A DNA stretch of 52,518 nt from Prevotella sp. (GTDB lineage: Bacteria > Bacteroidota > Bacteroidia > Bacteroidales > Bacteroidaceae): the NCBI GenBank assembly GCA_017615355.1, contig JAGAAJ010000133.1, forward strand, positions 1 through 52,518. The letters run 5' to 3'. The stretch's first letter is position 1; every line of letters begins with the position of its first letter. The position numbers and the translations under genes are program-made. Below the pieces are notes generated by a model. It worked only from the letters and a program-made list of their open reading frames with translations. It searched no databases and was not told the DNA's origin. Below, piece after piece: positions 1-52,518 of this stretch.

Positions 1-1
1 T

Positions 2-124
2 TCAAATGCTGCAGCTGAGTCTTTCAATGCCAAAGTCAAGGCTTTCAGAGCTGCACTCAGGGGAATAAGAGATGAGAAATTCTTTCTCTATAGGCTATCA
101 TCGATTTATGCTTATCCCCACTGA
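2..124 (+). CDS. ISAon1-type transposase, C-terminal end (partial)
   Basis: Open frame running in from the left edge and ending at TGA 122-124. It encodes 40 residues containing AAESFNAKVKAFR and FFLYRL, which match the C-terminal end of DDE transposases annotated as ISAon1 family in Bacteroidota. That family moves its IS by a DDE-type cut-and-paste reaction. Only the last helix is in the window, so the catalytic residues and integrity of the copy cannot be judged. It lies 77 bp from the 3' end of the tRNA-Asn gene, so a mobile element sits at, or ends near, the tRNA. Family assignment rests on remembered motif similarity. Confidence 0.8.
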   Translation, partial: SNAAAESFNAKVKAFRAALRGIRDEKFFLYRLSSIYAYPH

Positions 125-172
125 TTATCTACTGAGCCATGGGTTGTTGTTGAAAGCCATAAATACACAAAA

Positions 173-196
173 AATCCCAAGATTGCTCTTGGGATT
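173..196 (-). terminator. Rho-independent terminator of tRNA-Asn
   Basis: Perfect 10-bp stem (AATCCCAAGA / TCTTGGGATT) with a 4-nt loop. On the minus strand it is followed by a T-run (A-run at 167-174 on plus). It begins 5 nt after the tRNA 3' end, so it terminates the tRNA transcript. Confidence 0.85.
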
Positions 197-200
197 CTTG

Positions 201-274
201 CGCTTCAGGATGGGCTTGAACCAACGACCCCCTGATTAACAGTCAGGTGCTCTAACCAACTGAGCTACTGAAGC
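201..274 (-). tRNA. tRNA-Asn (anticodon GTT)
   Basis: The minus strand folds as a 74-nt tRNA: 7-bp acceptor stem GCTTCAG/CTGAAGC, TA, D-stem GCTC/GAGC, anticodon stem CCTGA/TCAGG with loop CTGTTAA (anticodon GTT), 5-nt variable region, T-arm with loop TTCAAGC, and discriminator G. The T-stem has one U-U mismatch. CCA is not encoded. It is a single-gene unit with its own promoter box (303-310) and terminator (173-196). An IS transposase end lies just past its 3' side, the side used by many integrating elements. Confidence 0.95.
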
Positions 275-302
275 AGTGCGCCTCATTTCTGATTTGCGGG
301 TG

Positions 303-310
303 CAAAGGTA
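303..310 (-). promoter_or_regulatory. -7 box of tRNA-Asn promoter
   Basis: Minus strand reads TACCTTTG, the Bacteroidota TAnnTTTG element, about 29 nt upstream of the mature tRNA 5' end. Confidence 0.7.
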
Positions 311-350
311 AGCTGTTTTTTTGAATTGTGCAAATATTTTGGCAGTTTTT

Positions 351-383
351 TTTGAGAAAAATGAAAAAAACTTCGTATTTTTG
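351..383 (+). promoter_or_regulatory. Promoter of the M15 peptidase gene
   Basis: TTTG at 351-354 (-33 element) and TATTTTTG at 376-383 (-7 element), 21 nt apart, matching the Bacteroidota primary sigma consensus. The ATG is 40 nt downstream of the -7 box. Confidence 0.7.
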
Positions 384-422
384 CAGCCCAGACGACCACC
401 AATCAGTAAAAGTCACCCAATT

Positions 423-1061
423 ATGAAACGGACTACATTATTTATAATAGCATGCCTGGCACTGCTGTCGGTGCAGGCACAGGACGACGGTTTCGCTATT
501 GAAACCATCAGCGACTCTCTATTCCAGAAGATGCAGGGACGCTCATTTCCCGCCAACTGCAGCACACCGCGCAGCGACTTGCGCCATCTGCGTGTGCTGC
601 ACCGAAATGCCGAGGACTCGGTGCTGCACGGCGAGCTGGTGTGCAACAAGGCTATTGCCGAAGACCTGCTCGACATCTTCCGCAAGCTCTATGAGGCTCA
701 TTACCCCATTGAGCGCATCCGCCTGATTGACGACTACGAGGCCGATGACGAGCTGTCGATGCGCGACAACAACTCGTCCAGCTTCTGCTTCCGTGTGGTG
801 TCGGGCACGAAGAAACTGTCGAAGCACGCCCGAGGTATGGCCATAGACATCAACACGCGATACAACCCCTATGTACGCACCAACCGCAGCGGTCGGCGCC
901 TGGTGTCGCCGGACAACAGCCTGCCCTATGTAGACCGCACGAAGTCCTTCCCCTATAAGATTGAGGAAGGCGACCTGTGCTACCGTCTCTTCATTGAGCA
1001 CGGCTTCACCTGGGGCGGCCATTGGCGCACGATGAAGGACTATCAGCATTTTGAGAAATAA
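423..1061 (+). CDS. M15-family peptidase (D-Ala-D-Ala carboxypeptidase-like), exported
   Basis: 212 aa. Probable zinc peptidase of the M15 (VanY / D-alanyl-D-alanine peptidase-like) family, acting on peptidoglycan stem peptides in the periplasm. A signal peptide (residues 1-19, cleavage near VQA-Q) precedes the domain. The zinc signature is visible as SKHARGMAID (H135, D142), and the C-terminal block GFTWGGHW...HF supplies the third ligand (H209). The residue that is usually Asp in WGGDW is His here. The start at 423 was chosen over upstream in-frame codons because it begins the signal peptide and lies 40 nt after a good promoter. The next gene is another peptidoglycan peptidase in the same direction but with its own promoter. 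Peptide specificity cannot be read from sequence. Confidence 0.85.
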   Translation: MKRTTLFIIACLALLSVQAQDDGFAIETISDSLFQKMQGRSFPANCSTPRSDLRHLRVLHRNAEDSVLHGELVCNKAIAEDLLDIFRKLYEAHYPIERIRLIDDYEADDELSMRDNNSSSFCFRVVSGTKKLSKHARGMAIDINTRYNPYVRTNRSGRRLVSPDNSLPYVDRTKSFPYKIEEGDLCYRLFIEHGFTWGGHWRTMKDYQHFEK

Positions 1062-1127
1062 GCGTTGGCTACTGTTAAAAGTAGACAAAAGATACTAACT
1101 CCTGTCTGCTGTCCGCTATTTTTTTCG

Positions 1128-1135
1128 TACCTTTG
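1128..1135 (+). promoter_or_regulatory. -7 box before the NlpC/P60 gene
   Basis: TACCTTTG, 61 nt upstream of the chosen ATG. No convincing TTTG -33 element is seen. Confidence 0.6.
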
Positions 1136-1196
1136 CACCCGTTAAAAATTTTTGGCGGCAGAGATGTCGCGTCTTTTTAGTTTACCTAATAGCGAT

Positions 1197-1781
1197 ATGA
1201 AGAGAAAGATTTTCATGGGTTTTGTAGCCCTGATGATGGCTGGGACGGCTGCCGCACAGACGGTGGCTGCCAACAAAGATGAACTGGTGGACGAACTCTT
1301 TGCACTTGGTGAAGAGGGGGCCGACGAGATAGACAACTATGACTTCCTTTACAGCAATGACGGTGGGTCGATGAACTACGATGAGCTGATGACTGAGAAC
1401 ATCCTCCAGGAGGCTGTCTCGCACATCGGCAAGCGCTATGTCTATGGTTCGAAGGGACCGAAGACCTTTGACTGTTCGGGCTTCACGAGCTATGTGTACA
1501 AGCACCAGAACAACGTGTGGATCGGTGCCTCTTCACGCGAGCAGTATGCCATCAACACGCCGATCAAGCGTAGCGAGATGCAAGCCGGCGACCTGGTGTT
1601 CTTCACCTCGCCACGATCGGGCCGCAATGTGGGCCACGTGGGCATCATCCTCAGCTATGATCCCGGGACAGACACCTTTACCTTTATCCACGCCTCTACC
1701 AAGGAGGGCATAAAGATCAGCAAGAGCACAGAAGGCTACTACCAACGCCGCTACATCGGTGTACGACGCGTGAAAGAATAG
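1197..1781 (+). CDS. NlpC/P60 family peptidoglycan endopeptidase, exported
   Basis: 194 aa. Cysteine peptidase of the NlpC/P60 superfamily, which cuts gamma-D-Glu-diamino acid or related bonds in cell-wall peptides. A signal peptide (MKRKIFMGFVALMMAGTAAA) is followed by a short acidic linker and the papain-like domain from about residue 67. The catalytic triad is visible: Cys93 in FDCSGF, His147 in VGHVGI and His165 in FIHAS. There is no SH3b or LysM domain. The start at 1197 begins the signal peptide; upstream in-frame codons would add a non-signal extension. It follows the M15 gene by 135 nt, with its own -7 box. Together the two suggest an envelope-remodelling neighbourhood. Confidence 0.88.
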   Translation: MKRKIFMGFVALMMAGTAAAQTVAANKDELVDELFALGEEGADEIDNYDFLYSNDGGSMNYDELMTENILQEAVSHIGKRYVYGSKGPKTFDCSGFTSYVYKHQNNVWIGASSREQYAINTPIKRSEMQAGDLVFFTSPRSGRNVGHVGIILSYDPGTDTFTFIHASTKEGIKISKSTEGYYQRRYIGVRRVKE

Positions 1782-1830
1782 TGCGGCCTGCGGCCTAAAT
1801 GAAAAATGATAAATGAAAAATGATAAAACA
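1781..1830 (+). repeat. Heptamer array (TAAATGA-type), plus orientation, before capA-like gene
   Basis: A GC-rich cap (TGCGGCCTGCGGCC) is followed by heptamers TAAATGA, AAAATGA, TAAATGA, AAAATGA, TAAAACA. It is the inverted partner of the array at 1885-1928. The two could pair as a long hairpin around the start codon at 1831. Confidence 0.75.
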
Positions 1831-2910
1831 ATGAAGAAGACAAGTAAGACACTCAGGAAAGAATGGATGAAAGTGGTTTGTTTATCATTTTTCATTTTTC
1901 ATTTATCATTTAGCAGCGTAGCTGCGCAGACAGACACCCTCACCATCGCTATGGTGGGCGACGTGATGATGGGCACCACCTATCCCAGCCGTATGCTGCC
2001 CGAGAACGATGGCAAGGACCTGTTCAAGGACGCGAAGGACATCCTCAAGAATGCCGACCTGACCGTAGGCAACCTTGAGGGAACGCTTTGTGATGGCGGA
2101 CAGTCGACGAAGGGCTCCGGTCCCAACAGCTATTCCTTCCGCACACCGACCAGCTTTGCGCCGCGCCTGAAGGAGGTGGGCTTCGACTATATGAGCATGG
2201 CCAACAACCACGCCAATGACTTCGGACAGACGGGCATCGAGAGCACAGAGCAGTGCCTGCGCGAGCAGGGCATCCTGTTCAGCGGCATCGAGGGCCGTGT
2301 GGAGAAATGTGTCATTGAGCGAGGCGGAAAGAAGATTGGCCTGTGTGCTTTCGGCCACAACGGCTACACGCTGAAGCATACCGACCTCACCGTAGTGGGC
2401 CGCATCGTCGACGCATTGGTGAAAGAGTGCGACCTCGTCATCGTCTCCTTCCACGGCGGAGCCGAAGGACGCACGCAGAGCCATCTGCCGCAGGGCGGCG
2501 AGACCTTCCTGGGCGAAAACCGCGGCTCGCTGCGCCAGCTGGCACATTTCTGCATTGACCACGGCGCCGACGTCGTCTACGGACACGGCCCGCATGTGGT
2601 ACGTGCAATGGAGGTGTACAAAGGTCGTTTCATCGCCTACAGCCTGGGCAACTTCTGCACACCCTACAACGTCAGCCTGACAGGTATCTCGGGCTATGCA
2701 CCCATTGTGAAGATAAAGATTGACAAGCAGACGGGTGCGTTCCTCGACGGACAAATATACCCCTTTATCCAGACACGCGGCATCGGCCCTAGGACAGACC
2801 GTTCGGGTGCTGTCATCAATCAGCTGAAGCAGCTCTCAGATGCCGATGTACCCCAGAGCCAGGCCAAGATCAGTGCCGAAGGCCGTATCTCTCTGTCTTC
2901 AAGGCAGTAA
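1831..2910 (+). CDS. CapA-family protein (poly-gamma-glutamate capsule type), exported
   Basis: 359 aa. Member of the CapA/PgsA family, which has a calcineurin-like metallophosphatase fold and is linked to poly-gamma-glutamate or capsule handling at the cell surface. Family motifs are seen in order after the signal peptide: MVGDVMMG, NLEGTL, NNHANDFG, YGHGPHVVRAMEVY and YSLGNFC. The signal peptide ends SFSSVAAQ and is encoded by a heptamer DNA array (1885-1928) that recurs in two other genes here. Starts at 1831 or 1867 are possible; 1867 gives a signal peptide of the same length as those two genes. No capB/capC partners are nearby, so capsule synthesis is not implied. Confidence 0.85.
   Translation: MKKTSKTLRKEWMKVVCLSFFIFHLSFSSVAAQTDTLTIAMVGDVMMGTTYPSRMLPENDGKDLFKDAKDILKNADLTVGNLEGTLCDGGQSTKGSGPNSYSFRTPTSFAPRLKEVGFDYMSMANNHANDFGQTGIESTEQCLREQGILFSGIEGRVEKCVIERGGKKIGLCAFGHNGYTLKHTDLTVVGRIVDALVKECDLVIVSFHGGAEGRTQSHLPQGGETFLGENRGSLRQLAHFCIDHGADVVYGHGPHVVRAMEVYKGRFIAYSLGNFCTPYNVSLTGISGYAPIVKIKIDKQTGAFLDGQIYPFIQTRGIGPRTDRSGAVINQLKQLSDADVPQSQAKISAEGRISLSSRQ
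1885..1928 (-). repeat. Heptamer array with cap, encodes signal peptide of the CapA-like protein
   Basis: On the plus strand: TCATTTT, TCATTTT, TCATTTA, TCATTTA, then the cap GCAGCGTAGCTGCGCA, which contains the inverted repeat GCAGC-GTA-GCTGC. It is nearly identical in layout to 5599-5642 and, inverted, to 39221-39269. It is translated in frame as signal-peptide residues ending SFSSVAAQ. Confidence 0.85.
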
Positions 2911-2917
2911 TCGTTGC

Positions 2918-2937
2918 GCCGGATGAGCTCATCCGGC
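2918..2937. terminator. Perfect 20-bp palindrome, possible transcript 3' hairpin
   Basis: GCCGGATGAGCTCATCCGGC, 8 nt after the CapA-like stop codon. A stable hairpin is expected but there is no immediate T-run, so termination is uncertain; it may only protect the mRNA 3' end. Confidence 0.45.
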
Positions 2938-2985
2938 TGCACGTCTTTTATTTCCTTCACTTCCTTAACTAAAAACTACTTCCCT

Positions 2986-5562
2986 ATGAATCTTTCTCAA
3001 CGATGTAAAACAGGCATTCTGTTGGCCTTGTGCATGATGACGGCCCTCGTCGCAAAGGCACAATGGTCGTTTGACGAGGAAACGAAGCTTACCGCTGGTG
3101 ATCTGCGCTATTATGTAGACAGACAGGCGCATGCTGCGCAGTGTATAGGCATGGTGGAGGGTCTGCAACCCACCACCGTCACCGTGCCAGCTACGGTGAC
3201 CTTGGAAGGCAGTACCTATAGAGTGGTGAGCATTGCCGACGGCGCCTTCCTCAATGCCACAGAATTGACAGAAGCCTACCTGCAAAGTCCTGAGCTGGTG
3301 ATGGAACAGCTGGTGTTTGGCGGAAAGATACAGCGTCTACTCATGGCAGCCGCCGTACCGCCTGAGCTCACATATTACTTGGCCATTGACATCAACAACT
3401 ATAGCTTCCCCGTTGTGCGTGTCTACGTGCCGAAAGGTTCGCTGCGGGCCTATCTGGCCAATGAGTGGTGGGCACAGCACGTCATCTTAGAGGACGGCGT
3501 GGAGCAGTCGCTGAGCGTCTCAACGCAACGGGTCGGCATGCTATATGACATCATTGCAGCGCAGGACATACCCTTGAAAGGTATCCACCACCTCACGGTG
3601 TCGGGCCCACTGAACGGGGATGACATCCGCATCATTCGCGACTCCGTCCCCAACCTCTTCACACTCGACATCAGCCAGGCCGTCATACGCGAGCTGCCCA
3701 AGGAAGGCTTCCGCGGCTGCCGTTTCAGCAGCATACAATTGCCCACTACGCTGACAAGTGTAGGCAGCTCCGCCTTTATCAACTGTCAGAATCTCGAGGA
3801 GCTCGTCATTCCAGAGGGTGTGCTCAGCGCCGACAATGCGGTGAGCAACTGTCCCAAGCTGCATAGCATCGACCTGCCGTCCACATTGTTGTCGGCCAAG
3901 CGATTTCTTTCATCCTATAATTTTAACGATGACGGCAGTACATATAGCTGCACCGTCACCTGTCGTGCTTTCTTCCCACCGAAGGCTGGGTCCTACGCCG
4001 TCTTCACCTACGGCAATGTCGACATCAAAGTGCGTGTGCCGGCCGTCAGCGCCGGTGCCTATGCCAGTGCCTCTGGCTGGAAAGACCTGACGCAGGAGGC
4101 CTTCAGCGGAATGCCGACGAGCATCACCGTCCTGGGGAAGCAGGAGCTCAACACCGATGACCTGCCCTCCGGCTACAATCCGAATATCCGCCTGAGTCAG
4201 TTCGGCGACTATGGCGGCTATGGCGACAACAATGCCTTCGGCCTGCTTACCGTTAAGGGCAGCAAGGCTCTGAACGTAGGAGCTTTCACCGCATTTACCG
4301 ACCTCCACGATGACCGCAATTACACAGGACGTTACGGCTGCGAGCTACTGACCGAGGCACCGATGACGGCGCAGAGCGTCCATCTCGACCTAGTCATAAG
4401 CGAAGACTGGTGGTATTTCCTCTCGTTCCCCTTCGACGTGAAGGTCAGTGACATCGTCACCAACAAGGACATCAAGCATTGGATCATACGCTCTTATTCA
4501 GGAAAGAACCGAGCTGCCATGCGCGGCGAGCAGTGGATAGACGTGCCCTACAGTGCGACGTTGGAGGCCAACCGCGGCTACATCTGGCAGGTGAGCACCG
4601 ACAATACCGGGGAGTATACCCGCAGTAACCTGAGCATCGGTGTCGAGGCTACCGCCAACACCATAGATAATATGTTCGCGCGCGAGGATGTCAGCATCCC
4701 ACTGTCTGAGTATGCCTCTACCTACGAGCATAACGTCAGCTGGAACCTGGTGGGCAATCCCTATCCTTGCTACTACCGCATCGGCAGTCTGAAGCAGAAG
4801 ATGCCCATCACCATATGGAACGGACGCACCTGGGACTACGACCAGTATCGTACCTATTCGCCTGTCGACGATGCCAACAAGGAGCTGCACCCCTACGAGG
4901 CCTTCTTCCTGCAGAAGCCTGCCAATGCCAGCGCCCTCGTCTTTGGTGCCGAGGGACGTGTGAACTTTGGCAGCAATGCCCGTGCCAGTGTATCCGAAGA
5001 TTCTCCCGCTGGGAACGGCAACCGCAGGCTCATCAACTTGACCCTGACGGCCAACGGCATGGAGGACTACACCCGCGTGGTGCTCAACCCCGATGCCAAA
5101 ACCAGCTACGAGCTTGAATGTGATGCCGCGAAGTTCTTCTCGCAAAGCGAGCAGGTGCCTCAGCTCTACACCTTCATCGGTACAGAGCCCTGCGCCATCA
5201 ACGAACGGCCTGAGAGCGATGGAATGGTGCGAATGGGTGTGCGTACAGCCGCAGCCACCATTTGTGTGCTGAGTATTGAGAGCTTAGTGCCGACCGATGC
5301 TGCTCTCCCCATTATGTTGGCCGATCAGCTAACGGGCTCACTCACCGACCTTTCCAGAGAGGCCTACACCTTCCTGTCTGTGCCTGGGCGCGACGACAAC
5401 CGCTTCGTGCTCTATGTAGGCGCAGCAGCCACTGGCATTCAGTTTGTTGTTGGGACACAGCAACAAACAGAATTTCCTACAATGAACTTGCAAGGGCAGC
5501 CAGTGGGCAGCAACTACAAGGGTATCGTGATAGAGAACGGCAAATTAACCATCAAGCGATAG
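2986..5562 (+). CDS. BspA-like leucine-rich repeat surface protein
   Basis: 858 aa secreted protein. A signal peptide (residues about 1-25, ending LVAKAQ) is followed by an LRR_5/BspA-type region: units such as IADGAFLNATELTEAYL and GFRGCRFSSIQLPTTLTSVG, roughly residues 60-330. The middle and C-terminal parts are beta-rich without a domain I can name. The end (NLQGQPV ... GIVIENGKLTIKR) resembles the C-terminal tail of the other big secreted proteins here. BspA-like proteins bind host or matrix proteins and other bacteria, but the ligand is unknown here. The ATG at 2986 was preferred to an upstream in-frame ATG (2914) because it starts the signal peptide. Only 12 nt separate it from the next large secreted gene, so the two are probably cotranscribed. 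Confidence 0.75.
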   Translation: MNLSQRCKTGILLALCMMTALVAKAQWSFDEETKLTAGDLRYYVDRQAHAAQCIGMVEGLQPTTVTVPATVTLEGSTYRVVSIADGAFLNATELTEAYLQSPELVMEQLVFGGKIQRLLMAAAVPPELTYYLAIDINNYSFPVVRVYVPKGSLRAYLANEWWAQHVILEDGVEQSLSVSTQRVGMLYDIIAAQDIPLKGIHHLTVSGPLNGDDIRIIRDSVPNLFTLDISQAVIRELPKEGFRGCRFSSIQLPTTLTSVGSSAFINCQNLEELVIPEGVLSADNAVSNCPKLHSIDLPSTLLSAKRFLSSYNFNDDGSTYSCTVTCRAFFPPKAGSYAVFTYGNVDIKVRVPAVSAGAYASASGWKDLTQEAFSGMPTSITVLGKQELNTDDLPSGYNPNIRLSQFGDYGGYGDNNAFGLLTVKGSKALNVGAFTAFTDLHDDRNYTGRYGCELLTEAPMTAQSVHLDLVISEDWWYFLSFPFDVKVSDIVTNKDIKHWIIRSYSGKNRAAMRGEQWIDVPYSATLEANRGYIWQVSTDNTGEYTRSNLSIGVEATANTIDNMFAREDVSIPLSEYASTYEHNVSWNLVGNPYPCYYRIGSLKQKMPITIWNGRTWDYDQYRTYSPVDDANKELHPYEAFFLQKPANASALVFGAEGRVNFGSNARASVSEDSPAGNGNRRLINLTLTANGMEDYTRVVLNPDAKTSYELECDAAKFFSQSEQVPQLYTFIGTEPCAINERPESDGMVRMGVRTAAATICVLSIESLVPTDAALPIMLADQLTGSLTDLSREAYTFLSVPGRDDNRFVLYVGAAATGIQFVVGTQQQTEFPTMNLQGQPVGSNYKGIVIENGKLTIKR

Positions 5563-5574
5563 GAGGACACCACT

Positions 5575-8500
5575 ATGAAGCGACTCATTATTTGCATATC
5601 ATTTATCATATGTCATTTGTCATTTAGCAGCGTAGCTGCGCAATCCGGCTACGGCACCGGCGGCGGCTTCAACCCCGACAATCCTGGCATCCCAGGCGCC
5701 TGCGGTCTCTATCTGGACCAAGGCACTGTGGTTCTCGATGGATTGCGCATCTACGAAAACGACCTCTTCGGCGATGCCGTCTATAGCCTGTGGAAGCGGT
5801 ATTGTCAAGAGCATAACATTCCCGAGCGCGATGCCTACATAGGCGACGAGAAGTACATGGAGGTGATGAGCCAGGTGACGCGTGTCATCATCTGTGCCGA
5901 CCTCAGCGAGGTGGAGTACGGTATGGATGCCTCCGACGTAGGCCGCTTTTTCCCCGCCATGACCACCCTCGACCTCAGCCGTACCTACGGTTGGCGCTGG
6001 TTCGGAACGGGTTACGACGAGGACTATTTGCAGCACCTCGAAGTGCTCATCCTGCCCGACTGCGTGGAGCAAGTGACGACCATGAAAGACCTGCACGCCC
6101 TGACCGACGTATACTGCTATGCAGAGCTGCCGCCAGCTATGGAGGAGTCAGGATGGTACAGCAATGACGACCTCTTCGCCGACGACGCGGAGGTGACAGT
6201 ACATGTGCCGAGCAGTTCTGTGGAACTCTATAAGGCCTCTGAAGCATGGGGCAAGTATAACATCGTGGACAACGGCACGAAGACTGGAAAGATAGAGGTG
6301 CGCATGCCGCAGGGTAGCGACCTAGCGCAATACCGCAATATGTGGCTCACGCTGACCGACGAGAGCACGCAGCTCACTACTCGGTATGTCGTCACCAATC
6401 GCAAAAGTTACTTCTTTCCTGGTCTCAGTGCCGATGAAGACATTTCCTTCCGTGTGGCTCTCGAAAACCGCTATGGTACTGTCGTCTGCAAGAAGACGGA
6501 TATACATGTAGGCTTGGCACTTGCTGTGGCACAGCTGGCTGACCCGCTACCCGTGGTCACCGCCACTGTGAAGGATGTCGACAACAATATTGGACTGACC
6601 TGGTATGACAACCGTGGTGACCGCATCACCTCGTCGCCCACGCTGGCCGGCCTGGTGCCTGGCGACGTGGTGTCATTCGACGTGGAACTGAAGGGCACGT
6701 TGGCCAACAGCTATGCCCCGCTACCCAGACAGACTGTCACTATTCCCGCTGATGCTCAGGGCGACTATCCAATCTATTTGCAGCTACAGCCACTCAGCAA
6801 GCATTCCTTTGTGGGCTTCTTGCGCGATGCTGACAGCCATATGCCTCTGCATGAGGCCAATGTAACTGCCGTACGCAGGGTGAACGGACAGGTGGCCGAC
6901 ACCTACAACACACTCTCATACAGCGACGGTAGAATCATTGTTCCCACCTACGAGGGAGAGCTCACCATCTCATGCGCGTCGAAAGACTATCTGCGCAAGG
7001 ATGTGGTGCTCAACGTCACCTCTGCCACTGCCGAGACATGCCAGATAGGTGACATCTTCCTGCGACGGGCCGACGGCAAGACCGTCAGCCTCGACTTCTG
7101 CTACATCCCAGCAGCAGTAGGAGCACCAGGGAGTTCTACCAGCTACATCAAAGGTTTTGAAGACATGCTCGTCACGGTCTATAACGAGACACAGGGAGAG
7201 CGTCTTAACAATGTCTCTGTGCAGTTGCCCTTACTGATACTGCTCGACGGCGTGGATGACGGTGACGAGCTACGCTTGGACTTCACCTCGGCTAACAATG
7301 CCTTTGACCCCTTCTCTGTCACGACAACCATGGAAGACGGCCATGCCACCGCTACCGCCACCATTACCGAGAAGGGTGGTTTCCACTCCACATTCAGCAC
7401 GACAAAAAACGGCAGTGTAGCAGCCATCGTCTACGACAGTGAGGGTTGCTATGTCAGCCATCACATCCATAGTACAGCCACACTCGACGTCAAAGGCATC
7501 GATGAGGGTAATTATACGCTTATTACCATGGCCTACGACCCCGTGCTCAGCCAGCTCACAACCCTCGACGCATACGAGGAAATAGGACTTAAGGAGAACA
7601 GCGACTATCTACGCCATGATTTCAGCGTCAGTCCCGGTATCCTCACCGTCATCAATCTGGGCGAAGTGCCTGTCATCAACCTTGAAGAGCTGAAGGCCGT
7701 ACACCCCTCATCAACATTCAGCATCAGCCAGCCCAATATCATCCGTGGCGATTATGTCACCGTCAGGGCCAACGTGAAGGTGAAGAACGAGATTGCCAAG
7801 GACAGCTGGAACTATGATAACTTCTGCCTGCTCTTCGACCTGCCACAGGGATGTCCCATCCTGAATGGGTCACTCATGGTCGACGGCGAAGTAAAAGACC
7901 CCGAATATGAGGGTGGACGTTTGAAGGTACTTACCAACGGCTTAGAGGAGGGACGGACTGTTGACGTGCGTTTCTGCCTAACCTGTAAGGAACTGGGAAA
8001 GCATACCCTCAATGCCCTACTGGGCTTCCACCACTACGATTGGGAGAACGGCAGCGACGACTACCTCACACCAGTAGGATCTGCCACCGTCGAGGTTAGT
8101 CCAATGCAGTATTCTATCTCTAACCAATGCCTAGGAAGTGTGGTGGTGAGCGGCACCGGACCTAATGATGCACTCGTAAAAATGTTAGAGGATGAGACCT
8201 TACTGGCAGAGACTAACATCAAGGGCAACAAATGGAAAATAGTGGCAGACCTACCGCAAGCCTATAACCTCTCCACACATTCCATTCACATAGAGTGCAT
8301 CACGAAGGAGGGCGATATATATTCAACGCCTGTCACCACAGTGACGGTGAACCGCGACATGAACACCGTCAAGAAGGTAACCATGCTCTATCCCAATGCC
8401 TACAAGAATAGTACCGAAACGTGTACATGGCTTTTCACCGAACCAGACACAAAGGTGGAGACATATGATTGGTACATGTTCTCCAACTCCTATACCTTCC

Positions 8501-11334
8501 TCATTGATTTCCTACGCAATGACACCACTGAGATTGGTGACGTGGAGTTACATGTGGAGTCAAGTGGTGGACGCCAGAACACATTCCCCGCCAGCTTCGA
8601 CGAACAGCGTGGCTGCTGGGTGACCACTTTCTTGTTCTCGCCTCCGGTTGACGTGGCTGTGTCCTTCACACGCAAGAACCAGAAGTTCAAGGCAGACCGT
8701 GAACTAATCAGCCAACTTTGGCAGGACATGAACGCGCAAGTCAGTCAGGAGAACCAGTTGAATGCTATCGTCAACAGCATTACCGACGACAATATCGACG
8801 AAAAACTCAAAGAGGCTGAAACCCTCTTGGGCATATCCCTCAGCGACGGTCAACCCAATGAAGAAACCAAACAATGGATAGCATGGTATGAATCGCTCCC
8901 AAAAGAAGAAGCTGCCGAAGCATTGCAACAGTTGATAGAAGAGGCAGACAGCAAGCTGGAGGAGCTAGAAGGACTGACGAGCAACCTATACGCAACCATC
9001 AACCTTATTGGCAGCTACACACTTGACGACGGTACTTCGTTTATCGTTAGTGACTGCTCAGCCTACAGTGAGAGTAGCATCCTTCAGCAAGGTTTCAAGG
9101 CTGTGGAAACCACCGACGGCACCAGCATCTATATGCTTGTCGATGGCACACGTGTAGTGACTGTTGACTTTGCCAGCGGCTATACTATCGAAATTGCCTG
9201 TCCGTCACTCATCACAGAGAACAATCCCAGCATGGCCAGGGCAAACGTGCATGCTATGGTCGAAAAGTGCATATCTTTCCTCAAGGATGTTGTCTTGGCT
9301 AAGATTATCGACACTTATAACAGTGTATTCGACAAAGTTGCCAATGCGACGCAACTCATGATAGACTCCTACAAATATCTTGAGCAATGCGAATTCGCTC
9401 TTCAGCTGACATGTCAGGACGAGAATCTGGGAATAGTAGAAAAAGCGAAGGCATGGGCAAAGTTGAAGGCCGTGAGGGTAGCCAAAACAATGAGCAAGGA
9501 ATCACTGGGCCGCATACGTTACATCAGCAGTCTGCTGGGCAAGCTGATGATTGTGCCCAACTACCTTGCGCTCTTCCAGAAATACAGCAAGCTGGCAAAG
9601 AACTACGAGGCACTCGATGACAAGATTCCAGACCCCTGCCCCAATGACGAGCGCGCCGTGGAGAACATCAGGATGATGATTGACGATGGCATGAGCTCAC
9701 TACTCGTATACTGTTTGGGCGACCTTACCATCAACCTCTCCAGCGACATCGCCACGCTCCTAGGCATCGGTTTCGCAGCAGAGACCATGGGAGCTACACT
9801 AGCTATCTCTGCTGCCAGCTGCCTGTTCAAGACTGCCGTACAGTGGGCTGTAGACAACTCGTGCGAAAGTGACCACCAACAACGGCAGCAGCTTATCAGA
9901 TGGTGCATTATGGGGCTGGAGTGCGACGAGGAAGAGAAGAAAGACCCAGGTTCCTTCGGTGACTATCACATACCACCTGAGACCCCCACATCACCAGAAA
10001 AGATACCATTGCTCGACCCCTCGGGCTTCGTCTGTGAGGCTGTGGAGAGCAACCGTCTGGAGGGCGTCACCGCCACATGCTTCTACAAGAAAGAGGTGGA
10101 AGACATGTATGGCGACAAACATGAGGAGGTAACCGTCTGGGAGGCTGAGAACTATGGGCAGGTCAACCCGCAGCTTACCGACAAGGATGGAATGTACTCG
10201 TGGATGGTGCCTAGCGGTCAGTGGCAGGTACTATACGAAAAGGACGGCTACGAGACAAAGCGCTCTGAGTGGCTGCCCGTCCCACCGCCACAACTTGATG
10301 TTAATGTTGGACTGGTGCGTCGTGCACAGCCTGCGCTTAGCAGTGGTAATGCCTACGAAAAGGCTATCGACGTGGATTTCTCGCTCTACATGAAGAGCAA
10401 CTATATCACCAAGCAGACGCTCACCTTCTGGCAGGATGGCCAGCAGTTGCAGGGCGAGCTGAAGGCCACCAACGGCGAAACGGCCTTTGCTGTCACCTCG
10501 GCTGATGACGATGTTGAGGGCCCGCAGTGTGCCTCCTCCTTCCGCTTCGTGCCGAAGAAGACGCTGGCCGTGGGCTCTGAGGTCACCGCTCGTGTCAATG
10601 GCATCGTCCGCAGCTATGCCGACGTGCCCATTGGCGAAGACCAGGAAATAAAGCTCACTGTGGGACGCGAGGTAACAAGTATTGGCAGCGATGGCAACAT
10701 TACTGTGCCTTACGGTGGTACCCACCAGGTGGTGATTACCGCCAAGTCAGCTCAGGCAGCTGCTTATCGCAAGGTGACCATCACCTCTCTGTCACCAGAC
10801 ATTGCACAGCTGGAGACCAACCGTGTGACACTCGATGCAGAGGGCAAGGCCTATATCACCGTCAAGGGCTTGTTGCCTGGCACCACCTACCTAAATTTCG
10901 CCGTGGAAGGCTCGCAGGTAAAGGGTATGGACACTGTGCGTGTGGTCAGCAACCTCGACTTTGTAGAAGCTCCAAAGGCTAGCATCATCAGCGGTATGTA
11001 CGTCAGCGAGGGCACTCAAGTAGAGCTTACCGCTCAGCCTGGCTGCACCATTTGGTATACTCTTGATGGCTCCTGCCCCTGCGACGAGACGACTCGTAAG
11101 CGCTACACAGGCCCTATTACCATTACTGCCAATACCAAGCTGCGTGCGATGGCCGTTGATGCCAAGGGTAACGAGAGCGAGGTAGTCACCTTTACTTGGT
11201 TCATCGGCACAGGAATTGCTAACGTCAACGTCAACGTTAACAATAATAACATTTACGACCTGCAGGGTCGCAAGACTGAGCAATCTGGGCGCGGTATCTA
11301 CATCATTAATGGTAAGAAAGTCCTTCAGGAATAA
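5575..11334 (+). CDS. Giant multidomain secreted protein (carboxypeptidase-regulatory-like and CHB_HEX-type domains)
   Basis: 1919 aa. The signal peptide (ending SFSSVAAQ) is encoded by a heptamer repeat array. What can be seen: an N-terminal LRR-like stretch (about 30-230); a carboxypeptidase-regulatory-like beta domain about 408-495; beta-rich Ig-like regions to about 1040; a helical, coiled-coil-prone section about 1042-1460 with a hydrophobic segment near 1395-1425; a second regulatory-like domain (about 1480-1585, DPSGFVCEAV then WLPVPPPQLDV); Ig-like repeats about 1600-1795; a chitobiase C-terminal-like domain about 1797-1880 (IWYTLDGSCPCDE); and a Prevotella-type tail (YDLQGRK ... GIYIINGKKVL). 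No catalytic domain is recognised. It may be an adhesin or scaffold; function is unknown. It lies directly behind the BspA-like gene. Confidence 0.7.
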   Translation: MKRLIICISFIICHLSFSSVAAQSGYGTGGGFNPDNPGIPGACGLYLDQGTVVLDGLRIYENDLFGDAVYSLWKRYCQEHNIPERDAYIGDEKYMEVMSQVTRVIICADLSEVEYGMDASDVGRFFPAMTTLDLSRTYGWRWFGTGYDEDYLQHLEVLILPDCVEQVTTMKDLHALTDVYCYAELPPAMEESGWYSNDDLFADDAEVTVHVPSSSVELYKASEAWGKYNIVDNGTKTGKIEVRMPQGSDLAQYRNMWLTLTDESTQLTTRYVVTNRKSYFFPGLSADEDISFRVALENRYGTVVCKKTDIHVGLALAVAQLADPLPVVTATVKDVDNNIGLTWYDNRGDRITSSPTLAGLVPGDVVSFDVELKGTLANSYAPLPRQTVTIPADAQGDYPIYLQLQPLSKHSFVGFLRDADSHMPLHEANVTAVRRVNGQVADTYNTLSYSDGRIIVPTYEGELTISCASKDYLRKDVVLNVTSATAETCQIGDIFLRRADGKTVSLDFCYIPAAVGAPGSSTSYIKGFEDMLVTVYNETQGERLNNVSVQLPLLILLDGVDDGDELRLDFTSANNAFDPFSVTTTMEDGHATATATITEKGGFHSTFSTTKNGSVAAIVYDSEGCYVSHHIHSTATLDVKGIDEGNYTLITMAYDPVLSQLTTLDAYEEIGLKENSDYLRHDFSVSPGILTVINLGEVPVINLEELKAVHPSSTFSISQPNIIRGDYVTVRANVKVKNEIAKDSWNYDNFCLLFDLPQGCPILNGSLMVDGEVKDPEYEGGRLKVLTNGLEEGRTVDVRFCLTCKELGKHTLNALLGFHHYDWENGSDDYLTPVGSATVEVSPMQYSISNQCLGSVVVSGTGPNDALVKMLEDETLLAETNIKGNKWKIVADLPQAYNLSTHSIHIECITKEGDIYSTPVTTVTVNRDMNTVKKVTMLYPNAYKNSTETCTWLFTEPDTKVETYDWYMFSNSYTFLIDFLRNDTTEIGDVELHVESSGGRQNTFPASFDEQRGCWVTTFLFSPPVDVAVSFTRKNQKFKADRELISQLWQDMNAQVSQENQLNAIVNSITDDNIDEKLKEAETLLGISLSDGQPNEETKQWIAWYESLPKEEAAEALQQLIEEADSKLEELEGLTSNLYATINLIGSYTLDDGTSFIVSDCSAYSESSILQQGFKAVETTDGTSIYMLVDGTRVVTVDFASGYTIEIACPSLITENNPSMARANVHAMVEKCISFLKDVVLAKIIDTYNSVFDKVANATQLMIDSYKYLEQCEFALQLTCQDENLGIVEKAKAWAKLKAVRVAKTMSKESLGRIRYISSLLGKLMIVPNYLALFQKYSKLAKNYEALDDKIPDPCPNDERAVENIRMMIDDGMSSLLVYCLGDLTINLSSDIATLLGIGFAAETMGATLAISAASCLFKTAVQWAVDNSCESDHQQRQQLIRWCIMGLECDEEEKKDPGSFGDYHIPPETPTSPEKIPLLDPSGFVCEAVESNRLEGVTATCFYKKEVEDMYGDKHEEVTVWEAENYGQVNPQLTDKDGMYSWMVPSGQWQVLYEKDGYETKRSEWLPVPPPQLDVNVGLVRRAQPALSSGNAYEKAIDVDFSLYMKSNYITKQTLTFWQDGQQLQGELKATNGETAFAVTSADDDVEGPQCASSFRFVPKKTLAVGSEVTARVNGIVRSYADVPIGEDQEIKLTVGREVTSIGSDGNITVPYGGTHQVVITAKSAQAAAYRKVTITSLSPDIAQLETNRVTLDAEGKAYITVKGLLPGTTYLNFAVEGSQVKGMDTVRVVSNLDFVEAPKASIISGMYVSEGTQVELTAQPGCTIWYTLDGSCPCDETTRKRYTGPITITANTKLRAMAVDAKGNESEVVTFTWFIGTGIANVNVNVNNNNIYDLQGRKTEQSGRGIYIINGKKVLQE
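5599..5642 (-). repeat. Heptamer array with cap, encodes signal peptide of the 1919-aa protein
   Basis: On the plus strand: TCATTTA, TCATATG, TCATTTG, TCATTTA, then GCAGCGTAGCTGCGCA. The cap is identical to the one at 1913-1928, although the two genes are otherwise unrelated. Confidence 0.85.
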
Positions 11335-11374
11335 ATTTTCTTCCAAATTCTTATGTCGTTTCATAAATAATTGC

Positions 11375-11382
11375 TATCTTTG
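11375..11382 (+). promoter_or_regulatory. -7 box of the DUF3332 gene
   Basis: TATCTTTG, 38 nt upstream of the ATG at 11421. It ends the run of large secreted-protein genes and starts a new unit. Confidence 0.65.
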
Positions 11383-11420
11383 CAGCGACACATACGATAA
11401 TTGGTTAAACAATTCAGCAT

Positions 11421-11858
11421 ATGAAAAAGAAAAATTTGAAGGTAGCAGCTCTGCTGCTCTGCGGCACGATGCTGGCCAGCTCGTGCATCGGCTCGTTCAG
11501 CCTGTTTAACAACTATGAGAAATGGCAGTGCTCAATGACCGACAATAAGTTTGTCAACGGCATCGTGGGCTTCTTCCTGCAGCCCATCGTGGGCGGCGTG
11601 TGCCTCTTTGTTGATGCATTGGTGCTCAACACCATCGAATTCTGGACTGGCGACAACCCCGTGGCTGCCGGACAGGTGCAGAAGATGAGGGGCAGCGATG
11701 GCGTGCTCTATACCATCACCACGCTGAAGGATGGCTATGAGGTGAAGTCGCCCGACGGCAAGGTGGTGCTGTTCAATCATGATGCCGAGACCGACTCGTG
11801 GACGATGACCCGCAATGGCGTCACCATGCCCGTCGACCTGGCAATGGTGAAAGAATAA
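11421..11858 (+). CDS. DUF3332 family lipoprotein
   Basis: 145 aa. Small lipoprotein: the signal sequence ends LASSC with the lipidated Cys at residue 22. The body matches DUF3332 (CIGSFSLFN, KFVNGIVGF, LVLNTIEFWTGDNP). The family is common in Bacteroidota and Gammaproteobacteria and has no established function. A conserved hydrophobic stretch (residues about 48-75) could associate with membrane. It has its own promoter and stands alone between the giant secreted gene and deoD. Confidence 0.85.
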   Translation: MKKKNLKVAALLLCGTMLASSCIGSFSLFNNYEKWQCSMTDNKFVNGIVGFFLQPIVGGVCLFVDALVLNTIEFWTGDNPVAAGQVQKMRGSDGVLYTITTLKDGYEVKSPDGKVVLFNHDAETDSWTMTRNGVTMPVDLAMVKE

Positions 11859-11874
11859 AAGCCTCTCTCCATGT

Positions 11875-11915
11875 CCCAGCCCCTCTCTCCTCTCCCTAAG
11901 GAGGGAGGGGTGGGA
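11875..11915. repeat. C-rich/G-rich palindromic repeat in the DUF3332-deoD gap
   Basis: Arms CCCCTCTCTCC (11880-11890) and GGAGGGAGGGG (11900-11910), one mismatch in 11 bp, flanked by CCCAG and TGGGA. Same family as the palindromes inside the ABC exporter gene at 47364-47473. It could act as a terminator-like hairpin for the DUF3332 transcript. Confidence 0.7.
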
Positions 11916-11954
11916 TTACCAAACGATCAATAACTAAATAAAGGAAGAAACCCT

Positions 11955-12665
11955 ATGAAAGACAACACCCCTACCCCGCACATCGGTGCAAAGCTTGGCG
12001 AGATAGCCGAGACCGTAATCATGGCAGGCGACCCCCTGCGTGCCAAGTTTATGGCTGAGAAATTCCTTGAGAATCCTGTACAATTTAATAATGTACGCGG
12101 GATGCTCGGCTTTACCGGCACACACGACGGCAAGCGCGTCAGCGTGATGGGCCATGGCATGGGCATCGCCTCCATCGGCATCTACACCTACGAGCTGTTC
12201 AACTTCTACGGCGTGAAGACTATCATCCGCGTGGGCTCGGCTGGCAGCATCAACATGGACCTGAACGTGGGCGACCTCTGCATCGCCATGGGTGCCTGCA
12301 CCAACTCGAGCTATGCCATGCAGTATGAGCTGCCCGGCACCTTCGCACCCATTGCCGACTTCGACCTGTTGCGCGGTGCTGCTAATGCCGCCGACAAGTT
12401 CGGCTATCGCTACAAGGTGGGCAACGTGATGTCGAGCGACACGTTCTACACCGAGAATCCGCACAACGACAAATGGATCAACATGGGCGTGCTGGCCGTG
12501 GAAATGGAAGCCGCCGCACTCTATATGAACGCTGCCCGCGCAGGCAAGCGCGCGCTCACCATTCTCACCATCTCTGACCACATCCTGAAAGGCGAGGCCA
12601 CGACGGCTGAAGAGCGTCAGACTACGTTTACTAAGATGATGGACGTAGCCTTCTCGCTGGTATGA
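11955..12665 (+). CDS. deoD: Purine nucleoside phosphorylase DeoD
   Basis: 236 aa, full length for the hexameric bacterial family (about 235 aa). It phosphorolyses purine (deoxy)ribonucleosides to free base and (deoxy)ribose-1-phosphate in the cytoplasm. Visible signatures: N-terminal PHIGA and [10 protein letters not shown] (phosphate site), [29 protein letters not shown] (ribose-binding Glu) and ISDHILKGE with the catalytic Asp. Its stop overlaps the start of upp by 4 nt, so the two are translationally coupled and form a nucleobase salvage unit. No clear TAnnTTTG box lies directly upstream; the leader contains a palindromic repeat (11875-11915). Confidence 0.96.
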
Positions 12666-13321
12666 AAGTCATAAACTTGCAGGAGCAGAACTCCTGCCTC
12701 AACCATTTCATGGCTGAGATCCGCGAAAAAGGCTATCAGCGCAATCGCCTGCTTTTCCGCAACAATATCCTGCGCATCGGCCAGGTGATGGCCTACGAGA
12801 TCTCCAAGACCTTCGACTATCGCCCGAAGAGTGTTACTACGCCTTTGGGCATAGCCGAGACGGCCCTGGCTCGTGAGGAGGACATTCTGCTCGCCACGGT
12901 GCTCCGTGCCGGGCTGCCATTCCACGAGGGTTTTCTCAGCATCTTCGACCATGCGCAGAACGCCTTTGTCTCGGCCTACCGCATGTATACCAACCGCGAA
13001 CACACCGAGGTGGGCATCCACACCGAGTACATGGCGTCGCCCAGCGTAAAAGGCAAGACACTCATCATCTGCGACCCGATGCTGGCTACTGGCGGCTCGA
13101 TGGTGGCAGCCTATGAGGCACTGCTGAAGACCGGCCGCCCTGCACAGGTACATATCGCCTGCATCATTGGAACACCCGAAGGCGTGAAGATGCTGCAGGA
13201 CAACGTAGCCGACGAGGTCACCCTATGGTGCGCCGCTATTGACCCAGGCATGAACGAACACAAATACATCGTGCCAGGCTTCGGCGACTGCGGCGACCTA
13301 TGCTACGGAGAAAAGCTCTGA
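12662..13321 (+). CDS. upp: Uracil phosphoribosyltransferase
   Basis: 219 aa. It converts uracil and PRPP to UMP plus pyrophosphate. The PRPP-binding loop [14 protein letters not shown] is clear, preceded by [15 protein letters not shown], with the uracil-binding C-terminal segment [11 protein letters not shown]. Length is close to the family norm (about 208-217). The ATG overlaps the deoD stop codon (ATGA). Coupling a purine phosphorylase to a uracil transferase makes functional sense as salvage of nucleic-acid breakdown products. Confidence 0.95.
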
Positions 13322-13339
13322 GCCCAAACAATCCTTTCT

Positions 13340-16300
13340 ATGAAAAATACTTTGAGAAACACCTTCATAGCAGCCGTCACAATATCGATGGCTGCTATTT
13401 GGCTGGATGCCACGGCGCGTCCCATCACGCGTGAACAAGCTCATCAAAAGGCCATTCGATTCATGCAACAGCGTGGCGATACCCGCCTGCTCAATATCTC
13501 TGTCTCGGCCTACCCCAAAACGACCAACCTCAGGAGTGTCGGCAAGTCCAACAACGCGGAGGAAGACATGAAGCCCTACTATGTCTTTGACCGTGGCCAT
13601 CAGGAGGGCTTCGTCATCGTGGCCGGCGATGACGAAGTGGCCGAAACCATTCTCGGCTATTGTCACAGCGGCTCCTTTGTCTATGACGAGATGCCACCCA
13701 ACATGCTGGAATGGCTTGAAGGCTATGCGAAAGAGATTGAGGATTTCCAGGCCAATCGCAGCAATTCTGCCGACAACTCATCAGAGGGAATGGAGGAGAC
13801 TCCCGCCATCCACCGCGTGCCCACTCATCCCGCCATCCAGCCGTTGGTGACCAGCAAATGGAACCAGGGCGATCCCTACAATCAGGAGTGTCCCATGTAC
13901 TTCACCCTGGGACGCTCGGTAACCGGCTGCGTGGCTACGGCCTATGCACAGATTCTGTATTACCACCGGTCAAAAATGGTGACCGAGACGCAGGCCGACA
14001 TGCCGGACTACGACACATGGACGGAGCATCCCACCTATGGCAAGCTGCATGTCGAAGGCATCCCTGCCGGCTCGCCCATCGACTGGGACAACATGACGGA
14101 CACTTACGGCAGCAACTCCACGGGTCTGCAGAAAAAGGCCGTGGCCCAGCTGATGCACTATTGCGGCGTGGCCGTCAACATGGACTATACCAACTCATCG
14201 AGCGGCGCCTACTCATCGTCGGTGGCTGATGCCCTGAAGAACTATTTCGGCTTCGGCAATAGTGTGAAGTACATCACCAACCTGAGCGATGACGAGTGGG
14301 ATGAAGTGATCTACAATGAGCTGGCCTGCCAGCGTCCAATATATATCAGCGGCTCAAACCCCAGTGGAGGTCATGCCTTCGTATGCGACGGCTATGACGG
14401 CAACCGCCACTATCACATCAACTGGGGCTGGGGCGGACAAAGCGACGACTACTATTACCTGTCAAACCTCACACCTGGCGACCAAGGCATTGGCGGCTCA
14501 GAAAACGGCTACACCAATGGACGCGAATGTGTCATCGGCATTGAGCCCGAAAACTATCATGAACGCGCTATGCCCATTGCTGATGCCAACGCCAAGCGTC
14601 TTTGCACGCAGGCATGGGATACAGACGGCGACGGTGTGCTGACTTATGGAGAGGCCGCCTCGGTTACCGACCTGGGAACGGTGCTGCAGGGCAAACTCAT
14701 CCGCACATTCACTGAGCTGCGGTATTTTACAGGCCTGGAAAGCATCGCCGACGACGCATTCAACAACTGTGTGCAGCTTACCTCAATAGAGTTGCCGAGA
14801 AACATCAAGCATATCGGGGCGCGGGCATTCAACAACTGCAAGAAGTTGGCGTCACTCAATCTGCCCACATCGTTGCGGAGCATTGGCGAGGAAGCATTCA
14901 GCGGCTGTCTGTTGTTGCGTCTTAGTGAGCTGCCGACCAGCTTGAAGTCCATTGAGGCAGGAACCTTCCGTGACTGCCGTGCCCTGACGGAAATAACGCT
15001 GCCATCGGCACTGACACACATAGGCGATGAGGCTTTCAGCGGCTGTAGCAAATTAAGCGAGATGACCGTCAGCAATCTCTTTCCCCAGAATATGACCATA
15101 GGCACCAACGTCTTCGCGAACTCATCAGTAGCCACCGCCGTATTGCATATACAGCAGGGTACTCGTGCCTGGTTTGAGGGCGATACACAATGGAGCCAGT
15201 TTGGCACCATCAAGGAACACCATAACCGTGTGGGTGGTCAGTTTACGGCGCTCATGCCGGGACAGGAGGTCTACCTGTATCATGTGGGGACAGGCCGCTT
15301 TCTAAGCAAGGGCGAGGCGTGGAGTACACAGGCAGTAGTAACCAATGGCGAGCCGATGCGTTTCAAGCTCAACCACAGCGCCTCCATGCCTGAGGGTGTC
15401 TATGCACTCTACTCCAACGACACAGGCAAAGACCGCCACTATACCTTCCGCACCCATGAAGATTCCAGTGTGGGCTTGGGCGTGAAGGCTGCTTTCGTCG
15501 ACGGCAATCTAGATCAGCGAGCCCATTGGCAGGTGACGGATGTCGGTAACGACACCTACACGCTGAGTGTGCCTTCGGGTTATGACGACTATGATGAAGC
15601 CTGCCGGTGGGGTGTGCAGAATGACCACGAGAGCCAGTACGCACAGCCTACATGGGGTGTCTACAGCGATATTGTCTACGAGGGCAACGAGCAAGCTTGC
15701 CAGTGGCGTTTCGTCCTCTACGATGCCGACCGCGCCGCCACATACGAGGCTGCGGCAGCACTCGAAAATCTCATCGCCATGGCTAAGGCCAGACATATAG
15801 CCTATCAGGATGAGGAGGCCGTACTTGACAATATGGAGAGTACGATAGAGGAGATGCGTCAGGCACAAAAGAGTCTGCGCCAGAAGATGAGGCTGATTGA
15901 CTTCACCGACGACCTGGTGGCTCAGACATGCCGCAGTTATTTCGACCTCGACGGCGACGGCGAGCTCAGTTTCACTGAGGCATCAAAAATCAATTCCATC
16001 AGCAACTATTTTCAGGGCAAGGCTATTACCAGCTTCGACGAGCTGAAATATTTCACCAGTGTGAAAGAGTTGTATGGCAGCAGTTTCGACGGCTGCAACA
16101 AGCTGACCAGCATTACATTGCCTGAGAACATCGAGCGCATCTACTACTATGCTTTCCGAGGTTGTTCAAAGCTCACCAGCATCAACCTGCCTGAGTATGT
16201 CATCACTATTGGCGACCAGGTGTTCCGTGGCTGTTCGCAGCTAAAGACAGTGCGCATCGACAACCCCGATCCGTCATCCATCGACATCAAGAGCGATGCC

Positions 16301-18124
16301 TTCACCACATCTGTCATTAAAAATGCCACGTTGCAGGTGCCCGCAGGCTCGAAGGAGCTGTATGCCGAAGCTCCCGTATGGCGTAATTTTGGCATCATCG
16401 AGGAGGTACGCGCACGTACACAGCCACAGACATCACCCGTCTACGCCGGTGCACACGGCTATGTGATGAACGTGGCCACACGCAAGATGCTCACTGCCGG
16501 CGAGGCCTACGGCACACAGGCCATAGTAGGACGTAGCGGCGACGTTTACGAGTGGTGCCATACATCGAACATGCCTGAGGGTCAATACTATCTGAAAAAC
16601 GCGTCGACAGGCAAGGTCATCTTCCGCACCGACACCGACGGAAATGTTGGTAAGGACGTAAAGGCCTGCTTCGCTGATGGTGACCTCAGCGAAAAAGCCT
16701 ACTGGCAACTCGACTCTGTGGCTACAGGCGTCTACACACTGCAAGTGCCTCAGCGCAGCTATGGCTATGTGGAAGGCGAATACCTCGGTACGGACTACAA
16801 CCATAAGACAGAGTACACCTACGACTACACCAGCGGTATCTATTGGGACATCGCCTATAGCGACCATGAGCGCCAGTGCCAGTGGGTGTTCATCAGTACG
16901 AGTGACTTTAGCGCGGCGAAGGAGTTTGACCAAAATGTGGAAAAGCTAAAGAACCTGTTGCTGGTGGCAGAGCGGAAAGGCGGCATCGACACCACTGACG
17001 AGCAGGCCGTCTATGACAACCTGCAGAGCACGGCCGACGACATTCTGGCAGCCATTGCCTCATTGCGTCTGAAGCTGCATTACATCGAAATTGACGATGC
17101 CCGTGCCAAGGCCATATGCATAGCCCATTGGGATGAGGACGATGACGGCGAGTTATGCCTTGAGGAAGCCGCCGCCGTGACCGACATTGGCGAGTCTTTC
17201 CGCAATCAGTCGCAGATGAAGTCGTTGGAGGTGTTGCGTTACTTTACATCCCTCACAGAGATTCCTGATGACGCCTTCCACGGATCTTCCTCATTAACCA
17301 CAGTCTATCTGCCAGATCAGGTAAAGAGCGTAGGTAGTTCAGTATTCACTGGATGTTCACTCCTATACCTTGTACTTCTGAACGCCAACAACATAGCAAA
17401 CATAGCTAGCACCAACGGTTTGCCCTCAACAGCCACCGTATTCGTGCCCGAGGCATTGGTAGAGGCCTATCAAGCCCATGACGTATGGAAGACCTACGAT
17501 ATCTGTGCCTATACGGGCACTCCAGTGGTAATGGCACAACCAGCCAACCGCCAGTATGGCCGCAAGCAGGCAACCATCACCTACAAGGTAACAGGAGCAC
17601 CTGTCGATGGTGAGCCAGAGCTACTTTGTGATGAGTTGGCAGAAACCACGACACCTGTCGGCGACTACGTTATCAAGATCCAGCGTGGCACTATCACCAA
17701 TGAGGATGTTGTCTTGCAAGATGGTGTTCTCACTATCACGCCTGCACCGCTTACCATCACCGCCAAGTCCTACACTCGCAAACAGGGCGAGGATAATCCT
17801 GAGTTCGAGTTCACCTGCAAGGGATTCCGCAACAAGGAGAATGCCGATGTTTTGCTGACACAGCCCATCATCACCTGCGAGGCAACCAAAGACAGTCCAG
17901 CCGGCGAGTACGCCATCATTATCGATGGCGCTACAGCACAGAATTACGACATCACTTTCGTCAACGGTGTCCTTACCGTAGAGGGTTCCAGTGGCATCAG
18001 TGGCATCGATGTGAATAACCCACCCGCTACCGTACTCTATGATTTGCAAGGTCGCCGCCTTGACAAGACCATGAGGCGGGGACTTTACATTGACCGCCAA
18101 AAGCGTCGAGTGGTACGTAGATAA
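13340..18124 (+). CDS. C10 (streptopain-like) cysteine protease with EF-hand/LRR modules
   Basis: 1594 aa, exported (hydrophobic signal in residues 1-26). Residues about 27-130 resemble the Spi_Inh-type prodomain. Residues about 170-400 are the peptidase C10 domain: Cys197 in RSVTGCVATA, His345 in GGHAFVCDGY, then HINWGWGG. Three modules then start with a calcium-loop-like DxDGDGxLxxxEA motif near residues 426, 868 and 1264, each followed by BspA-like LRRs. The first two continue with a beta-rich segment (LYHVGTGRFLSKGEA / VMNVATRKMLTAGEA) and a helical hairpin. Residues about 1395-1560 look like MBG-type Ig repeats, and the tail is YDLQGRR ... RGLYIDRQ. The family cleaves host proteins; targets are unknown here. 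It begins 18 nt after upp, but a shared function is unlikely. Confidence 0.88.
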   Translation: MKNTLRNTFIAAVTISMAAIWLDATARPITREQAHQKAIRFMQQRGDTRLLNISVSAYPKTTNLRSVGKSNNAEEDMKPYYVFDRGHQEGFVIVAGDDEVAETILGYCHSGSFVYDEMPPNMLEWLEGYAKEIEDFQANRSNSADNSSEGMEETPAIHRVPTHPAIQPLVTSKWNQGDPYNQECPMYFTLGRSVTGCVATAYAQILYYHRSKMVTETQADMPDYDTWTEHPTYGKLHVEGIPAGSPIDWDNMTDTYGSNSTGLQKKAVAQLMHYCGVAVNMDYTNSSSGAYSSSVADALKNYFGFGNSVKYITNLSDDEWDEVIYNELACQRPIYISGSNPSGGHAFVCDGYDGNRHYHINWGWGGQSDDYYYLSNLTPGDQGIGGSENGYTNGRECVIGIEPENYHERAMPIADANAKRLCTQAWDTDGDGVLTYGEAASVTDLGTVLQGKLIRTFTELRYFTGLESIADDAFNNCVQLTSIELPRNIKHIGARAFNNCKKLASLNLPTSLRSIGEEAFSGCLLLRLSELPTSLKSIEAGTFRDCRALTEITLPSALTHIGDEAFSGCSKLSEMTVSNLFPQNMTIGTNVFANSSVATAVLHIQQGTRAWFEGDTQWSQFGTIKEHHNRVGGQFTALMPGQEVYLYHVGTGRFLSKGEAWSTQAVVTNGEPMRFKLNHSASMPEGVYALYSNDTGKDRHYTFRTHEDSSVGLGVKAAFVDGNLDQRAHWQVTDVGNDTYTLSVPSGYDDYDEACRWGVQNDHESQYAQPTWGVYSDIVYEGNEQACQWRFVLYDADRAATYEAAAALENLIAMAKARHIAYQDEEAVLDNMESTIEEMRQAQKSLRQKMRLIDFTDDLVAQTCRSYFDLDGDGELSFTEASKINSISNYFQGKAITSFDELKYFTSVKELYGSSFDGCNKLTSITLPENIERIYYYAFRGCSKLTSINLPEYVITIGDQVFRGCSQLKTVRIDNPDPSSIDIKSDAFTTSVIKNATLQVPAGSKELYAEAPVWRNFGIIEEVRARTQPQTSPVYAGAHGYVMNVATRKMLTAGEAYGTQAIVGRSGDVYEWCHTSNMPEGQYYLKNASTGKVIFRTDTDGNVGKDVKACFADGDLSEKAYWQLDSVATGVYTLQVPQRSYGYVEGEYLGTDYNHKTEYTYDYTSGIYWDIAYSDHERQCQWVFISTSDFSAAKEFDQNVEKLKNLLLVAERKGGIDTTDEQAVYDNLQSTADDILAAIASLRLKLHYIEIDDARAKAICIAHWDEDDDGELCLEEAAAVTDIGESFRNQSQMKSLEVLRYFTSLTEIPDDAFHGSSSLTTVYLPDQVKSVGSSVFTGCSLLYLVLLNANNIANIASTNGLPSTATVFVPEALVEAYQAHDVWKTYDICAYTGTPVVMAQPANRQYGRKQATITYKVTGAPVDGEPELLCDELAETTTPVGDYVIKIQRGTITNEDVVLQDGVLTITPAPLTITAKSYTRKQGEDNPEFEFTCKGFRNKENADVLLTQPIITCEATKDSPAGEYAIIIDGATAQNYDITFVNGVLTVEGSSGISGIDVNNPPATVLYDLQGRRLDKTMRRGLYIDRQKRRVVRR

Positions 18125-18135
18125 GCATACTAATA

Positions 18136-18175
18136 GCGAAAACAGGTCTCAGACGGCCTGTTTTTCGCTTTTTTT
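18136..18175 (+). terminator. Rho-independent terminator after the C10 protease
   Basis: Stem GCGAAAACAGG / CCTGTTTTTCGC (one bulged T) around a short loop, followed by TTTTTTT. It starts 12 nt after the stop codon. Confidence 0.85.
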
Positions 18176-18218
18176 GTAATATTTTACTTCATTTTTTTCC
18201 CATGATGAAATTTTTTTG

Positions 18219-18226
18219 TATCTTTG
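18219..18226 (+). promoter_or_regulatory. -7 box of the LruC lipoprotein gene
   Basis: TATCTTTG, 36 nt upstream of the ATG at 18263, just after the terminator of the preceding unit. Confidence 0.7.
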
Positions 18227-18262
18227 CAGCCGTATTCGAATACTAAAATCATTTTTTGAACT

Positions 18263-21115
18263 ATGAACAAGAACGCAAAGTTTCTCATAGGGCTTGCTTG
18301 CTTGTCGTTGGGAATAACGGCATGCAAGGATGACTATTTTGATCAGGAGAAATACGACTATCGTCTCAAACAGTCTTTCCCCGTAGAAGATGTAGACCCT
18401 AACCACACATGGGCCATCTATGGTTCTGCTACGCTCAATGCCACCGTCAACGGAGACTATGGCAAGAAATACCGCGTAGACATCTATCAGGAGAACCCGC
18501 TCTACATCTCGCCTGTCACCCTGCTTGCTAGTAGCGAGGTCATCACAGGACAGAACACCACATTGTTCTTCTCTTACAAGCTGGCACAGCCAACAGTCTA
18601 TATTGCCTGCTTCGATGAGAACAACCGTCGCATCATCAAAACCAAGACTGTAACCAACGGCGAAGACATTCACATCAATTTCTTTGGTGAGAGTGGCAGT
18701 GCTTCCCGTGCCGTTCCACAAGACGGTTTCTTTGAGTCTCAGAGCTATGGCATGACCAGGACAACTCGTGCTGATGAGCCAATGGCAGAGTCGGGCTATG
18801 TCAAGGCTTCTGAATCCCAGATAAGCCTCAACGACTGGGTGAATCCCTCGTGGAGAAGCCATGTGACGATAGATCTAAGCACCATCGGCACCAGTAATGA
18901 ATTCAATACTATTACTGAAAACGCTCTGAACAAGAACGAGGTGGCTAACGACAACCGCGCGAATAAGTGGTGGCGCGTGGAGAGCAACATTTCACTTAGC
19001 CAAAACCTCAACGGCGACCAGAACACGCTGAATAAAGCTGTCGTCTACGTAAAGAGCGGTACCCTGACACTTTCAGCTGATTATACTGGCGTTACCTTCA
19101 TTGTGGGCAATGGTGCCACGCTTGCCCTATCAGGTGAAAGGAGATTCGGACAAGGAGCACGCATTGTTGTGATGGAGGGCGGAACTCTTACGACTACCAA
19201 CAATGTGACATTCAGCGGCAAGGCAGAATCTGTCGGTTTTTATAATGCTGGCACTGCCAAGTTCGTACGTGGATTTGACATGTCCAACGTCTCTGTGGAG
19301 CAAGGAGCTACGCTCTACAACGTGGGAACCTTGAATATCAGCTCGCTAACCAACGTGCGTTATCTCTATAACTATGGTACGCTCAACATTCATACCGATT
19401 TTACTGTTCCACAGAATAAAGACCATAGTGTTCTGCATTATAATTTCTACAATGAAGGGACTATGACAGTTCCAACTGCCACCGTGTCCGAGGCTGTGAA
19501 CTATGGAACGTTGAATGGTACGAGCCTTATTGTCTCCGACAACTACTACTTTAATGCAGGAACATCGGAGTTCAAGACCATCAAGGTGAAACAGCTATCC
19601 AATACGGGTCACCTTACCTTTGAAGAGAATCTCGACGATCGCAACGAGCGCTGGACGCTTAACGCATGCTACCTGCACATCACGAAGAGCCAGACGGCAA
19701 GCACTGGTTTCCGCCGCCTTGTGATGCTAAGGAATAGTCGCCTCGACATGGATGGTGATATGTATTTCCAGGAAAGCAACAATTCCTATATGGAGGACAA
19801 GAGCTTGGTGAACGTAGGTGGTAAGTTCGTTGTGCCTAATGATGGTGCCTGTATGTACGCTCCTACTGCTGAAGGCGAGTTCGCCATCTTGAAAATTGCT
19901 GGCAATATTGAGATGGCCAAATGGTGTGCTATGATTAGGCCAAATAATGGCCAGCTATATTTGGATTGGGCTCATGCTGCAGATGGCGTCAGCCATTCCA
20001 CCATCGCCAACAAGGAGAATTACTCAGACCAAGAAGCAGTCACACAAATGACGAAAACGATGGCTAGCGCTCTCATCACTGAGAGTACCGCTCCCTCTAC
20101 TGTTCGCATACCGAAGGCTGTTACCGCCTCAGACTGCACAGGCGCCGGCTACAACACGACGACTACTACTGTGCCGGATATCCAGACAAAAACGAGTTCC
20201 TTCCGCATCTGCTTCGAAGACCAATTCCCCAGCCCAGGCGATTACGACTTCAATGACTGTGTCCTAACCGTGACGTCCACCGTCAAGGGAAAGAATGTTA
20301 CAGTGAAGGTAAGCCTTGATGCAATTGGTGCCTCAAAGCAGTTGGCTGCTGCCATGCGTATTAAAGGCCTCTCGCCAGATGCCATAGTCAGTGCTGCAAA
20401 TACTTTTACAGACCATGCTGCCACCTACGCATCGATGAGATTCATTACGCCTTGCAAGAATGACAAGGGTAATACCCTCTACTATGTTGACCCACAGGGT
20501 TTGGGACTGGATGCTGATGGTAACCAGATAACCGATTTTGTGGTAAGCCTATTCAATGACGCTCATTGGGCCATGTCGCGGACTGATGCTGGTGGCAACA
20601 ACCAGTATATGCACAGCTATTTCTATAACACTGTAGACAAGAACATCACCAATAATTTGCGAGCAAAAGTTGCAGATCCCGTTGAAATGACACTCACATT
20701 CACGCTTGACACTGAGGCCAACGCACAGCTCTTCAACGATGTCAGCAAGTATGATGTTTTCATCGTTGAGAGATACAATGGTCGCGAATGGGAGGTTCAT
20801 ACCTATCCGTATAAGTTTGACCAGGTGATAGCTCAGTGGGCTAACTACGTTGACAAACTCACTCATTACAAAGAGAGCTCTACGAGTAATTATCCTTGGG
20901 CCATTCAGGTTCCTGGTGACTTCCTCTACCCCATAGAGTGGCAGAGTATCAGTGGTAGTAAGATTCAGACTTCAGATACAGAGGAGTATGGTGTTGAAAC
21001 TGCTGCCTACAAGCTGTTTAAGTCATGGGCTGTCAATCCTAACACTGAGGATAAGAATGTACAGGAATGGTATTTGAAGGAGAACATTGAGGACTTGAAC
21101 CTGGTGTGGCAATAG
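18263..21115 (+). CDS. LruC-domain surface lipoprotein
   Basis: 950 aa. The lipoprotein signal ends GITAC (Cys21), followed by KDDYF. Residues about 210-560 form a repetitive beta-helix-like region rich in 'tLyNyGTLNI'-type strands. Residues about 645-900 match the LruC / DUF4842 domain (FEDQFPSPGDYDFNDCVL and the later LDADGNQITDFVVSLFNDAHW). Such lipoproteins in Bacteroidota are surface-exposed; the acidic PGDYDFND motif could bind a cation (inference). The molecular role is not established. It has its own promoter, and the methyltransferase gene follows after 8 nt. Confidence 0.82.
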   Translation: MNKNAKFLIGLACLSLGITACKDDYFDQEKYDYRLKQSFPVEDVDPNHTWAIYGSATLNATVNGDYGKKYRVDIYQENPLYISPVTLLASSEVITGQNTTLFFSYKLAQPTVYIACFDENNRRIIKTKTVTNGEDIHINFFGESGSASRAVPQDGFFESQSYGMTRTTRADEPMAESGYVKASESQISLNDWVNPSWRSHVTIDLSTIGTSNEFNTITENALNKNEVANDNRANKWWRVESNISLSQNLNGDQNTLNKAVVYVKSGTLTLSADYTGVTFIVGNGATLALSGERRFGQGARIVVMEGGTLTTTNNVTFSGKAESVGFYNAGTAKFVRGFDMSNVSVEQGATLYNVGTLNISSLTNVRYLYNYGTLNIHTDFTVPQNKDHSVLHYNFYNEGTMTVPTATVSEAVNYGTLNGTSLIVSDNYYFNAGTSEFKTIKVKQLSNTGHLTFEENLDDRNERWTLNACYLHITKSQTASTGFRRLVMLRNSRLDMDGDMYFQESNNSYMEDKSLVNVGGKFVVPNDGACMYAPTAEGEFAILKIAGNIEMAKWCAMIRPNNGQLYLDWAHAADGVSHSTIANKENYSDQEAVTQMTKTMASALITESTAPSTVRIPKAVTASDCTGAGYNTTTTTVPDIQTKTSSFRICFEDQFPSPGDYDFNDCVLTVTSTVKGKNVTVKVSLDAIGASKQLAAAMRIKGLSPDAIVSAANTFTDHAATYASMRFITPCKNDKGNTLYYVDPQGLGLDADGNQITDFVVSLFNDAHWAMSRTDAGGNNQYMHSYFYNTVDKNITNNLRAKVADPVEMTLTFTLDTEANAQLFNDVSKYDVFIVERYNGREWEVHTYPYKFDQVIAQWANYVDKLTHYKESSTSNYPWAIQVPGDFLYPIEWQSISGSKIQTSDTEEYGVETAAYKLFKSWAVNPNTEDKNVQEWYLKENIEDLNLVWQ

Positions 21116-21123
21116 CCAAAACC

Positions 21124-22476
21124 ATGAACGAGAATACCAAACAGTTTACGCTGGCGCACGCCGATGACGACGTGCGCCAGCTTGCGTTAAAAGGCTGCCG
21201 GGACGCTGAGGTAGATTTTCCTATGGCCTTGCAGCAGATTAGCGGACGACAAGCGGCACAAACCAAGATTCCCTCTTGGGCAAAGCTGGATGATATCCGT
21301 TATCCTGTACACCTGTCAATGGAACAGTGTAGTAGCGAGGCCACAGCCCTCTATAAGGTGCGGCTTGTCAAAAGCGTCTTAATTTCCAATAATCTCATTA
21401 ATCCCAAAGCGGCCAAGTCTCCCTACCGCAAACTGCTTGATTTGACGGGCGGCTTCGGTGTGGACTTTGCTTTCTTGTGTGAGTTGTTTGACGAGGGTGT
21501 CTATGTGGAGCGTGATGAGACTCTTTGCGCCCTTGCACACCATAATTTCCAGGTGTTGAGCAAGGATATATCGATGGAGTCGATGAAGCGAATGGAATTG
21601 GAAAGTCCTATGGATGTGCTCAACTTTTCTGTGGTTCATGCCGAGGCAGAGACGTTCCTGCACAGGATGGAAGAGCATGTCACCCTTGTCTTTATCGATC
21701 CGGCACGACGCGACAAGCACGGCGCACGCACCTATAGTCTCAGCGACTGCACACCTGACGTTTTACCGCTGATGGATGAGTTACTGCGCAAATCCGACTA
21801 TGTTCTGCTCAAACTATCGCCGATGCTGGATTGGCGGAAAGCGATGGCTGATGTAGGCACTGAGCATGTAGAGCAGGTGCACATAGTGGCTGTGGGTAGC
21901 GAGTGCAAGGAGCTGTTGCTGTTGCTCTCTGCCAATGGTTCACCGCAGCCTCAGCTCGTCTGCAGCAACGACGACATGCAGGAGGTATTCGCCTTGAAAA
22001 CCGGCAAAGACCCTGACATAGCTAGTAAAACTAGTATCACTAGCGAAACTAGTATGACTAACACAACTAGTATATTTAGTGAAACTAGTACAATTGGCAA
22101 AATCATGGGGAATGCGCCGCTCTTTCTCTACGAACCCCATGCCGCATTGATGAAAGGCGGCTTTTTCGAAGAATTAGCACACCGCTATGGTGTGACACCT
22201 TTGGCACCGAACAGTCACCTTTTTACCTCCGATAAACTAGTGGATAACTTCCCTGGCCGTACCTTCCGCGTGACAGCTGTGAGCACGATGAACAAGCAAG
22301 AACTGAAGGAAAAGGTGATGCCCATCAAGCAGGCGAATATCAGCGTCCGCAATTTCCCCATGAGTGTTGATGCCTTGCGCAAGAAACTGAAGCTCAGCGA
22401 GGGTGGCAACATCTATTTATTTGCCACCACCCTCGTCGATGGCAGACACATCCTTCTGCTGGGTAACAAAATATAA
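21124..22476 (+). CDS. THUMP-like SAM-dependent methyltransferase
   Basis: 450 aa. Class I methyltransferase with the SAM-binding motif LLDLTGGFGVDFAF (about 108-121) and a catalytic-type motif FIDPARRDKHGAR (about 192-205); the C-terminal ~100 residues fit the THUMP-like domain of this family. Bacteroidota genomes carry one such protein; the substrate, probably RNA, is not established. Start: an upstream GTG (21106) would overlap the LruC stop codon, so the ATG at 21124 is preferred. Residues about 303-324 are encoded by an 18-nt tandem repeat (22030-22101, Thr/Ser-rich) that looks like an insertion in a loop between the two domains. A convergent terminator follows. Confidence 0.78.
   Translation: MNENTKQFTLAHADDDVRQLALKGCRDAEVDFPMALQQISGRQAAQTKIPSWAKLDDIRYPVHLSMEQCSSEATALYKVRLVKSVLISNNLINPKAAKSPYRKLLDLTGGFGVDFAFLCELFDEGVYVERDETLCALAHHNFQVLSKDISMESMKRMELESPMDVLNFSVVHAEAETFLHRMEEHVTLVFIDPARRDKHGARTYSLSDCTPDVLPLMDELLRKSDYVLLKLSPMLDWRKAMADVGTEHVEQVHIVAVGSECKELLLLLSANGSPQPQLVCSNDDMQEVFALKTGKDPDIASKTSITSETSMTNTTSIFSETSTIGKIMGNAPLFLYEPHAALMKGGFFEELAHRYGVTPLAPNSHLFTSDKLVDNFPGRTFRVTAVSTMNKQELKEKVMPIKQANISVRNFPMSVDALRKKLKLSEGGNIYLFATTLVDGRHILLLGNKI
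22030..22101 (+). repeat. 18-nt tandem repeat inside the methyltransferase gene
   Basis: ACTAGT occurs at 22030, 22048, 22066 and 22084, exactly 18 nt apart, inside units beginning AACTAGTAT. Being a multiple of three, it keeps frame and encodes six-residue units starting TS (TSITSE, TSMTNT, TSIFSE, TSTIGK). Confidence 0.9.
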
Positions 22477-22515
22477 AAAGATAAGAGGCGCTGCCTGTCA
22501 ACGCCCCTTATCTTT
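22477..22515. terminator. Bidirectional terminator between methyltransferase and OmpA genes
   Basis: 14-bp stem AAAGATAAGAGGCG / CGCCCCTTATCTTT with one mismatch and an 11-nt loop, with A/T-rich ends on both sides. It sits between convergent genes. Confidence 0.8.
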
Positions 22516-22536
22516 ATTCTTCCTTATTTCTAGTGT

Positions 22537-23700
22537 TCACTCGGTGATGGTGCGCACGACTGTCTTAGCCTGCTTCTCCATCACAGTCTCCTCGACCTCG
22601 ATCTCGCGGAATTCCTGCACCTTCACCTTGCCCGTGGCATCGATGATAACGCAACGGTTCTTGTCGTTGTTGTCGGGGAAGGGCTGCACGGTGTCGCCCT
22701 TTGAGTCTACCACAAGCATATCGGCGTTGACGCCATGCTTCTCAATGAGGTCTTTCTTGAATGTCTCGGCTCGACGCTCGGCATACATCTTGTTCAGACG
22801 GGCATTGCCGGTTCCCTTGTCTGCATAACCTACAATGGTCACCTTCGAATCAGGATTCTCCTTCATGAACTTAGCGACCTCAGCCTGGATGACGCTTGGG
22901 TCGACGTTGTCGCTGACGCGAATGTCGTAGAATACCTCCTTGTGCAGCGTGACGGGCTTCTCCACCATGTAGGGTTCCTGCTTCTTCACCTTCTTCACCA
23001 CGGGCACGTCCTCCCAGATGGTCTCTTCAATCTGGCGGGTCACAGGGATATGCTTCTTGCCCTTGTAGCCGAAGCGGAAGTTCAGGCCGACCATAGCTGT
23101 GAACTGCCAGTCGTCAGCGTCGTTGATTTTCGAGTTAAAACGGTCGTCCAATGAGTTGGCATTCACCTCCAGTGAAAAGCCAAGGGGCTTCGACTGATTG
23201 GTCTCAAAACGCAGACCGGCACGCAGGTTGTGGCTCAAGCGGTTGTCCTCCCATGCCAGCGGTATGCGCTGCGGAGCAATGCCCAAGTCTTGCAACTCGT
23301 TGTTGTCCCATGCGTAGTTGAGTCCCACGCCGCCCAGCAGAATCACGTTCAAGGCACGGTCCTGATTCTGTCCAAACAGGTTCGACATATTCAGCAACAG
23401 GTCCACGCTAGGTGTCACATATTTCCACTTGTAATACTGATCCAGGTCCTTGAATCCGCTCTTCGACTGCCATGCATTGACATGCAGGCGAGCGCCTACT
23501 ACAGGTGTGAAAAAATGTCCAAAGCTCAGCGCAGCCGTTGGTGTCATCAGCTTATCCATCGGGGCGTTGGTCGAAGTAAGCTGCAGTCCGCCCTGTGCCT
23601 CCACGTATGAGAAAGACTGCCAATTCTCACTCTGTGCCATAGCAGTACCTCCCAAGAGCAGCATCGATGCTGCCAGGGTCATCAGTCTTTTCGTTTTCAT
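22537..23700 (-). CDS. OmpA-family outer membrane protein
   Basis: 387 aa. A signal peptide (ending GGTAMAQ) is followed by an outer-membrane beta-barrel-like N-terminal part (residues about 25-220, alternating strands, GxGLNYAW) and a periplasmic OmpA-like peptidoglycan-binding domain (about 255-355: FYDIRVSDNVDPSVIQ, VTIVGYADKGTGNARLN, AERRAETFKKDL). A charged tail (VQEFREIEVEETVMEKQ) ends the protein. It anchors the outer membrane to the wall. It has its own promoter (23739-23746, minus) divergent from the GNAT-like gene, and a terminator at its end. Abundant expression is likely for such a protein but cannot be shown from sequence. Confidence 0.88.
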   Translation of the reverse strand: MKTKRLMTLAASMLLLGGTAMAQSENWQSFSYVEAQGGLQLTSTNAPMDKLMTPTAALSFGHFFTPVVGARLHVNAWQSKSGFKDLDQYYKWKYVTPSVDLLLNMSNLFGQNQDRALNVILLGGVGLNYAWDNNELQDLGIAPQRIPLAWEDNRLSHNLRAGLRFETNQSKPLGFSLEVNANSLDDRFNSKINDADDWQFTAMVGLNFRFGYKGKKHIPVTRQIEETIWEDVPVVKKVKKQEPYMVEKPVTLHKEVFYDIRVSDNVDPSVIQAEVAKFMKENPDSKVTIVGYADKGTGNARLNKMYAERRAETFKKDLIEKHGVNADMLVVDSKGDTVQPFPDNNDKNRCVIIDATGKVKVQEFREIEVEETVMEKQAKTVVRTITE

Positions 23701-23738
23701 AGCAATAATAGTGATTTTGATTGAATGATTTCTGACTG

Positions 23739-23746
23739 CAAAGATA
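23739..23746 (-). promoter_or_regulatory. -7 box of the OmpA-family gene
   Basis: Minus strand TATCTTTG, 38 nt upstream of the start codon. Confidence 0.7.
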
Positions 23747-23794
23747 CGAAGAAGACACCAAAAAACAAAGAAAAAGTTAAAAAAATGCGCCTTT

Positions 23795-23828
23795 TTTGTC
23801 GATTTGTGCTAAAAAAGCCTTACCTTTG
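23795..23828 (+). promoter_or_regulatory. Promoter of the GNAT-like gene
   Basis: TTTG at 23795-23798 and TACCTTTG at 23821-23828, 22 nt apart; the ATG follows 29 nt after the -7 box. Confidence 0.65.
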
Positions 23829-23857
23829 CCCGTAAATTACAAAAAATCATAACGCAC

Positions 23858-25021
23858 ATGGCTACTGTCGAAATCAAGAAAGTAGAAAACAAGAAAGACT
23901 TGGAGAAATTCATCCAGCTGCACTACGACCTTTATCGTGGCTGCCCCTACGACGCTCCCAATCTGCATAGCGACGAGGTGCAGACGCTCTCGCCCTGGGT
24001 GAAGGATCCCAATGCCGCCTTCGAGTTTTGTGATGTGGAGTATTACCTCGCCCTGAAGGAGGGAAAGGTGGTGGGTCGCGTGGCTGCCATCATCAACCAT
24101 AGATACAATGAGCAATGGAACAGGCCCGCCGTTCGTTTCGGATGGATCGACCTCATTGATGACATTGATGTGATGCGCGCACTCCTTGGTGCAGTAGAGG
24201 ACTTTGGTCGCCGCCATCAGATGAAGGAAATCATCGGTCCTTTGGGTTTCACCGATATGGATCCCGAAGGCATGTTGACTCGTGGCTTTGAAGAGCTGGG
24301 CACGATGGCTACGGAATACAACCACGCCTATTACCCTGAGCTGATGAAGCAGATGGAGGGCTACGAGAAGGACAACGACTACGTGGAATACAAGCTCTTC
24401 GTGCCTAAGGAGGGAATGCCCGACAAATTCATGAAGATAGCCGAGATGGTGATGAAGCGCTACAACTTGCAAATCAAGAAACTCACCAAGGAGGATATCT
24501 TCGGCCCAGCACAATACGGACAGAAGGTGTTCGATGTCATCAACCGCACCTTCGGCCATCTCTACGGCTATTCCACCATGTCGCAGAAGCAGATCGACCA
24601 GTATATAAAGATGTACTTCAAGGTGGTAGACCTGAACATGCTGTCGCTGGTTGAAGACCATTCTTTAGAGGACCATCCCGTTGTAGGCGTGGCCATTACG
24701 TTGCCGTCGCTAACGAAGGCGCTGCAGAAATGCCGCAACGGTCGTCTGTGGCCTTTCGGCTGGTGGCACATTCTCAGAGCATTAAAGTTCCACAAGACCA
24801 GCATCGTCGACTGTCTATTGATCGGCGTGCTGCCCGAATACCGCTCAAAGGGCGCCAATGCATTGCTGTTCTACGACCTCATCCCCATCTACCAAAAGCA
24901 CGGCTTCCTCTGGGGTGAGACTCACGTTGAGATGGAGACCAACGGCAAGGTGCAGAGCCAATGGACCTACTTGGAGCACGAGCAGCACAAACGTCGTCGC
25001 TGCTACAAGAAAGCACTTTGA
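23858..25021 (+). CDS. GNAT-fold acetyltransferase-like protein
   Basis: 387 aa, cytoplasmic, no signal. Resembles a conserved Bacteroidota protein usually annotated as hypothetical or N-acetyltransferase. The C-terminal half carries a GNAT-like core: VDCLLIGVLPEYRSKGANALLFYDLIP (the Q/RxxGxG/A acetyl-CoA loop appears as RSKGAN, about residues 326-331). The N-terminal ~120 residues may be a second, degenerate GNAT fold (YYLALKEGKVVGRVAAIINH). Substrate unknown. It is a single-gene unit with its own promoter and a strong terminator (25031-25070). Confidence 0.65.
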   Translation: MATVEIKKVENKKDLEKFIQLHYDLYRGCPYDAPNLHSDEVQTLSPWVKDPNAAFEFCDVEYYLALKEGKVVGRVAAIINHRYNEQWNRPAVRFGWIDLIDDIDVMRALLGAVEDFGRRHQMKEIIGPLGFTDMDPEGMLTRGFEELGTMATEYNHAYYPELMKQMEGYEKDNDYVEYKLFVPKEGMPDKFMKIAEMVMKRYNLQIKKLTKEDIFGPAQYGQKVFDVINRTFGHLYGYSTMSQKQIDQYIKMYFKVVDLNMLSLVEDHSLEDHPVVGVAITLPSLTKALQKCRNGRLWPFGWWHILRALKFHKTSIVDCLLIGVLPEYRSKGANALLFYDLIPIYQKHGFLWGETHVEMETNGKVQSQWTYLEHEQHKRRRCYKKAL

Positions 25022-25030
25022 TGATTGTAA

Positions 25031-25070
25031 TTAAAGGAGTTAAGGTAATCAACAACCTTAACTCCTTTAA
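25031..25070. terminator. Bidirectional terminator between GNAT-like and GH36 genes
   Basis: Perfect 15-bp stem (TTAAAGGAGTTAAGG and its complement) with a 10-nt loop, with A/T ends both ways, between convergent genes. Confidence 0.88.
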
Positions 25071-25098
25071 ATAATTTGCGAAGAAGCTTCAACCGATC

Positions 25099-27276
25099 TT
25101 ACTTAATCAAGAACACGCGGCTGGCGTATTCCTCCCATAGGGGCACCTCGATGCCGACGTCCATGAGGAACCGCCCAGTAAACGTCTTGCCATTGAGCTG
25201 GCAGGGCCGCTGTCCTACAGCCACGTTCTTCTCCGTCAGCGTATAGGTCTTGCCTGGGTCAAGGCCGGCCAGACGGATGCGCGGCAGCGGCTGGTCGTAG
25301 AAATTCTCAATCTTATAGACGAAGAGCACAGCGCCTTCATTCCCCTTTGTAAACAGATGACTGGCCACACCCTTCTTGTCGTAGGGCGAGATGAGACGGT
25401 AGATGTCGCCTGTCTGCACGATAGGACGCAGCTGCTTGTAGTCGGCGAAGCAGGTGGTGCATTGCTGGCGCTCCTCGTCGGTCATCTGGCTGGGTTGCAG
25501 CTCGATGCCAAGGCGGCCGCTCATGGCCACGTCGCAGCGGAACTTCACGGGGATGACACGCTTGCCCGTGTTCCAGTAGGGGCAATGGTTGATGTGACAG
25601 GCCATCGCGTTGGCCGGGAAGAAGAGGCTGGTGCCGTACTGCATGTACACACGCTGCAGGGCATCGGTGTTGTCAGACACCCAGAACTCGTCGAAGTAAG
25701 GCAACAGGCCGTAGTTGGCACGGCCACCACCGCTGGCGCAGTCCTGAATCACCAAGTCGGGATACTTCGCACGGATGCGTTCCAACGTCTTGATCAGTCC
25801 CTTATGGTAGTCGATGTTCAGGTTGTTCTGCTTTGCCTTGGGCAGATAGAGTGAGCCGTAGTTCTGAATCGGAGCATTGGCGTCCCATTTGATATAGGCA
25901 ATCTCCGGATACTCCGTCATCAAGTTGTCGACGATGCTGAACACAAAGTCCTGCACCTTCGGATTGGTCATGTCGAGCACCACCTGTGTGCCGCCGCGAC
26001 CCTGACGCAGTTCACGGCCGGGACGCTGCAGCACCCAGTCGGGATGTTGTTCGTAGAGCTCGCTCACGGTGTTCGTCATCTCAGGCTCTATCCAGATGCC
26101 GAACTTGATCTTACGTTGCTTGGCGGCATCGGTGAGGGCCTTGATGCCGTTGGGCAGCTTGTTCTTGTCCACCACCCAGTCGCCGAGGCTCGAGTTGTCC
26201 ACCTTGCGCGGATATTTGTCGCCAAACCAGCCGTCGTCCATCACGAAGAGCTCGCCGCCGAAGGCTGCAATGTCATCCATCATCTTGATGATTTTCTCTT
26301 CGGTGATGTCGAGGTAGATGCCCTCCCATGAGTTCAGCAGGATGTCGCCCGTCTGCATCCCACGATGGAGGAAGCCTTCGGTGCGTGCCCAGCGGTGGAA
26401 GATACGGCTCACGCCGCTCATGCCCTCGGCGCTGTAGGCCAGGGCCACGTGCGGTGTCTCAAACACCTCTTTCGGCTCCAGCACGTATTCGCTGGCCGTG
26501 GGGTCGATGCCAGCGTAGACGTGGTGCTCCTTGTGTGAGATGGTGTTTACACGAAGCTCGTAGTTGCCGCTCCAGCACAGGGCAAGGCCGATGGTGCGGC
26601 CTGTGAGCTCCTGCGGCTGTCCGTCTAAAGAGATGAGTATCTCAGGTGCGTCGAGATGTGAGTTGCGAGTGCCGTCGCTGTTGCGGATGGTCTTCATGCC
26701 CTGTGTCAGCGGCTCGCTCGTCACCTGCGTCTCAGCGGCCCAGTTGCCATGCAGATGAGTGATCCAGACATCGCCCTGTCTCAGCACTAAGTGACCGCTG
26801 TCGAAACGTTTCAGCGTGACGGCCTTCTTCTCCTGGTGCACAATCTCCGTCCAGGTCTCTATCACGTCCACATCTTTATATGCCTTGTAAAAGACTTTCA
26901 CCGTGAAGGGCAGCAGCTTGTCCTTCATCGTGAAGGTGTGGATGACGGCTTTCCCATTGTCATTCTTGCTGTAATCCGTAACTTGTAATTCCAGATTCAG
27001 GTCGCCGTCAAAGTGCTGCACCTGCAGGGCTGGCGTGTGTACGGCATCAACGGTGCCGAAGGCAGGCAATGCGTGGAAACTCAGGTCGGCACCTGCATCG
27101 CGCAGCTGTTGCAGGGTGGCACTCTTGTCGCCATAATACGACTGCTGCAGGTCGCCACCCTCCCTTGCGGTGAGCAGCATCTGCGTGTTGGGGGTTTCAA
27201 CGACGACGTCGCCCTGCCAGGCCATCAGCGGCAGCGACGTGAGGAGCATCAGGGCTCCAGCGAAAACTTTTCTCAT
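25099..27276 (-). CDS. Alpha-galactosidase, GH36, exported
   Basis: 725 aa, full length. Hydrolyses terminal alpha-1,6-galactosides (raffinose-type sugars, galactomannan side chains). A signal peptide (residues 1-18) precedes the N-terminal beta-supersandwich (about 20-300) and the TIM barrel (about 310-620): DDGWFGD (347-353), IWIEPEM, nucleophile Asp465 in YIKWDANA, CASGGGR (513-519), acid/base Asp535 in VSDNTD. A C-terminal beta domain closes the protein. It has its own -7 box (27315-27322, minus). A 2-epimerase for beta-1,4-disaccharides is encoded nearby on the same strand, so degradation of galactomannan or similar hemicellulose is plausible; no SusC/SusD pair is in the window. Confidence 0.93.
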   Translation of the reverse strand: MRKVFAGALMLLTSLPLMAWQGDVVVETPNTQMLLTAREGGDLQQSYYGDKSATLQQLRDAGADLSFHALPAFGTVDAVHTPALQVQHFDGDLNLELQVTDYSKNDNGKAVIHTFTMKDKLLPFTVKVFYKAYKDVDVIETWTEIVHQEKKAVTLKRFDSGHLVLRQGDVWITHLHGNWAAETQVTSEPLTQGMKTIRNSDGTRNSHLDAPEILISLDGQPQELTGRTIGLALCWSGNYELRVNTISHKEHHVYAGIDPTASEYVLEPKEVFETPHVALAYSAEGMSGVSRIFHRWARTEGFLHRGMQTGDILLNSWEGIYLDITEEKIIKMMDDIAAFGGELFVMDDGWFGDKYPRKVDNSSLGDWVVDKNKLPNGIKALTDAAKQRKIKFGIWIEPEMTNTVSELYEQHPDWVLQRPGRELRQGRGGTQVVLDMTNPKVQDFVFSIVDNLMTEYPEIAYIKWDANAPIQNYGSLYLPKAKQNNLNIDYHKGLIKTLERIRAKYPDLVIQDCASGGGRANYGLLPYFDEFWVSDNTDALQRVYMQYGTSLFFPANAMACHINHCPYWNTGKRVIPVKFRCDVAMSGRLGIELQPSQMTDEERQQCTTCFADYKQLRPIVQTGDIYRLISPYDKKGVASHLFTKGNEGAVLFVYKIENFYDQPLPRIRLAGLDPGKTYTLTEKNVAVGQRPCQLNGKTFTGRFLMDVGIEVPLWEEYASRVFLIK

Positions 27277-27314
27277 GCGTTTGTTCTTTGGGTTTTAGTG
27301 AAGGTTTCTGTCGG

Positions 27315-27322
27315 CAAAGATA
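27315..27322 (-). promoter_or_regulatory. -7 box of the GH36 gene
   Basis: Minus strand TATCTTTG, 38 nt upstream of the start codon. Confidence 0.7.
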
Positions 27323-27424
27323 CTACTTTTTTTCAAATCTGCGAAGTATTTTTAAACCAAAGTTATGTTTTGGCGTCTAAAGGCAAGATATTGTTTCATT
27401 TAACCTAATTAAAACTAACAAAAC

Positions 27425-27952
27425 ATGAAAAAAGTATTGACTTTGTTGGCCATGATGGCCATTCCGTTTGCCATGATGGCACAGACCAAGTTCCACGACG
27501 TTGAGTTGAACGAGGCTACCGGCCCCGTGAAGTCTATCACCCAGGCAGGAATGATGGGCCGTGGCGAGCAGGTTATCAACTTCACTCAGGATGGCAAGAT
27601 GCAGGCTGAAGGTCTGACTGGCCAGGTGTACGATGAGAATGGTTACCTGCAGAAGGTTTCAAGATCAGTTGATACCCCCCAAGGCAACATGTCGATTACC
27701 ACTACCTACAAGTGGGAGAATGGCAAGGTGAAGAGCCAGACGATGGATTTCGGCCAGGGTGCCATGACCCAGACCTACACTTACAACGAGAAGGGTGCTC
27801 CCGCCTCCATGTCGATGAACATGATGGGTCAGGACATGAACATCCCCTACACCGATTACAAATACGATGCAAAAGGCAACTGGATCAGCCGCAAGACTTC
27901 GATGATGGGTCAGGAAATAGAGCAGACCCGCAAGATTGAATACTACGAGTAA
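27425..27952 (+). CDS. Small Met-rich exported protein with YD-like repeats
   Basis: 175 aa. The signal peptide ends PFAMMAQ. The mature part has short beta repeats resembling Rhs/YD repeats (YDENGYLQKV, YNEKGAPASM, YKYDAKGNW), as in small secreted Bacteroidota proteins of unknown role. Met-Met-Gly occurs three times (about residues 40, 131, 160), giving Met-rich patches. Its 3' end overlaps the converging epimerase gene by 10 bp, so there is no room for a terminator between them. The ATG at 27425 follows an AT-rich leader; no good TAnnTTTG box was found. I do not recognise a named family. Confidence 0.7.
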   Translation: MKKVLTLLAMMAIPFAMMAQTKFHDVELNEATGPVKSITQAGMMGRGEQVINFTQDGKMQAEGLTGQVYDENGYLQKVSRSVDTPQGNMSITTTYKWENGKVKSQTMDFGQGAMTQTYTYNEKGAPASMSMNMMGQDMNIPYTDYKYDAKGNWISRKTSMMGQEIEQTRKIEYYE

Positions 27953-29250
27953 CGCTCGATAATTTCAAGGCACATGCGGCTGTTGTGGTAAGGGCACTTC
28001 CAGAAGCCGGCGTGATCGTCGTCAAGATTCAACGTTCCGTCGGCCCTGCGGCTCCAGTACCACTCGCCATGCTCCCAGTCTATCAGGTTGTCCTTGATAT
28101 ACTGCCAGCAGCGCAGCGCACGCTGTAGTGCCTCCTCATCACCAAAGTGCTGATAGATATTCAGCCAACCTACGACGTTTTCGGCCTGCACCCACCAGTG
28201 CAGGTCGTCGTCTTTTTTACCCGTGCCAAGGTTGGCTTCGTGTATCATTGAGCCATCAGCGTTGAGTCCTTTCTCGCTGGCTTTTGCCACCATTTTCACG
28301 ATGGATTCGACCTTTTTTAGCAATTCTTCGTCGCCCAGCACCAGCGCAGCCTCATGCATCAGCCATGAACACTCGATGTCGTGACCGTAGCTCTCCAGCT
28401 GACCTGCACCACGTGTCCAGTCCATCTCGAAGAACAGGTCGAGGTGATGCGTCTTGGGGTTGAGAATCTTGTCCGTGAAGATGTCGATGAGATTGCGCAG
28501 GGCAGCCTCTACGCGAATGATGGTTTCAGTAGGGACGGCAATGTCAATAGGAATGACTGAGCCGATGACAGGAACGTAGGCACATTCCTGGGCAGCCTGC
28601 AGCTCACGCAAAGCCCGCAGCAGGTTGGTGTAGGGCTCGATGATGTGCAGGTGAGTGTTCTGCGACTTGGGATAGTTGGCGTCGAGGTCGCTCAGACGCA
28701 TGTCGGCCATCTCTCCCCATTCCCTCGTACAGGCCTCGATATAGCCGTTGTGCTCCGGGTCGAAGGCATATTCCTCGATGCAGTCAAAGAGCTGCAGGGC
28801 ATAGTCGAGGGCCTCGCGGTCGCCAGTGGCACGTGCATACTCCGACAGGCCGTAAAGGGCGAAGCCGATAGCATAGAATTGCTTTTTTGTGTCCTTCGGC
28901 TGTCCCAGATGGTCCACGCTCCAGTACACGCCACCATATTCTTTATCGATGAAATGGGCTAAAATGTAATCTTTAGCCCGAGTGGCGGCCTCCAAGTATT
29001 CTCGCACCTTCGCACCTTCGCACCTTCGCACCTTCGAGAGAACGCGATACGCCGCCGAGAAGCTCCATAGGATGCGTGCATTCAGGATGGCACCCTTGTC
29101 AGCCTCCTTGTTCAACTCGTAGCGGCCCGTCATCTGACCGTAGAAGCCACCATGCTCCTTGTCCTGCATTTTGTCGAGCCAGAAAGGCAGGATGTTCTGT
29201 GTCAGCACATCCAATGCTTCCTGCTTCAATGTTTTAATCTCCTTCTTCAT
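27943..29250 (-). CDS. AGE-family 2-epimerase (cellobiose/mannobiose 2-epimerase)
   Basis: 435 aa, cytoplasmic. N-acylglucosamine 2-epimerase superfamily, (alpha/alpha)6 barrel. The motif SQNTHLHIIEPYTNL (about 196-210, His200 and His202) and the N-terminal HGGFYG and later WYWSRRADG blocks are typical of cellobiose/mannobiose 2-epimerases, which convert the reducing-end glucose or mannose of beta-1,4 disaccharides. Residues about 71-83 (SKVRRCEGAKVRE) are encoded by four copies of an octamer (28997-29036) and look inserted between two helices. The repeat unit is not a multiple of three, so a copy-number change would shift the frame. Which disaccharide is used cannot be decided. Confidence 0.87.
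   Translation of the reverse strand: MKKEIKTLKQEALDVLTQNILPFWLDKMQDKEHGGFYGQMTGRYELNKEADKGAILNARILWSFSAAYRVLSKVRRCEGAKVREYLEAATRAKDYILAHFIDKEYGGVYWSVDHLGQPKDTKKQFYAIGFALYGLSEYARATGDREALDYALQLFDCIEEYAFDPEHNGYIEACTREWGEMADMRLSDLDANYPKSQNTHLHIIEPYTNLLRALRELQAAQECAYVPVIGSVIPIDIAVPTETIIRVEAALRNLIDIFTDKILNPKTHHLDLFFEMDWTRGAGQLESYGHDIECSWLMHEAALVLGDEELLKKVESIVKMVAKASEKGLNADGSMIHEANLGTGKKDDDLHWWVQAENVVGWLNIYQHFGDEEALQRALRCWQYIKDNLIDWEHGEWYWSRRADGTLNLDDDHAGFWKCPYHNSRMCLEIIERYS
28997..29036 (+). repeat. Octamer array with TATTCTCG anchor inside the epimerase gene
   Basis: Plus strand: TATTCTCG followed by four identical CACCTTCG units. The same anchor and layout occur at 33044-33083 in an unrelated gene. 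Confidence 0.9.
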
Positions 29251-29277
29251 AGCTGTATTGATTCGTCAACTTATCGG

Positions 29278-29285
29278 CAAAGTTA
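29278..29285 (-). promoter_or_regulatory. -7 box of the epimerase gene
   Basis: Minus strand TAACTTTG, 27 nt upstream of the start codon. Confidence 0.65.
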
Positions 29286-29364
29286 CGAAATCTTTTTGAA
29301 ACCCAAACATTTTTGTAGAAATTTATTCGTTTGTGCCGCAACAGCTATTGAGGTAAAAAGCTGA

Positions 29365-29381
29365 TACCCTGAATCAGGGTA
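29365..29381. repeat. Short palindrome TACCCTGA-A-TCAGGGTA
   Basis: 17-nt inverted repeat just outside the left arm of the 29400-30046 element. It might be a hairpin or an operator; nothing decides between these. Confidence 0.5.
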
Positions 29382-29429
29382 AGAGGTCGTATTCAGAAGA
29401 TGTTAAAATATAGCTCATTTGAGGCCTTA

Positions 29430-29465
29430 ACGTCACCACGTCACCGTCACCAACGTCACCAACGC
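29430..29465 (+). repeat. GTCACC array 1 (plus)
   Basis: AACGTCACC, ACGTCACC, GTCACC, AACGTCACC, AACGC: iteron-like repeats of 6-9 nt in the left arm of the element. Confidence 0.9.
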
Positions 29466-29497
29466 AAATGTCTGCTACGCTTCCCTGATCTGCGTCA

Positions 29498-29511
29498 GCT
29501 GAAATTTCAGC
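29498..29511. repeat. Palindrome 1: GCTGAAATTTCAGC
   Basis: 14-nt perfect palindrome preceded by CTGCGTCA and followed by CCACGTTC. First of three related copies. Confidence 0.9.
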
Positions 29512-29576
29512 CCACGTTCGCTTGTCCAGTCGAAGCCTTTCGCCACCCTGCGGCATATCGACCCTATTCGATGTGA

Positions 29577-29590
29577 GCGAAAATTTTCGC
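29577..29590. repeat. Palindrome 2: GCGAAAATTTTCGC
   Basis: 14-nt perfect palindrome followed by CCACATTC. The same GCnnAAATTTnnGC frame as the other two, with a compensated change. Confidence 0.9.
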
Positions 29591-29605
29591 CCACATTCAC
29601 TATCC

Positions 29606-29690
29606 CAGGGGCCTCAGGAATTTGCTGCGGAGCTCCCTTTTTTTGCTGAAGAGCCTCTTTATTTTCCTGAAGAGCCTGTTTATCCTCAAA
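29606..29690 (+). repeat. GCGGAGC / CTGAAGAGCCT module, copy 1
   Basis: Contains GGAATTTGCTGCGGAGC and GCCTCTTTATTTTCCTGAAG. A related copy lies at 49187-49278 in the other repeat-rich gap. Confidence 0.75.
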
Positions 29691-29723
29691 TCCTCTCGAG
29701 AATTCATCCCCTAATCTGCGTCA

Positions 29724-29737
29724 GCGCAAATTTGCGC
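29724..29737. repeat. Palindrome 3: GCGCAAATTTGCGC
   Basis: 14-nt perfect palindrome preceded by CTGCGTCA and followed by CCACGTTC, as in copy 1. Confidence 0.9.
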
Positions 29738-29790
29738 CCACGTTCACATTTTTCTATTCCGTTCATTATCAGGCAATTAATAAATTTCGC

Positions 29791-29827
29791 TTGGTGACGT
29801 GGTGACGTGGTGACAGGTGACGTTAAG
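29791..29827 (-). repeat. GTCACC array 2 (minus)
   Basis: Plus strand GGTGACGTGGTGACGTGGTG then ACAGGTGACGTTAAG; inverted relative to arrays 1 and 3. Confidence 0.9.
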
Positions 29828-29842
29828 GAAGGGAAACGACCT

Positions 29843-29880
29843 CAAAAATAAATATATTATTACATAATATATTATTTTTG
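29843..29880. repeat. AT-rich palindrome between inverted arrays
   Basis: A segment beginning CAAAAATAAATATATTAT and ending ATAATATATTATTTTTG can pair around a short centre, giving an AT-rich cruciform between arrays 2 and 3. Confidence 0.8.
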
Positions 29881-29903
29881 AATTTTATATAAGTTAAATT
29901 TTC

Positions 29904-29938
29904 GCTTAACGTCACCATGTCACCGTCACCATGTCACC
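29904..29938 (+). repeat. GTCACC array 3 (plus)
   Basis: CTTAACGTCACCATGTCACC then GTCACCATGTCACC. Confidence 0.9.
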
Positions 29939-29981
29939 ATTCAAAGGTAGTGCGACTCATTTCATTAGCACACAGCCAACC

Positions 29982-30024
29982 GCGTTGGTGACGTGGTGAC
30001 GGTGACGTGGTGACGTTAAGGCCT
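29982..30024 (-). repeat. GTCACC array 4 (minus), in right arm
   Basis: Inverted copy of array 1; with the following 22 nt it forms the right arm of the element. Confidence 0.9.
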
Positions 30025-30060
30025 CAAATTAGCAGTATTTTAACATTTTCCCTTGATTTC

Positions 30061-30092
30061 TTTGCGCTTTCAGAAAAAACTATGTATTTTTG
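30061..30092 (+). promoter_or_regulatory. Promoter of the PQQ-propeller gene
   Basis: TTTG at 30061-30064 and TATTTTTG at 30085-30092, 20 nt apart. The ATG is 10 nt after the -7 box, so the 5' leader is very short. The promoter starts 14 nt beyond the right arm of the repeat element. Confidence 0.75.
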
Positions 30093-30101
30093 CAGGTTGT
30101 T

Positions 30102-31682
30102 ATGATTAAGAAAACAAAAACAAACTTCATCTTTGCTGCCCTGCTGACGCTGCTGACGCTGCCGCTGAAGGGCCAAACCATAGTGCAGGGCAATGACACC
30201 ATCGGCATGATGCTGATGGACAGCACTTTCATCGTATCGCCTTATCTGGACTTCGGACGTCCTGTATACTCCATGCAGACAAGCCCCCAGCAGGACTACC
30301 TGCTCATGATGTTCCGCGATGTGTCGAAGGACGGGAAAAAGTGGAAGAAAAGCGGCGAGATAGGCCTGCTACGTTTGAGCGACCGAAAACTGCAATGGAC
30401 ACAACCCTTTAACTACAGCACTACCTCTTTCCTGCTCACAAGGCGGGGTGTCATCACCATCACTACGAAGGGAAAGGTGACCATGCTAAGCAAGGAAACG
30501 GGCAATGCCCTCTGGCAGCGCGAGTTCTCGCCAGTACAGGTCGATGACTCCACGGGTGTCATCGTGGGCTACGGCAGCGCAACCAGCAACCGCCTCTATG
30601 CCTATAGTATTGACACGGGCGAGGAGCTATGGTCGCAAAAGGTGCCTCGTGAGAAGAACTGGGGCTGGGATGACGTGGTGCGTACCGACTCGCTGCACTG
30701 GCTGGTGGCGTGTGACAATCTGACCCGTCTGAACGTGGCCACGGGCGAGATGGAGGAATACAAGGCAAAGACGGGCGTCTTAGATGTGAAAGGTGTCCTC
30801 TTGCAGGCCCTTGTCGCCTCAGCAGGAGCCTTTGCCGGAGCTGCCGTGGGTGGTGGATATTACTACACCCCCGTCTACGGCAACAACATCATCAACGGAC
30901 TACACTCCAACATCTGGCAGGCCGACAACAGTCTCTTCTTTGCCGACCGTCAGAAGGTGGCACGCCTCGACAGTCTGCTCCGGCCACAATGGGAGACGGA
31001 ACTGCCGCCGAAAACCGCTACACGCTCGCTACTCGTCAGCGATGACTCGCTGCTCTACATGTTCAGCTTCGGTGCGGGCTACAGCGGACTCGCACCCAAG
31101 AAGATGGGACGTCCCTTCATTGCCGCCTTCGATATGAAGACAGGCGAACAGCAGTTTATCAATATGCTCTCGATGAAGAAAGACATCGTGTCTGACGCCC
31201 TCATCACTCCCAAGTGCACCTACATGATGTTTGACGACGGTTTGGCCTACAAGAGCGACCTGTGCGACTCTACGGTGTCCATTGTTCCGTGGAACGAGGG
31301 GCAGTATGGCAAACTCCGCAAGATTTCGCAGGACACCATCTATATTTATTATCCGCTGAGACAGAGTTTTCTGCCCTATGCCTTTGACGGGCAGAACTGT
31401 CCCGTAATGACCGACCGCGGCGACATCTATATCGTCAACGAACAGCTCGACATCTGGCAGCGGTTTGACAACGAGCAGCTGTTCAACACATTACACAGCA
31501 TGGGCGACCGTCGCCTCATCTACCACAGCTATCCAACACCCAAGCTGGTGCTGATACAAGAGCTGGGAATGCCCGAAATAAGCTATTACGCAAGGTTCAG
31601 TCACCTGAGCATCACAGACCGGCAGATTTACATGCTTGTGGGGCAACGGCTGTTCTTTATTGACCTGCCACAGGGGCAATAG
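30102..31682 (+). CDS. Exported PQQ-like beta-propeller repeat protein
   Basis: 526 aa. The signal peptide ends LPLKGQ. The mature part shows PQQ/quinoprotein-like blade motifs (LSKETGNALWQREF, YSIDTGEELWSQKVP, FDMKTGEQQFINM), suggesting a WD40-like propeller. There is a hydrophobic Gly/Ala-rich stretch (about 236-260, LVASAGAFAGAAVGGGYYY) between blades. There is no lipobox. The cofactor-binding Trp-disc motifs of true PQQ enzymes are not evident, so a binding or scaffold role is more likely than dehydrogenase activity. The ATG at 30102 was chosen over an upstream TTG. Its 3' end lies 3 bp from the converging sulfatase gene. Confidence 0.75.
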   Translation: MIKKTKTNFIFAALLTLLTLPLKGQTIVQGNDTIGMMLMDSTFIVSPYLDFGRPVYSMQTSPQQDYLLMMFRDVSKDGKKWKKSGEIGLLRLSDRKLQWTQPFNYSTTSFLLTRRGVITITTKGKVTMLSKETGNALWQREFSPVQVDDSTGVIVGYGSATSNRLYAYSIDTGEELWSQKVPREKNWGWDDVVRTDSLHWLVACDNLTRLNVATGEMEEYKAKTGVLDVKGVLLQALVASAGAFAGAAVGGGYYYTPVYGNNIINGLHSNIWQADNSLFFADRQKVARLDSLLRPQWETELPPKTATRSLLVSDDSLLYMFSFGAGYSGLAPKKMGRPFIAAFDMKTGEQQFINMLSMKKDIVSDALITPKCTYMMFDDGLAYKSDLCDSTVSIVPWNEGQYGKLRKISQDTIYIYYPLRQSFLPYAFDGQNCPVMTDRGDIYIVNEQLDIWQRFDNEQLFNTLHSMGDRRLIYHSYPTPKLVLIQELGMPEISYYARFSHLSITDRQIYMLVGQRLFFIDLPQGQ

Positions 31683-31685
31683 CAC

Positions 31686-33581
31686 TTATTGCGAGGACAG
31701 GCTCTGGGTGGTGAGCTGCAGCATGGCCTTGCTCACACGTAGGAGGCGGTCGGCATCGGTGGTCTCGCTGACGATGAAGCGCTGGGCATCGAAATCGTAG
31801 AGGGCGTGACCCGTGGAGTCGATGAGCCACTGCGCATTATAATAGTTGTGCACGGCGGTGGGATAGACGTAGGTCTGGGAGACCACATCACGGCTGAACG
31901 TGAAGTCGTCGTGCGGCAGCTCAAGCTGTCCTAAGAGCGTGGCGGCCAGATCACTCTGATTGCAAAGCACATCGATGGTGCGGGGTTCCATCACGGCGCC
32001 ACCTATCCACAGCATAGGGATATGATTCTTCTGGAGGGGCGTCGACTGGTCGATGCTTCCGTTGTTGATGCCGTGATCGGCGGTGATGACGATGAGCAGA
32101 TTCGCCCATGCAGGCGTCTGCTTCAGGCGTTCCACGAAGTCGTAGAGGCAGTCATCGACGTAGGCAAAGGCATTCATCACCTTGTCGCTCATCTTGTTTA
32201 CAGGCACGTCCCAAGGCTCGTGGGAAGAGAGGGTGGAGTAGCCCCAGAGGAGACTTGGATCACATGGGCGGCAATCGTAGAAGTCTGGCTCAGTGGAGCG
32301 AAAGTTGTTGACAATCTCGTTATAGAGGGTGTTGAACGTGATGTCATCGCGGACCCCCCATTGGGCTGAGTGCTGGTCAGAGCGGCTGTAGTCGTCCATA
32401 CTGATGAGACGCTCCCAACCCGTGGCGATGAGATAGCTGCGCATGTTAGTGAAATTGATGTCGCCACCATAGAGGAAGGACGTCTGATAGTCCTGCGCCT
32501 TCAGGGTGCGCGCAATACTGGGCAGCGAGCGGCTCTTCTCAGGCATCTTCATCACCGAGACGCTGGGGAACGACGGATAGCCGCTCAACGTGCAGACGGT
32601 GCCGCGGTCGGTGCGCCAGGAGTTGGCATAGCAACGGGTGAAGTTGATGCCCTCCTGCTTCAGCTGCTGCAAGTGCGGCATCGCCTCGGCAAACTGCTCG
32701 CCGGCGCTTTCCAGGAGGATGATGACGATGTTGGGGCGTGTAGTCTTAATCAGGATGTCGGACTGCACACTCTCGGTAGTATAGACATTGGCCGTCAGCC
32801 GCTTACACTCTGCATCATCCATAAAATTATACTGCGAGAGGTCGCCCAACTGGTGGCTCAGCGAATAGAGGAAGCTGAACACGGGATTCACCGCCGCATG
32901 GTTGAGGAACTGATTCTGCGAGTAGTACACCTGCCCAATGTTGGTCGTCGACTCTCTCAGACCGCCTCGGATGCCGATGACCATCAAGGGGAGCAGCAGT
33001 ATGTGGAGCAGAGAGAAAATGACTTTCGAGCGTGTCTCCTGTGTATTCTCGAACCCTCGTACCCCCGTACCTCCGTACCCCCGACAATAGAGGAAGAAGA
33101 ACCCCACCGTCAGTCCCACCACAAGGACGAACCGCAGCAGCAGATAACCCACGCTGACACTCTGGGTAATGCCCTCTGGCTGCGAGAGATACATCAGGCA
33201 AGAGGCATCGAGCTTGAAACCCCAGAAGGGATAGAGGCTGGTGTCAGCCACGAAGGCCAGCGCGAAGGCAAACGAGATGATGACGAAGTACACCCTCAGC
33301 ACCCAAACAATCGTTTTCGTTCCCGTTTCCGTCCCCGTTTTCGTTTTGGTTTTCGTCTTCGTTGTCCATAGAGACACCATGCTCACCAGCAGGGGAACGA
33401 TGAGGAAATAGAGGGCTGTGGAGAGGTCGAGCGACAGGCCATGACGCAGCACATCGAAATAATCCGACACGCTGACATCATGGCCTGATGCGTTGCAGAG
33501 CATGAACACCACCTTGGCCAACAGGAACAACAGCACCGTCAGCCCATAGGTGTGCAGCAGAAAGAGAATGCGATGCTTCAA
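31686..33581 (-). CDS. LTA synthase-like membrane sulfatase/phosphotransferase
   Basis: 631 aa. Four to five N-terminal membrane segments (to about residue 205) carry a periplasmic alkaline-phosphatase/sulfatase-fold domain (from about 265: NIVIILLESAGEQF, nucleophile-region Thr in RTDRGTVCTL, TADHGINNGS, HIPMLWIG). Relatives transfer phosphoglycerol or phosphoethanolamine to envelope glycans. Two loops between membrane segments are encoded by repeats: residues about 73-90 (Lys-Thr/Gly-Thr run) by nine hexamers (33312-33365), and about 166-180 by octamers (33044-33083). It follows the M16 gene by 21 nt and ends a minus-strand run starting at era. Confidence 0.85.
   Translation of the reverse strand: MKHRILFLLHTYGLTVLLFLLAKVVFMLCNASGHDVSVSDYFDVLRHGLSLDLSTALYFLIVPLLVSMVSLWTTKTKTKTKTGTETGTKTIVWVLRVYFVIISFAFALAFVADTSLYPFWGFKLDASCLMYLSQPEGITQSVSVGYLLLRFVLVVGLTVGFFFLYCRGYGGTGVRGFENTQETRSKVIFSLLHILLLPLMVIGIRGGLRESTTNIGQVYYSQNQFLNHAAVNPVFSFLYSLSHQLGDLSQYNFMDDAECKRLTANVYTTESVQSDILIKTTRPNIVIILLESAGEQFAEAMPHLQQLKQEGINFTRCYANSWRTDRGTVCTLSGYPSFPSVSVMKMPEKSRSLPSIARTLKAQDYQTSFLYGGDINFTNMRSYLIATGWERLISMDDYSRSDQHSAQWGVRDDITFNTLYNEIVNNFRSTEPDFYDCRPCDPSLLWGYSTLSSHEPWDVPVNKMSDKVMNAFAYVDDCLYDFVERLKQTPAWANLLIVITADHGINNGSIDQSTPLQKNHIPMLWIGGAVMEPRTIDVLCNQSDLAATLLGQLELPHDDFTFSRDVVSQTYVYPTAVHNYYNAQWLIDSTGHALYDFDAQRFIVSETTDADRLLRVSKAMLQLTTQSLSSQ
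33044..33083 (+). repeat. Octamer array with TATTCTCG anchor inside the sulfatase gene
   Basis: Plus strand: TATTCTCG, AACCCTCG, TACCCCCG, TACCTCCG, TACCCCCG. Same anchor, unit length and unit number as 28997-29036. Confidence 0.9.
33312..33365 (-). repeat. Hexamer array inside the sulfatase gene
   Basis: Nine 6-nt units on the plus strand with consensus CGTTTT (CGTTTT, CGTTCC, CGTTTC, CGTCCC, CGTTTT, CGTTTT, GGTTTT, CGTCTT, CGTTGT). In frame it gives alternating Thr with Lys, Gly or Glu. Confidence 0.9.
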
Positions 33582-33602
33582 AGCGCCGTAAACGGATTAG
33601 AC

Positions 33603-36413
33603 TTACTCACTCAGCATGGTCACCTCGATGCGGGCGCCGTTCTTCAGCAACTGGCGGGCCAACTGCTGCACATCGGCAGCCGTCATCTGGCGAACCATAT
33701 CGCAGTAGCCGTCATCGAAGTCGGCATCATCGTCGAGCTGGTGCCAGGCCACATAATCCCAATAGTCATTGGTGATGGCCACCTGCTGATACTGCTTGAG
33801 CAGATACTCGCGCACCTTCTCCATCGACGAGGCGGCAGGACCGTTGTCGGCAATGTTCTTCAGCTGCTGGTAGACGATGGGATTCAGCTCCTCATAACGG
33901 TTGGGGTCAGCATTGTAGGAGATGCGTACCATCGTGTTGGGCTTGTCGTCCTTGTCGAGGTCGAAGTCGACGCTGACACCATAGGTGCCGCCCTTCTCCT
34001 CACGAACCGAGTCGGTGTAGGCGATGCTGAGCGTACGTTTCAGGAAGTCGAGGACGAGGTCGTTCTTCGGCGTGAACTCGAGATCGGCCAAGTAGAAGAT
34101 GCTGACATTGGCCAGCGGCGTAGCCATCTTCTTCTTAAAGACGTAGGCGCCGTCCTTGGCTACAACCTGGGGAATGACCTGAGTGGCGACAGGCGTGGGT
34201 TGAGCGTTGGGAGAAGGCAGGCTGGCCAGATACTTGCAGATGAGCGGACGGAGATCGTCGAGCGACATGCTGCCGATGATGACGGTCTTGAAGTCGGCGG
34301 CATTGGAGAAACTCTGCTTGTAGAGCTCAAACATGCGGTCGTAGCTGACTCGTGCCAGACGGGCCTGCGACATCGGCTCCAGACGCGGATGATGACCATA
34401 GAGGATGGCCGTGATAGAGTCGTTGTAGTCCACTCGCGGCGAAGCATTGCGATTGTTCAGGAACGAATGGGTGCGATTCTTCAGGGCCTCGAAGGCCTCG
34501 GTATCACGACGCGGCTGCGAGAAATAGAGATAAACCAGCTGCATCATCGTCTCGGTGTCCTGCAAAGCAGCACCGCCAGTGATGCTGCGTGAGCGGCTAC
34601 CCACGGAAGGCGACACACGCACGCTGCGACCGTTGAGAATCTTGCGTAGCTGCATGGCATCCCATTGGCCTACGCCGGCATCGGTCACGGAACTCGTCAG
34701 CAGCGAGAAATTGTCGATATCCTCGTCGCCAAAGAGGCTGGTGCCACCATCGGCACGCATCTTCAGCTGCACCACGTTAGAGCTGAAATCGGTCTGGCGC
34801 ACATACACCTTCATGCCGTTGGAGAGCGTCAACTCCGTGAAGCCGTGCATCCAGGGCTTCTCGCTCACGATGGTGCCAGCCTTAGGCTGCTCGGTCAGCA
34901 GCTCAGTACCCAGCTGCTGCTCCTCGACAGGTGCATACTGCTGTCGCTGCGTGGCCAGGATGACATCCTCAATCTGCTGCTCGGTGGGCAGGGGCACGGA
35001 CTCCTTATCAGGGGCATACATTAGGACCACCTGATTCTGGTCGCTGATGAGCTCATGCACATACTTGTTCACCTCATCGAGGGTCACCTCGCGCTCAAAC
35101 TTCTGCGTCAGCTCCCATTGCGTATCTTGCGAGATAAGAGGCTCACCCTCCAAGAAATGATCGGTGCACTCGCTGACGAGCTTCGAGTTCTTGCGGTCGT
35201 CACGCTCCAACCATTTGCGCTCGTCGTGATTGCGGCGGACGGACTTCGCCCAGTTCAGCTCGGCCTGTGTAAAGCCCTGCTGACGAATCTGCTCGCAAGC
35301 AGCCACAGCGCTGATAATGCCGCCAAGGATATTCTCCTGCTTGCAGCTGATGCTCAGCGAGAAGGCATCCATCGAACGGCTCAGGAAGAAGGTGTTGGCA
35401 CGGGCCGTAGAGCTCTGGAACGGCGGATTGGCCTGCTGCTTCAGGGCCGACAGACGCTCGTTGGCCATGTGACCGATGAGCAGGTCGATATATTCGCCGC
35501 GCAGGTATTCCTCGGTGTTCTTCTGGTCATCGGGTGTAGCAGGCTTCTTCATATAGAGATGACACAGCACGATGGGCTGCTCGGCATCCTTCTCGATGTC
35601 GACAATCATCTTCTCGTTGTTGTCGACAGTATAATAGATGCGCTCGGCACGCTTTTTCGGCAGAGGAATGTCGGAGAAGATTTTCTTGATCTTCTTCTCC
35701 ATCTTGTCCACGTCGATGTCGCCCACAACAATAACGGCCTGCAGGTCAGGACGGTACCACTTCTGATAGTAGTCGCGCAAATCCTGATAGGCGAAGTTGT
35801 CGACGATATCCATCGAGCCAATGGGCATGCAGTCCTCATACTTCGTGCCCTTGTATACCTTCGGCATGGCCTGTTCCATCAGTCGCTGGATGGCACGGCC
35901 GGCACGGCGGGTACGCCACTCCTCATGGATGACGCCACGCTCCTTGTCAATCTCGGCATCCTCAAGCAACAGGAAATGGCTCCAATCGTGCAGCACGAGG
36001 AGACATGAGTCGGCAATGCCCTCACGCTTCAAGGGAGCAGCGCCGATGTGATAGACGGTCTCGTCGATGCTGGTGTAGGCATTGAGGTTGGCACCGAACT
36101 TCACGCCAATGGTCTCGCACCAAGGCACGATGCCAAGTTTCTTCCCCTTGCCCGGGAAGTTCTTCGTACCGTTGAAGGCCATGTGCTCGAGGAAATGGGC
36201 GAGGCCACGCTGACGCGGCTCTTCAAGGATGGAGCCCACACGCTGGGCGATGTAGAAATCGGCCAGCCCCGGCTCCTTGTCGTTGTGACGGATGTAATAG
36301 GTCAGTCCGTTCTTCAACTTGCCCACCCTGACGGCAGGGTCTTGGGGCAGAGGCGTCTGTGCCGACATGCCTATGGCCATCAGCACCATCAGTAATGCAA
36401 AGATTCTTTTCAT
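33603..36413 (-). CDS. M16-family zinc peptidase (pitrilysin/insulinase type), exported
   Basis: 936 aa. A signal peptide (residues 1-19, GMSAQ) is followed by tandem M16 domains. The first is active-type, with the inverted zinc motif HFLEH (His73, Glu76, His77) and downstream ERGVIHEEW supplying the third ligand; the second (about 500-936) lacks HxxEH, as usual. Such periplasmic peptidases degrade peptides in a closed chamber. The start at 36413 begins the signal peptide; an in-frame ATG at 36425 would add four residues. The leader is made of AAATGAG-like heptamers (36415-36460). It lies between era and the sulfatase gene in one orientation. Confidence 0.9.
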   Translation of the reverse strand: MKRIFALLMVLMAIGMSAQTPLPQDPAVRVGKLKNGLTYYIRHNDKEPGLADFYIAQRVGSILEEPRQRGLAHFLEHMAFNGTKNFPGKGKKLGIVPWCETIGVKFGANLNAYTSIDETVYHIGAAPLKREGIADSCLLVLHDWSHFLLLEDAEIDKERGVIHEEWRTRRAGRAIQRLMEQAMPKVYKGTKYEDCMPIGSMDIVDNFAYQDLRDYYQKWYRPDLQAVIVVGDIDVDKMEKKIKKIFSDIPLPKKRAERIYYTVDNNEKMIVDIEKDAEQPIVLCHLYMKKPATPDDQKNTEEYLRGEYIDLLIGHMANERLSALKQQANPPFQSSTARANTFFLSRSMDAFSLSISCKQENILGGIISAVAACEQIRQQGFTQAELNWAKSVRRNHDERKWLERDDRKNSKLVSECTDHFLEGEPLISQDTQWELTQKFEREVTLDEVNKYVHELISDQNQVVLMYAPDKESVPLPTEQQIEDVILATQRQQYAPVEEQQLGTELLTEQPKAGTIVSEKPWMHGFTELTLSNGMKVYVRQTDFSSNVVQLKMRADGGTSLFGDEDIDNFSLLTSSVTDAGVGQWDAMQLRKILNGRSVRVSPSVGSRSRSITGGAALQDTETMMQLVYLYFSQPRRDTEAFEALKNRTHSFLNNRNASPRVDYNDSITAILYGHHPRLEPMSQARLARVSYDRMFELYKQSFSNAADFKTVIIGSMSLDDLRPLICKYLASLPSPNAQPTPVATQVIPQVVAKDGAYVFKKKMATPLANVSIFYLADLEFTPKNDLVLDFLKRTLSIAYTDSVREEKGGTYGVSVDFDLDKDDKPNTMVRISYNADPNRYEELNPIVYQQLKNIADNGPAASSMEKVREYLLKQYQQVAITNDYWDYVAWHQLDDDADFDDGYCDMVRQMTAADVQQLARQLLKNGARIEVTMLSE

Positions 36414-36414
36414 A

Positions 36415-36460
36415 TCATTTCTCATTTTCTGTATTTCTCATTCTCTCATTTCTCATTCCG
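36415..36460 (-). repeat. AAATGAG-type heptamer stretch between era and the M16 gene
   Basis: The minus strand reads GAATGAG, AAATGAG, AGAATGAG, AAATACAG, AAAATGAG, AAATGAT: a looser relative of the TAAATGA arrays. It spans the era stop codon and the whole intergenic leader. Confidence 0.65.
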
Positions 36461-37337
36461 GGTTGTAGCCGAAGTTGTTCAGCTCCTTCTGCGACGAGCG
36501 CCAGTCCTTGTCCACCTTGACGAAGACCTCGAGGTAGATGTGCTTGTCGAAGAACTTCTCTAATGCCTTGCGGGCCTCGGTGCTCACCTTCTTCAGCGCC
36601 ACGCCCTGATGACCGATGATGATGCCCTTCTGCGACTCGCGCTCCACGTAGATGACGGCATTGATGTGTATCTGCTTGTCATCCTCCTTGAAACGTTCCA
36701 CCACCACCTCGACTGAGTAGGGTATCTCCTTGTCGTAGAAGAGCAGGATTTTTTCGCGGATGATCTCCGAGACGAAGAAGCGGGCAGGCTTGTCGGTGAG
36801 CTGGTCCTTGTCGAAGAAAGCGGGACTCTCGGGCAGTAGCTCGCCAATGCGTTTCAGCAGCATGTCAGTGCCGAACTTGTTCTTCGCAGAGATGGGCAGG
36901 ATCTCGGCTTTCGGCAGCAGCGTGTGCCACTTCTCCACAATGTCGCCCAAGGTCTTCTGGTCGCTCTCGTCAATCTTGTTGATCAGGAGCAGCACGGGAA
37001 TGGTCATTTTCTGCACCTTCTCCAAGAAGTCCATGTTCTTCTCGGGGTTCTCCACCACATCGGTGACGTAGAGCAGCACATCGGCATCGACGAGGGCGCT
37101 CTCCGAGAACGCCAGCATCGACTCCTGCAGCTTGTAGTTGGGTTTCAGCACACCAGGAGTGTCGCTGAACACAATCTGCATATCGGGTGTGTTCACAATA
37201 CCCATGATGCGATGGCGCGTGGTCTGCGCCTTGAACGTGGCAATGCTGATGCGCTCGCCCACGAGCTGGTTCATCAGCGTGGACTTGCCCACGTTGGGAT
37301 TTCCCACAATGTTTACGAATCCGGCTTTATGGCTCAT
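36453..37337 (-). CDS. era: Ribosome biogenesis GTPase Era
   Basis: 294 aa, full length. A GTPase that binds the 3' end of 16S rRNA and helps 30S maturation. G1 GNPNVGKST (12-20), switch region FKAQTTRHRI, G3 DTPG, G4 NKIDE and G5 SAK are all present, and the C-terminal KH domain has GIIIGHQGVALKKV. It has its own -7 box (37363-37370, minus) and is the first gene of the minus-strand run to the M16 and sulfatase genes. Confidence 0.97.
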   Translation of the reverse strand: MSHKAGFVNIVGNPNVGKSTLMNQLVGERISIATFKAQTTRHRIMGIVNTPDMQIVFSDTPGVLKPNYKLQESMLAFSESALVDADVLLYVTDVVENPEKNMDFLEKVQKMTIPVLLLINKIDESDQKTLGDIVEKWHTLLPKAEILPISAKNKFGTDMLLKRIGELLPESPAFFDKDQLTDKPARFFVSEIIREKILLFYDKEIPYSVEVVVERFKEDDKQIHINAVIYVERESQKGIIIGHQGVALKKVSTEARKALEKFFDKHIYLEVFVKVDKDWRSSQKELNNFGYNPE

Positions 37338-37362
37338 GTCTCTGCAAAAAAGATATTTTCTG

Positions 37363-37370
37363 CAAAGTTA
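37363..37370 (-). promoter_or_regulatory. -7 box of era
   Basis: Minus strand TAACTTTG, 25 nt upstream of the era start. Confidence 0.65.
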
Positions 37371-37433
37371 CGCATTTTTTTTAAAGAGCAAAAGAAAAAG
37401 CGTATTTTCTTTTGCTCTTTGCTCGCTTATTCG

Positions 37434-37441
37434 TACCTTTG
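37434..37441 (+). promoter_or_regulatory. -7 box immediately before the acyltransferase ATG
   Basis: TACCTTTG ends 5 nt before the ATG at 37447. With the usual start site a few nt after this box, the mRNA should have almost no 5' leader. Confidence 0.7.
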
Positions 37442-37446
37442 CACGC

Positions 37447-38391
37447 ATGAACAAATTGCTATACTACTTGCTCAAGGGACTCGTCTATGCGCTGTCGCTG
37501 CTGCCTTTTTGCGTGCTCTATGCATTGGCCGACGTCATATTCGTGTTCCTCTACCATATCATAAGGTACAGGCGAAAGGTGGTGCGCAACAACCTTGTCA
37601 CCTCCTTCCCCGACATGTCCACAAAAGAGGTGAAACGCGTGGAACGACGCTTCTACCGCTGGCTGTGCGACTATTTCCTCGAGACTTTCAAACTGCTCAG
37701 CATGAGCGATGCGAAACTGCTGCGCCATCTTGAGTTCAGAGGCGGCGAACAGGTGGAACAAGCCTTTGCCGAAGGTCGCACAGTAGCCCTCACCATGGGT
37801 CATTACTGCAATTGGGAGTGGCTGTCGGCCGTAGGACTGGCCTTTCCACACTTCCCCGAGGCAGTAAAGGGCCTCATCTACCACCCCCTGCGCAGCGATC
37901 CTGCCGACTGGCTCTTCATCGATATCCGCTCAGCCCATGGCGGCATGTGCATCAACAAACGTCATGTACTGCGGCATCTTGTGGAATTCAAACGTGAGAA
38001 GAAGCATATCCTCTTCGGCTATATCAGCGACCAGACACCGAAATGGGAGAACATCCATCTATGGCTCGACTTCCTGGGCCACGACACACCCGTCTTCACT
38101 GGTGGAGAGCGTATCATGCGAAAGATGGACGACGCCGTGTTCTACCTTGACATGGAGCGGCCAAAACGCGGAAAGTATATCTGTACCTTCAAGCAACTCT
38201 CAGCTCACGCTGCACAAGAGGAGGAGAACGTCATTACGCGACGTTTCTTCCAGAAGCTTGAAGAGAACATCCGCCGTGAGCCTACCTACTACCTGTGGAC
38301 GCACAACCGCTGGAAGCGCACGCACGAAGAGTATGACGCCATTATAGAAGAGTGGCGCCAACAGGGGCGCCACCTCAAGGAAGAAAACTAA
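37447..38391 (+). CDS. Lipid A / lysophospholipid acyltransferase (LpxL/HtrB family)
   Basis: 314 aa. An N-terminal membrane anchor (residues about 5-38) and the LpxL-type acyltransferase domain, with catalytic HxxxxE seen as His119-Glu124 (MGHYCNWEW) and the downstream conserved ISDQTP block. It would add a secondary acyl chain to the lipid A precursor at the inner membrane. The start at 37447 was chosen because an upstream in-frame ORF overlaps era antisense and the promoter -7 box lies just 5 nt before this ATG. It is a single gene, converging with the outer-membrane protein gene 4 bp beyond its stop. Confidence 0.88.
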   Translation: MNKLLYYLLKGLVYALSLLPFCVLYALADVIFVFLYHIIRYRRKVVRNNLVTSFPDMSTKEVKRVERRFYRWLCDYFLETFKLLSMSDAKLLRHLEFRGGEQVEQAFAEGRTVALTMGHYCNWEWLSAVGLAFPHFPEAVKGLIYHPLRSDPADWLFIDIRSAHGGMCINKRHVLRHLVEFKREKKHILFGYISDQTPKWENIHLWLDFLGHDTPVFTGGERIMRKMDDAVFYLDMERPKRGKYICTFKQLSAHAAQEEENVITRRFFQKLEENIRREPTYYLWTHNRWKRTHEEYDAIIEEWRQQGRHLKEEN

Positions 38392-38395
38392 GATT

Positions 38396-39283
38396 TTACA
38401 GATAAAGTCCGAAGGACAGCGAGCGGAACTTGATACCTCCGTCTTTCAGCACGTCATCATTGCTGTATTTCACGTAGAAGGGGAAGTCGGCAATCCTCAT
38501 GTTCACCATCCAGTCAATGGTGATGGGCCGCTGGCGGATATTTTTCTCCATGCGTTTTACCTTATCGCCCAAGAGCTTATAGCGTGTCTTGATAGAAGCA
38601 TAGGTATTGAAATTCACGACGGGACCAAAGCCGATGGCAAAACCGTGGCCGAAGTCATGCTCGTAGCGCAGCGTAGCCGTAAGCGAGAAGACCTTGATAC
38701 GCGAGAACTGCGGCTCGAACTCCAGCGGATAGCGGTCGACGGTGACATCGCCAGCCATGTCCTTGGTAAACATCATATCGTCCGTGATGCGATAGTTACG
38801 CCAGTCGATACCCAATCCCAACGAGAAGATGTCGCGCCAGCGACGGTCCATCGCATGATCCCATTGAACGATATTGGCAAAGAACTCCCATGACTTAAAC
38901 GTGGAAAAGTCCAGGCGACTGTCGGCATTTGTCGGTGCCGTAAAGCCCACACCCAAATGAGCTGTGATTACATTACGGTGGTCACATTGGGAAGTGCCGT
39001 CTTCCGTGCTTCTACGACCCACGGGCAGTGACGGGATGAGTTCCCAATGGTCGCGACTGATGCTGACGCTGCTCTCATAGTTAGCGTCCACAAGGCGAAT
39101 CGTGTTCTGGTAGACAAAGTCGCTGTCACCCCGTTTGCCGTTGACGATGATACGTTGCAGGGAGTCGCTGCTGACGATGGTTACCTTATGTGGGTCATTG
39201 ATGACGAGCGTGTCGTTTTGTGCGGCTACGCTGCTAAATGACAAATGAAAAATGACAAATGATAAATAAGCGATGCGTTTCAT
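38396..39283 (-). CDS. Predicted outer-membrane beta-barrel protein
   Basis: 295 aa. The signal peptide ends SFSSVAAQ and is encoded by the heptamer array at 39221-39269. The mature protein shows alternating amphipathic strands from about residue 105 on (VITAHLGVGF, FSLGLGIDW, LTATLRYEHDFGHGFAIGFGPVV) and ends LSFGLYL, an aromatic-terminal beta signal. No named family is recognised. It is the last gene of a minus-strand run that begins with an ECF sigma factor (sigma, anti-sigma, small exported protein, barrel), so it may be a target or sensor of that sigma system (inference from position). Confidence 0.7.
   Translation of the reverse strand: MKRIAYLSFVIFHLSFSSVAAQNDTLVINDPHKVTIVSSDSLQRIIVNGKRGDSDFVYQNTIRLVDANYESSVSISRDHWELIPSLPVGRRSTEDGTSQCDHRNVITAHLGVGFTAPTNADSRLDFSTFKSWEFFANIVQWDHAMDRRWRDIFSLGLGIDWRNYRITDDMMFTKDMAGDVTVDRYPLEFEPQFSRIKVFSLTATLRYEHDFGHGFAIGFGPVVNFNTYASIKTRYKLLGDKVKRMEKNIRQRPITIDWMVNMRIADFPFYVKYSNDDVLKDGGIKFRSLSFGLYL
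39221..39269 (+). repeat. Heptamer array with cap, encodes signal peptide of the barrel protein
   Basis: Plus strand: cap TGCGGCTACGCTGC, then TAAATGA, CAAATGA, AAAATGA, CAAATGA, TAAATAA. The gene reads the opposite strand and translates it as a signal peptide ending SFSSVAAQ. Confidence 0.85.
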
Positions 39284-39315
39284 ATCTTTTCAATGATTTT
39301 TAATTCTTCAACTTT

Positions 39316-39801
39316 TCAATTCTTTAATTTTTCTTCCAGTTCCTCCAGGCTGCTGACGGCACCCTCCATGTAGATGACGGTCACTTCGCACTTGTCGTGC
39401 TCTTTGTTCCACACCTCCTGAAAGCACAGGAAACGGTTCGTGCTGCCAGCCGATGGCATTTGCAACTTGCATGTCCAGGTATCCCATCGGTGGGGGTTCT
39501 TACGACTGGTTCGCATGTCGATGCTCCGCTCCGCATCCTGATCCAACAGTTGGCGTAGCTGCTCGGCTTCATTGTCAGTGACGTTCAGTCGCAGACTGCG
39601 GTAGTAGGTCAACTGGTACTTTTCCAGCGTCTTGCCACGCACACGGGTCTCCACCATTCTCTCCTGTGGAATGATGCGCCCTTCGAAGAGCTCGTTCACC
39701 TTCAGGCCCGACTGTGCAAAGGCCGTAAGGCTTGAGACGAGCATCAGGATCATGATAATTTTTTTTTCATACACATGATTAGTTTGATATTGACTATTCA
39801 C
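39316..39801 (-). CDS. Small exported protein in the sigma/anti-sigma run (DUF6108-like)
   Basis: 161 aa from the first ATG. A shorter start (GTG near 39774) would give a cleaner signal peptide (YEKKIIMILMLVSSLTAFAQ). The mature ~125 residues are alpha/beta with a conserved-looking LKVNELFEG start and an acidic C-terminus. I think it resembles the Bacteroidota DUF6108 group, but this is from memory. The first codons overlap the anti-sigma stop by 8 nt, so it is probably cotranslated. A periplasmic partner of the anti-sigma protein is possible but unproven. Confidence 0.6.
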   Translation of the reverse strand: MNSQYQTNHVYEKKIIMILMLVSSLTAFAQSGLKVNELFEGRIIPQERMVETRVRGKTLEKYQLTYYRSLRLNVTDNEAEQLRQLLDQDAERSIDMRTSRKNPHRWDTWTCKLQMPSAGSTNRFLCFQEVWNKEHDKCEVTVIYMEGAVSSLEELEEKLKN

Positions 39802-40255
39802 AAAACATTGCCTTTAATTGTTCCTCTACCACGTCACCGCCGTCGTCTGCCATAGCGATCATAGTACGGTGCATTTCCTCAAGAACGACGTCTTGGGAGG
39901 TGGTACGCTGTCCGTAGACGTAGGCCACATAGTCCTCCTCAGCAGCAGGGGCAGTCGGGGTGTAACGGGTGAAAAGCACGGCTGCACCGCCTAACAGAAG
40001 AATGGTAACGGCGGCAGCTACGGCCCAGGGCAGCCAGCGGCGGCGGAGTGCAGGCCGTCGTGTTTGTTGCGTTGTCAACGCAACAGGCTGAACAGCGTCA
40101 TATGCAAGGAACATCGGACGCAAGGATTCCAAGTCCTCAGGCAGGTCGCTGGCGTCACGGAAGAAGGCATAGAGCTCCTGCTCCTCGCTGAGCGTGGTCT
40201 CGCCGTCGAAGAAACGGTCTAACAGCGTGCGTATTTTCAGGATATTATCGGTCAT
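39794..40255 (-). CDS. Probable anti-sigma factor, single-pass membrane protein
   Basis: 153 aa. A cytoplasmic N-terminal ~70 residues (ILKIRTLLDRFFDGETTLSEEQELYAFF, typical of Bacteroidota proteins encoded after ECF sigma genes) is followed by one transmembrane helix (about 75-96, WLPWAVAAAVTILLLGGAAV) and a short periplasmic tail ending KAMFCE. It should bind and hold the ECF sigma factor encoded 48 nt upstream. No zinc-type HxxxCxxC motif is present. Confidence 0.72.
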   Translation of the reverse strand: MTDNILKIRTLLDRFFDGETTLSEEQELYAFFRDASDLPEDLESLRPMFLAYDAVQPVALTTQQTRRPALRRRWLPWAVAAAVTILLLGGAAVLFTRYTPTAPAAEEDYVAYVYGQRTTSQDVVLEEMHRTMIAMADDGGDVVEEQLKAMFCE

Positions 40256-40303
40256 ATCGTTGTAACTTTTGTTTTCTCATTCTGGGTTATTCTGCTTCAG
40301 GAA

Positions 40304-40750
40304 CTATAGCCTTACTGCCTGACGGGCACGGCTCAGGGCTTTTCTGACTGCCACCTCGTTGCTGCCTGTGAGTTCGGCGATGTCGCTCATCTCCATTCCC
40401 TCCATGTGACGGAGGCGCAGGATGGTCTGCTGCATGGAAGGCAGGCTCTCGACGATGGCCATCAGACGGTCGAGACTCTCATCGGTGCTGTCATCTGCTA
40501 TCTCAATGGCATAACCATCGGCTGTAATGGCGTGTCGCTGTTTTCTCAGCAGACTGATGCATTGGTTTCTCACCAGCACCGTGGCCAGGGCATCGAGCGG
40601 CAGGCGTAGCTCATCGAGCATCTGCCACAGGCGCAGCAGCACGTCTTGCACCGTGTCCTCGGCATCATCGTCGCCCATATAGCGCCTCGCCACCGAGATG
40701 AGTTTGGGACGTATCCGTCTGACCTCGTCCTTGTATTCCTCTTGCGTCAT
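40304..40750 (-). CDS. ECF-type RNA polymerase sigma factor
   Basis: 148 aa. Region sigma2 (RRYMGDDDAEDTVQDVLLRLW) binds the -10 element and core polymerase; region sigma4 (LPSMQQTILRLRHMEGMEMSDIAELTG...VRKALSRARQAV) is the -35-binding helix-turn-helix. The start at 40750 (MTQEEYKDEV) was chosen because family members begin a few residues before this helix; ATG 40768 would add six residues. Its own -7 box (40799-40806, minus) lies about 50 nt upstream. It heads a run with an anti-sigma, a small exported protein and an outer-membrane barrel, so it probably controls an envelope response. Confidence 0.88.
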   Translation of the reverse strand: MTQEEYKDEVRRIRPKLISVARRYMGDDDAEDTVQDVLLRLWQMLDELRLPLDALATVLVRNQCISLLRKQRHAITADGYAIEIADDSTDESLDRLMAIVESLPSMQQTILRLRHMEGMEMSDIAELTGSNEVAVRKALSRARQAVRL

Positions 40751-40798
40751 TCTACTTGTTATACGCATGAAGTGCCTATTTGTGACATCATGCGACTG

Positions 40799-40806
40799 CA
40801 AAAATA
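40799..40806 (-). promoter_or_regulatory. -7 box of the ECF sigma gene
   Basis: Minus strand TATTTTTG. Confidence 0.6.
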
Positions 40807-40889
40807 CAAAAAAAGACGCAAAAAAGTTACCTACGGGCCATAAAAGCACATTTTTCCGCCTCAAAAGAATGGATTAAAAGGAAAATGTG

Positions 40890-40897
40890 TATCTTTG
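40890..40897 (+). promoter_or_regulatory. -7 box of the MlaF-type gene
   Basis: TATCTTTG, 16 nt upstream of the ATG at 40914. Confidence 0.65.
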
Positions 40898-40913
40898 CAA
40901 CGATTTTAGAAAA

Positions 40914-41726
40914 ATGATAGAAGTCAGGAATCTATACAAGAGCTTTGAAGAGTATGCACCCGACGGCACGAAATCAAAGAAGGACGTGCTCAAGGACATC
41001 TCGACCACGTTTGACGACGGCATCACCAACCTCATCATCGGCCAAAGCGGCAGTGGCAAGACGGTGCTGATGAAGAATCTGGTGGGCTTGCTGGAGCCTT
41101 CCAGCGGACAGGTGCTCTACGACGGGCGCGACTTCGTCAGCATGTCGAAACAGGAGAAGGTGGAGATGCGCCGCGAGATGGGCATGATTTTCCAGTCGGC
41201 GGCATTGTTCGACTCGATGACCGTATTGGAGAACGTCATGTTCCCACTCGACATGTTTTCACAGATGACTTTGCGCGAACGTCAGCGTCGTGCCAAGGAC
41301 TGTCTGGACCGTGTGAACCTGACGGATGCCGACCAGAAGTATCCCGGCGAGATCAGCGGCGGTATGCAGAAGCGTGTGGCCATTGCCCGCGCCATTGCCT
41401 TGCAGCCGAAATACTTATTCTGCGACGAACCCAACAGCGGCCTCGATCCAAAGACATCGCTCGTCATCGACGACCTGCTTCACTCCATCACGCACGAATA
41501 CAAGATGACCACAATCATCAATACCCATGACATGAATTCCGTCATGGGTATTGGTGAAAACATCATATTTATCTATGAAGGCCACAAGGAGTGGCAGGGT
41601 CAAAGTGGCCAAATTATGGATTCCGACAACAGCCGACTCACAGACTTCATCTTTGCCAGCGGTCTGCAGAAGAAGATGCGCGAGGCCGTGCTGGCAGAGT
41701 CACAAACCGGAAGGAAAAACGGGTAA
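40914..41726 (+). CDS. MlaF-type ABC transporter ATPase
   Basis: 270 aa. ATPase of the MCE/Mla phospholipid transport type. Walker A GQSGSGKT (43-50), signature ISGGMQKR (147-154) and Walker B YLFCDEPNSGLDP (167-179) with the NSGLDP form typical of MlaF/Mkl. In this transporter it powers MlaE-MlaD lipid movement between the membranes. Neither an MlaE permease nor an MlaD-type MCE protein is adjacent, so its partners must be encoded elsewhere. The ATG at 40914 follows the promoter closely. The gene converges with a lipoprotein gene 8 bp past its stop. Confidence 0.88.
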   Translation: MIEVRNLYKSFEEYAPDGTKSKKDVLKDISTTFDDGITNLIIGQSGSGKTVLMKNLVGLLEPSSGQVLYDGRDFVSMSKQEKVEMRREMGMIFQSAALFDSMTVLENVMFPLDMFSQMTLRERQRRAKDCLDRVNLTDADQKYPGEISGGMQKRVAIARAIALQPKYLFCDEPNSGLDPKTSLVIDDLLHSITHEYKMTTIINTHDMNSVMGIGENIIFIYEGHKEWQGQSGQIMDSDNSRLTDFIFASGLQKKMREAVLAESQTGRKNG

Positions 41727-41734
41727 GACTTGGC

Positions 41735-42538
41735 TCACTGCAGCAAATAGCACTCCGTAACGTTGACGTAATAGCCGTTGACGTAGAGGCCTAATGCCTT
41801 CAACTGTTCCACATCCTTCTCAGTCAGGGTAATGCGATAGCGTGTCGTGCCCTTACCCACAGTGGCGCATCCCCACTCGTTCAGCTCGTTGGCATTGCCC
41901 TCCAGCGGCTGTTCCGTACCGCTATAGACTGACCTGAACTGCCAATAATAGACATTGGGGTTGTCGGTGTCAGTCGTGTAGACGTACTCAAGCACATTAC
42001 CAGGCTGTGCATCCTTAAACTGCTCGGCGTCGACGAGGAATCCGCTCTCCCAATTGCCCATGATGCACTCTCCGTCCCAGATAGGCGTGGTTAAGCCTGC
42101 CCCCTTGGGCTCCTTCAGCATGATACGCTTCACCTTGATGGTTGTGTTCTCGTATGCCTGCAAGGCCACCTGCTTCACATCATTGACGTCAACACCTACA
42201 AGCGGAGCGGACAGCGTCGAGATGCCCGGACTGCCATAGCCAATAATCTTGCCGTTGAACATGATCTGGGTTCGCACCGTGGTACGCTCAGCGAATTCGA
42301 AGACGATCTTCTCATACGCCGACCAGTTTTCGGGTTCCTCCTGATTGGCGAAATTCGCCACAAGGCCACCCCACTGTATGGCATAATAGGTGATAGTGCC
42401 GTCGCTGTTGTTTATCACCTCTTCGTTGATGTTCCAACGCTCCTTGAACAGCGACGTGACATCCCTGTCGCCGCCTTTCTCGCCTTCAGAACAGGCCACG
42501 GCGAAGACCGCAGCCAGCAGCACTAACAACTTTCTCAT
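41735..42538 (-). CDS. Lipoprotein, beta-rich, unknown function
   Basis: 267 aa. Lipobox VFAVAC (Cys16). The mature part is beta-rich with Trp/Tyr-containing strands (WSAYEKIVFEF, VYYWQF, GYYVNVTECYLL), resembling a carbohydrate-binding-like jelly-roll fold, but I do not recognise a named family. Its ATG overlaps the trxA stop codon by 4 nt, so it is cotranslated with thioredoxin; a functional link is not obvious. It has few cysteines, so it is not an evident redox partner. Confidence 0.65.
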   Translation of the reverse strand: MRKLLVLLAAVFAVACSEGEKGGDRDVTSLFKERWNINEEVINNSDGTITYYAIQWGGLVANFANQEEPENWSAYEKIVFEFAERTTVRTQIMFNGKIIGYGSPGISTLSAPLVGVDVNDVKQVALQAYENTTIKVKRIMLKEPKGAGLTTPIWDGECIMGNWESGFLVDAEQFKDAQPGNVLEYVYTTDTDNPNVYYWQFRSVYSGTEQPLEGNANELNEWGCATVGKGTTRYRITLTEKDVEQLKALGLYVNGYYVNVTECYLLQ

Positions 42539-42852
42539 GCCAGCAGGGCGTCAAACTTCTCCTCAAACTTCTGCTTACCAGCAGCGCCAACCAGTTTGTC
42601 GACGACTTCACCGTTCTTGAAAAAGAGAATTGTGGGAATGTTGCGGATGCCGAACTGTGCAGCTAGCTCCTCGCTCTCCTCCACGTCGCATTTGCCTACC
42701 ACCAGCTTGCCGTCGTATTTCTCGGCGAGTTCTGAAATGATAGGAGCTACCATGCGGCAAGGACCGCACCATGTGGCCCAAAAGTCTACTACGAGGGGCT
42801 TCTGTCCGTTTTTCAGGGTCTCAAAGTTCTCACTTGTAATTGTTACTTCCAT
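42535..42852 (-). CDS. trxA: Thioredoxin
   Basis: 105 aa, full length. Active site WCGPC (Cys29, Cys32) in FWATWCGPCRM, with cis-Pro in IRNIPTILFF. Cytoplasmic disulfide reductase. The start at 42852 (MEVTITSENF) is the family-typical one; upstream in-frame codons to 42933 would add an atypical 27-residue tail and lie in the leader. Promoter -7 box at 42942-42949 (minus) gives a leader of about 80 nt. It is followed, with overlapping codons, by a lipoprotein gene. Confidence 0.95.
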   Translation of the reverse strand: MEVTITSENFETLKNGQKPLVVDFWATWCGPCRMVAPIISELAEKYDGKLVVGKCDVEESEELAAQFGIRNIPTILFFKNGEVVDKLVGAAGKQKFEEKFDALLA

Positions 42853-42941
42853 TGTGTTCGTTACTGTTAAATGAATAAAAATTTCTCTTTGTTGACGGTC
42901 ACTGAGTGCACCGGTCTCAGGCGAGATTGCCATTCAGTTGG

Positions 42942-42949
42942 CAAAGATA
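42942..42949 (-). promoter_or_regulatory. -7 box of trxA
   Basis: Minus strand TATCTTTG. Confidence 0.65.
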
Positions 42950-43001
42950 CATAATTCTTTTGATATGACATGCATTTTTTCTAATATTTTTATCATTGCC
43001 C

Positions 43002-43032
43002 TTTGTCTAATAGAAAAAAATGACTACTTTTG
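43002..43032 (+). promoter_or_regulatory. Promoter of the M6 protease gene
   Basis: TTTG at 43002-43005 and TACTTTTG at 43025-43032, 19 nt apart; the ATG at 43067 is 34 nt further on. Confidence 0.7.
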
Positions 43033-43066
43033 CACCCGCAATTTAATACTGCATCATAAAAAAGAC

Positions 43067-46000
43067 ATGAAGAATTTGTTTCTTAACAAGAGTGCGAAGC
43101 GCATGGTCTTGGCACTTATCATGATGCTGCTCGTTACGGCAGCCAACGCCGTACCGGCCAAACCAGGACAGAAGCGCCAGCTCACGCTGACTGACGGCAC
43201 CACCGTCAGCGCACAGCTTGTAGGCGATGAGCACGGTCACTATTGGATAACAGATGACGGTCAGGCCTATCTGGATATTAACGGCAACAATGTGTTTCAG
43301 CTCATCGACAAGCAGGCTTTTGACCAAAAAGCCAGAGAGCACCGCCATAAAGTCAACAGGCAGCATGCCAACCGCCTGCCTGGACGTCAAAATGTCGGTA
43401 CCTTCGGTGACTATATCGGCGAAAGAAAGGGACTGGTCATTCTCGTGAGCTTCAGCAACGTCTCTTTCAAATCGGAAAACGACAATGCACGCTTTCAGGA
43501 TATTACGAACAAGGCGAACTACAACAATGGCAGTTTCAAGGGTTCAGTGTATGACTATTTCTATGCCCAAAGCGAGGGAAAGTTCAAGCTCACATTCGAT
43601 GTCGTGGGACCTGTCCAGATGAGCAAGACACAGTCATACTACGGCAGCAACGACTATATGGGCAACGACAAGCATCCTGCTGAAATGGTGATTGAAGCCT
43701 TGAAAAAGATTGACGACGATGTAAACTTCGCCGACTACGACTGGAACGATGACGGCAAGGTAGACCAAGTGTTTATCATCTATGCCGGCAAGGGTGAGGC
43801 CGACGGCGGCGGTGCCAACACAATCTGGCCTCACGCATGGTATTTATCGGAGGCTGTAATGTATGGCGACGGGACTGGTGCCCAGACCATGGACGGTGTG
43901 ACCATCGACACTTATGCCTGCGGCTCAGAACTCAACGCTTCAGGATCCATCGACGGCATCGGCACCATGTGTCACGAGTTTAGCCACTGCTTGGGCTATC
44001 CCGACTTCTACGATACCGACTATAGTGGTGGTCAGGGAATGGATTACTGGGACTTGATGGATGCCGGCTGCTACAATGGCAATGGCTATCGTCCGGCAGG
44101 CTATACCGGCTACGAACGGTGGGTGGCCGGATGGCGCGAGCCCATCGAGCTAACCACCACAAAGAGAATCGAAGACATGGAGGCGCTGCAGAATGGCGGC
44201 GATTCGTACATTATTTATAATACGGGCAACCGTAACGAATACTTCATGTTGGAAAACCGCCAGAAAATAGCATGGGACACTAACATACCCGGAAAAGGTT
44301 TGCTCATCGTACACGTTGACTACGATGAAAACGCATGGGCCAACAACCAGCCTAACGACGACCCCAGCCACCAGCGCATGACGTGGATTCCTGCCGATAA
44401 CAGCTACCGCAATGGAACTTCGACAGACACCTATCCCTATGGATCGGTGAATTCCTTCGGTCCGAACACCACACCGGCTGCCAAGCTCTACAACAAGAAT
44501 ATTGACGGCACCAAATATCTCGACTCGTCAGTAGAGGACATTACGCAGAACAGCGACGGCACCATCTCGTTTATGTTCCGCGGCATCAGCAACGTGGCAA
44601 CGCCTGTCTTCACGCCAAAGGCCGGACGATATGAAGAGGCACAGACAGTCAGCATCAGTTGTGATACTGAGGGTGCCAGCATCTTCTACACACTCGACGG
44701 CACTACGCCTACAGCCACCAGCACCGCCTACAAGGAACCCTTCATCGTGAGCGAGACCACCACCGTAAAGGCTGTGGCCATCAAGGATGAAGAGGAAAGC
44801 CTCGTGGCTAAGGCTAAATACACCATCGGCGCCAGCCCCAGCAATCCCGACGCCTTGAACTTCAAGCTCGTTGATTCCGCAGACGAGATGGAGGAAGGAA
44901 TGCGTTATATCATCGGCAGTGGCGACAAGGCTGCAGGTGCCTGGAGCAACCAGGTGCTGAGCAAGGTGGACGTAGAGGAGGCCGATGACATCATTGTCAT
45001 CGACGACAAGGTGGCCGTGTTCATCGTTGAGGAAATGAACGGCGGCTGGTCGTTCAAGAATGAGGACACAGGTAAATACCTCACTTGCACAGACACCAAG
45101 AAGCTGGCCTACGTCGACGAGCCCCAAGCATGGAAGTTGAACACCAATGAAGGTGTCACGATGACCTCCGGCAGCTACGGCACCATGCTCTATAATGTAC
45201 GCAGCCCGCGTTTCACCACCTATACCAGCTCGCCAAACACCACCATGCTGCTGGCACATCTCTACATGGAGACTGATGAAGGCCCCGTACATAAGAAGGA
45301 TGTGAAGATGGCCTTCAGCACTGACAAGGTGGTCATCACTCTTGACGACGAGTTTACCGAGCCCACCCTCACCACCGATCCCGAGGACATTCCCGTGACC
45401 TACTCAAGCAGCAACACCAGCGTGGCTACTGTTGATGCAGAGACAGGCAAGGTCACCATCGAGAATATCGGTACGACGGAGATTATCGCATCATATGCCG
45501 GCGATGAAGTCTACAACGACGCCCAAGCCACCTATCTCATCAAGGTGAAGAAGCCTGCCGGCCCTGCCGAGGAAGGCAGTTACCAACTGGTGACCGACGC
45601 CTCTGTGCTCGATGCAGGCCAACAGGTGATGATTGCCGTAAAGTACAACGGCGAGACATTGGTGATGAGCACTACGCAAAACACCAACAACCGCGCCGCA
45701 ACTTACGATTTCATCATGAACGACAATGAGACACTAGAGCCGGGTGAAACCACTCAGATCATCACACTGGAAAGGGATGGCAATGATTTCCTCTTTAGCA
45801 TGGATGAGGGCTATCTCTATGCTGCCAGTTCGAACAGCAATTGGCTGCGCACAGAGGAGATACCAAACAATAACGCCAAAGCCACCATCAGCATCGATGA
45901 TGCAGGATTGGCAACTATTGTATTCCTAAGCAGCTTTTCACACAATCAGTTGCGCTTCAATCCCAACAATGGGCACCCCATCTTCTCTTGTTATGATGAA

Positions 46001-46183
46001 GACTCATCAATCAAAAACCTGCCGATGTTTTTCCGTCAGGTCAAGAGCAGTCAACTGGAGGGCATTACTACTTTGAAGCAGGATCAGGCCGCTCCCGCCG
46101 TCTACAATCTGCAAGGACAGCGTGTCAGCAGCCGTCTGACCAAAGGCATCTATATCGTCAACGGTCGCAAGGTGATGAAATAA
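43067..46183 (+). CDS. M6-family (immune inhibitor A-like) secreted metalloprotease
   Basis: 1038 aa. The signal peptide ends AANAVPA. M6-like peptidase domain about 110-400 with zinc motif HEFSH (His303, Glu304, His307) in CHEFSHCLGYPDFYD and the downstream WDLMDAGCYNG Met-turn block. Then a chitobiase C-terminal-like domain (about 510-590, IFYTLDGTTPT), beta-rich domains, an Ig-like segment (TSVATVDAETGKVT) and a Prevotella-type tail (YNLQGQRV ... GIYIVNGRKVMK). It degrades extracellular protein; M6 enzymes of other bacteria cleave host defence peptides, but targets here are unknown. The start at 43067 begins the signal peptide. Confidence 0.9.
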   Translation: MKNLFLNKSAKRMVLALIMMLLVTAANAVPAKPGQKRQLTLTDGTTVSAQLVGDEHGHYWITDDGQAYLDINGNNVFQLIDKQAFDQKAREHRHKVNRQHANRLPGRQNVGTFGDYIGERKGLVILVSFSNVSFKSENDNARFQDITNKANYNNGSFKGSVYDYFYAQSEGKFKLTFDVVGPVQMSKTQSYYGSNDYMGNDKHPAEMVIEALKKIDDDVNFADYDWNDDGKVDQVFIIYAGKGEADGGGANTIWPHAWYLSEAVMYGDGTGAQTMDGVTIDTYACGSELNASGSIDGIGTMCHEFSHCLGYPDFYDTDYSGGQGMDYWDLMDAGCYNGNGYRPAGYTGYERWVAGWREPIELTTTKRIEDMEALQNGGDSYIIYNTGNRNEYFMLENRQKIAWDTNIPGKGLLIVHVDYDENAWANNQPNDDPSHQRMTWIPADNSYRNGTSTDTYPYGSVNSFGPNTTPAAKLYNKNIDGTKYLDSSVEDITQNSDGTISFMFRGISNVATPVFTPKAGRYEEAQTVSISCDTEGASIFYTLDGTTPTATSTAYKEPFIVSETTTVKAVAIKDEEESLVAKAKYTIGASPSNPDALNFKLVDSADEMEEGMRYIIGSGDKAAGAWSNQVLSKVDVEEADDIIVIDDKVAVFIVEEMNGGWSFKNEDTGKYLTCTDTKKLAYVDEPQAWKLNTNEGVTMTSGSYGTMLYNVRSPRFTTYTSSPNTTMLLAHLYMETDEGPVHKKDVKMAFSTDKVVITLDDEFTEPTLTTDPEDIPVTYSSSNTSVATVDAETGKVTIENIGTTEIIASYAGDEVYNDAQATYLIKVKKPAGPAEEGSYQLVTDASVLDAGQQVMIAVKYNGETLVMSTTQNTNNRAATYDFIMNDNETLEPGETTQIITLERDGNDFLFSMDEGYLYAASSNSNWLRTEEIPNNNAKATISIDDAGLATIVFLSSFSHNQLRFNPNNGHPIFSCYDEDSSIKNLPMFFRQVKSSQLEGITTLKQDQAAPAVYNLQGQRVSSRLTKGIYIVNGRKVMK

Positions 46184-46213
46184 GCGCTCTGTTTGCAACG
46201 TTAAAGCAACAAT

Positions 46214-48184
46214 ATGAGGGAATTCCTGCAGGTACTGAGGCGGTTCATTCCACCTTATAAGAAATATTTGGCAGCGTCGATAGGATTCAACATCCTGTCG
46301 GCTCTGCTGAATATCTTCTCGTTTGCAGCTTTGATTCCCATCCTGCAGATTCTCTTCCAGACGGGCGATGCCGAGGCCGCTACAGAATGGATGGCTTGGG
46401 ACTGGGGCCATGCACAGGAGGTGCTGATGAACAACCTCAACTACACGGTCAACGGCCTCGTTGCCGACTACGGACAGACCACTACCCTACTCTTCATCGG
46501 CCTCTTCCTCGCCATCACTACGGCGATGAAGACCGGCGCCTACTTCCTCTCCTCAGCCACTATCATCCCGATAAGGACGGGTGTGGTGCGTGATATCCGC
46601 AACCAGCTTTACCGCAAGATCACTTCCCTGCCCCTCGGTTTCTTCAGCGAGGAGCGCAAGGGCGATATCATTGCCCGCATGAGCGGCGATGTGCAGGAAG
46701 TAGAGTCGAGCATCATGTCATCCCTCGACATGCTGTTCAAGAATCCCATCCTCATCATCATCTATTTCTCCACGCTGCTCTTCATCTCGTGGCAGCTCAC
46801 GCTGTTCACCATCGTCTTCGTGCCCATCTTCGGCTACTTTATGGGTATAGTAGGACGCAAGCTGAAGCGCCGCAGCATTGAGGCACAGGCCCTGTGGAGT
46901 GACACGATGAGCCAGGTGGAGGAGACGCTGGGAGGCCTGCGTATCATCAAGGCCTTCTGCGCCGAGAAGACGATGAACGATCGTTTCGACCGCATCAACT
47001 CGCACTACCGTGATGACATCATGCGTGTCAACACCCGTCAGGCGATGGCCCACCCCATGAGCGAGTTCCTCGGCACGGTGATGATCATTATCGTACTGTG
47101 GTTCGGCGGCATCCTCGTGCTCAACGGCCATGCCCTCACGGGTCCCGCGTTCATCTATTATATGGTGATTCTCTACAGCATCATACAGCCGTTGAAGGAT
47201 TTTTCAAAGGCCGGCTACAACATCCCCAAGGGTCTGGCCTCGATGGAGCGCATCGACAAAATTCTGAAAGCCGAGAACCATATCAAGGAGCCCACACAGC
47301 CAAAGCACATCGCCTCGTTTGAGCATCAGATAGAGTTCCGCCACGTATGGTTCGGATACCAGACCCTCCCCCAACCCCTCCCTGCAGGGAGGGGAGAAGA
47401 TACCCCTTCTACAGATAATACGGACGCGCAGGGTAATTCCTCCCCTCCTTCACAGGGAGGGGCTGGGGGTGAGTCTGTTGTTTGGGTGCTCAAGGACATC
47501 AACCTCATTATCCCCAAGGGCAAGACCATAGCACTGGTAGGCCAAAGCGGAGGCGGCAAGTCGACGCTGGTCGACCTCATCCCCCGCTACTACGACGTAC
47601 AGCAGGGCGAGGTGCTCATCGACGGCATCAATGTCAAGGACTTAGGCCTGCACGACCTGCGGAGCCTTATCGGCAACGTCAACCAGGAGGCCATCCTCTT
47701 CAACGACACGTTCAGGAACAACATCGCCTTCGGAAGCCATGTAAACCCGGAAAGTCCGGAATCTTTGGAAAACCTAAATGCCGACATCATCGAAGCCGCC
47801 AAGATTGCCAATGCCTACGACTTCATCATGGCCTCTGAGCACGGCTTCGACACCAACATCGGCGACCGCGGCGGACGTCTCTCTGGCGGACAGCGCCAGC
47901 GTGTCAGCATAGCCCGCGCCATCCTGAAGAACCCGCCCATCCTCATCCTCGACGAGGCCACGTCAGCCCTCGACACCGAGAGCGAGCGCTTAGTGCAGCA
48001 GGCCCTGGAACGCCTGATGAAGACACGCACCACCGTAGCCATCGCCCACCGCCTGTCGACCATCAAGAACGCCGACGAGATTTGTGTGCTGCATGAAGGA
48101 CGCATCGTGGAGCGCGGCACACACGACGAGCTGATTGCCCTCGACGGCTACTACAAGAAACTGCACGACATGCAGCAGGTATAA
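46214..48184 (+). CDS. ABC exporter, fused permease-ATPase (MsbA/MDR type), with palindromic insert
   Basis: 656 aa. Type IV half-exporter: six membrane helices (residues about 15-330), then a nucleotide-binding domain with A-loop FGY, Walker A GQSGGGKST (443-451), signature LSGGQRQR (556-563), Walker B ILILDE (Asp580) and H-loop AHRLST. It works as a homodimer, exporting lipids or drugs; the substrate is unknown. Oddity: residues about 384-420, between the first two strands of the ATPase domain, are encoded by a GC-rich inverted-repeat element (47364-47473), giving LPQPLPAGRGE ... PPSQGGAGGE. The frame is kept and all motifs are intact. It begins 30 nt after the M6 gene. Confidence 0.92.
   Translation: MREFLQVLRRFIPPYKKYLAASIGFNILSALLNIFSFAALIPILQILFQTGDAEAATEWMAWDWGHAQEVLMNNLNYTVNGLVADYGQTTTLLFIGLFLAITTAMKTGAYFLSSATIIPIRTGVVRDIRNQLYRKITSLPLGFFSEERKGDIIARMSGDVQEVESSIMSSLDMLFKNPILIIIYFSTLLFISWQLTLFTIVFVPIFGYFMGIVGRKLKRRSIEAQALWSDTMSQVEETLGGLRIIKAFCAEKTMNDRFDRINSHYRDDIMRVNTRQAMAHPMSEFLGTVMIIIVLWFGGILVLNGHALTGPAFIYYMVILYSIIQPLKDFSKAGYNIPKGLASMERIDKILKAENHIKEPTQPKHIASFEHQIEFRHVWFGYQTLPQPLPAGRGEDTPSTDNTDAQGNSSPPSQGGAGGESVVWVLKDINLIIPKGKTIALVGQSGGGKSTLVDLIPRYYDVQQGEVLIDGINVKDLGLHDLRSLIGNVNQEAILFNDTFRNNIAFGSHVNPESPESLENLNADIIEAAKIANAYDFIMASEHGFDTNIGDRGGRLSGGQRQRVSIARAILKNPPILILDEATSALDTESERLVQQALERLMKTRTTVAIAHRLSTIKNADEICVLHEGRIVERGTHDELIALDGYYKKLHDMQQV
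47364..47473. repeat. Palindromic element inserted in the ABC ATPase domain
   Basis: Outer inverted repeats: CCCTCCCCCAACCCCTCCCT at the left and, inverted, AGGGAGGGGCTGGGGGTGAG at the right. The left half contains the perfect palindrome CCCCTCCCTGCAGGGAGGGG (47375-47394), the right half CCCCTCC / GGGAGGGG. About 110 bp, translated in frame. Related to 11875-11915. Confidence 0.88.
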
Positions 48185-48187
48185 AAA

Positions 48188-48223
48188 CCCATCATCCCTA
48201 TAAGTCCCATTAGCCCCATCATA
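48188..48223 (+). repeat. Nonamer array between ABC exporter and yitT-like genes
   Basis: Four consecutive 9-nt units: CCCATCATC, CCTATAAGT, CCCATTAGC, CCCATCATA. They fill nearly all of the 43-nt gap. Confidence 0.8.
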
Positions 48224-48227
48224 AAAA

Positions 48228-49121
48228 ATGACAAGAGAAAACAAAGCCAAAGTCTGGTCAGAGGCAAAAGACTACGTGATGATTACCATCGCCATGCTGT
48301 CCTACTGTATCGGATGGGCCATCTTCCTGCTTCCCAACAACATCACCACAGGCGGCGTAGCCGGTGTCACGAGTATCCTCTATTGGGCCACGGGCATACC
48401 CGTGCAGTTCTCCTATTTCGTCATCAATGCCGTGCTGCTGCTCTTCGCCCTGCGCATCCTGGGATGGAAATTCTGCGTGAAGACCGTCTTCGCCGTTGTA
48501 GTGTTGACGGTAGCCGTAGGCGTGGTGACAGAGAATTACAAGTCGCACCTGCTGGCCGACCAGCCCTTCATGGCTGCCATCATCGGCTCCGTGTTTTGCG
48601 GATGCGGCGTAGGCCTCGGCTTGTCAAACAACGGCTCGACGGGCGGCACCGACATCATCGCAGCCATCGTCAACAAATACCGTGACATCTCCCTGGGTCG
48701 TGTCATCCTCATCTGCGACGTCATCATCATCTCCAGCTCCTACTTCGTGCTGAAAGACTGGGAGAAGGTCATCTACGGCTACGTTGTGCTCTACGTCACC
48801 GCCTTCTGTATCGACCAGGTGGTGAACTCCATGCGCCGTTCCGTGCAGTTCTTCATCATCAGCGACAAGTATCAGGAGATAGGCCAGCGCATCAACAAAG
48901 AGCCCCACCGCGGCTGCACCGTCATCGATGCCCACGGTTTTTATTCCGGCAAAGAGGTAAAGATGCTGTTTGTCCTTGCCAAGCGCCGCCAGAGCGATGT
49001 CATCTTCCGCATCATCAACGAGATCGACCCCTCGGCCTTCGTATCCCAGAGCGCCGTCATCGGTGTCTACGGCGAAGGTTTCGACCGCTTCAAGGTCCGC
49101 CGCCAGAAGTCTAAGGCATAA
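48228..49121 (+). CDS. YitT-family membrane protein (DUF2179)
   Basis: 297 aa. Five or six membrane helices (about 18-190: YCIGWAIFLLPNNITTGGVAGV, NNGSTGGTDIIA) and a cytoplasmic DUF2179 domain (about 215-290: RGCTVIDAHGFYSGKEVKMLFVLAKRR). The family is widespread and of uncertain function; transport has been proposed. The TTGG and STGGTD motifs are typical. It is separated from the ABC exporter gene by a 36-nt nonamer array and probably shares its transcript. Confidence 0.88.
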   Translation: MTRENKAKVWSEAKDYVMITIAMLSYCIGWAIFLLPNNITTGGVAGVTSILYWATGIPVQFSYFVINAVLLLFALRILGWKFCVKTVFAVVVLTVAVGVVTENYKSHLLADQPFMAAIIGSVFCGCGVGLGLSNNGSTGGTDIIAAIVNKYRDISLGRVILICDVIIISSSYFVLKDWEKVIYGYVVLYVTAFCIDQVVNSMRRSVQFFIISDKYQEIGQRINKEPHRGCTVIDAHGFYSGKEVKMLFVLAKRRQSDVIFRIINEIDPSAFVSQSAVIGVYGEGFDRFKVRRQKSKA

Positions 49122-49186
49122 AGCGTTAAAATGCGGACAATACACGAAGGACACAGAGGCGTGGCTCGCCCCATCTAATGTCTCGA

Positions 49187-49278
49187 GAAGGAATTCCGGA
49201 GCCTCCAAAATTTCCTGCGGAGCCTCCGGAATTTTCTGCGGCGCCTCTTTATTCTGCTGAAGAGGCTCTATATTTTCC
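49187..49278 (+). repeat. GCGGAGCCTC / CTGAAGAG module, copy 2
   Basis: Contains GAATTCCGGAGCCTCC, TTTCCTGCGGAGCCTCCGG and GCCTCTTTATTCTGCTGAAG. Related to 29606-29690. It begins 65 nt after the YitT-like gene. Confidence 0.75.
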
Positions 49279-49396
49279 TACCCTTCATTGGTTAGGACTG
49301 TAGGCTCTCGAAATTATTTTCCTCACAATAAATTTGCAAAAGTACATACATACCTACACTTTTATATCTATTATCTTTATTTTCAAAGGTTTATGG

Positions 49397-49420
49397 AGTG
49401 TAGGTAGCCTACACTTTTTC
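49397..49420. terminator. Hairpin built from two inverted GTGTAGG repeats
   Basis: AGTGTAGG, 3-nt loop TAG, CCTACACT, then TTTTT. It could terminate transcription on the plus strand, or be a cruciform site within the repeat array. Confidence 0.5.
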
Positions 49421-49507
49421 CTTCATACCTACACTAATTTCGGTTTTTATGACATAATTACGGAATAATTTCGTTCTATCACATTCATTATCAAGGTGTT
49501 CCTAAAA

Positions 49508-49590
49508 GTTTCCAACAAGGAAACAATTTGTTTCTAGGCTGGAAACACTTTGTTTCTTGGGCGGAAACAAAATGTTTCCGATGTGAAACA
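49508..49590. repeat. Ladder of GAAAC palindromes with 22-nt period
   Basis: GAAACAATTTGTTTC (49520), GAAACACTTTGTTTC (49542) and GGAAACAAAATGTTTCC (49563) have GAAAC at 49520, 49542, 49564 and 49585. A GTTTCC/GGAAAC pair (49508-49524) precedes them. Confidence 0.85.
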
Positions 49591-49677
49591 TCTGCTGAAA
49601 CAATTTCTCGCGCTCTCCTTTCTTGCCCTCAGGATCTGCTCTCAAATGCTGCCTTCAGCCACCCCATCATCGCAAAA

Positions 49678-49780
49678 GTGTAGGTAGGGTGTAGGTAGAG
49701 TGTAGGTTCAAAGGCATACCTACACTCTGCATCTCTCTATACCACAGTAAGATAATTCAAAAAGTGTAGGTATGTAGGTA
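49678..49780. repeat. GTGTAGGT iteron-like array
   Basis: GTGTAGGTAG at 49678 and 49689, GTGTAGGTT at 49700 (11-nt period, about one helical turn), inverted ACCTACAC near 49719, then GTGTAGGTA at 49764 and TGTAGGTA at 49773. Confidence 0.88.
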
Positions 49781-49888
49781 AAAATCAACAATATTAATGA
49801 AAATAAATTTTGAGTAAACTTTCATACAAGCCGACTTTCAACCACATTTGATTGAAAAAAAGAAAAAAGTCCAATTTTCCTGTCATCC

Positions 49889-49920
49889 TTTGGCCGTTTG
49901 CGGGATAGTTTGTATCTTTG
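49889..49920 (+). promoter_or_regulatory. Promoter of the orphan lipoprotein gene
   Basis: TTTG at 49889-49892 and TATCTTTG at 49913-49920, 20 nt apart. Confidence 0.7.
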
Positions 49921-49962
49921 CGGCATACTTACGATGTGTCACTTTTTAAAACTCATTGGAAT

Positions 49963-50628
49963 ATGACATTAAAAATGAAGTGCGTTATTCTCTCTCCACT
50001 TTTAATTTTCCTTACGATGGTGAGCTGTTCGCATCAACGGAATTCAGGAGATGCACGAGGAGAAGTCGTAGGAGAGGAAATTGAACCTGAACTGTATGAT
50101 GATGAGAATGGTGAGGAATACGAAGGACAACGATGCTATTCCCCTAACTCTTGTGATGATTATTTCTCTACTGTCCCAGTAGAAGAAATACAAGAATTGT
50201 CCATGCACAATATTTTGTTCAAAACCGATTATATCACTGATGATTATAGAGGTCTGGGAACTTATGATGAGCCTGAAATATCAAACGATATGATGTATGT
50301 TTCGAAATCAGATCTTTCTGTCATAGTATCTGGCTATGTTTCTGTTAGCGATGCAGAGCACGCTGCCAATACACAAATTGTTGATTCCGTAACAATATCC
50401 TATTTCATAGTCTTAAGAAAAAATCACCATGCAGAGCGGTATTCCAACAACTCATATTATAATGGTTTTGACAAACCGTGGAAAGACTGTCCTGTCCCTA
50501 TGGCTGACAGAGACAAAATCAGGCAAGACTTCTTGACCCGAATGAAATACAGAACATATCACATAAAAACAGATTTGAGAAAGCCGCCTGTTTATTATGC
50601 ATACACTTTAAAGAATCAGATTCCCTGA
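49963..50628 (+). CDS. Orphan lipoprotein, AT-rich gene
   Basis: 221 aa. Lipoprotein signal with lipobox TMVSC (MTLKMKCVILSPLLIFLTMVSC); the ATG at 49975 is an alternative start. The mature part opens with an acidic linker (EEIEPELYDDENGEEYEG) and has no domain I recognise. Codon use is markedly more AT-rich than the flanking genes, suggesting recent acquisition or weak selection. It has its own strong promoter at the end of repeat region 2. Function unknown. Confidence 0.7.
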   Translation: MTLKMKCVILSPLLIFLTMVSCSHQRNSGDARGEVVGEEIEPELYDDENGEEYEGQRCYSPNSCDDYFSTVPVEEIQELSMHNILFKTDYITDDYRGLGTYDEPEISNDMMYVSKSDLSVIVSGYVSVSDAEHAANTQIVDSVTISYFIVLRKNHHAERYSNNSYYNGFDKPWKDCPVPMADRDKIRQDFLTRMKYRTYHIKTDLRKPPVYYAYTLKNQIP

Positions 50629-50688
50629 TTCACCATTTTATCGCACGAATATAAGCATTTGCAATGCGAAGAGATCGAATAATGAACG

Positions 50689-50781
50689 ATGGCGCGACTT
50701 GCACGAAGACATAGTGGAACAGGCATCTATCACGTGATGCTGCGCGGCGACACGACGTTGCTGTGGAAGAACAATCAATGA
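50689..50781 (+). pseudogene. REP-associated (RAYT/Y1) transposase N-terminal remnant
   Basis: 30 codons reading MARLARRHSGTGIYHVMLRG and then unrelated residues to a stop. The first 20 residues match the start of TnpA-REP/RAYT (IS200-like Y1) transposases, where GIYHVMLRG leads into the HUH core. The HUH His pair and the catalytic Tyr are absent, so this is a truncated relic. It lies in the 331-base gap between two AT-rich genes, with an unrelated 40-codon ORF directly behind it. Confidence 0.65.
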
Positions 50782-50900
50782 CTTTAGAGAAGTCTGTTTC
50801 TGCTGTAAATAAGCACATTGGCCTCATTCCTGATGATTATAAAAATGATGTTGATGTAATGGGCGCAATCAATCAATTATGTATTTCAAGGAGTCAATAA
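50778..50900 (+). CDS. Small ORF, possible gene fragment
   Basis: 40 codons from an ATG that overlaps the stop of the transposase remnant (ATGA). The product (VNKHIGLIPDDYKNDVDVMG core) has ordinary codon use for this AT-rich patch, but I do not recognise it. It could be the 3' end of a gene whose 5' part was replaced when the transposase fragment arrived, or a real small protein. Confidence 0.3.
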   Translation: MTLEKSVSAVNKHIGLIPDDYKNDVDVMGAINQLCISRSQ

Positions 50901-50959
50901 CACAGAAAACAAAGACATAGAAAATATTGGTAACCAAATCTTATTTAGCACAGGAAGAT

Positions 50960-51472
50960 ATGATGAAAGCGAAAAAGAATATAAGCCTTTTATTAAGCAA
51001 TAGACTATTTAGGACACTTGTCTTCTTTTTGTTTGTTGTTATTGCAGTAATAGGTTTTTATGGGTGTAGGATGAAGCATCCTTCAAAATGTTTAGATATA
51101 CAAGGTGTGTATGTAATGGAGTTAGATTCAACATTTATATATCGATCTTTTGATGTTTTTCCCTTGGGACTTAACATGGTAATTAAGGAAGATGGAATCC
51201 GCCTTCCCCCTTTTGATTGTGTGCATTCGGGTATTCATGATGTTAATACTTATCAGGACATTGATAGGGTATATAAGGAAATAAATGGGTCTTGGAAGGT
51301 AATTTCATCCAATCCAGATTCTATTTTTATCAATGCAAATTCTCATGTGCTACATGGTAAATACCATATTACAATTGGGACTTATAAGGCAGGGGATCTT
51401 GAATGTACGACCTTAAATTATATTTATCTTGATAATGATTCTACTCATTTGTGTTTAAGAAAAGTAAGATAG
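50960..51472 (+). CDS. Membrane-anchored orphan protein, AT-rich gene
   Basis: 170 aa. An N-terminal basic segment is followed by one hydrophobic helix (residues about 19-36, TLVFFLFVVIAVIGFYGC), so it is either a single-pass membrane protein or an atypical lipoprotein (FYGC); then about 130 exported residues without a known domain. ATGs at 50960 and 50963 are both possible; AGGAAG lies just upstream. It is the most AT-rich gene of the window and has no clear promoter. Function unknown. Confidence 0.6.
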   Translation: MMKAKKNISLLLSNRLFRTLVFFLFVVIAVIGFYGCRMKHPSKCLDIQGVYVMELDSTFIYRSFDVFPLGLNMVIKEDGIRLPPFDCVHSGIHDVNTYQDIDRVYKEINGSWKVISSNPDSIFINANSHVLHGKYHITIGTYKAGDLECTTLNYIYLDNDSTHLCLRKVR

Positions 51473-51563
51473 ACTACGCCCCGTTCGGTCGAACAGGTAA
51501 ACCCCCAATTACGGGGAAATGAAAATAATTTCTCATTTCCTTCGCTTAATCGAAATTTTACAC

Positions 51564-51571
51564 TATCTTTG
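51564..51571 (+). promoter_or_regulatory. -7 box of the small-gene operon
   Basis: TATCTTTG, 28 nt upstream of the ATG at 51600. Confidence 0.7.
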
Positions 51572-51599
51572 CAACCAGATAACATAAATGCAAGGAGAT

Positions 51600-51752
51600 A
51601 TGGAAACAAAAGACGTAACAAAACAGAATCCCATCCGCCGCTTGCTCGAATACAAGCGAGCCATGAGAGAGTGCATCCAGCGCGGGGCAGACCATGAGGA
51701 AATGAAGAAAATAACAAAGGACTATGGCTTCACCCTCGCAACTCCCGTATGA
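51600..51752 (+). CDS. Small basic protein, first gene of overlapping operon
   Basis: 50 aa, charged and helical (NPIRRLLEYKRAMRECIQRG ... EEMKKITKDYGF). The ATG lies 28 nt after a TATCTTTG box; AAGGAG is present but only 2 nt away from the ATG. Its 3' end overlaps the next gene by 29 nt in another frame, which argues for cotranslation. It resembles no family I know; the tight pairing with a DUF6169-like protein suggests a partner or regulator of it (inference). Confidence 0.6.
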   Translation: METKDVTKQNPIRRLLEYKRAMRECIQRGADHEEMKKITKDYGFTLATPV

Positions 51753-52209
51753 ATACGAGGAAATCGTAGAGCTGAACTACGAGTTCGTCAATAGAGACGG
51801 TATCAGATACCACCTCTATTTCACCCCAATGGACGTGCTCTATCCTGACATGGTGAACACCTACTCGTTCAACATCGAGCGTGAGGGCTCTACCCCGCAC
51901 AGCATCGACCGACGCATAGCCGCAACCGTCATCGACATCTTGAACCGCTTTTTCGAAAAGGTGGAGAACGCGATGATTATGGTGTGCGACAATACCGACG
52001 GCAAGCAGGAGAAACGCCGCGTGCTGTTCAACCGCTGGTTTGACTTCTACAACGACGGCACCCTTTCGTCGCGCAGCGCAGAGGTTCGTGAAGGCTACTA
52101 CCAATTGCTGGTATCCATTTACTTCAAGAACGACAACCCCAACAAGCAGCAGCTTGTCAGTTCATTCAACGAACTGATGAGCCGCGACATCTACGAAATA
52201 GTAGTGTGA
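51724..52209 (+). CDS. DUF6169-like protein
   Basis: 161 aa, cytoplasmic, no signal. Looks like the Bacteroidota DUF6169 group: a beta-rich start with an aromatic strand (YHLYFTPMDVLYP), then the conserved helix IAATVIDILNRFFEKVENAMIMVCDNTDGKQEKRRVLFNRWFDFY and a C-terminal block YFKNDNPNKQQL. The function of that family is unknown. It overlaps the preceding 50-aa gene by 29 nt and the following small ORF by 4 nt. GC content returns to the level of the main chromosome. The compact overlapping layout is like small two- or three-gene accessory modules. Confidence 0.7.
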   Translation: MASPSQLPYEYEEIVELNYEFVNRDGIRYHLYFTPMDVLYPDMVNTYSFNIEREGSTPHSIDRRIAATVIDILNRFFEKVENAMIMVCDNTDGKQEKRRVLFNRWFDFYNDGTLSSRSAEVREGYYQLLVSIYFKNDNPNKQQLVSSFNELMSRDIYEIVV

Positions 52210-52331
52210 GCGATTTCGACCGCGCTCGACTTGCACGAAGACAGAGATCAGCGTTTATTGAACGTCAGCTGCAGCTTGCTACCAAAGGGATGCAAGAACT
52301 GCTAAATATACTGACAGGGCCTGTTTTCTGA
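52206..52331 (+). CDS. Possible third small gene of the operon (GTG start)
   Basis: 41 codons from a GTG that overlaps the DUF6169-like stop (GTGA). The product is basic and helical (DFDRARLARRQRSAFIERQL). The stop codon lies inside the loop of the terminator hairpin. Translational coupling and lack of a gap support it; the short length and GTG start weaken it. A 17-bp stretch (52227-52243) is identical to part of the transposase remnant at 50695-50711. Confidence 0.4.
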   Translation: MSDFDRARLARRQRSAFIERQLQLATKGMQELLNILTGPVF

Positions 52332-52342
52332 CAGGCTTTTTT
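52319..52342 (+). terminator. Rho-independent terminator of the small-gene operon
   Basis: Stem GCCTGT / ACAGGC, 6-nt loop, followed by TTTTTT. Confidence 0.8.
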
Positions 52343-52475
52343 ATGCCCAACCAACAATTTTTCCATGAGGCACAACATGCAGTTTTATATAACCAATTGA
52401 TTTGCAATGTTTTTTGTTTTTGCCTCTTTTGCATATTTTCCATAGGTAACTGATGTGGCTTTCGAAATAATGTCG

Positions 52476-52483
52476 TAACTTTG
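52476..52483 (+). promoter_or_regulatory. -7 box of the gene at the right edge
   Basis: TAACTTTG, 19 nt upstream of an ATG at 52503. Confidence 0.6.
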
Positions 52484-52502
52484 CAAACGAAAACCAACAA
52501 CT

Positions 52503-52518
52503 ATGTATTTGCGAACAA
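52503..52518 (+). CDS. Start of a gene cut by the window edge
   Basis: Five codons (MYLRT) after a TAACTTTG box. Some Bacteroidota IS1634/IS4-type transposases begin similarly, but this is far too short to call. Confidence 0.35.

What the first reader, a model, noticed from the sequence alone, without database searches (positions are those of the whole stretch)
1885..1928. A repeated heptamer-plus-cap DNA array has become the signal peptide of three unrelated exported proteins
At 1885-1928, 5599-5642 and 39221-39269 four heptamers (TCATTTx) plus a palindromic cap (GCAGCGTAGCTGCGCA or a two-base-shorter variant) encode the same signal-peptide end, SFSSVAAQ, in a CapA-like protein, a 1919-aa surface protein and an outer-membrane barrel. 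DNA identity across unrelated genes exceeds what codon choice needs, so the DNA element itself seems to have spread, supplying a ready-made hydrophobic core and signal peptidase site.
Basis: partly seen in the sequence, partly recalled or inferred. Interest (0 to 1): 0.82.

Follow-up and report, generated by a model that had tools for sequence, protein, structure and literature searches.

The report
Repeat DNA copied as signal peptides
Some rumen Prevotella genomes carry a short repeated DNA element, a row of seven-base units ending in a small hairpin, that has been copied in front of unrelated genes, where it is read as the export signal that sends the protein out of the cell.

Summary
It is one case of a dispersed repeat found in Prevotella-titled genomes: TCATTTN heptamers ending in a small hairpin.

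Of 155 arrays examined, 67 are in signal-peptide position; of the 88 others, 43 lie antisense just before the ATG of a long frame (about 18 expected).

In 113 stretches from public genomes, both unconstrained stem pairs of the cap are complementary in 100 of 114 matches (shuffle mean 31). At a fourfold-degenerate codon position the base fits the hairpin in 110 of 125 genes. So nucleic-acid structure, not only protein, fixes the codons.

In one genome a 127-nt cassette (antisense array, start codon, signal peptide, cap) stands before five genes with unrelated products at 88-96% identity; similarity stops at the predicted cleavage site. Many orthologues have ordinary signal peptides.

What copies the element is unknown: the one transposase family searched is missing from several carriers. 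Many copies are inherited vertically. Closest known: REPINs, Rickettsia protein-coding palindromes, TAACTGA heptamers.

The parts
1785..1795 (-). Hairpin cap GGCC-GCA-GGCC of a noncoding, antisense copy, lying just after the stop codon of the upstream frame
   Evidence: folds alone at -6 kcal/mol, not exceptional against shuffles (z -0.85)
1797..1830 (-). Antisense heptamer array (AAATGAN on +), the leader of gene 1; contains its first ATG (1813)
1813..2910 (+). Gene 1, PGA_cap (CapA-type) exported protein, 365 aa (ATG at 1813, or 1831 in frame)
1878..1911 (+). Sense heptamer array, translated as the hydrophobic core (CLSFFIFHLSF)
1912..1928 (+). Hairpin cap A-GCAGC-GTA-GCTGC-GCA, translated SSVAAQ; the loop codon is predicted residue -3, GCG residue -1
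   Evidence: folds at -7 kcal/mol (z -1.0)
5575..11334 (+). Gene 2, 1919-aa protein (CHB_HEX_C_1 and Fn3_assoc near its end)
5599..5625 (+). Sense heptamer array of gene 2 (one diverged unit, TCATATG)
5626..5642 (+). Hairpin cap of gene 2, identical to that of gene 1
   Evidence: -7 kcal/mol (z -2.05)
38396..39283 (-). Gene 3, 295-aa protein, no Pfam family
39236..39269 (-). Sense heptamer array of gene 3
39219..39235 (-). Cap of gene 3 with two substitutions (AGCAGCGTAGCCGCACA); one stem pair broken
   Evidence: only -2.7 kcal/mol (z -0.6)

Best explanation
The three signal peptides are copies of one dispersed DNA repeat family of Prevotella-type genomes: a tail of TCATTTN heptamers followed, in many copies, by a small hairpin (mostly 4-5 bp). 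Shown here: the element exists as DNA in coding and noncoding sites and both orientations; its hairpin is preserved by paired changes even inside genes; and in one genome a cassette made of two inverted copies flanking a start codon stands, nearly identical, before unrelated genes and ends at the predicted signal-peptidase site. Inferred: in the sense strand every frame of the array reads as the same stop-free, largely hydrophobic heptapeptide (this follows from the sequence), and in one frame the cap adds A/V-x-A-Q, so a copy landing upstream in frame, or recombining into an existing signal-peptide region, gives a working export signal. In the antisense direction the array is rich in stops and ATGs but A-rich, so it can serve as a translation leader. 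Duplication is at the DNA level by an unidentified route; domestication then keeps frame-compatible copies, which pass to descendants.
For: Arrays: 24 overlapping matches (13 arrays) in G000, reversed control 0; 11 of the 13 are in signal-peptide position. Strict motif in 65 of 299 genus genomes, very uneven (none in 234, 42 matches in G048). Perfect hairpin stem of 4 bp or more at the 3' side of the array in 40 of 67 signal-peptide and 34 of 88 other arrays, against 6 of 155 on the 5' side and 3.6% of random 28-mers. Paired changes: both free stem pairs complementary in 100 of 114 (shuffle mean 31.3, max 47 of 5000); fourfold site 110 of 125 (within-residue shuffle mean 81.2, max 96 of 20000). 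Cassette: five G315 copies 88-96% identical over 127 nt, 18-40% in the 60 nt after the cap; 22 of 30 G315 loci examined gave a leader of this kind, and the 22 mature parts share no BLASTP hit at E<1e-3. Exchange: the CapA orthologue G113 copy b (93% identical) and G204 (84%) have array-free signal peptides; none of 30 GHL10 orthologues carries the G315 cassette.
Against: No copying agent found: PF01797 is absent from G000 (89.7% complete) and from G048 (97%), G270 (71%), G307 (76%), G241 (76%) and G315 (completeness not given), but present in the other five of ten carriers; no other transposase family was searched. No target-site duplication was evident by eye in the eight G315 flanks printed. 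No filled and empty site from sister strains was seen. Cap types are only weakly shared within a genome (71 of 247 against 1368 of 6110 pairs, permutation 49 of 1000). Orthologues of 85% identity or more share the cap type in 8 of 9 pairs, so much of the distribution is vertical. 27 of 67 signal-peptide arrays lack a perfect 4-bp stem, and the window caps folded alone are not exceptional (z -0.6 to -2.05). The covariation sets include orthologues, so counts are not independent events. Signal-peptide function rests on position, sequence and orthologous context; no SignalP or experiment was available. Some genomes also match the reversed control pattern.
Confidence: 0.78

Rival explanations
1. 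Protein-level convergence or ordinary gene fusion: selection for a favourable signal peptide (LSFIICHLSFS..A.AQ), with DNA similarity as a by-product of codon preference.
For: Many coding copies sit exactly where a signal peptide is needed and share one frame (99 of 114; 83 of 198 array rows).
Against: Several codons used are rare in 11 long frames of the window (TCA 11.8% of Ser, TTA 2.9% of Leu, GGG 5.1% of Gly, GCG 7.5% of Ala). A 7-base period is not a codon multiple. The same DNA occurs antisense and noncoding (88 of 155 arrays outside signal-peptide position). The synonymous position of the cap follows base pairing. Nucleotide identity extends over untranslated leader in G315.
Confidence: 0.04
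2. Copying is by homologous recombination or gene conversion between existing arrays and hairpins, not by transposition: leaders are exchanged because arrays and caps offer short homologies.
For: Replacement rather than simple insertion in the G315 GHL10 gene: mature similarity to orthologues starts at the predicted cleavage site, and the cassette stands in place of the usual leader. No Y1 transposase in five of ten carriers. No evident target duplication. Orthologous genes can carry different caps.
Against: It needs a first copy at each gene, and orthologues with array-free signal peptides have none. Within-genome sharing of cap type is weak.
Confidence: 0.4
3. A REPIN- or MITE-like element moved by a transposase; the inverted pair with two hairpin ends is the mobile unit.
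For: The inverted pair around gene 1 folds as one long hairpin (window 1780-1935, -49.6 kcal/mol, z -6.9). Similarity in G315 runs from the left hairpin region to the right one. Tandem and inverted clusters of elements.
Against: PF01797, the family of the usual REPIN partner, was not found in G000 or in five of ten carriers, though most of those genomes are incomplete. No target duplication seen in eight flanks.
Confidence: 0.3
4. The cap palindrome is kept by mutation, not selection: replication template switching repairs imperfect palindromes, so paired changes need no function of the hairpin.
For: Known process (PMC8794818, title and start of abstract seen in a listing). Coding and noncoding caps alike are palindromes of many sequences. 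14 of 114 caps have a broken pair, as expected of intermediates.
Against: Not testable here; selection on a DNA or RNA hairpin predicts the same pattern.
Confidence: 0.45

Closest known systems
REPINs / REP sequences with RAYT transposases (PMC3116915, abstract and section list seen)
   Same: Short palindromes, often as inverted pairs with a spacer that fold into one hairpin; dispersed, many copies
   Different: REPs are extragenic and RAYT-linked by that abstract; here heptamer tails, many copies in signal-peptide position, and no PF01797 match in several carriers
Rickettsia palindromic elements and other protein-coding palindromes (described in PMC2229807, passages read)
   Same: Palindromic repeats read in frame inside genes, also intergenic
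   Different: In those passages Rickettsia elements are inserted in 19 reading frames, many of conserved proteins; here the coding copies examined are at the signal peptide, in one frame, ending at the predicted cleavage site
Enterobacterial RU elements; [quoted passage not shown]
   Different: One main case there (another RU-1f protein also has a predicted signal peptide); here many genes, with cap covariation and whole start-plus-signal cassettes
TAACTGA heptamer repeats of Beggiatoaceae, Cyanobacteria and some Bacteroidetes (PMC4679880, passages incl. abstract, sections 9 and 12 read)
   Same: Heptamer arrays, stop-rich in one orientation and open in the other, often just before start codons
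   Different: Other unit sequence; the parts read describe no hairpin cap and no signal-peptide use
BrickBuilt MITE with 23-bp minisatellite in Porphyromonas gingivalis (PMC4596501, abstract and section list seen)
   Same: Tandem repeat inside a small inverted-repeat element in Bacteroidales
   Different: Always intergenic according to the abstract; 23-bp unit

Membership tests
REPIN / REP | short palindrome, many dispersed copies | tested here: met
REPIN / REP | inverted doublets forming a long hairpin | tested here: met
   35 of 99 signal-peptide copies have an antisense array within about 230 nt upstream against 151 of 5650 random windows; one pair folded, z -6.9. The other 64 of 99 have none, so singlets are common
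REPIN / REP | Y1 transposase (RAYT) in the genome | tested here: not met
   PF01797 not found in G000 or in G048, G270, G307, G241, G315; found in 5 of the 10 carriers. Most of the negative genomes are incomplete
REPIN / REP | extragenic location | tested here: not met
   67 of 155 arrays are in signal-peptide position
MITE | terminal inverted repeats, under about 200 bp, non-autonomous | tested here: met
   G315 cassettes and the window pair, about 130-150 nt with inverted arrays and hairpins
MITE | target-site duplication | tested here: inconclusive
   none evident by eye in eight G315 flanks; no empty alleles available
Protein-coding palindromic elements (RPE-like) | palindromic repeat translated in frame within unrelated genes | tested here: met
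   translation itself not shown by experiment
Protein-coding palindromic elements (RPE-like) | sequence relation to the Rickettsia elements | not tested
   no sequence comparison made
TAACTGA heptamer repeats | unit TAACTGA | tested here: not met
   unit is TCATTTN / NAAATGA

The most novel reading that the evidence does not exclude
A mobile signal-peptide cassette: a hairpin-bounded DNA unit carrying leader, start codon and complete signal peptide, whose right end coincides with the signal-peptidase site, so that each jump before a gene can re-address its product. The hairpin is conserved in coding DNA by paired changes that alter residues -4 and -2 together while sparing -3 and -1.
Probability: 0.4. 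Interest if true: 0.9.

Novelty: new variant of a known kind. Interest (0 to 1): 0.77.

Why it matters
It gives a concrete, repeated example of repeat DNA turning into a functional protein part, with dozens of copies to compare. It shows how signal peptides can be swapped wholesale between genes, and it looks like a natural case in which a nucleic-acid hairpin dictates synonymous codons and even paired residues of a protein. Pattern searches can extend it across Prevotella, and both the copying route and the role of the hairpin are open to experiment.

Tried and rejected
Plain convergence or codon preference: rejected. RAYT-driven mobility: PF01797 searched in G000 and seven relatives (found in 5 of the 8, not G000) and in ten carriers (found in 5 of 10); so not required, though a different enzyme, or a gene lost in incomplete assemblies, is not excluded. 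Phage or plasmid carriage: 14 stretches in the viral collection (their context was not examined) and no plasmid match to the cassette; not pursued. Known RNA family: only a tRNA in the window at gathering scores. Genome-wide homogenisation of caps: weak. Slippage and phase variation by unit gain or loss: seven related pairs printed (in two of them one copy is cut off at the locus end); I saw no one-unit difference in the pairs that could be compared, but there are no strain-level data, so untested. Sense-strand G-U tolerance as a sign of RNA-level selection: the commonest broken pair (C-A, 7 of 114; five of the seven are CC/GA, synonymous for Gly where coding) is uninformative. Literature: eight searches, two of them empty. 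None of the titles and abstract starts listed described a Prevotella TCATTTN heptamer-hairpin element or a mobile signal-peptide cassette; long result lists were shown only in part (e.g. 20 of 383), and the library lacks most subscription journals.

Full report
Observation. Each is a row of TCATTTN units followed by a 17-base cap, and each is read ...HLSFSSVAAQ. The third cap has two substitutions, not two bases fewer. The two-unit pattern, one mismatch allowed, matches 17 times in the window against a shuffle mean of 0.25. A fourth copy, antisense and noncoding, stands just upstream of gene 1 with its own hairpin GGCC-GCA-GGCC.

In the genome. The window is contig C72 of a 3.25-Mb draft, 89.7% complete. 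Three exact units occur in 13 arrays, reversed control 0. Eleven of the 13 are in signal-peptide position; two are antisense between genes, one of them overlapping the last codons of the upstream frame. Most host genes are unrelated: PGA_cap, GH3, GH106, PorZ-type propeller, outer-membrane efflux protein, glucosaminidase with LysM, an alpha/beta hydrolase. Two of the ten (L061 and L064) do share a family, Exo_endo_phos (PF03372); one of the ten had no match and one only a marginal one; of the window's three, gene 3 had no match. The source of the window was not given. I place it with Prevotella by inference: several same-genus handles have contigs of the same length as public contigs titled Prevotella or Prevotellaceae, for example G075:C5 and CADASP010000005 at 272142 bases and G241:C16 and DEJE01000001 at 66307.

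Across the genus. The strict motif is in 65 of 299 genomes and very uneven: 234 have none; matches are 42 in G048, 33 in G270, 32 in G261, 28 in G208. The reversed control matched one to three times in six of the 299 genomes by my count. In a first look, 7 of 40 genomes (the own one counted) had three-unit arrays: 7 of 24 in the genus and 0 of 16 outside it; three of the 40 also matched the reversed control. In the collection of 84,980 species, the capped pattern with two free base pairs gave 113 stretches. The 80 shown and the remaining 33 listed are all titled Prevotella, Prevotellaceae, Bacteroidaceae or Bacteroidales; many titles name rumen or other ruminant samples.

Two uses. The sample is 155 distinct arrays in 110 sources: the window, 60 stretches of three genomes, and 49 further loci, chosen because they hold arrays (two of the stretches for a cap). 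67 are in signal-peptide position. Of the 88 others, 43 have the ATG of a frame of at least 100 codons within -9 to +60 on the antisense strand, against 13 within -9 to +80 on the sense strand; a random point gives 824 of 4000, so about 18 of 88 would be expected. Bacteroidetes lack Shine-Dalgarno signals and favour unstructured leaders (PMC3155529, abstract read), so an A-rich antisense array is a plausible leader. That is inference.

The cap is a nucleic-acid structure. A perfect stem of 4 or more follows the array in 40 of 67 signal-peptide arrays and 34 of 88 others, against 6 of 155 on the other side and 3.6% of random 28-mers. So 27 of 67 coding caps have no such stem. In 57 of 82 genes, chosen by protein class and not by palindrome, pairs 4-12, 5-11 and 6-10 are complementary in 46, 47 and 44 (shuffle means 24, 20, 34); the outer pairs 2-14 and 3-13 hardly vary and say nothing. 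Six of the 57 came first from a cap search, but the array search lists them too. In the 113 public stretches (114 matches; 99 in signal-peptide position by rule, 6 cut by ends, 9 other) both free pairs are complementary in 100 of 114, shuffle mean 31.3, maximum 47 of 5000. Within one residue type the synonymous base still fits the partner: Ala is GCT in 25 of 28 genes where the partner base is A, GCG in 5 of 7 where it is C, GCC in 3 of 4 where it is G. Over Gly, Ala and Val it is 110 of 125 (the other 16 of 141 genes have another residue), within-residue shuffle mean 81.2, maximum 96 of 20000. These genes include orthologues, so they are not all independent events. The geometry explains the tolerance: the loop codon (mostly GCA or GTA) is predicted residue -3 and GCG residue -1, while the paired codons are -4 and -2. 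Folded alone, the four window caps are not exceptional (z -0.6 to -2.05); the case rests on the covariation.

Spread as DNA. In genome G315 (Prevotella sp. RUI127) the cassette query gave 106 matches; 19 places cover at least 116 of its 144 bases at 70-100% identity, not counting one reverse-strand match at a place already counted. Of the 30 loci fetched, 22 gave a leader of this kind; their mature parts, as far as the loci reach, share no BLASTP hit at E<1e-3. The five closest copies are 88-96% identical over 127 nt and 18-40% in the next 60 nt. Four of these five genes are GHL10, GH2, a TPR protein and a two-component propeller; the fifth was not scanned. Among 3321 pairs of capped elements from the first 80 public loci, 28 are similar upstream and not downstream, 1 the reverse and 4 both; the upstream score includes further array units (median 12, downstream 0).

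Exchange of leaders. CapA orthologues: 43 of 200 genomes have one. Of 30 fetched loci, 27 could be read at the N-terminus. G000, G166, G108 (partly decayed) and G075 have arrays; G155 and G189 have array-like remnants; the other 21, among them G113 copy b, 93% identical in the mature part, and G204, show none. G113 copy a has an array with a third kind of cap. Protein 3: of 30 loci, 29 reach the N-terminus; arrays in G000, G113, G166 and G088, decayed ones in G075, G173 and G189, none that I could see in G204, G167, G048 or the more distant ones; the caps differ but stay palindromic or nearly so. GHL10: none of the 30 closest orthologues (63-81% identical) has the G315 cassette; three keep one or two array-like units, and G232 has another heptamer with the GCCCC-GCA-GGGGC cap. 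One other genome does have an array-capped GHL10 homologue, L346, 65.5% identical, with yet another palindrome.

Against. Of nine orthologue pairs of 85% identity or more, eight share the cap type and so presumably inherit it. Sharing of cap types within a genome is weak, permutation 49 of 1000. No transposase was tied to copy number: only PF01797 was searched, not found in G000 nor in five of ten carriers, of which only G048 is nearly complete (97%), and found in the other five. No target duplications were evident in eight flanks. The viral collection gave 14 stretches and the plasmid collection none. No SignalP was available.

RNA fold. Window 1780-1935, the inverted pair around the start of gene 1, folds at -49.6 kcal/mol against -27.5 for shuffles. 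It may affect translation, or be a relic of the inverted DNA; not tested. An antisense array stands within about 230 nt upstream of 35 of 99 public signal-peptide copies, against 151 of 5650 random windows.

Literature. Beggiatoaceae heptamers (PMC4679880), RU-2 in a Yersinia signal peptide (PMC2759123), Rickettsia coding palindromes (PMC2229807), REPINs (PMC3116915), BrickBuilt (PMC4596501) and template switching (PMC8794818, start of abstract only) are the nearest found. What was listed in the eight searches showed no earlier description of this element.

Noticed in passing
window 36415-36458: Mixed TCATTTC/TCATTCTC array without a cap, over the start of the 940-aa minus-strand frame (33603-36425).
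   Followed up: no
window 29002-29036 and 29429-30016: Octamer TCGCACCT array and several GTCACC / TGGTGACG arrays close together in one stretch.
   Followed up: no
window 49508-49578 and 22028-22090: 22-base (GTTTCCAACAAGGAAACAATTT-type) and 18-base (AAACTAGTATAACTAGCG) tandem arrays.
   Followed up: no
L442 (G232), L419, L404, L410, L031: Other heptamer units (CTATTCA-type, AACTCTC, AATGTTT, CTAAACT) occur in leaders or flanks; in L442 one precedes the same GCCCC-GCA-GGGGC cap. Period-7 arrays far outnumber periods 5, 6, 8, 9 and 10 in this biased set of loci (472, of which 10 are runs of masked N, against 60 or fewer).
   Followed up: partly
L160 (G048:C59): A very long array of about 18 units (132 nt) ending in GGCC-GCA-GGCC.
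   Followed up: no
   Followed up: no
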